Of a DNA stretch of 21,557 bases, positions 1 to 21,557 are shown in pieces. This DNA comes from an uncultured Fidelibacterota bacterium (GTDB lineage Bacteria; Marinisomatota; Marinisomatia; SCGC-AAA003-L08; GCA-002707645): NCBI GenBank assembly GCA_913020255.1, contig CAJWAW010000011.1:1-21557 (forward strand), in the 5' to 3' direction. The notes under the pieces are model-generated. The model made no database searches. It was not told the DNA's origin and saw only the letters and a program-made list of their open reading frames with translations. Numbering within the stretch: the stretch's first letter is position 1; each line of letters starts with the position of its first letter. The translations under genes were made by a program, and so were the position numbers.

Positions 1-2955
1 AATACTTGTGGATCAACTTTAGAAAATGATGAATGTGGTGTATGTGGTGGAGATGGGGTTGATGCAGATAATGATAATGTTTGCGATGATGTTGATTTAT
101 GTCCAAATGATCCAGATAATGATTTAGATAATGATGGTGTTTGTGGAGATATTGATGTTTGTCCAGGATTTGATGATAACATAGATTCTGATAGTGATGG
201 TACTGCAGATGGTTGTGATGTTTGTCCTAATGATTCAGATGATGATTTAGATAATGATGGTTTATGCGGTGATGTAGATGTATGTCCAGAAGACATTGAA
301 AATGATGCTGATAATGATGGCGTGTGTGAGAGTGATGAAATTTCAGGCTGTACAGATGAAACAGCTTTAAATTATTTGCCTGAAGCAACTGAAGATCAAG
401 GCTGTGTTTATGATTTTGAAACTCCTCCAGATGAATTTAGTTATAATGTTTCATCAAGCTTTGCTTATTACTTTATTGGATCAATAACAATTAATGGAGC
501 TGTTGTTGATTCTGAAGATTGGATAGGAGTTTTTAATGGAGATGTTTGTGTTGGTGCAAGAAGATGGAATACTCAAGATTGTTCTAATGGAATATGTGAT
601 ATCCCTGTATATGGTGATGATGGTTCTTCATTAACCTCAGGATATATGCAGGAAGGTCAAATTCCAACCTTTAAAGTTTTTGATTATTCAACTGGCAGTT
701 TTTATGATATTCTTGGTCCTGATATTAATGGTGATGGTGTTTCTGATGCTGAAATTAGTGCATGGACATTTTTAGGAACGTATGTAATAAATCAGATCTC
801 AGTAATTAAAGATTGTAATGGAGTTTTAGGTGGTAGCGTATTTGATGCTGATCAAGATGGATATTGTGATGATAATGATTATGATCCAAATGACCCACTA
901 TGTTTTGTAGATACTGACGGTGATGAAATTTGTGACCCATATGATATTTGTCCTGGGTTCGATGATAATATAGATTGTGATGGTGATTTGGAGCCAGATG
1001 GTTGTGATAATGATGATGATAATGATGGGGCTTTTGATTCATTAGATTCCGATGATTGTAACTCATTAGTATGTTCTGATAATGATGGTGATGGGTGCGA
1101 TGACTGCTCCTCAGGTCAATACAACCTTTCATTAGATGGAAGTGATTTTGATGAGGATGGTTTATGTGATTCTGGTGATAATGATGATGACAATGATGGT
1201 TCATTAGATGAGGATGATCAAAATGATAATAATTCATTTTTATGTTCTGATAATGATGGAGACACATGTGATGATTGTTCTTCAGGTTATTACAATCTAG
1301 ATGATGATGGTGATGATTATGATCAAGATTCTATCTGTGACCAAGGTGATGATGATGATGATAATGATGGTTCTTTAGATGCAGATGATAGTAATGATTT
1401 TGATGAATACTCTTGCTCTGATTCAGAAGAGTTTAGTTTTTGTGGCAATTTTTTAATTGGAGATGGCTGTGATGATTGCTCCTCTGGTACTTATAATCCA
1501 AATGATGATGGTCACGATCTTGATGGAGATGGCTTGTGTGATATTGGAGATTTTTGTGATTATGATGCTAATAATGATATAGATAATGATTGTTATTGCT
1601 TTGATGAGGAAGTTCTTGGTTGTACTGATAATACCGCTATTAACTACAATTCCAATTCTACTCAAAATGATGGTTCATGTATCTTTTATCAGCAGTATGA
1701 TTTAGACTACCATATAGGGGCTAATTTAACCAGTTATTCCCTATTAACAGAATTGAATTCTGAAAATATTTCAGTTGTTGATTTTTCAGACTTATTCACT
1801 TCAGATAATTTAACATCAATTTTAGCGGGTCAATCTGCAGCTACATTTGTAGATGGAATAGGTTGGATAGGATCATTAGGTGGTATAGATAGATATTCAG
1901 GATATTGGGTTAAGTTGAATCAAGATGATACAATTGATTATGAAGCGGTACCTTATGGTCAGGCAGTTGGTGTATTAGATGAGTTTAATAATTTAATTTC
2001 AACTGAATTTATACCTAATGAATTAAGCTATTCGCTTATTTTAGGTAATAATTTAATATCATTCCCAGGTGAGAATAATATTCAAAATTATGAATCTTCT
2101 GATGATATGGTAGTAATGTCCTATAGTTTAGAATCTGTTATTCCTGAAGAATTGAATGGTGTGATAGATGCCGTTATTGGAGAAGGTGAATTTGCATTAT
2201 ATGAAAATGATACTTGGATTGGATCATTAACTAATTTAGAAGGTTTTAAAGGGTATTGGATTAGAACAAATCAAGAAGTTGATTTGACTTTTGACTTCTC
2301 AAGTAATTCTGTATCTATGGCATCTAATGAATCAAATTATAATAAGTCATCTTTATTAGGTTATGAATATAATCAGTCATCTTATCAAGCTGGATATTTT
2401 GTGAGAGAAATTCCTCAGGCTAAAATTGGTGATTATATTGTTGCTTATCATAATAATACTGTTGTTGGTGTAAGGCAGTGGAATGGGGACGTAGTTGATA
2501 TTCCAGTGATGGGTGATGATCAAGAGGCTTATAGTCAAGACTATATAAATGAGGGTGATATCCCTATATTTAAGTTATATAGTTATGAAACTGGTACTGA
2601 GCAATTGCTATATGGCGATATCCCTAATTTTAAAAATAATGAAATTTTTGTAATGGATATATTGACTGCAGAAAATCAGTTGGTAATTCCTACTCAGATT
2701 ATGTTGCATAAAGCATATCCAAATCCATTTAATCCTGTATCGAATATTAGCTTTTCTTTGCCATCAGAAATGTTTGTTGAGCTTAATATTCTTGATATTC
2801 AAGGAAGATTGGTTAAAAATATTGCTATGGGATCATATTCTCGCGGAATGAATAACTTTATTGTAAATGGTGAAGATTTATCAAGTGGTTTATACTTTGT
2901 TCAGTTATTGGCAGGAGATGAAGTTCATTATAATAAAGTATTATTATTAAAATAA
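1..2955 (+). CDS. Large secreted repeat protein with TSP3-like repeats and C-terminal sorting domain (5' end outside window)
   Basis: The frame is open from base 1 with no start, so the N-terminus lies upstream. In order the visible part holds Asp/Asn-rich thrombospondin-type-3-like repeats with paired Cys (about nt 1-330), a 'GCTD..A.NY' module, a beta-rich domain with 'DWIGVFNGDVCVGARRW' (about nt 430-800), a second TSP3-like block with three tandem units (about 1072-1611), a second 'GCTD..A.NY' module, two related domains each with 'WIGSL' and 'GYW', a second copy of the 'GVRQWNGD' domain, and a C-terminal domain starting 'KAYPNPFNP' and ending 'HYNKVLLLK'. That last domain is of the type IX secretion/Por sorting kind, so the protein is probably exported and surface-attached or released. 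TSP3-like repeats normally bind calcium. The stop is TAA. The function is unknown; a surface adhesin or structural protein is the likeliest reading. Confidence 0.85.
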   Translation, partial: NTCGSTLENDECGVCGGDGVDADNDNVCDDVDLCPNDPDNDLDNDGVCGDIDVCPGFDDNIDSDSDGTADGCDVCPNDSDDDLDNDGLCGDVDVCPEDIENDADNDGVCESDEISGCTDETALNYLPEATEDQGCVYDFETPPDEFSYNVSSSFAYYFIGSITINGAVVDSEDWIGVFNGDVCVGARRWNTQDCSNGICDIPVYGDDGSSLTSGYMQEGQIPTFKVFDYSTGSFYDILGPDINGDGVSDAEISAWTFLGTYVINQISVIKDCNGVLGGSVFDADQDGYCDDNDYDPNDPLCFVDTDGDEICDPYDICPGFDDNIDCDGDLEPDGCDNDDDNDGAFDSLDSDDCNSLVCSDNDGDGCDDCSSGQYNLSLDGSDFDEDGLCDSGDNDDDNDGSLDEDDQNDNNSFLCSDNDGDTCDDCSSGYYNLDDDGDDYDQDSICDQGDDDDDNDGSLDADDSNDFDEYSCSDSEEFSFCGNFLIGDGCDDCSSGTYNPNDDGHDLDGDGLCDIGDFCDYDANNDIDNDCYCFDEEVLGCTDNTAINYNSNSTQNDGSCIFYQQYDLDYHIGANLTSYSLLTELNSENISVVDFSDLFTSDNLTSILAGQSAATFVDGIGWIGSLGGIDRYSGYWVKLNQDDTIDYEAVPYGQAVGVLDEFNNLISTEFIPNELSYSLILGNNLISFPGENNIQNYESSDDMVVMSYSLESVIPEELNGVIDAVIGEGEFALYENDTWIGSLTNLEGFKGYWIRTNQEVDLTFDFSSNSVSMASNESNYNKSSLLGYEYNQSSYQAGYFVREIPQAKIGDYIVAYHNNTVVGVRQWNGDVVDIPVMGDDQEAYSQDYINEGDIPIFKLYSYETGTEQLLYGDIPNFKNNEIFVMDILTAENQLVIPTQIMLHKAYPNPFNPVSNISFSLPSEMFVELNILDIQGRLVKNIAMGSYSRGMNNFIVNGEDLSSGLYFVQLLAGDEVHYNKVLLLK
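1072..1611 (+). repeat. Three tandem 57-codon TSP3-like repeat units
   Basis: Units start at 1072, 1243 and 1414, exactly 171 nt apart. Each begins with Cys-Ser-Asp and contains a CDDCSSG motif followed by an Asp/Asn-rich stretch with 'DGLCD' or a variant. The third unit carries a short insertion before its CDDCSSG motif; its end point is approximate. The repeats are coding, imperfect at DNA level, and lie inside the large secreted protein. Confidence 0.75.
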
Positions 2956-3019
2956 TTTCCACAAATACCTTTAATAATATTAATTGTTGAAATCTTAAAA
3001 TTTCTTTAGATTAGCTTAT

Positions 3020-4963
3020 ATGTATAGTTACCTATATATTCGTTTAATACTACTATTATTTACACTGTCGGCTTTATTTGGATATGAAAATTTATATTTA
3101 ATGAAGTTTGATAATGTATCTAGAGATTCTAATATAAATTATTTAGCTGAACGTCTTCCAGAAATTATAATAGACAATTTTAATAAAGAAGATTATGTTA
3201 ATATTCTCTATGCACCTAAAATAATTCCAGTTTTATATGAAAATAATTCTAATCTTGATAATGGTATATTGCTTAATGGTAAATTTTTATCATCTTATGA
3301 TAATATAATTATTTCTTTTGAAGCCTTTGATGTGAACTCATGGGAGAAAAAAACTTTTAGATCTTACTATTGCAATATTAATGATCAGGATTGTATTGAT
3401 AATGCTTTGTTAGTTTCTATTAAAGAGAATATACTTCCCCTGTTTTGCCCATTTTATGATTGCCTAGGTGTTTGTAAAGGTAAGGCTGTAAATGATTGCT
3501 TAGGAGTTTGTAATGGTGCTTCGATTTTAGATTGTATGGGAGAATGTAATGGTTTGGCAAAAGACGATTGCAGTGGTATTTGTAATGGTTCTGCTAGTTT
3601 AGATAATTGTGGTAATTGTAATAGTGATCCTCAAAATAATTGCATACAAGATTGCAATGGAGATTGGGGTGGTGGTGCTTTTTTGAATATATGTGGTATG
3701 TGTGTAGGTGGTAATACGAATGTAGACACACTGTTTGGTATGGATTGCTTAGGTAATTGTGAAGGGGATGCAATTCAGGATTGTAATGGTGATTGCCAAG
3801 GATCAGCCTATTTAAATGAATGTAATGTATGTGTAGGAGGTAATACAAATAATAATATTAATAAAGGCCTTGATTGCGAAGGTGTTTGTTTCGGTATATC
3901 TCAAGTTGATTATTGTGGTGTTTGTAATGGAGATAATTCATCCTGTTCTGATTGTTTAGGGGTTCCATTTGGAAAAGCTACAATTGATATGTGTGGGTTT
4001 TGTGATGATGATTATACAAATGATTGTGTAAGAGATTGTAATGGTGATTTTGGCGGTACAGCTTATTTAAATGAATGCTCAGTATGTGTTGGTGGCAGTA
4101 CTAATTTAGATGCTAATACTGGGCTTGATTGTAACAATGTATGTTGGGGTGCTGCTAAATTGGATAAATGTGGTATTTGTAATGGAGAAAATCAATGCAG
4201 TAGTAATGATATTTTTAGTAAAACACAAAAAAATAAGAACATTGATTTAAATCATAATATAAAAGATGTCAAGAAGATTTATTTGCATAATACATTAAAA
4301 AATGACGCTTATCAGAAAAGTAATAAACAATCGTTTTCATTAGATATAGAAGAAAATACTAATAAATTGTTTTTAATATTAGATGATATGAAAAAATCAT
4401 TATATGATTATGAAATAAATAATATAGATAATAATATTGTTAATGATAAAATTTTATTAGATTTACCTGTAGTTTTTTCTCTAAATCAAAATTTTCTGAA
4501 AAAATTTGAAAAAATCCCACATATAAAGAAAAGAATTGATAATGGTTCAATTCTTTATAAAATAAATAAATTAGACTTTAATATTTCTCCTGAATTAGAT
4601 ATGCATTTTTCTTTGATGAAATATCAGATTGTTCCTGTAATGTTTTTTATTGATAGAAATGATAATATTGGCTCTATTATTATTAATTCATGGAATGATG
4701 GATATAGTTTTAATATTGGTACAAAATATAATGTAGATATAAAGATAATTAATCAATTTCAAACTAAAGTATCAATAATGCCAGGCAAAGATTCAGTTAG
4801 TTTTATTTTTGATACTTCTAATTTATTAAATGACTATCAAGTATATTTGAAAAATGAAGATTATAATAATTTTGATTACGTCTATATTAGCTTTTTTTAT
4901 GAGCATAGCTTAGAGTCAGATATAAAATCATATATTATTAATAGGTATAATAATGATCATTAA
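3020..4963 (+). CDS. Secreted Cys-rich protein with DCxGxC repeats and possible TolB-like N-terminal domain
   Basis: This 647-residue protein starts with a hydrophobic signal peptide (about residues 5-20). Residues 25-120 ('LYLMKFDNVSRDSNINYLAE' onward) recall the N-terminal fold of TolB/FlgO-like proteins, where a 'FDN...YLA' segment is typical; this match is weak. Residues 147-393 are a run of short Cys repeats of the form D-C-x-G-x-C-x-G, including three copies of a longer unit, 'DCNGD.GG.AYLNEC.VCVGG'. Such repeats are common in secreted proteins of Marinimicrobia and some Bacteroidota; their role is not known to me. The C-terminal 250 residues are Lys/Asn-rich without Cys and end in beta-like sequence. 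It overlaps the next gene by 11 nt, suggesting co-transcription with the TlpA-like protein. No function can be assigned. Confidence 0.8.
   Translation: MYSYLYIRLILLLFTLSALFGYENLYLMKFDNVSRDSNINYLAERLPEIIIDNFNKEDYVNILYAPKIIPVLYENNSNLDNGILLNGKFLSSYDNIIISFEAFDVNSWEKKTFRSYYCNINDQDCIDNALLVSIKENILPLFCPFYDCLGVCKGKAVNDCLGVCNGASILDCMGECNGLAKDDCSGICNGSASLDNCGNCNSDPQNNCIQDCNGDWGGGAFLNICGMCVGGNTNVDTLFGMDCLGNCEGDAIQDCNGDCQGSAYLNECNVCVGGNTNNNINKGLDCEGVCFGISQVDYCGVCNGDNSSCSDCLGVPFGKATIDMCGFCDDDYTNDCVRDCNGDFGGTAYLNECSVCVGGSTNLDANTGLDCNNVCWGAAKLDKCGICNGENQCSSNDIFSKTQKNKNIDLNHNIKDVKKIYLHNTLKNDAYQKSNKQSFSLDIEENTNKLFLILDDMKKSLYDYEINNIDNNIVNDKILLDLPVVFSLNQNFLKKFEKIPHIKKRIDNGSILYKINKLDFNISPELDMHFSLMKYQIVPVMFFIDRNDNIGSIIINSWNDGYSFNIGTKYNVDIKIINQFQTKVSIMPGKDSVSFIFDTSNLLNDYQVYLKNEDYNNFDYVYISFFYEHSLESDIKSYIINRYNNDH
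3458..4198 (+). repeat. Coding DCxGxC cysteine repeat array
   Basis: The segment encodes about fifteen short Cys motifs (DCLGVC, DCMGEC, DCSGIC and similar) plus three longer copies built on 'DCNGD.GG.AYLNEC.VCVGG'. A related short copy occurs at the N-terminus of the lipoprotein encoded from 8217. The repeats are protein-level and diverged at the DNA level. Confidence 0.7.
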
Positions 4964-5537
4964 AATTTTGATTATATTGTTTTCATTTGCTGTGGCATCA
5001 GAGGGTAGTTTGTTACCTAAGGCATTTTTAAAAGATTTAAATAATAATAAAATAGCAATTTATGACTATGTAGAACAGGGACCAATGGTTTTAAGCTTTT
5101 GGTTTTTAGCTTGTGAGCCATGTAAAAAAGAAATGGTCTACTTAGATTTATATAATGAAAAATATTCAAAGTATGGATTTAATATAGTATCAATTAATAC
5201 CGATAATTCTCGTTCGTTTAGTAGAGTAAAACCTTTTGTTAATTCTAAGAAATATTCTTTTAAAGTTTTATCTGATCCTAGATCATTGTTTTTTAGAAAA
5301 GTTGGTGGTCTTGTTTGCCCCTATACAGTAATAGTGAATGCTAATGGAGAAATTATTAATACGCATATGGGGTATAACCCTGGAGATGAAAAAGAATTAG
5401 AAAAAGAAATTGTCTCTCTTTTATTACCATCTATAGAAGCAGATACAACATTAGTGGATTCTTCTATTATTTCTATAGTTGATCAAATTAAACTAGATAA
5501 ACAATCATTACAAGATGATATCAAAAAGAATAAATAA
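4953..5537 (+). CDS. TlpA-like exported thioredoxin-fold protein (CEPC)
   Basis: This 194-residue protein has an N-terminal signal segment (about residues 2-16) followed by a redoxin domain. The active site is 'FWFLACEPCKKE', with Cys54 and Cys57, in the position expected for TlpA/ResA-type thiol-disulfide oxidoreductases. The cis-Pro segment is 'GGLVCPYTVIVNANGEI'. Both active-site residues are ordinary Cys codons, unlike the three UGA-containing paralogs downstream. It probably works outside the cytoplasmic membrane on disulfides of exported Cys-rich proteins such as the one encoded just upstream, whose 3' end it overlaps by 11 nt. The C-terminal 30 residues are charged. A weak Shine-Dalgarno (TAGGT near 4942) precedes the ATG. 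The substrate is inferred only from neighbourhood. Confidence 0.85.
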   Translation: MIIKILIILFSFAVASEGSLLPKAFLKDLNNNKIAIYDYVEQGPMVLSFWFLACEPCKKEMVYLDLYNEKYSKYGFNIVSINTDNSRSFSRVKPFVNSKKYSFKVLSDPRSLFFRKVGGLVCPYTVIVNANGEIINTHMGYNPGDEKELEKEIVSLLLPSIEADTTLVDSSIISIVDQIKLDKQSLQDDIKKNK

Positions 5538-7191
5538 TCTGAAAAATTTTTCTTTATTCATTATTCTTTTATCATTCTTATTTTCTAATGCTCAATCTAT
5601 AATTTCTTTTCAACAAAAAATTGCTCAAGGACAGGGGAATAGTAGAAATTATTTTGAAAATATTTTAGATGTTAATTATTTTTTTAATAATGGACTATAT
5701 CTTTTTACTCAATTAGAGTATAGTAATCCCCCCTTGCTAGGTCTTGAAACTAAAAAAATAAGTGATATTAATAATATATTTTATCTTCAGTATTCAAATT
5801 CAAATTATGATTTAACATTAGGAGATTTATATATTCTTCATGGCTCAGGATTATCTTTGCATACCTATTCTGATCAAGATGTAGATTATGATAATAGTAT
5901 TATGGGTATTGATTTTTCTTATAATATAAATGATAAAATTAATTTTTCATCTATGATTGGAACAGGTAATATAAAATCAAGAGTTGATATTAATGAGATA
6001 GGTCACGATGTATCTATTAAAAATGATGTAATATCTATAAAAGGTACATTAGATTTAGAAAAAGTAAGTGTGTATTATTTATCTTTTTTTCAAAATCAAA
6101 ATTATAGCAATAATGATATTGAAAGCATGGAAAGTATGCTCAATCTTTTAGGGAAATATCTTAATTCTATAATCATTGATGATACAAAGAATTATCAAAT
6201 GAAAAATATTGATCACAATATAGGAGTTCATTTTTATTTTGATTTCGCAGATATTTATATAGAACAATCAGTTGTTTTTCATGATCTGATATTTGGGGAG
6301 AGAGTTGATGGATATAGAAAATATTTATCTACGACTTTTGATTTATTTAATATTGATTTTATTTATGAGTATAAAGATTATTTTATACCTTATCTTTATA
6401 ATGTCTTTTCAGCTCCACCAATTGCATTTAGAGAATCAACATCAATATTAGCTTCACGAAATTTACATACAATTGATTTTACTAATGAGTATGGGTATCA
6501 AATTGAATTTAATAAATCTTTTAATAATGGCGCTAATTTAAGAGGAACATATGCTTATGCTTTGCACCATCAAAAAACTGAAATTAGTGGAGATTTTTAT
6601 AATGATATAGTATTAGATGATACATATCCTTATATGCAGTATTTTATTGAATTTAGTAATTGGAGTAATAATCAAAAATCATATTATCGGATTGGTTACG
6701 ATTACTATAATGAAAAACCTATAGAAAAAGGAAAGTTTATTACGGCGGAAACAATTCCAATGCAGTATGTTTATAATTTTAAAAAAGGTAATTCAATTAC
6801 TGTTTATATGGAAATACAGGAAAAAATGGAAGAACATAAATTATATAATGAAGATGAAGTTGTGATATTTGATGGCCATATTAATCATGATTATTATTAT
6901 TTAAGTCCAACATACAGTCATTATGGATTATGGACATATTCATTGTTTTTTGATCTTGAAAAAGATTATATGATTCCTATTTTAGAAGATGGCACAGGTG
7001 AGATTATTTCAATAGATAATGAAGGAGAGAACTGGTATGCTATGGATTTTACTAAAAATTTAAAAAATAGTGCTCAAATATCTATTTTTTATGGTTCTCA
7101 AAAGGGTGGTTTGATTTGTGCTAATGGCACATGTGTTCCTCAGCCTGATTTTCAAGATGGAATTAAATTAACTTTCAGAAAGAATTTTTAG
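5515..7191 (+). CDS. Outer-membrane beta-barrel-like protein (DUF6029-like)
   Basis: This 558-residue protein starts with a charged stretch and a hydrophobic signal peptide ending about 'LFSNAQS'. The rest is alternating beta-type sequence, rich in Tyr, Asn and Phe, and it ends in 'KLTFRKNF' with a terminal Phe, as usual for outer-membrane barrels. Motifs such as 'YFENILDVNYFF' and 'QLEYSNPPLLG' near the N-terminus recall the DUF6029 family of Bacteroidota outer-membrane proteins; I recognise this from memory and cannot confirm it. It overlaps the TlpA-like gene by 23 nt, so the two are probably translationally coupled. No Shine-Dalgarno is evident at the ATG. Function unknown; a porin-like or surface role is possible. 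Confidence 0.75.
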   Translation: MISKRINNLKNFSLFIILLSFLFSNAQSIISFQQKIAQGQGNSRNYFENILDVNYFFNNGLYLFTQLEYSNPPLLGLETKKISDINNIFYLQYSNSNYDLTLGDLYILHGSGLSLHTYSDQDVDYDNSIMGIDFSYNINDKINFSSMIGTGNIKSRVDINEIGHDVSIKNDVISIKGTLDLEKVSVYYLSFFQNQNYSNNDIESMESMLNLLGKYLNSIIIDDTKNYQMKNIDHNIGVHFYFDFADIYIEQSVVFHDLIFGERVDGYRKYLSTTFDLFNIDFIYEYKDYFIPYLYNVFSAPPIAFRESTSILASRNLHTIDFTNEYGYQIEFNKSFNNGANLRGTYAYALHHQKTEISGDFYNDIVLDDTYPYMQYFIEFSNWSNNQKSYYRIGYDYYNEKPIEKGKFITAETIPMQYVYNFKKGNSITVYMEIQEKMEEHKLYNEDEVVIFDGHINHDYYYLSPTYSHYGLWTYSLFFDLEKDYMIPILEDGTGEIISIDNEGENWYAMDFTKNLKNSAQISIFYGSQKGGLICANGTCVPQPDFQDGIKLTFRKNF

Positions 7192-7252
7192 GTTACAAAA
7201 TGATACTTTTAATATGTGATTTTATTATTAATTTATGATTGTGTAAATGTAA

Positions 7253-7258
7253 GGGGGG
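7253..7258 (+). promoter_or_regulatory. Ribosome binding site that fixes a GTG start
   Basis: A run AAGGGGGG ends five bases before GTG at 7264. It is the strongest purine run near this gene and lies downstream of the ATG at 7216, so it argues for GTG 7264 as the start. Starting there also gives a clean signal peptide. Confidence 0.7.
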
Positions 7259-7263
7259 AATCT

Positions 7264-8205
7264 GTGAAATTGTTTATTTTTATATTATCTTTTATAACTT
7301 CTGTTTATACTCAAACATATTGTTCTGGAGATTTTATTAGTTTAGAAGATCAAAATGCCAGCCAGGTAGTTGGTGCTGGTGCTGGTGATTATGATACTGG
7401 AGATACATTTAGGTTGGCTGATTTAAATGGAGAGCTAAATGGAGGAAATTATTCGGTTATTTTTATTGATATGGCTGCAAGTTGGTGAGGATCCTGCGTA
7501 TCATTAGCGCCATCAGTTGATGAGCTTGAACAACAGTTTTCAGAATCAAATGTTAAATTTATAACTTCCTACCAAGACCCGGGTAATAGTAATAGTGGAA
7601 GTACTAATTTATCTTCACAAGGTTGGCAAAATTTAGGAGTTGATGGTATCCCTTTAGTTATTGATCAAAATGCTAGCAGTATTAATATGTTCAGCTTATT
7701 TCACGATTCATATAATGCTTTTCCTAGCTTTGTATTAATTGATCATACTATGAAAATTCGAGCAAAGCCCTGGACTTTAACAAGTAATTCTAACACAAGT
7801 TCTTGTGATGGTTTAAGTTCTTTGATAAATGGCTGGAGTGGAGGAAATACGGAAAATTTCATACAACAGTTAGTTGATGAATGTGGTTCATTATGTGAAG
7901 GGAATCCTGATATTGATGGTGATGGAGTTGTTACCTCTAATGATAATTGTCCTAATACCCCTAATCCTAATCAAGATGATAGTGATGGTGATGGAATAGG
8001 TGATTTATGTGATGATTGTCAGGATTTAGCTGGTGATGTTAATGATGATTTTACAATTGATATTTTAGATGTTGTAACTGTTGTTAATTTTGTTCTAGGT
8101 ATAAATGTACCAAACGAATGTGAATTTTCTGATAGCGATTATAATGGAGATTTAGCTATCAATATTCAAGATATTATTATTATTATTGGATTAATTTTAA
8201 ATTAG
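7264..8205 (+). CDS. Exported thioredoxin-like selenoprotein A, Sec75 (UGA 7486-7488), TSP3-like repeat and dockerin-like C-terminus
   Basis: Read through the in-frame TGA, the product is 313 residues. From GTG 7264 it has a signal peptide (about residues 1-16), then 'NGGNYSVIFIDMAASW-U-GSC'. Sec75 takes the first Cys position of a thioredoxin CxxC, with Cys78 as partner. The fold continues with 'APSVDELEQQF', a beta strand, and the cis-Pro segment 'AFPSFVLIDHTMKIR' (Pro154). A short TSP3-like 'DGDG' stretch and a dockerin-like pair ('GDVNDDFTIDILDVVTVVNF' and a second copy) end the protein. A hairpin 27 nt after the TGA fits a bacterial SECIS. Likely a secreted thiol or selenol oxidoreductase; the substrate is unknown. 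A nonsense-mutated pseudogene is the alternative, but two sibling genes carry TGA at the same site. The stop is TAG. Confidence 0.85.
7486..7488 (+). other. In-frame UGA read as selenocysteine (Sec75 of selenoprotein A)
   Basis: The codon lies between TGG (Trp) and GGA TCC TGC, giving W-U-G-S-C. The 66 codons from here to the next ATG are open and encode the expected redoxin sequence. It is aligned with the catalytic N-terminal Cys of thioredoxins. Confidence 0.85.
7506..7526 (+). promoter_or_regulatory. SECIS-like hairpin of selenoprotein A
   Basis: An upper stem CATC (7511-7514) pairs with GATG (7519-7522) around loop AGTT. Below a small internal loop, AGC (7506-7508) pairs with GCT (7524-7526). 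The loop begins 27 nt after the UGA and has G at its second position, matching the known bacterial SECIS pattern. It is the weakest of the three hairpins. Confidence 0.55.
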
Positions 8206-8216
8206 TCATTAAATCA

Positions 8217-9068
8217 ATGAATCGTTTAATTTTTATTTGCTTTTTGATTATATCATGTGATTTAGATGAACAGATGAGTACTGATTGTAATGGCTTGAGT
8301 TTTGGATCGGCATATAGAGATGAATGTGGTAGATGTGTTGAAGGTGATACAGGGCTCGTTGCTGGAATTGATTTAGATGAATGTGGTAAATGTTTTGGTA
8401 CAGATGCTTGTTTAGATGGGCTTTGCGTAGATGAGGCTGCTATAAATTATCATTTAGAATTACCTGATAATGCTGTGGCTGATAATTCTTTATGTGTTTA
8501 TGATTTATGTGATGATTATCTTCCTTTATCTAATGCAAATTTTTCTTGTGATGATTCACAACAAACTTCAACGTATCAGGTTGGAGATCAGCTTAGATGT
8601 GAAGATATAGATGATTCTATTGATATTTGTTATCCTTCAAATTGTGGTAATTTTAAGCTATCTGATTTATACGGAAAGGTTACTTGGATTGAATTGACAA
8701 CAAGTTGGTGAAACACTTGCTACACACACGGGGTTCCCGAGTTAGATGAAATTGCTTTAAGCTATATGGATAATAAAGATGTAATGATTGTATCTGTATT
8801 ATATGATGTGAATCAACCACATTCATGTTTATCATGGGGATCAAATGGTAATAGTGATATACCCATACTTATTAATGGAGGTACTTCTTTGATGTTTGGT
8901 GGAGGCAATACTTTAGAAAGTTTATTTTTTGATGATAATCAAATACCAAAAAGAGTGTTTATTGATCATGAGTTAAGAGTACACTATAAATTTTCTGGTT
9001 ATGAATCAGAGGAGGATATTAAAGGAAAAATTAATGAAATGTTAGAAAATATGGAGATAAATCGATGA
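8217..9068 (+). CDS. Thioredoxin-like lipoprotein selenoprotein B, Sec165 (UGA 8709-8711)
   Basis: Read through TGA, the product is 283 residues. The N-terminus 'LIFICFLIISCDLDE' is a lipoprotein signal with a plausible lipobox (IISC), so the protein is probably membrane-anchored. Next comes a Cys-rich module ('DCNGLSFGSAYRDECGRC') like the repeats of the protein encoded from 3020. The redoxin domain follows: 'WIELTTSW-U-NTC' (Sec165, Cys168), then 'DVNQPHSCLSWGS' with Cys204, then cis-Pro 'NQIPKRVFIDHE' (Pro244). It has no dockerin. A GC-rich hairpin sits 22 nt after the TGA. It starts 11 nt after the previous gene and its TGA stop overlaps the next ATG (ATGA), so it is almost certainly in the same operon. 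No strong Shine-Dalgarno is seen. The real stop, 9066-9068, is also TGA but lacks an obvious downstream hairpin. Confidence 0.85.
8709..8711 (+). other. In-frame UGA read as selenocysteine (Sec165 of selenoprotein B)
   Basis: The codon follows TGG and precedes AAC ACT TGC, giving W-U-N-T-C. The next 18 codons are open and join a C-terminal redoxin half in the same frame. Confidence 0.85.
8726..8742 (+). promoter_or_regulatory. SECIS-like hairpin of selenoprotein B
   Basis: CGGG (8729-8732) pairs with CCCG (8736-8739) around loop GTT, with CA/TG pairing below one mismatch. The loop starts 22 nt after the UGA and begins with GU. The codons used here (CAC GGG GTT CCC GAG) are unusually GC-rich for this AT-rich genome, as expected if RNA structure constrains them. 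Confidence 0.7.
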
Positions 9069-10075
9069 AAAATATAGTTGTTACTGTAGTTTTATTTTAT
9101 GTGTTAAATGCTGCTAATTGGACAGTGAATTCAGGTAATTTTTATTATTCCCCTTCAACTTTAGAAATAGATGTTGGAGATAATGTAACTTGGATAAATG
9201 AAGGTGGTTTTCATGATGTTAATGGTCAAACAAATACGATATCTGGAAATTCATTTAATAATCCAGAACCATTTTATGTAGGTCCACCAACATCAGGAAG
9301 TGTCATAGGTGATTATACATTTAATATACCAGGAGTTTACTTTTATGATTGTTCTGTAGGATCTCACGCTGCAAATGGAATGGTAGGAACAATTATAGTA
9401 AATTCATTAGATGTTCAAGGCTGCACAGATTTAAATGCAATTACATGCGATGATAATGTGGATATGCTATATTTTCCTGAGTGTTCTTCATGTTCTGAGG
9501 GTGTAGCTTGTGATAATTATTATAATCCTAATGCTACAGTTGATAATGGTTCATGTATGTATAATGATGTGCCAACTGATGAAGAATTTCAAATTACGTT
9601 ATCAGATAATGGATGTGATCTTAATTGGAGTACATTTACACCACCTGTTAATGCATTGCAATATGTATTACAACGGTGTTTGGATCCTGATGGAGATACA
9701 GATGGAGATGGTGAATATGAATATGAGAATTGTACAATGGTTATTGCGCCGGGCTCAAACTTTCTAGGAGTCGATTATTATGATGAATTTGATACAACAG
9801 GTTCTTATTTTAAGTATACTTTTTATGTGCATTATCCAAATAACAATTATTGGGGGTCAGCTTTCAAATATTATTATTATGAAGGTACTTCTCAATGTGT
9901 TTCTGGGGATTTAAATGAAGATGGATTGATTAATGTTCAGGATATTATTTCTTTAGTGAATGCTATTTTGGCGCCAGGCTCTTTAGCAGATATATGTGCA
10001 GCAGATTTAAATGATGATGGAAATTTAAATGTTCAAGATATAGTTGGGCTTGTTAATTTGATTTTATCATTATAA
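9065..10075 (+). CDS. Secreted cupredoxin (type 1 copper) protein with dockerin-like C-terminus
   Basis: This 336-residue protein has a signal peptide ending near 'LNAAN'. Residues 18-113 form a plastocyanin-like domain: 'VGDNVTWINEGGFHDV' supplies His50 and 'YFYDCSVGSHAANGMVGTI' supplies Cys96, His101 and Met106, the complete set of type 1 copper ligands. A 'GCTD....NPNATVDNGSC' module follows, then a beta-rich domain with Cys, and two dockerin-like repeats ('GDLNEDGLINVQDIISLVNA' and a second copy) at the C-terminus. It is probably an extracellular or surface electron carrier or copper-binding protein. It overlaps selenoprotein B by 4 nt (ATGA), and GGAG at 9053-9056 serves as its Shine-Dalgarno. 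The dockerin-like tail is shared with selenoproteins A and C, which suggests a common location. The redox partner is unknown. Confidence 0.88.
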   Translation: MKNIVVTVVLFYVLNAANWTVNSGNFYYSPSTLEIDVGDNVTWINEGGFHDVNGQTNTISGNSFNNPEPFYVGPPTSGSVIGDYTFNIPGVYFYDCSVGSHAANGMVGTIIVNSLDVQGCTDLNAITCDDNVDMLYFPECSSCSEGVACDNYYNPNATVDNGSCMYNDVPTDEEFQITLSDNGCDLNWSTFTPPVNALQYVLQRCLDPDGDTDGDGEYEYENCTMVIAPGSNFLGVDYYDEFDTTGSYFKYTFYVHYPNNNYWGSAFKYYYYEGTSQCVSGDLNEDGLINVQDIISLVNAILAPGSLADICAADLNDDGNLNVQDIVGLVNLILSL

Positions 10076-10085
10076 AATAAATGAA

Positions 10086-10108
10086 ATTAGGTTTATATTT
10101 AAACTAAT
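10086..10108 (+). other. AT-rich hairpin between cupredoxin and small Cys-rich gene
   Basis: ATTAG plus TTTA can pair with TAAA plus CTAAT, with one bulged G and a 4-nt loop. No T-run follows, so it is not a standard terminator. It could be an mRNA processing or stability element, or chance in AT-rich DNA. Confidence 0.25.
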
Positions 10109-10136
10109 AGAATTTTAATTTGAAAGGACTTTTGAA

Positions 10137-10322
10137 ATGGATTGTAAAAATTGGAGTTGTTGGAAAGATTGTATTGAACTTGGTTTAAAGGTTGTTTTTG
10201 TTGCTGTCTTTACTTGGGGAGTGATGAGTGCAGTATGTTGCATGAAATCATGTTCAAGTAGTTCGTCTTGTTGTAAGTCTGCTTCAAGTGAGGTTGTAAA
10301 GCCTTGCAGTGCAAAAAAATAA
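10137..10322 (+). CDS. Small Cys-rich single-pass membrane protein
   Basis: This 61-residue protein opens with 'MDCKNWSCWKDC', then a hydrophobic helix (about residues 16-33, 'LGLKVVFVAVFTWGVMSAV') and a Ser/Cys tail with CC, CSSSSSCC and a final Cys. A good Shine-Dalgarno (AAAGGA, 10123-10128) precedes the ATG. Nine Cys in 61 residues suggest metal or thiol binding; I recognise no family. It sits between the cupredoxin and another Cys-rich mini-protein in the selenoprotein cluster, so a role in metal handling or as a redox substrate is possible but is only inferred from position. Confidence 0.7.
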   Translation: MDCKNWSCWKDCIELGLKVVFVAVFTWGVMSAVCCMKSCSSSSSCCKSASSEVVKPCSAKK

Positions 10323-10342
10323 ATTTTAATTAAGAGGTAATT

Positions 10343-10534
10343 ATGAAAAAAATAATAATATTGATGTCATTTCTTAGTATTTCCTTTTTTACTTTTTCAT
10401 GTTCTTCATCTTGTATGACAGCATGCTCATCTTCATGTTCTAAAACAAGTTGTAACAAAGATACTAAATCATGTGATACTAAGTGTACTAAATCTTGTTG
10501 TAGTAAGTCTGATAAAAAAGAAGAGAATGAATGA
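10343..10534 (+). CDS. Small Cys-rich lipoprotein
   Basis: This 63-residue protein has a signal peptide ending in 'FTFSC', a plausible lipobox, so the first of its Cys would be lipidated. The mature part is almost wholly Cys, Ser, Lys and Thr ('CTKSCCSKSDKKEENE' at the end), with about a dozen Cys and no hydrophobic core, which fits a metallothionein-like metal-binding tail or a thiol buffer rather than an enzyme. A Shine-Dalgarno (AAGAGGT, 10332-10338) precedes the ATG. Its TGA stop overlaps the ATG of selenoprotein C (ATGA), so the two are translationally coupled. No family is recognised. Confidence 0.7.
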   Translation: MKKIIILMSFLSISFFTFSCSSSCMTACSSSCSKTSCNKDTKSCDTKCTKSCCSKSDKKEENE

Positions 10535-11427
10535 GAGTTGTACTTTTTATATTATTTTCTTCTTTTTCTTTTGCATATGAAGTTGGTGAAATTATTAGTG
10601 TAAATCATCAAGGTCTAACGAAATCAACATGTTTTCCAGGTAATGGTTATAATGTTAATGATCCTTGGAAATTATCAGATTGGAATGGTGATTTAAATGG
10701 AGGAAATTATAATGTAATTCTTCTAGAAATGTCAGCGACATGGTGACCTGGATGTTATGATGCTCTTTCTGGTCCAGAGGGAGTGGTTCATTTTGAATTT
10801 GAAGAAAATGATCATGTGAAGTTTATTATTGGTCTATCTGATTTAAATCAACCTTATTCATGTACCCAGTGGGGAAGTGTTCCTGATGGTGGTTCTTCTC
10901 AGATTGTGCATGACACATCTAGTGGAGGTTCATTGTATAGTTTGTATGGAAATGAGGGATATATACCTAGTTTTATATGGATTAATCAAAATATGGAAGT
11001 TGTTTATAAAACAAATAGTACAAGTGCATATAATATGAAAAATCTTGTTGAAGAAATGTTACAGGATTGTGGCAAATGTTATATTGATGATACTTTTATT
11101 GATGATTATAGTTCTAATAATCAAACATACCAAGAATATTGTTGTGAAGAATTCGGTGGTTCATTTTATGAATTCTCTGATTTTGAAAATAATTACTGTG
11201 AAGGTTCTGATGCTAGTTGGATGAAATTATGCTCTGAATGTAGTAATGATTTAGGTGATATAAATGGTGATTTGATTATCAATGTTTTAGATATAATCAG
11301 TGTTGTAAATATTATATTAAATGTAAGTATCCCCGATGATTGTGAATCTAATAGTGCTGATTTTAACTCAGATGGGGTAATCAATATTCAAGATGTTATT
11401 AGTATTGTAAATGAAGTTCTTGGATAA
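10531..11427 (+). CDS. Exported thioredoxin-like selenoprotein C, Sec72 (UGA 10744-10746), dockerin-like C-terminus
   Basis: Read through TGA, the product is 298 residues: a signal peptide (to about 'SFSFA'), then 'NGGNYNVILLEMSATW-U-PGC' with Sec72 and Cys75 in the thioredoxin active-site position. 'DLNQPYSCTQWGS' follows, with Cys111 exactly 39 residues after Sec, the same distance as Cys204 in selenoprotein B, and then cis-Pro 'YIPSFIWINQN' (Pro146). A Cys-rich linker leads to two dockerin-like repeats ('GDINGDLIINVLDIISVVNI' and a second copy). The best SECIS-like hairpin of the window starts right after the UGA. It overlaps the small Cys-rich gene upstream by 4 nt and is followed by an intrinsic terminator. 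Likely a secreted thiol/selenol oxidoreductase, with substrate unknown. The pseudogene alternative is disfavoured by the parallel TGA in two paralogs. Confidence 0.88.
10744..10746 (+). other. In-frame UGA read as selenocysteine (Sec72 of selenoprotein C)
   Basis: The codon follows TGG and precedes CCT GGA TGT, giving W-U-P-G-C, close to the WCxxC active site of thioredoxin-fold proteins. The frame is open for 12 codons to the next possible start and onward to the TAA at 11425. Confidence 0.88.
10762..10784 (+). promoter_or_regulatory. SECIS-like hairpin of selenoprotein C
   Basis: A 10-bp uninterrupted stem pairs 10762-10771 with 10775-10784, using some G-T pairs, around apical loop GTC (10772-10774). 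The loop starts 26 nt after the UGA and begins with GU, matching the bacterial SECIS rule. It is the strongest of the three. Confidence 0.75.
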
Positions 11428-11453
11428 GTTTATTTTAATTAAACAATTTATTT

Positions 11454-11483
11454 AAAGGGTCTATTTTCAGACCCTTTTTTTTT
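11454..11483 (+). terminator. Intrinsic terminator closing the selenoprotein cluster
   Basis: AAAGGGTCT (11454-11462) pairs with AGACCCTTT (11469-11477) around a 6-nt loop, and nine T follow from 11475. It lies 27 nt after the stop of selenoprotein C and ends 7 nt before the next ATG. Confidence 0.9.
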
Positions 11484-11490
11484 AAATGAT

Positions 11491-12573
11491 ATGGATAATA
11501 GATTTAATATAACAATTATTGGAGCTGGTATAGTAGGTCTTGCTATTGCTGAAGAGTTAAGTAAGTTTTATACTGATATTTTGGTAATAGAAAAAGAAGA
11601 TACTTTTGGTCAACATGTATCTTCAAGAAATAGTGAAGTGATTCATTCAGGATTTTATTATCCACCTGATTCTTTAAAGTCAAAATTATGTGTTGAGGGA
11701 AATGAAAGGATGTATTCATTTGCAAAAAAATATCATATTAATCATAGTAAATGTGGAAAACTTATTGTTGCTAATAAGAAAACGGATTATTTGAAATTAG
11801 AGGATGTTATGAATAATGCTTTAAAGTGTGGTTTGAAAAACATTTCTATTTTAAATAAATCTGAAGCTCATAAAAAAGAACCAATGGTTAATTGTTTGAA
11901 AGCATTATGGATTCCTTCAACAGGAATTATAGATTCTCATGGTGTAATGTCTAAGTTAGAGTATTTATCAAAAAATAGAGGTGTTTTTTTTGCGTACAAA
12001 ACCGAATTAGATTCAATGATAAAAGTAAATAATGAATATGAATTGAAATTTAAAAATACTCAAACAAAAATCATTTCAGACATCGTTATTAATTCATCTG
12101 GATTGTGGAGTGATACGGTTTCAAAAATGCTTGGTATAAATAATTATGAGATTGAATATTATAAAGGTGATTATTATAAATCTAGAGATGTTAAAAATTT
12201 AAATTGTTTAATCTATCCTATACCCAAAATTTCATCCTTAGGAATCCATTCTGTACTTTCATTGAATGGAGAAGTATCATTTGGACCTAATATTTATAAA
12301 GTAAATAAAATTGATTATAAAATAGATGACAAATATAAAAATCAATATATTAAAGAGATAAAAGGTTTGCTAAGATTAGATGATATTAATATTCAGGAAG
12401 ATTTCTCTGGAATTAGGCCTAAAATTAAGTTTGATGGGAAGTTTAATGATTTTGTCATTGAAAATGAATTAAAGAAAGGTTATAAGAATTTTATTAATTT
12501 AATTGGTATTGATTCTCCAGGATTAACCTCTAGTTTAGCAATAGCTCAATATGTTAAAAGATTAATCTTATAG
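11491..12573 (+). CDS. lhgO: FAD-dependent oxidoreductase, L-2-hydroxyglutarate oxidase-like
   Basis: This 360-residue protein has no signal peptide. The N-terminal dinucleotide-binding motif is 'IIGAGIVGLAIAEELSK' (Gly11, Gly13, Gly16). It is followed by 'SSRNSEVIHSGFYYPPDSLK', a hallmark of the L-2-hydroxyglutarate oxidase branch of DAO-type flavoproteins, then 'STGIIDSHGVM', 'INSSGLWSD' and the C-terminal 'IGIDSPGLTSSLAIA' FAD-binding end. The family oxidises L-2-hydroxyglutarate to 2-oxoglutarate, often passing electrons to the membrane quinone pool. The length fits a slightly short family member. The ATG lies only 7 nt after the T-run of the terminator and has no Shine-Dalgarno, so its message may be nearly leaderless or arise by readthrough. 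Another 2-hydroxyacid oxidase of the family cannot be excluded. Confidence 0.8.
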   Translation: MDNRFNITIIGAGIVGLAIAEELSKFYTDILVIEKEDTFGQHVSSRNSEVIHSGFYYPPDSLKSKLCVEGNERMYSFAKKYHINHSKCGKLIVANKKTDYLKLEDVMNNALKCGLKNISILNKSEAHKKEPMVNCLKALWIPSTGIIDSHGVMSKLEYLSKNRGVFFAYKTELDSMIKVNNEYELKFKNTQTKIISDIVINSSGLWSDTVSKMLGINNYEIEYYKGDYYKSRDVKNLNCLIYPIPKISSLGIHSVLSLNGEVSFGPNIYKVNKIDYKIDDKYKNQYIKEIKGLLRLDDINIQEDFSGIRPKIKFDGKFNDFVIENELKKGYKNFINLIGIDSPGLTSSLAIAQYVKRLIL

Positions 12574-12574
12574 A

Positions 12575-13369
12575 TTATTTTTTTAAAAATTTAATAATAT
12601 GATCTGATATTAATTCAGGCATCTCTAATGGAAATAAATGAGTAGAGTTATTTATTTCAATGAATTCTATATTGTTATTTAGCTTTTTTACTTTTGTTGC
12701 AGCAGATTCTAAGAATGCATTTGATGATTCTGATCGAATGATTAAAACGGGTATTTTTAGTTTCTTTATATTCTTCCATATATAATAATCAGCAATTAAC
12801 CCAGTTTTATATATTTGATACTCTAATTCTTTAGGATATGTAATTTTCAGAGTTTTGTTAGTATTTGTTTTTATTATTGATTTGATATATATAGAAAGAT
12901 TTTCATCATTGATTTTACTGAAAACTTTTTTATTTCTATAAGATGTTAAAATTTGATCAATATTTTCATAGTTCATTCTTCTTTTTAAAGTGGCTTTTAC
13001 CCATGGATGTAAATAGTTATGAATCTTTAAATGCATTGTAAGTCTCCATAAAAATATGATCCTTGGAACAAACAATGTGGGGTCTAGTAAAATAATTTTA
13101 GAGAAGGAGCTTTGATTAGATAAAGCTGATCTTAATATTATATTTCCACCAATTGAATGTCCTATTCCAATTATTTTATCATTATGACATATGGTATTTA
13201 TAAAGTCTTTATGAAATGGAGTCCAATCTTTGATATTCAAGTATTTTTTTTTATTTAAATTAAATTTTATGATGTTATAATCTTTATTTATATCGTTTAA
13301 TAAATTTTTGTATGCATTTGCTGGAAATCCATTAGCATGTATAAAATGTATTTTTTCATTTAAACTCAT
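12575..13369 (-). CDS. Alpha/beta hydrolase
   Basis: This 264-residue protein shows the alpha/beta-hydrolase layout: 'HFIHANGFPANAYKNLL' with the oxyanion-type HANGFP, nucleophile elbow 'GIGHSIGGNIILR' (Ser72), and catalytic His in 'NNSTHLFPLEMPE' (His244). The usual acid residue would be near 'LIIRSESSNAF', where Glu or a neighbour may serve. There is no signal peptide, so it is cytoplasmic. The substrate is not predictable from sequence. It is the only minus-strand gene here; it converges with the flavoprotein gene with one base between the stops, and its start faces the tRNA-Arg gene. Confidence 0.8.
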   Translation of the reverse strand: MSLNEKIHFIHANGFPANAYKNLLNDINKDYNIIKFNLNKKKYLNIKDWTPFHKDFINTICHNDKIIGIGHSIGGNIILRSALSNQSSFSKIILLDPTLFVPRIIFLWRLTMHLKIHNYLHPWVKATLKRRMNYENIDQILTSYRNKKVFSKINDENLSIYIKSIIKTNTNKTLKITYPKELEYQIYKTGLIADYYIWKNIKKLKIPVLIIRSESSNAFLESAATKVKKLNNNIEFIEINNSTHLFPLEMPELISDHIIKFLKK

Positions 13370-13379
13370 TTTATAAAAT

Positions 13380-13408
13380 AACTAATCCTAACTAAATTAC
13401 GATTAGTT
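13380..13408. promoter_or_regulatory. Inverted repeat between divergent hydrolase gene and tRNA-Arg
   Basis: AACTAATC (13380-13387) and GATTAGTT (13401-13408) form a perfect 8-bp inverted repeat with a 13-nt spacer. No T-run follows on either strand. An AT-rich TATTATATAAT stretch at 13411-13421, just before the tRNA, may contain a -10 box. It could be an operator or a hairpin; function unproven. Confidence 0.3.
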
Positions 13409-13423
13409 ATTATTATATAATTT

Positions 13424-13497
13424 GCACCCGTAGCTCAACTGGATAGAGCACTTGACTACGGATCAAGAGGTTGTGGGTTCGAATCCTACCGGGTGTA
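13424..13497 (+). tRNA. tRNA-Arg(ACG)
   Basis: Acceptor strands GCACCCG (13424-13430) and CGGGTGT (13490-13496) pair with one G-T. The anticodon stem CTTGA/TCAAG holds loop CTACGGA with anticodon ACG (13458-13460). The T-arm is GTGGG-TTCGAAT-CCTAC. The CCA end is not encoded. A34 is the target of the adenosine deaminase TadA, whose gene is at 21002. Confidence 0.95.
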
Positions 13498-13570
13498 CAA
13501 ATAAAAATAAAATTATATATAGTTAAATATGAAAAAATAATTAATGATTGATTGAATTAAAGGAGCTTTT

Positions 13571-14533
13571 ATGAAAGTAGCTGTATTTGGTGCGAGTGGT
13601 TTTGTAGGTGAATATATAACTGAGGAGTTATTGAATAATAAGTTTTCTCCATACATATTATTACGATATGGAAGTGAGTCAAAAATCAAACGTTATGGTG
13701 AATGTAAAATTATTACAGGTAATATAGATAATGATACAGCCATAGAACAAACAATGATGAATACTGAAGCTGTCATTTATAATATCGGTATAATCAGAGA
13801 ATTTAAATCATCACCATCATTATCTATACTTACTCATGAGGAGATTACATTTGAAAAATTACATTTTGAAGGATTGAAGAAGTGTGTTGATCAGGCTAAA
13901 AAACTTAATATTAAACGCTTTATTTTAATGAGTGCAAATGGTGTAAAGGAAAATGGCACTAGTTACCAATCAACAAAATATAGAGCTGAGCAATATTTAA
14001 AGGATTCTGGTTTAGATTGGACTATCTTTCAACCATCTTTAATTTTTGGAAATTCTGAAGGTAAACAGGAATTTTGTAAACAATTAAAAAAAGATATGCT
14101 ATCTTTACCATTTCCAGCTCCATTATTTCACGAAGGTTTTATGCCATTTAATGCAGGATCTTTTAAAATGAGTCCTGTACATGTAACTGATGTAGCTAAA
14201 GCTTTTGTTAAATCATTAAATGAGACAAAGTCTATAGGGAAAATATTCCCTCTTGGTGGAAAGGAATTAACGTGGAAAGAAATCATTAAATTGATTTCTA
14301 TTGCATCAGATAAAGAAGATAAAATGTTTATTCCTGCTCCAGTTTTACCAATAAAGATGGTTGCTACTATTCTAGATAGATTCCCATGGTTTCCTATTGC
14401 TAAAGATCAATTGACAATGCTTCTTGAAGGTAATACTTGTGATGGTTCTCAAGCATTTGAATTATTTAACATTAAAAATCCAATTGAATTTAATTTAGAT
14501 TCATTAAGTTATTTATCTGATGAACATAATTAA
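13571..14533 (+). CDS. NAD(P)-binding SDR-family protein, NDUFA9-like
   Basis: This 320-residue protein starts with a Rossmann motif 'VAVFGASGFVGEYI' (GxxGxxG, residues 7-13). 'RFILMSANGVKENGTSYQST' and 'KYRAEQYLKDSGLDWTIFQP' follow, where the usual YxxxK is replaced by a Ser-Thr-Lys-Tyr context, as in atypical SDRs of the complex I NDUFA9 subgroup. 'MSPVHVTDVAKAF' is another typical segment. Such proteins bind NAD(P)H and act in quinone or lipid metabolism or as structural subunits; the reaction here is unknown. A strong Shine-Dalgarno (AAAGGAG, 13559-13565) supports the ATG. It heads an overlapping run with three downstream genes. Confidence 0.8.
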   Translation: MKVAVFGASGFVGEYITEELLNNKFSPYILLRYGSESKIKRYGECKIITGNIDNDTAIEQTMMNTEAVIYNIGIIREFKSSPSLSILTHEEITFEKLHFEGLKKCVDQAKKLNIKRFILMSANGVKENGTSYQSTKYRAEQYLKDSGLDWTIFQPSLIFGNSEGKQEFCKQLKKDMLSLPFPAPLFHEGFMPFNAGSFKMSPVHVTDVAKAFVKSLNETKSIGKIFPLGGKELTWKEIIKLISIASDKEDKMFIPAPVLPIKMVATILDRFPWFPIAKDQLTMLLEGNTCDGSQAFELFNIKNPIEFNLDSLSYLSDEHN

Positions 14534-15047
14534 TAAAAATATAGTTATAAATGTTATTGGTTTTTATATCTGTTGGTGGCTTACAGTTCTTGGCGCTATA
14601 TCTGGATTTTATTTTATTGGCCCTTTAGTGACATTCTTTTTTGTTGTTTTACATTTGTATAAAGTAGCAAATCATAAAAAAGAAGATATGTTTTTAATTA
14701 TCTGCTTTTTATTAGGATTAATAATTGAAAGTATTTTACTTAATTCTAATGTTATTATTCATAAAGGATTTTTAGTAGAATATAATATTGCTCCCTTATG
14801 GTCTGTTTCGTTATGGGTTTGTTTTGGGAGCACGCTATTTCATAGCTTTAAATGGTTAAGCAAACAATATTTCATAAGCATATTATTAGGATTTTTTTCA
14901 GCACCACTAATTTATTTTTCTATGAATTCTATAGGTATAATAGAATTTGGTATGAATAAAATTTATGTTGGTCTTATAACTTCATTTTTATGGGCTGTTT
15001 TTATACCTTTATTTATTTACATATCTGATAGGTTATTAGAAGAATGA
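14520..15047 (+). CDS. DUF2878-like integral membrane protein
   Basis: This 175-residue protein is almost entirely hydrophobic with about five membrane helices. The pattern 'FYICWWLTVLGAISGFYFIGP' near the N-terminus, 'GLIIES' and the 'VSLWVCFGSTLFHS' stretch fit the DUF2878 family as I remember it. That family has no established function and in other bacteria often lies beside SDR and fatty-acid-modifying genes. It overlaps the SDR gene by 14 nt and the next gene by 4 nt (ATGA), so it is surely co-transcribed. Confidence 0.75.
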   Translation: MNIINKNIVINVIGFYICWWLTVLGAISGFYFIGPLVTFFFVVLHLYKVANHKKEDMFLIICFLLGLIIESILLNSNVIIHKGFLVEYNIAPLWSVSLWVCFGSTLFHSFKWLSKQYFISILLGFFSAPLIYFSMNSIGIIEFGMNKIYVGLITSFLWAVFIPLFIYISDRLLEE

Positions 15048-15664
15048 AATTATTTTTAGTTTTTTTTATATCCTTGTTATCTGCAGGAAGTATTCACCTA
15101 TTATCTGATTTTTATAATAATGATAAATGGCAACTAAAGGATACATCTATTGATAATATACAAATATTAGAAACATATGATGCTGATTATAGTGATAAGT
15201 TTATTAGAATAGAGGGATCTGTGGACAACAGGGATTCTATATTAAATACTATAGAGTCAATTTCTGATTATAATAATATTGTATCAAATAAAAACATTTC
15301 TTCAGATTTTTTATTTTCTAATGGTGATACTTTATTTTGTTATCAAAGAATAAGTAATTCTATCCCTTTTATAAGAGATAGGCAGTATATATTTAAGATG
15401 TATCGTGTTGATAATAGTCGAATTGATTGGTATTTAGTAAATGAAAATCATGCTGCATTGCAACCATATCTAAAAGATGATGTTAGAACTTTAACGTATG
15501 GTGCAGGATCATGGAAGTTCTCAGATGATGAAAAAATATTAATTTATAGAATGTATATGGATGAGGAAGTAAATTTACCATTATCTTTTATTCAAAAATT
15601 AAGAATTAATTATGCTTTGAATATATTTAATGATGTAATTAATTGGTCAAAAGGAGACAAATGA
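15044..15664 (+). CDS. START-like (SRPBCC) lipid-binding protein, membrane-anchored or exported
   Basis: This 206-residue protein begins with a hydrophobic segment (about residues 3-17), acting as signal or anchor. The rest resembles a START/SRPBCC domain: 'IRDRQYIFKMYRVDNSRIDW' strands, 'TYGAGSWKF' and a long C-terminal amphipathic helix ('PLSFIQKLRINYALNIFNDV'). Such domains bind lipids or other hydrophobic ligands. The match is by pattern, without a diagnostic catalytic motif. Its stop TGA overlaps the GPx ATG, and it sits between a DUF2878-like membrane protein and a peroxidase, which suggests a role in membrane lipid maintenance. Confidence 0.65.
   Translation: MKLFLVFFISLLSAGSIHLLSDFYNNDKWQLKDTSIDNIQILETYDADYSDKFIRIEGSVDNRDSILNTIESISDYNNIVSNKNISSDFLFSNGDTLFCYQRISNSIPFIRDRQYIFKMYRVDNSRIDWYLVNENHAALQPYLKDDVRTLTYGAGSWKFSDDEKILIYRMYMDEEVNLPLSFIQKLRINYALNIFNDVINWSKGDK
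15651..15656 (+). promoter_or_regulatory. Ribosome binding site fixing the glutathione peroxidase start
   Basis: AAGGAG lies 4 nt before the ATG at 15661, so that ATG is preferred over an in-frame start at 15643 that would overlap the upstream gene further and add a charged stretch before the signal peptide. Confidence 0.75.
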
Positions 15665-16242
15665 AATATTTATTATTTATATTAATTTTTATAATTTTTT
15701 CATCAATTGGATTTTCTTTTTTCAATAAAGATGAAATCAATTTAGATAATTATTCTGAAAATATATATGATTATTCAATTAATCTTATTAATGGCAATAC
15801 TGTTGATTTAAAATCTTATAAAGGAAAAAAAATAATTTTAGTTAATGTTGCATCTAAGTGTGGATATACTCCTCAATATGATGGTTTGCAAAAATTATAT
15901 GAAAAGTATAATCAAAAGCTAGAGGTTGTAGGTGTACCTGCTAATGATTTTTTGTGGCAGGAGCCCGGTAAAAACAAAGATATTCAAACATTTTGTAAAG
16001 TTAATTATGGTGTTACATTTCCAATTGTAGAAAAGTCTATTGTAAAAAAAACTAAGGGTCAACATCCTTTGTTTACTTGGTTGACTCATGAAGATTTAAA
16101 TGGATGGAATGATGCTGCTCCAGGATGGAATTTTTATAAATATTTAATTGATGAAAATGGAAAACTAATACGTGTTTTATCTTCCAAAGTAAAGCCCTTT
16201 GATGAGCAAATTATTAATTTTATTGAAAATGAAACTGAATAA
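15661..16242 (+). CDS. Glutathione peroxidase family protein (Cys form), exported
   Basis: This 193-residue protein has a hydrophobic N-terminal segment (about residues 3-20) absent from cytoplasmic GPx, so it is probably periplasmic or membrane-anchored. The peroxidatic motif is 'VNVASKCGYTPQY' with Cys67 (TGT at 15859-15861). The rest of the tetrad is Gln100 in 'WQEPG' and Trp156-Asn157 in 'PGWNFYKYLI'. Cys112 in 'FCKVNYGVTFP' is also conserved in the family. Such enzymes reduce hydrogen peroxide or lipid hydroperoxides, in bacteria usually with thioredoxin as donor. The active residue is Cys although this genome appears to use selenocysteine nearby, so it serves as an internal contrast. 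It overlaps the next gene by 14 nt. Confidence 0.9.
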   Translation: MKYLLFILIFIIFSSIGFSFFNKDEINLDNYSENIYDYSINLINGNTVDLKSYKGKKIILVNVASKCGYTPQYDGLQKLYEKYNQKLEVVGVPANDFLWQEPGKNKDIQTFCKVNYGVTFPIVEKSIVKKTKGQHPLFTWLTHEDLNGWNDAAPGWNFYKYLIDENGKLIRVLSSKVKPFDEQIINFIENETE

Positions 16243-18463
16243 TTTTGTTTTTATATTATTTTTTTCTTTTTTAATTCCATCTGTAATAGTTGGTACTATT
16301 TCAGATGAAGATGGTAATCCAATTATTTATGCTAATGTTTATTTAAAAGATACTTTTGATGGAACTTCTTCTGATGACAAGGGATCTTTTGCATTTGATA
16401 CATCTGAATCAGGGTTGCAAACGTTAATAGTTAGCTTTATTGGTTATGAAACTTATGAAGCACAACAAAATGTAAATACTAATCTTACATTAAATATAGT
16501 ATTAAAAGAATTAATCACCAAGGCTGATGAAGTTATTATTACGGCTGGCTCTTTTGGGGCAAGTGATGATGAAAAAGTTATTGTATTAGATCCTATTGAT
16601 ATTGTAACTGTAGCTAGCTCTAGGGGAGAAATTTCAGGAGCACTTGAAGCTTTACCTGGTACTCAGCCACAAGCAGATAAAGAAGGAATTTATGTAAGAG
16701 GTGGAGATGCTTCAGAAGCTAAACAGATTGTAGATGGTATGTTAATACAAAACCCATATTTTAGTGATGTACCAGATATACCACAAAGAGGTCGTTTTGA
16801 GCCCTTTGATTTTCAGGGTACTGCTTTTAGTCAAGGTGGTTATTCTGCTCAATATGGACAAGCATTATCTGCAATAGTAGATCTTAAAACCTGGAGTAGG
16901 TTTGGTGACTTTAATGCTAATACATTTGGGATTACTCCATTAAGCCTTGGTTATGGTAGAGCATATGGTAATGATAGCACTGTTTACGGTATTAATATAG
17001 ATTATTCTAATCTAAAGTATTTCCAAAATTTTAATAGTAGTTCTGATTTTATTAAAAGTAGAGTTAATTTTTCTAAACCACCTAAAGGATTAGAATTGAA
17101 AACTAATTATTCAAAAAAGTTTAAAAAAGGAATATATAAATATTTAGGTAGAATTACAGATTACAGTCTTGGTACTAATGAAAGTGAAATAGGTTCAGGT
17201 TTTGATTTAAATAATAAGAATGTATTTATTTTAAGCACATATAAAGGTGAACTAAATGATTCGTGGTTATTGCAATTAGGATTGTCATACTCAAATAATG
17301 AAAATGATTCAAAGATTTATATTCCTGATTTATTAAGTATAGACTCTTATGATGACTTATTACAATTTAGGACAGTTTTATCTAAAAAAATATTTTCTAA
17401 ATCAAAAATTAAATTTGGATTCCATGTTTTTGATCAATCTAGTGAATTTATGAATTATACCTACGAGTTTAATATAGATGATTCTGTAGAAAATATTAAT
17501 TTCAATCAAAATAATATTATTATTGATGAGTTTTTATCAACAGCCTTTACTGAATTAGATCTACGTATATCCAAAAAATTTGCTATAAATGCTGGTCTTA
17601 GATATGAAAATTCTGATTTATTGAATCAAAGCAGTATATCTCCAAGATTTTCTTCAGCTATTAAGGTAACAAAGCATAGTCAGATTTCCTATGCTTATGG
17701 TCAATTTTTTCAAACTCCAGATATGGGTTTTGATCTTTGGTATAGGCAAAATAATATAGATGTAAATTTTAATAGTTCAGGGTTGGATTTTGAAAAATCC
17801 ACACATAATATTTTGAATTATGAATGGTCTAAGAAGAAAAAAACTATTAGATTTGAGATTTTTGATAAGAAGTATGAAAATCTTATTACATCTAATAGTG
17901 ATAACTGTAATTTTGATATTTGTAATAATACTTTATCTAATGATGGCTATGGATATTCTAGAGGAGCAGAATTATTTTGGAGATCTGATCAAACATCAGA
18001 TGGAGTAGGACGAGATATTTGGGTTGCTTATTCATATTTAGATAGTAAAAGAAAATTTAAACAATATTCAGATGAGATTATACCAAGTTTTGCATCTAAT
18101 CATAAGCTAACATTTATATATAAAAATGGATTAAAACTACCAAATGGAGCAGGATTTAATAGTAGCTTAGCTATTACAGCGACAACAGGATATCCATATT
18201 ATGACCCATATCAAGAATTACAGAGAGAGTCAGATCCTTATTTGTCATTTGATATTGGTGGAAGTTATCTTCCTGATATTGATAATGGATTTATGGTAAT
18301 TTTCTTTAATATCTCCAATCCATTTGGGTATAGAAATAGTTTTGGGTATAGTTATGTAGATTTTGATTCAACTGAATTGCTTGAGCCTGAAGAAAAGTTG
18401 CCTGGAAGCTTAAGAAGTGTTTTTATTGGATGTTTCATGTTCTTCTCAATAGATAAAAAATAA
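16229..18463 (+). CDS. TonB-dependent outer-membrane receptor with CarboxypepD-regulatory-like N-domain
   Basis: From ATG 16229, inside the end of the peroxidase gene, the product is 744 residues. A signal peptide (about residues 5-20) is followed by a carboxypeptidase-regulatory-like beta domain ('GTISDEDGNPIIYANVYLKD' to about residue 95), a plug domain with 'GIYVRGGDASEAKQIVDGM', and a beta barrel ('YSAQYGQALSAIVDLKTW', 'GLRYENSDLL', 'GAELFWRS') to the C-terminus. This is the usual architecture in Bacteroidota-like phyla for energised uptake of large or scarce nutrients. No TonB box was picked out. It is slightly short for the family. The next two genes follow without gaps, so substrate clues come from them: a TPR-like protein and a phosphodiesterase. 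Confidence 0.88.
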   Translation: MKLNNFVFILFFSFLIPSVIVGTISDEDGNPIIYANVYLKDTFDGTSSDDKGSFAFDTSESGLQTLIVSFIGYETYEAQQNVNTNLTLNIVLKELITKADEVIITAGSFGASDDEKVIVLDPIDIVTVASSRGEISGALEALPGTQPQADKEGIYVRGGDASEAKQIVDGMLIQNPYFSDVPDIPQRGRFEPFDFQGTAFSQGGYSAQYGQALSAIVDLKTWSRFGDFNANTFGITPLSLGYGRAYGNDSTVYGINIDYSNLKYFQNFNSSSDFIKSRVNFSKPPKGLELKTNYSKKFKKGIYKYLGRITDYSLGTNESEIGSGFDLNNKNVFILSTYKGELNDSWLLQLGLSYSNNENDSKIYIPDLLSIDSYDDLLQFRTVLSKKIFSKSKIKFGFHVFDQSSEFMNYTYEFNIDDSVENINFNQNNIIIDEFLSTAFTELDLRISKKFAINAGLRYENSDLLNQSSISPRFSSAIKVTKHSQISYAYGQFFQTPDMGFDLWYRQNNIDVNFNSSGLDFEKSTHNILNYEWSKKKKTIRFEIFDKKYENLITSNSDNCNFDICNNTLSNDGYGYSRGAELFWRSDQTSDGVGRDIWVAYSYLDSKRKFKQYSDEIIPSFASNHKLTFIYKNGLKLPNGAGFNSSLAITATTGYPYYDPYQELQRESDPYLSFDIGGSYLPDIDNGFMVIFFNISNPFGYRNSFGYSYVDFDSTELLEPEEKLPGSLRSVFIGCFMFFSIDKK

Positions 18464-19120
18464 ATGAAACTTAAATTCTTTATATTAATAAGTAGTTTAG
18501 TTTTTTGCTTGGATTTCTCTGATAGGTATTATCAATCGATGGATAAAGGTATTAAAATGTTTGATTCATCTGATACGGAAGAGGCATTACTGAAAACATC
18601 AAATTATTTTTATCGTATATCTCAAGTTGTAAAGACTGATTGGCTATCAAGCTATTATTATGCTCTGTGCAATACTAAGATAAGTATGTATCAAGATGAC
18701 TCTGATATTAAAGAAGAATATTTAGATAAAGCCTTTGAAATTTTAGCACCCTTTGACTCACTTGGAGTTAATAATATTGATTCTCTAGCAATGTCAGAAA
18801 TCCATACTTTAAAAGCGATGATATATGTAGGGAAGATTTTTATTAATCCAATGGTTAACGGTATGAAATATGGACCACTTTCCGGTCAAAGCATTGCTAA
18901 AGCAATTGCATTTAATTCTAAAAATCCACGTCCATACTATTTAGATGGTCAATCAAAATTCTATACCCCTTCAGCTTTTGGTGGTGGTGTAGATAAAGCA
19001 TTACCATTACTTAAAGAATCTTTAGATTATTATAGAAATTTTGAAGCGAAAAAATATTGGCCAAATTGGGGTATGGAAGACTGTGAAAACTTATATAATA
19101 AGGCAATAAATGAGGACTAG
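18464..19120 (+). CDS. Exported TPR-like helical protein
   Basis: This 218-residue protein has a signal peptide ('FFILISSLVFCLDF'). The mature part is largely helical, with repeated Ala/Leu/Tyr spacing and 'GGGVDKALPLLKESLDYYRN' near the C-terminus, as in tetratricopeptide-type repeats. The ATG follows the receptor's stop directly (TAAATG) and the gene overlaps the next one by 11 nt. It has no enzyme motif. A periplasmic accessory or scaffold protein of the receptor is the likeliest role, inferred from position. Confidence 0.65.
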   Translation: MKLKFFILISSLVFCLDFSDRYYQSMDKGIKMFDSSDTEEALLKTSNYFYRISQVVKTDWLSSYYYALCNTKISMYQDDSDIKEEYLDKAFEILAPFDSLGVNNIDSLAMSEIHTLKAMIYVGKIFINPMVNGMKYGPLSGQSIAKAIAFNSKNPRPYYLDGQSKFYTPSAFGGGVDKALPLLKESLDYYRNFEAKKYWPNWGMEDCENLYNKAINED

Positions 19121-20294
19121 TATAAAAACCATAGCATGTATTTTATTTGCTTCTTCTTTTTTATTTAGTTTAGATAATGAACAGAAATATGTTGTTTTAG
19201 TTTCTTTTGATGGCTTTAGGTATGATTATGATAAAAGAGTTGACACACCTTATTTTGATTATTTAAAAGATTGGGGTGTTAAGGCTAAGTCTTTAAAGCC
19301 AGTTTTCCCATCATTTACATTTCCTAATCATTATTCGATTGCAACAGGTTGCTATGCTGATAAACATAAAATTATAGGTAATGAATTTATTAATGATTTA
19401 GGTCAGTATTCTTATAAAGATAAAAGTACGGTTCAGGATTCTAAGTGGTATGGAGCAGAGCCGATATGGGTTACAGCAGAAAAAAAAGAGATTATAACTG
19501 CTACTTATTTTTGGGTTGGCTCTGAAGCTCCTATTGGCGGTTATTATCCAACCTATTATAAAAATTATGAAAATGGTATTAATCCTCTAGATAAAGTTGA
19601 CCAGGTAGTCGATTGGTTGGAATTACCTGTTTCTGAAAGACCTCGTTTAATTTGTTTATACTTTAATGAGCCTGATCATGCTGGTCATGTTTTTGGTGCT
19701 AGTTCTGATGAGGTGAATGATAAGATTCGAGAGTCTGATTATATTTTAGGTTATTTATTACGATCTTTAGCTACACTTGATATTTATAATAACATTGATT
19801 TAGTTATTGTTAGTGATCATGGGATGGTTGATGTTTCTAAAGATAAAATAATAAATATTAATAATTATAATATACCTGGAATAATTGATGGTAAAGGGCC
19901 AATTGTGAATATTTTAAGCGATGATAAATCTATTATTGATCTCGTTATTCCAAATGCAACTATTGTACCTGCTAAATTAAATTATGATTTGCATTATGAT
20001 AGCTCTATGTATGATTTTTTATTGATAGCTGACGAAGGATGGATGATGTATTCAGATGAACATTTACAAGAATATAATGGTAAAATTCCTGTTAAAGGTA
20101 TGCATGGCTATCATTCAGATAGTATTAATATGCATGCTATTTTTTATGCGTTTGGTCCATCTTTTAAAAAATCACTTCAAATTGATACATTTGAACTAAT
20201 TCATATTTATCCGATGATATGTAAATTGCTTGAGATTACACCCTATGAAAACATTGATGGGGACTTAGAAATATTAAAGCCTATTTTGAAGTAG
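19110..20294 (+). CDS. Exported nucleotide pyrophosphatase/phosphodiesterase-type alkaline phosphatase superfamily enzyme
   Basis: This 394-residue protein has a signal peptide (about residues 5-20). 'VVLVSFDGFRYDY' gives metal ligand Asp34. 'PSFTFPNHYSIATGCYADKH' holds catalytic Thr70 and Asn73-His74. 'NEPDHAGHVFG', 'IVSDHGM' and 'MHGYHS' supply the other Asp and His zinc ligands. This is the NPP branch of the alkaline phosphatase superfamily, which cleaves nucleotide or phospholipid phosphodiester bonds. All key residues are present and the length is normal. Coupled to a TonB-dependent receptor, it may release phosphate, nucleosides or head groups for uptake; the exact substrate cannot be read from sequence. 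Confidence 0.87.
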   Translation: MRTSIKTIACILFASSFLFSLDNEQKYVVLVSFDGFRYDYDKRVDTPYFDYLKDWGVKAKSLKPVFPSFTFPNHYSIATGCYADKHKIIGNEFINDLGQYSYKDKSTVQDSKWYGAEPIWVTAEKKEIITATYFWVGSEAPIGGYYPTYYKNYENGINPLDKVDQVVDWLELPVSERPRLICLYFNEPDHAGHVFGASSDEVNDKIRESDYILGYLLRSLATLDIYNNIDLVIVSDHGMVDVSKDKIININNYNIPGIIDGKGPIVNILSDDKSIIDLVIPNATIVPAKLNYDLHYDSSMYDFLLIADEGWMMYSDEHLQEYNGKIPVKGMHGYHSDSINMHAIFYAFGPSFKKSLQIDTFELIHIYPMICKLLEITPYENIDGDLEILKPILK

Positions 20295-20295
20295 A

Positions 20296-21009
20296 ATGGA
20301 ATTATTTTATTCAAATAAAATTGACAATAATATAATTACACTTGATCCTTCTGAATCAAAGCATTGCTTGAAAGTATTAAGGAAGTCAATTGGAGATATA
20401 ATTTCTATTGTTGATGGTAAGGGAACACTTTTTAAAGGAAAAATTATCACTAATGATAATAAACAGTGTGAGATTAAGGTTCAAGAGTCTATCAAAGATT
20501 ATAATAAGCGGGATTATTATGTGCATATTGCTATTTCACCGATAAAAAATCATCATAGGATTGAATGGTTTATTGAAAAGTCTATTGAAATAGGAGTTGA
20601 TGAAATTTCATTTATCGATTGTTCAAGAACTATTCGTAAAAAAATCAATATAGATAGATTAAATAAAACTGCTATTTCAGCAATGAAGCAAACGCTCAAA
20701 GCAAAACTCCCTAAAATTAATTCAATTGTAAAGTTAAATGATTTTGTAGTAAAAAATAATAATAGTAATAAGTTTATTTGCCATCTTGAAGATGAAACAC
20801 CTAAAACAATTTTCGATTTTGATAAAAAAAATAAATTCAAAGATTCTGCATGTATAATGATTGGTCCAGAGGGAGATTTTACTATTGATGAAATAAATTT
20901 TTCAAAAGAAAATAGCTTTTCATTTTTATCGCTAGGTGATAGCAGGTTAAGGACAGAAACAGCTGGTGTTGTTGCTTGCCATCTACTTAATATTGCTTAT
21001 AATGATTAA
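20296..21009 (+). CDS. rsmE: 16S rRNA (uracil-1498-N3)-methyltransferase RsmE
   Basis: This 237-residue protein is the normal length for RsmE. An N-terminal PUA-like domain ('SESKHCLKVLRKSIGDIISI') precedes a SPOUT methyltransferase domain with 'RIEWFIEKSIEIGVDEISFI', the SAM-binding 'IGPEGDF' (Gly190-Phe195) and the knot motif 'LGDSRLRTETAGVV' (from residue 213). The enzyme methylates U1498 of 16S rRNA in the cytoplasm. It starts one base after the phosphodiesterase stop and overlaps tadA by 8 nt, a housekeeping pair at the end of the run. Confidence 0.95.
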   Translation: MELFYSNKIDNNIITLDPSESKHCLKVLRKSIGDIISIVDGKGTLFKGKIITNDNKQCEIKVQESIKDYNKRDYYVHIAISPIKNHHRIEWFIEKSIEIGVDEISFIDCSRTIRKKINIDRLNKTAISAMKQTLKAKLPKINSIVKLNDFVVKNNNSNKFICHLEDETPKTIFDFDKKNKFKDSACIMIGPEGDFTIDEINFSKENSFSFLSLGDSRLRTETAGVVACHLLNIAYND

Positions 21010-21463
21010 AGAAATATCGAAAAATGAAAAATGGATGTTACAAGCACTAAAACAAGCAGAAAAAGCATATTTATTTGATGAAGTGCCTATTGGTTGTGTT
21101 ATTATTAAAAACGATACAATTATTGGCTTGGGGTATAATCAAGTAGAGAAATTGCATGATTCTACGGCTCATGCTGAAATAATAGCAATTACTTCTGCTG
21201 CTAATCATCTAGGTGATTGGAGGCTTAATAAATGTAGTTTATATGTTACGAAAGAACCTTGTGTTATGTGTTTTGGTGCAATCTTAAATTCTAGAATCAA
21301 TCATTTATATTATGGTTTACAAGATTTAGAAAATGGATTTAGTGTGAAAATTAAAAATGATAGGTTGTTTAATAATCACTTAAAAAATATTAAGCATGGA
21401 ATTTTAAAAAATGATTGCAAATATTTGATTCAAGACTTTTTTATTAATAAGAGAAAAAAATAA
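21002..21463 (+). CDS. tadA: tRNA-specific adenosine deaminase TadA
   Basis: The chosen start is ATG 21002, giving 153 residues that begin directly before the first helix of the family; an upstream start at 20966 would add a hydrophobic stretch encoded inside rsmE. The zinc/catalytic motifs are 'HAE' (His57, Glu59) and 'PCVMC' (Cys87, Cys90), as in cytidine/deoxycytidylate-type deaminases, and 'VPIGCVII' is typical of TadA. It converts A34 of tRNA-Arg(ACG) to inosine, which is essential for reading CGN codons in most bacteria. The substrate tRNA gene lies at 13424 in this same window. All key residues are present. Confidence 0.95.
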   Translation: MIKEISKNEKWMLQALKQAEKAYLFDEVPIGCVIIKNDTIIGLGYNQVEKLHDSTAHAEIIAITSAANHLGDWRLNKCSLYVTKEPCVMCFGAILNSRINHLYYGLQDLENGFSVKIKNDRLFNNHLKNIKHGILKNDCKYLIQDFFINKRKK

Positions 21464-21502
21464 TAAAAAAACATACAAAGAAAGTATTAAATTTATGTAT
21501 TG

Positions 21503-21557
21503 GGAGAGGTGTCCGAGTGGTTTAAGGTGCACGCCTGGAACGCGTGTATGGATGAAA
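21503..21557 (+). tRNA. tRNA-Ser(GGA), cut by the window end
   Basis: The 5' acceptor strand GGAGAGG, the D-arm 'CCGAGTGG' and the anticodon stem CACGC/GCGTG with loop CTGGAAC are present. The anticodon is GGA (21537-21539). The sequence ends in the variable arm, so the T-arm and 3' end are outside the window. Confidence 0.9.

Follow-up and report, generated by a model that had tools for sequence, protein, structure and literature searches.

Three paralogous redoxin genes of an uncultured Fidelibacterota bacterium almost certainly encode selenoproteins, with selenocysteine (Sec) inserted at an in-frame UGA in this organism. The genes lie in a window of 21,557 nt, the whole stretch of DNA analysed (contig CAJWAW010000011.1, assembly GCA_913020255.1). 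All three are on the forward strand and require one TGA to be read through. Gene A (7264..8205) encodes a ResA/TlpA-like redoxin, predicted to be exported, whose C-terminal part holds TSP3 and dockerin regions. Read from the GTG start set in the original prediction, its sole internal TGA is at 7486-7488 (codon 75, W-U-GSC). Gene B (8217..9068) encodes a redoxin with a Cys-rich N-terminal part and a lipoprotein-like signal, read by eye. Its only internal TGA is at 8709-8711 (codon 165, W-U-NTC), and an ordinary TGA is its terminal stop. Gene C (10531..11427) encodes a predicted exported redoxin with a C-terminal dockerin; the single internal TGA is at 10744-10746 (codon 72, W-U-PGC). The extended motifs are AASWUGSC, TTSWUNTC and SATWUPGC, respectively. 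Reading of the ORFs bears out the claim that each gene has one in-frame TGA, exactly at the first position of a redox CxxC motif.

We compared the genes with those of four syntenic relatives (G163-G166). TGA is present at all three sites in all four genomes, and the A-B-C order is kept. For gene A, protein identity to these relatives is 51-65% before the TGA and 64-70% after it. The equivalent values are 44-55% and 54-60% for gene B, and 57-63% and 49-56% for gene C. Identity is thus similar on both sides of the TGA, as expected if coding continues intact. Pseudogenes or assembly errors would account for the stop codons themselves and nothing more. Recurrence of the TGAs in four other genomes argues against assembly error, and the identical codon in three paralogs, the conserved protein beyond it and the hairpins described below leave this explanation with almost no probability.

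We then read the site codon in fetched loci of Neomarinimicrobiota, which supplied 97 distinct redoxin domains. It is TGA in 82, TGT in 11 and TGC in four. These loci were chosen mostly from rows with TGA, so the ratio is no census; the point is that no other codon occurs. At the second active-site Cys, the codon is TGT in 63 of 84 domains, TGC in 18 and TGA in three. Across the phylum, TGA was the only stop inside a match among the matches listed (E down to ~3e-15). By the same hand tally, at least 57 of 245 genomes have a TGA inside a listed match, its position being confirmed in the fetched loci. Hence, the family has in-frame UGA where homologs have Cys, the pattern used to recognise bacterial selenoproteins. 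The Cys homologs include members of a set of probable orthologs, ~780-820 aa long, in which five genomes (L132-L136) have Sec and five others (L137-L141) have Cys. A quick tree of the 97 rows, made without a mixture model and carrying a long-branch warning, has at least six Sec/Cys changes, four of them forced by starred branches. Six further loci, from a pattern scan of genome contigs, are Cys forms by construction because the pattern forced Cys. A scan of viral contigs found no relative.

Reading UGA as tryptophan (code 4 or 25) would instead give ordinary W-W-x-x-C proteins. Public predictions do print W at the site in 17 of 19 gene-A homologs and six of eight gene-C homologs that cover it; most likely, this is a gene-caller artefact. 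No TGG was found at the site in the 97 domains read as DNA. Furthermore, TGA is the terminal stop of four of 19 window genes checked (gene B, 10343-10534, 14520-15047 and 15044-15664), so the genetic code is not simply reassigned. Together with SelA, tRNA-Sec and a UGA-containing SelD in relatives, these observations make the tryptophan reading scarcely credible. The public protein predictions inspected either begin downstream of the UGA or show a different residue there, mostly Trp. Hence, they miss the UGA proteins, and the family is hard to see in annotation.

Selenocysteine machinery was sought in the closest relatives of the window. SelA (E 2.4e-110 or better), tRNA-Sec over cut-off and SelD over cut-off were found in all four syntenic genomes, each SelD gene having one TGA. 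SelB was over cut-off in three and in pieces in the fourth (G165). In a wider set of 27 chosen genomes, SelB was over cut-off in 23, SelD in 21 (each with one TGA) and DsbD_TM in 26. By hand tally, a good SelA is missing from six of the 57 genomes whose listed matches include an internal TGA; tRNA-Sec was over cut-off in two of these and SelD in three. Searches of G138 for SelA and tRNA-Sec found neither over cut-off. SAR406 single-cell genomes are placed under 'orphan SelD' in a passage of PMC5029168.

A SECIS-like hairpin follows each UGA in the window. For gene A (7501..7523, forward strand) the loop begins with G, 20 nt after the TGA. Gene B (8726..8742, forward strand) has a GUU loop at 21 nt, and gene C (10762..10784, forward strand) a GUC loop at 25 nt. 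Bacterial SECIS geometry, a hairpin that has G as its first or second loop base and its loop 16-37 nt after the UGA, is therefore present in all three genes. Energies from a simplified model are -5.4, -4.1 and -11.0 kcal/mol, respectively. Singly, the hairpins are not significant against synonymous shuffles (p 0.13, 0.10 and 0.08); combined, p is 0.03. RNAfold gave -9.2, -6.2 and -13.3 for the 52 nt after the UGA in genes A, B and C, and none beats shuffles at z -1. The consulted part of PMC13188914 sets the energy limit at -7.5 kcal/mol or lower, which the gene B hairpin does not reach. An Rfam search of the window returned a single tRNA over threshold and nothing else.

The signal is clearer across the family. 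The median best SECIS-like energy is -5.9 in 62 scored UGA genes versus -0.55 in 17 Cys rows (Mann-Whitney p 1e-7), and the mean same-gene percentile is 0.14 versus 0.52. Synonymous shuffles gave p<=0.1 for 43 of 75 UGA genes and one of 15 Cys genes. The rows are related, so such p-values are too small, and some Cys controls belong to other thioredoxin families (DsbD C-domain, TlpA). Scored genes are the 62 of 67 and 75 of 82 UGA rows with enough clean downstream sequence; the rest were dropped. In a fixed register (+22, 3-nt loop), 23 of 75 UGA redoxins have perfect 5-bp pairing. All 23 have G at loop position 1 or 2, and their stems are of several different kinds. Omp28-type UGA genes, taken from TGA-containing rows of the family NF045500, pair at +19 in 20 of 20 cases. 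Four listed rows over the NF045500 cut-off (G136, G152, G151) have no internal stop and lie outside the Cys control set. We conclude that the codon itself, the hairpins, the exchange with Cys and the sel genes of relatives uphold the prediction of selenocysteine codons in thioredoxin-like genes.

Profile searches and predicted folds point to proteins like thiol-disulfide oxidoreductases. Gene A passes the cut-offs of PF00578 (26.2; cut-off 26) and PF00085 (28.2; cut-off 23.5). Gene B falls below the Redoxin cut-off, and a dockerin is the only match in gene C (E 0.01). Both models predict a thioredoxin fold in which (C/U)xxC is accompanied by a Pro close to the active site, the Pro being invariant in alignment A1. 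ResA, DsbE and other thiol-disulfide oxidoreductases head the two lists of fold matches, at 12-19% identity over the top ten rows. Differences from ResA, TlpA and DsbE are Sec for the first Cys, a dockerin tail and, in most members, an extra Cys pair.

The exported selenoproteins could alternatively be thiol peroxidases or anti-oxidant repair enzymes instead of disulfide exchangers. AhpC/TSA and Redoxin profiles match gene A and Redoxin matches gene B, some of them below cut-off. Peroxiredoxin Q entries rank 4 and 15-18 in the gene A fold list. In addition, a glutathione-peroxidase gene (15643-16242) lies downstream of the cluster and recurs in six relatives' loci (L056-L058, L062, L063 and L065). 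However, genes A, B and C have UxxC with a later conserved Pro and lack PxxxTxxU, the motif of Sec peroxiredoxins in the portion of PMC13188914 consulted. The head of both fold lists is also against a peroxidase, as is TlpA, together with DUF6029, as the most constant neighbour. On balance, we think a peroxidase role unlikely.

The conserved neighbourhood begins upstream of the predicted cluster, at 3020. The first gene (3020..4963, forward strand) encodes a Cys-repeat protein with 40 Cys in 647 aa. It leads the module in the window and in L055-L058, and in further loci a counterpart of its N-terminal part precedes TlpA. Next are two conserved members, also on the forward strand: a TlpA/ResA-like thiol-disulfide oxidoreductase with an ordinary CEPC (4953..5537) and DUF6029 (PF19494; 5515..7191), a putative outer-membrane barrel. 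The barrel reading comes from a passage in PMC9603273, which reports a suggestion that DUF6029 is a polysaccharide export barrel, a point against the preferred reading given below. The cluster is part of a recurrent module in which TlpA and DUF6029, the most constant neighbours, precede UGA redoxins, UGA Omp28 proteins or both. Among 61 mapped loci, all selected for holding UGA genes, DUF6029 accompanies these genes in 33.

Between genes B and C, on the same strand, lie a cupredoxin with an intact C-x4-H-x4-M and a C-terminal dockerin (9065..10075) and two Cys-rich small proteins. The first, mini1 (10137..10322), has 9 Cys in 61 aa; the second (10343..10534) is lipoprotein-like, with 9 Cys in 63 aa and a signal read by eye. 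The coordinates and interleaved genes given in the original prediction were correct. The cupredoxin has an equivalent place in L055, L056 and L058 and is also present in L062 and L063. Mini1 is conserved in L055-L058, L062 and L063, and the lipoprotein-like gene in L055-L058. These genes could point to handling of copper or other soft metals, in which Sec redoxins would reduce metal sites or chaperones and the cupredoxin and mini-proteins would be carriers. Across the six loci L055-L058, L062 and L063, mini1 is found in six and a cupredoxin match in five. Conversely, neither matched in L059, L060, L064, L065, L067-L074 or L100-L108, and the majority of these loci retain TlpA and DUF6029. Metal handling therefore seems more doubtful still than a peroxidase role.

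Our preferred explanation, to which we assign a probability of roughly 60%, is that the Sec redoxins are outer partners of an envelope module for thiol-disulfide exchange. SelB and tRNA-Sec would read the UGAs, aided by the hairpins directly downstream, to yield three selenoproteins that are exported and have UxxC as the active site of a thioredoxin fold. Within a module that runs from the Cys-rich protein through TlpA and DUF6029 to Sec-redoxins, Sec-Omp28 or both, the Sec proteins would act outermost. Their likeliest job would be to reduce, shuffle or repair disulfides, or another oxidised partner, in exported Cys-rich proteins. Electrons may pass from DsbD to TlpA and on to the exported Sec proteins. 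An exported redox function in general is highly probable; for the direction of electron flow, with Cys-rich proteins as clients, the odds are about even. The selenoproteins carry dockerin tails in the window and, in many homologs, T9SS sorting tails. A bolder version, which we consider improbable, is a selenium-based redox relay that spans the outer membrane. Periplasmic DsbD and TlpA would send electrons via the DUF6029 barrel to sets of selenoproteins exposed at the surface, both redoxins and Omp28 type, and these would keep a Cys-rich surface reduced or remodelled. If so, this ocean phylum would spend much of its selenium outside the cytoplasm. The lineage appears to tie its selenium to exported proteins.

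The original prediction did not recognise a described system in the arrangement. This held for the papers and family libraries searched, but a close family found in the same type of cluster, NF045500, already has a name. It is the Omp28-related selenoprotein family, which appears as 'hypothetical protein GOS_C' in Table 1 of PMC13188914, as far as that source was consulted. Its members are UxxC selenoproteins, as in the window, and are built of Omp28 and dockerin-type parts. Elsewhere in the phylum the family occurs in the TlpA-DUF6029 neighbourhood, also in several copies and adjoining UGA redoxins; G141 has five Omp28-type TGA rows and one UGA redoxin. Against a cut-off of 200, gene A scores 62.9 (model 270-377) and gene C 16.5 (307-376), while B is unlisted; A and C match just the C-terminal (dockerin) end. 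Active sites also differ, being mostly TG-x-x-U-P-Y-C-P in NF045500-type proteins and A-(S/T)-W-U-x-x-C in the redoxins.

The same Table 1, in the part consulted, contains Redoxin (PF08534) and Prx-like thiol:disulfide oxidoreductase (PF00578) UxxC selenoproteins, which have the broad fold and UxxC in common with the window genes. The review text mentions neither dockerin nor Marinimicrobia, and likeness was judged by description. The SAO and Tso operons, as summarised there, likewise hold several selenoprotein genes in one cluster; they serve specialised pathways, whereas the window repeats one redoxin family. Domain fusions of the GOS set, in the part of PMC9402790 consulted, include a deiodinase-like selenoprotein joined to an EF-hand domain, as well as U/CxxC proteins of Prx-like type that carry additional domains. 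Section 10 of that paper has no dockerin-tagged redoxin cluster and so is set apart by description. No title or abstract in the literature searched, a scope outside which most subscription journals fall, describes a Marinimicrobia Sec-redoxin system. Nor is the window system described in the consulted parts of PMC8938466 (sel transcription, sediments) and PMC8318568 (a Marinimicrobia bin), or in a title cited in PMC9727886.

The TlpA-DUF6029 pairing is common to an Omp28-TlpA-DUF6029 cluster in Bacteroidota. Sec in the window phylum is linked to a TlpA-DUF6029-Omp28 module that both groups share. TlpA is near DUF6029 in eight of 12 fetched Bacteroidota loci, once on the opposite strand; the short flanks of the other four (L121, L123, L125 and L126) have no TlpA. 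L122 has Omp28 as well, and in L131 Omp28 lies on either side. The single Omp28 active site read, in L131, has Cys (CGNCP) in contrast to Sec, making the Bacteroidota module a natural comparison for why Sec replaces Cys. DUF6029 was not found in the single Bacteroidota genome from the Cys-pattern scan, but is present in 20 of 118 sampled genomes from the same order.

Each of three ORFs between window positions 7264 and 11427 is interrupted by a single TGA. The ORFs encode paralogous exported redoxin-like proteins, referred to as genes A, B and C. In each case, the TGA takes the place of the first Cys codon in the redox CxxC: 7486–7488 in gene A (W-U-GSC), 8709–8711 in gene B (W-U-NTC) and 10744–10746 in gene C (W-U-PGC). 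One gene for a cupredoxin with a dockerin tag and two genes for small, Cys-rich proteins separate B from C. Three further genes lie upstream; one encodes a protein with DUF6029, another is TlpA-like with an ordinary CEPC motif, and the third encodes 647 residues with 40 Cys. The window has a G+C content of 28.5% and TGA is the terminal stop for 4 of the 19 genes checked. Judged by comparison among relatives, it is close to certain that A, B and C encode selenocysteine (Sec). Their broad kind, a UxxC thioredoxin-like selenoprotein, is known. Within the reach of our searches, no description exists of this tandem family of redoxins with dockerin tags, of its distribution across the phylum or of the surrounding module.

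Protein searches identified 69 homologs of gene A and 16 of gene C. Where alignments covered the Sec site, public entries printed Trp in 17 of 19 gene A homologs (Cys in one, Arg in one) and 6 of 8 gene C homologs (Cys in two, Arg in none). The remaining 50 and 8 alignments, respectively, start past the site. At the DNA level, the codon was TGA in 82, TGT in 11 and TGC in 4 of 97 distinct domains, from loci chosen mostly for TGA rather than as a census. None of the 97 had a Trp codon. Hence, the Trp letters are most likely a product of code 4 gene calling. The Arg in public homolog P0010 (SASWRGPC) may reflect a single-base substitution or a mistake in the sequence. A contig scan with Cys forced at the site recovered five Neomarinimicrobiota MAGs and one Cyclobacteriaceae MAG.

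A profile search gave matches, many weak, in 212 of 245 Neomarinimicrobiota genomes. Among the matches listed, a hand tally found at least 57 genomes with one or more containing TGA, and none was interrupted by TAA or TAG. Two TGAs fall within the motif at loci L088, L089 and L092 (genomes G157, G158 and G181) and at L093. These take the form UxxU (TUDGUAG, TUAGUAG, WUDIUYY) or WUUPC and are possibly double selenoproteins. A separate stand-alone TGA redoxin, mostly NATWUPACY, occurs at L085, L086, L090 and L109–L114, with no TlpA or DUF6029 match in the fetched stretches.

Of the Sec machinery, SelA and tRNA-Sec exceeded cut-offs in 175 and 153 of the 245 genomes, respectively. SelA scored E 2.4e-110 or better in 51 of the 57 TGA genomes. 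Of the other six, G173 and G121 have tRNA-Sec over cut-off, and G169, G170 and G175 have SelD over cut-off, with one TGA each. Neither SelA nor tRNA-Sec exceeded cut-off in TGA genome G138. Among 27 chosen genomes, SelB exceeded its cut-off in 23 and SelD in 21. The selA gene adjoins selB in, among others, G159 (contig C68) and G163 (contig C43). All 21 SelD genes contain one TGA. Because Sec-SelD is listed as an established selenoprotein (Table 1, PMC13188914), this is separate evidence that the lineage reads UGA as Sec. SAR406 single-cell genomes are entered under orphan SelD in Table 1 of PMC5029168. Given the SelA count, genome incompleteness may explain that entry.

Hairpins were scored using the bacterial SECIS geometry published in section 5 of PMC13188914. 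The median score was −5.9 for UGA genes (62 scored) versus −0.55 for Cys rows (n = 17). In a fixed-register test (3 nt loop at +22), 23 of 75 UGA redoxins had perfect 5-bp pairing, and all 23 had a G at loop base 1 or 2. The stems differ (CATCG/CGATG, CATTG/CAATG, GATAA/TTATC and AATAA/TTATT among others). At their best register, 4 of 15 Cys rows pair, elsewhere (+32, 4 nt). Pairing at +19 was seen in every one of the 20 Omp28-type UGA genes that were fetched. Synonymous shuffling gave p ≤ 0.1 for 43 of 75 UGA genes versus 1 of 15 Cys genes. For window genes A, B and C, p was 0.13, 0.10 and 0.08 (combined 0.03). Plain folding of 52 nt in these three genes was no better than for shuffles.

Gene order (Cys-repeat, TlpA, DUF6029, A, B, cupredoxin, mini-protein, C) is kept at four syntenic loci (L055–L058, in G163–G166). 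At L057 (G165), the cupredoxin N-terminal part had no match. The shared flank extends to GPx in L056, L057 and L058; L055 ends before this point. In a quick tree, A, B and C form three distant clades, each gene clustering with its own counterparts from the four genomes, which indicates that the copies are old. The tree requires at least six Sec/Cys swaps, four forced by starred branches. A set of long homologs (780–821 aa, stop to stop), probably orthologs, carries Sec in L132–L136 and Cys in L137–L141. Identity between the Sec and Cys kinds is 35–52%. Locus L062 (G003, contig C2) has tandem units of cupredoxin and the first Cys-rich small protein, at 32–1069 and 3831–4868, with identical match statistics. 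This is either a recent duplication or an assembly artefact.

By hand count, 33 of the 61 mapped loci, the window among them, have DUF6029 next to UGA genes, and 31 of these also have TlpA. Other loci start or stop at contig ends (e.g. L061–L063) or are of the stand-alone NATWUPAC type. The Omp28-related selenoprotein family NF045500 exceeded cut-off in 24 of 245 genomes, most rows among the matches listed having one TGA. In G122 (L100), four copies cluster with TlpA and DUF6029, followed by a UGA redoxin. In Bacteroidota, TlpA lies near DUF6029 in 8 of 12 fetched loci, with Omp28 also present in two; the single Bacteroidota Omp28 examined has Cys at its active site.

Predicted models of A and C (mean pLDDT 79.8 and 73.8, respectively) adopt ResA/TlpA-like thioredoxin folds. 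Most members have a second Cys pair (columns 40 and 177 of the domain alignment). Both residues are missing from gene A and from its counterparts in the four syntenic genomes; sister rows L025–L027 lack the first alone. This pattern would fit a disulfide with a structural or resolving role. DsbD_TM was found in 26 of 27 chosen genomes. In the simplest chain that we infer, electrons would pass from DsbD to TlpA, then to the Sec-redoxin and on to a Cys-rich exported client. DUF6029 is regarded in PMC9603273 as a putative barrel, possibly involved in polysaccharide secretion; this would be a different function for the module's barrel. For the redox module, a possible client lies at window positions 1–2955. 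This large Cys-rich protein, cut by the window start, has 43 Cys in 984 aa and a T9SS sorting tail.
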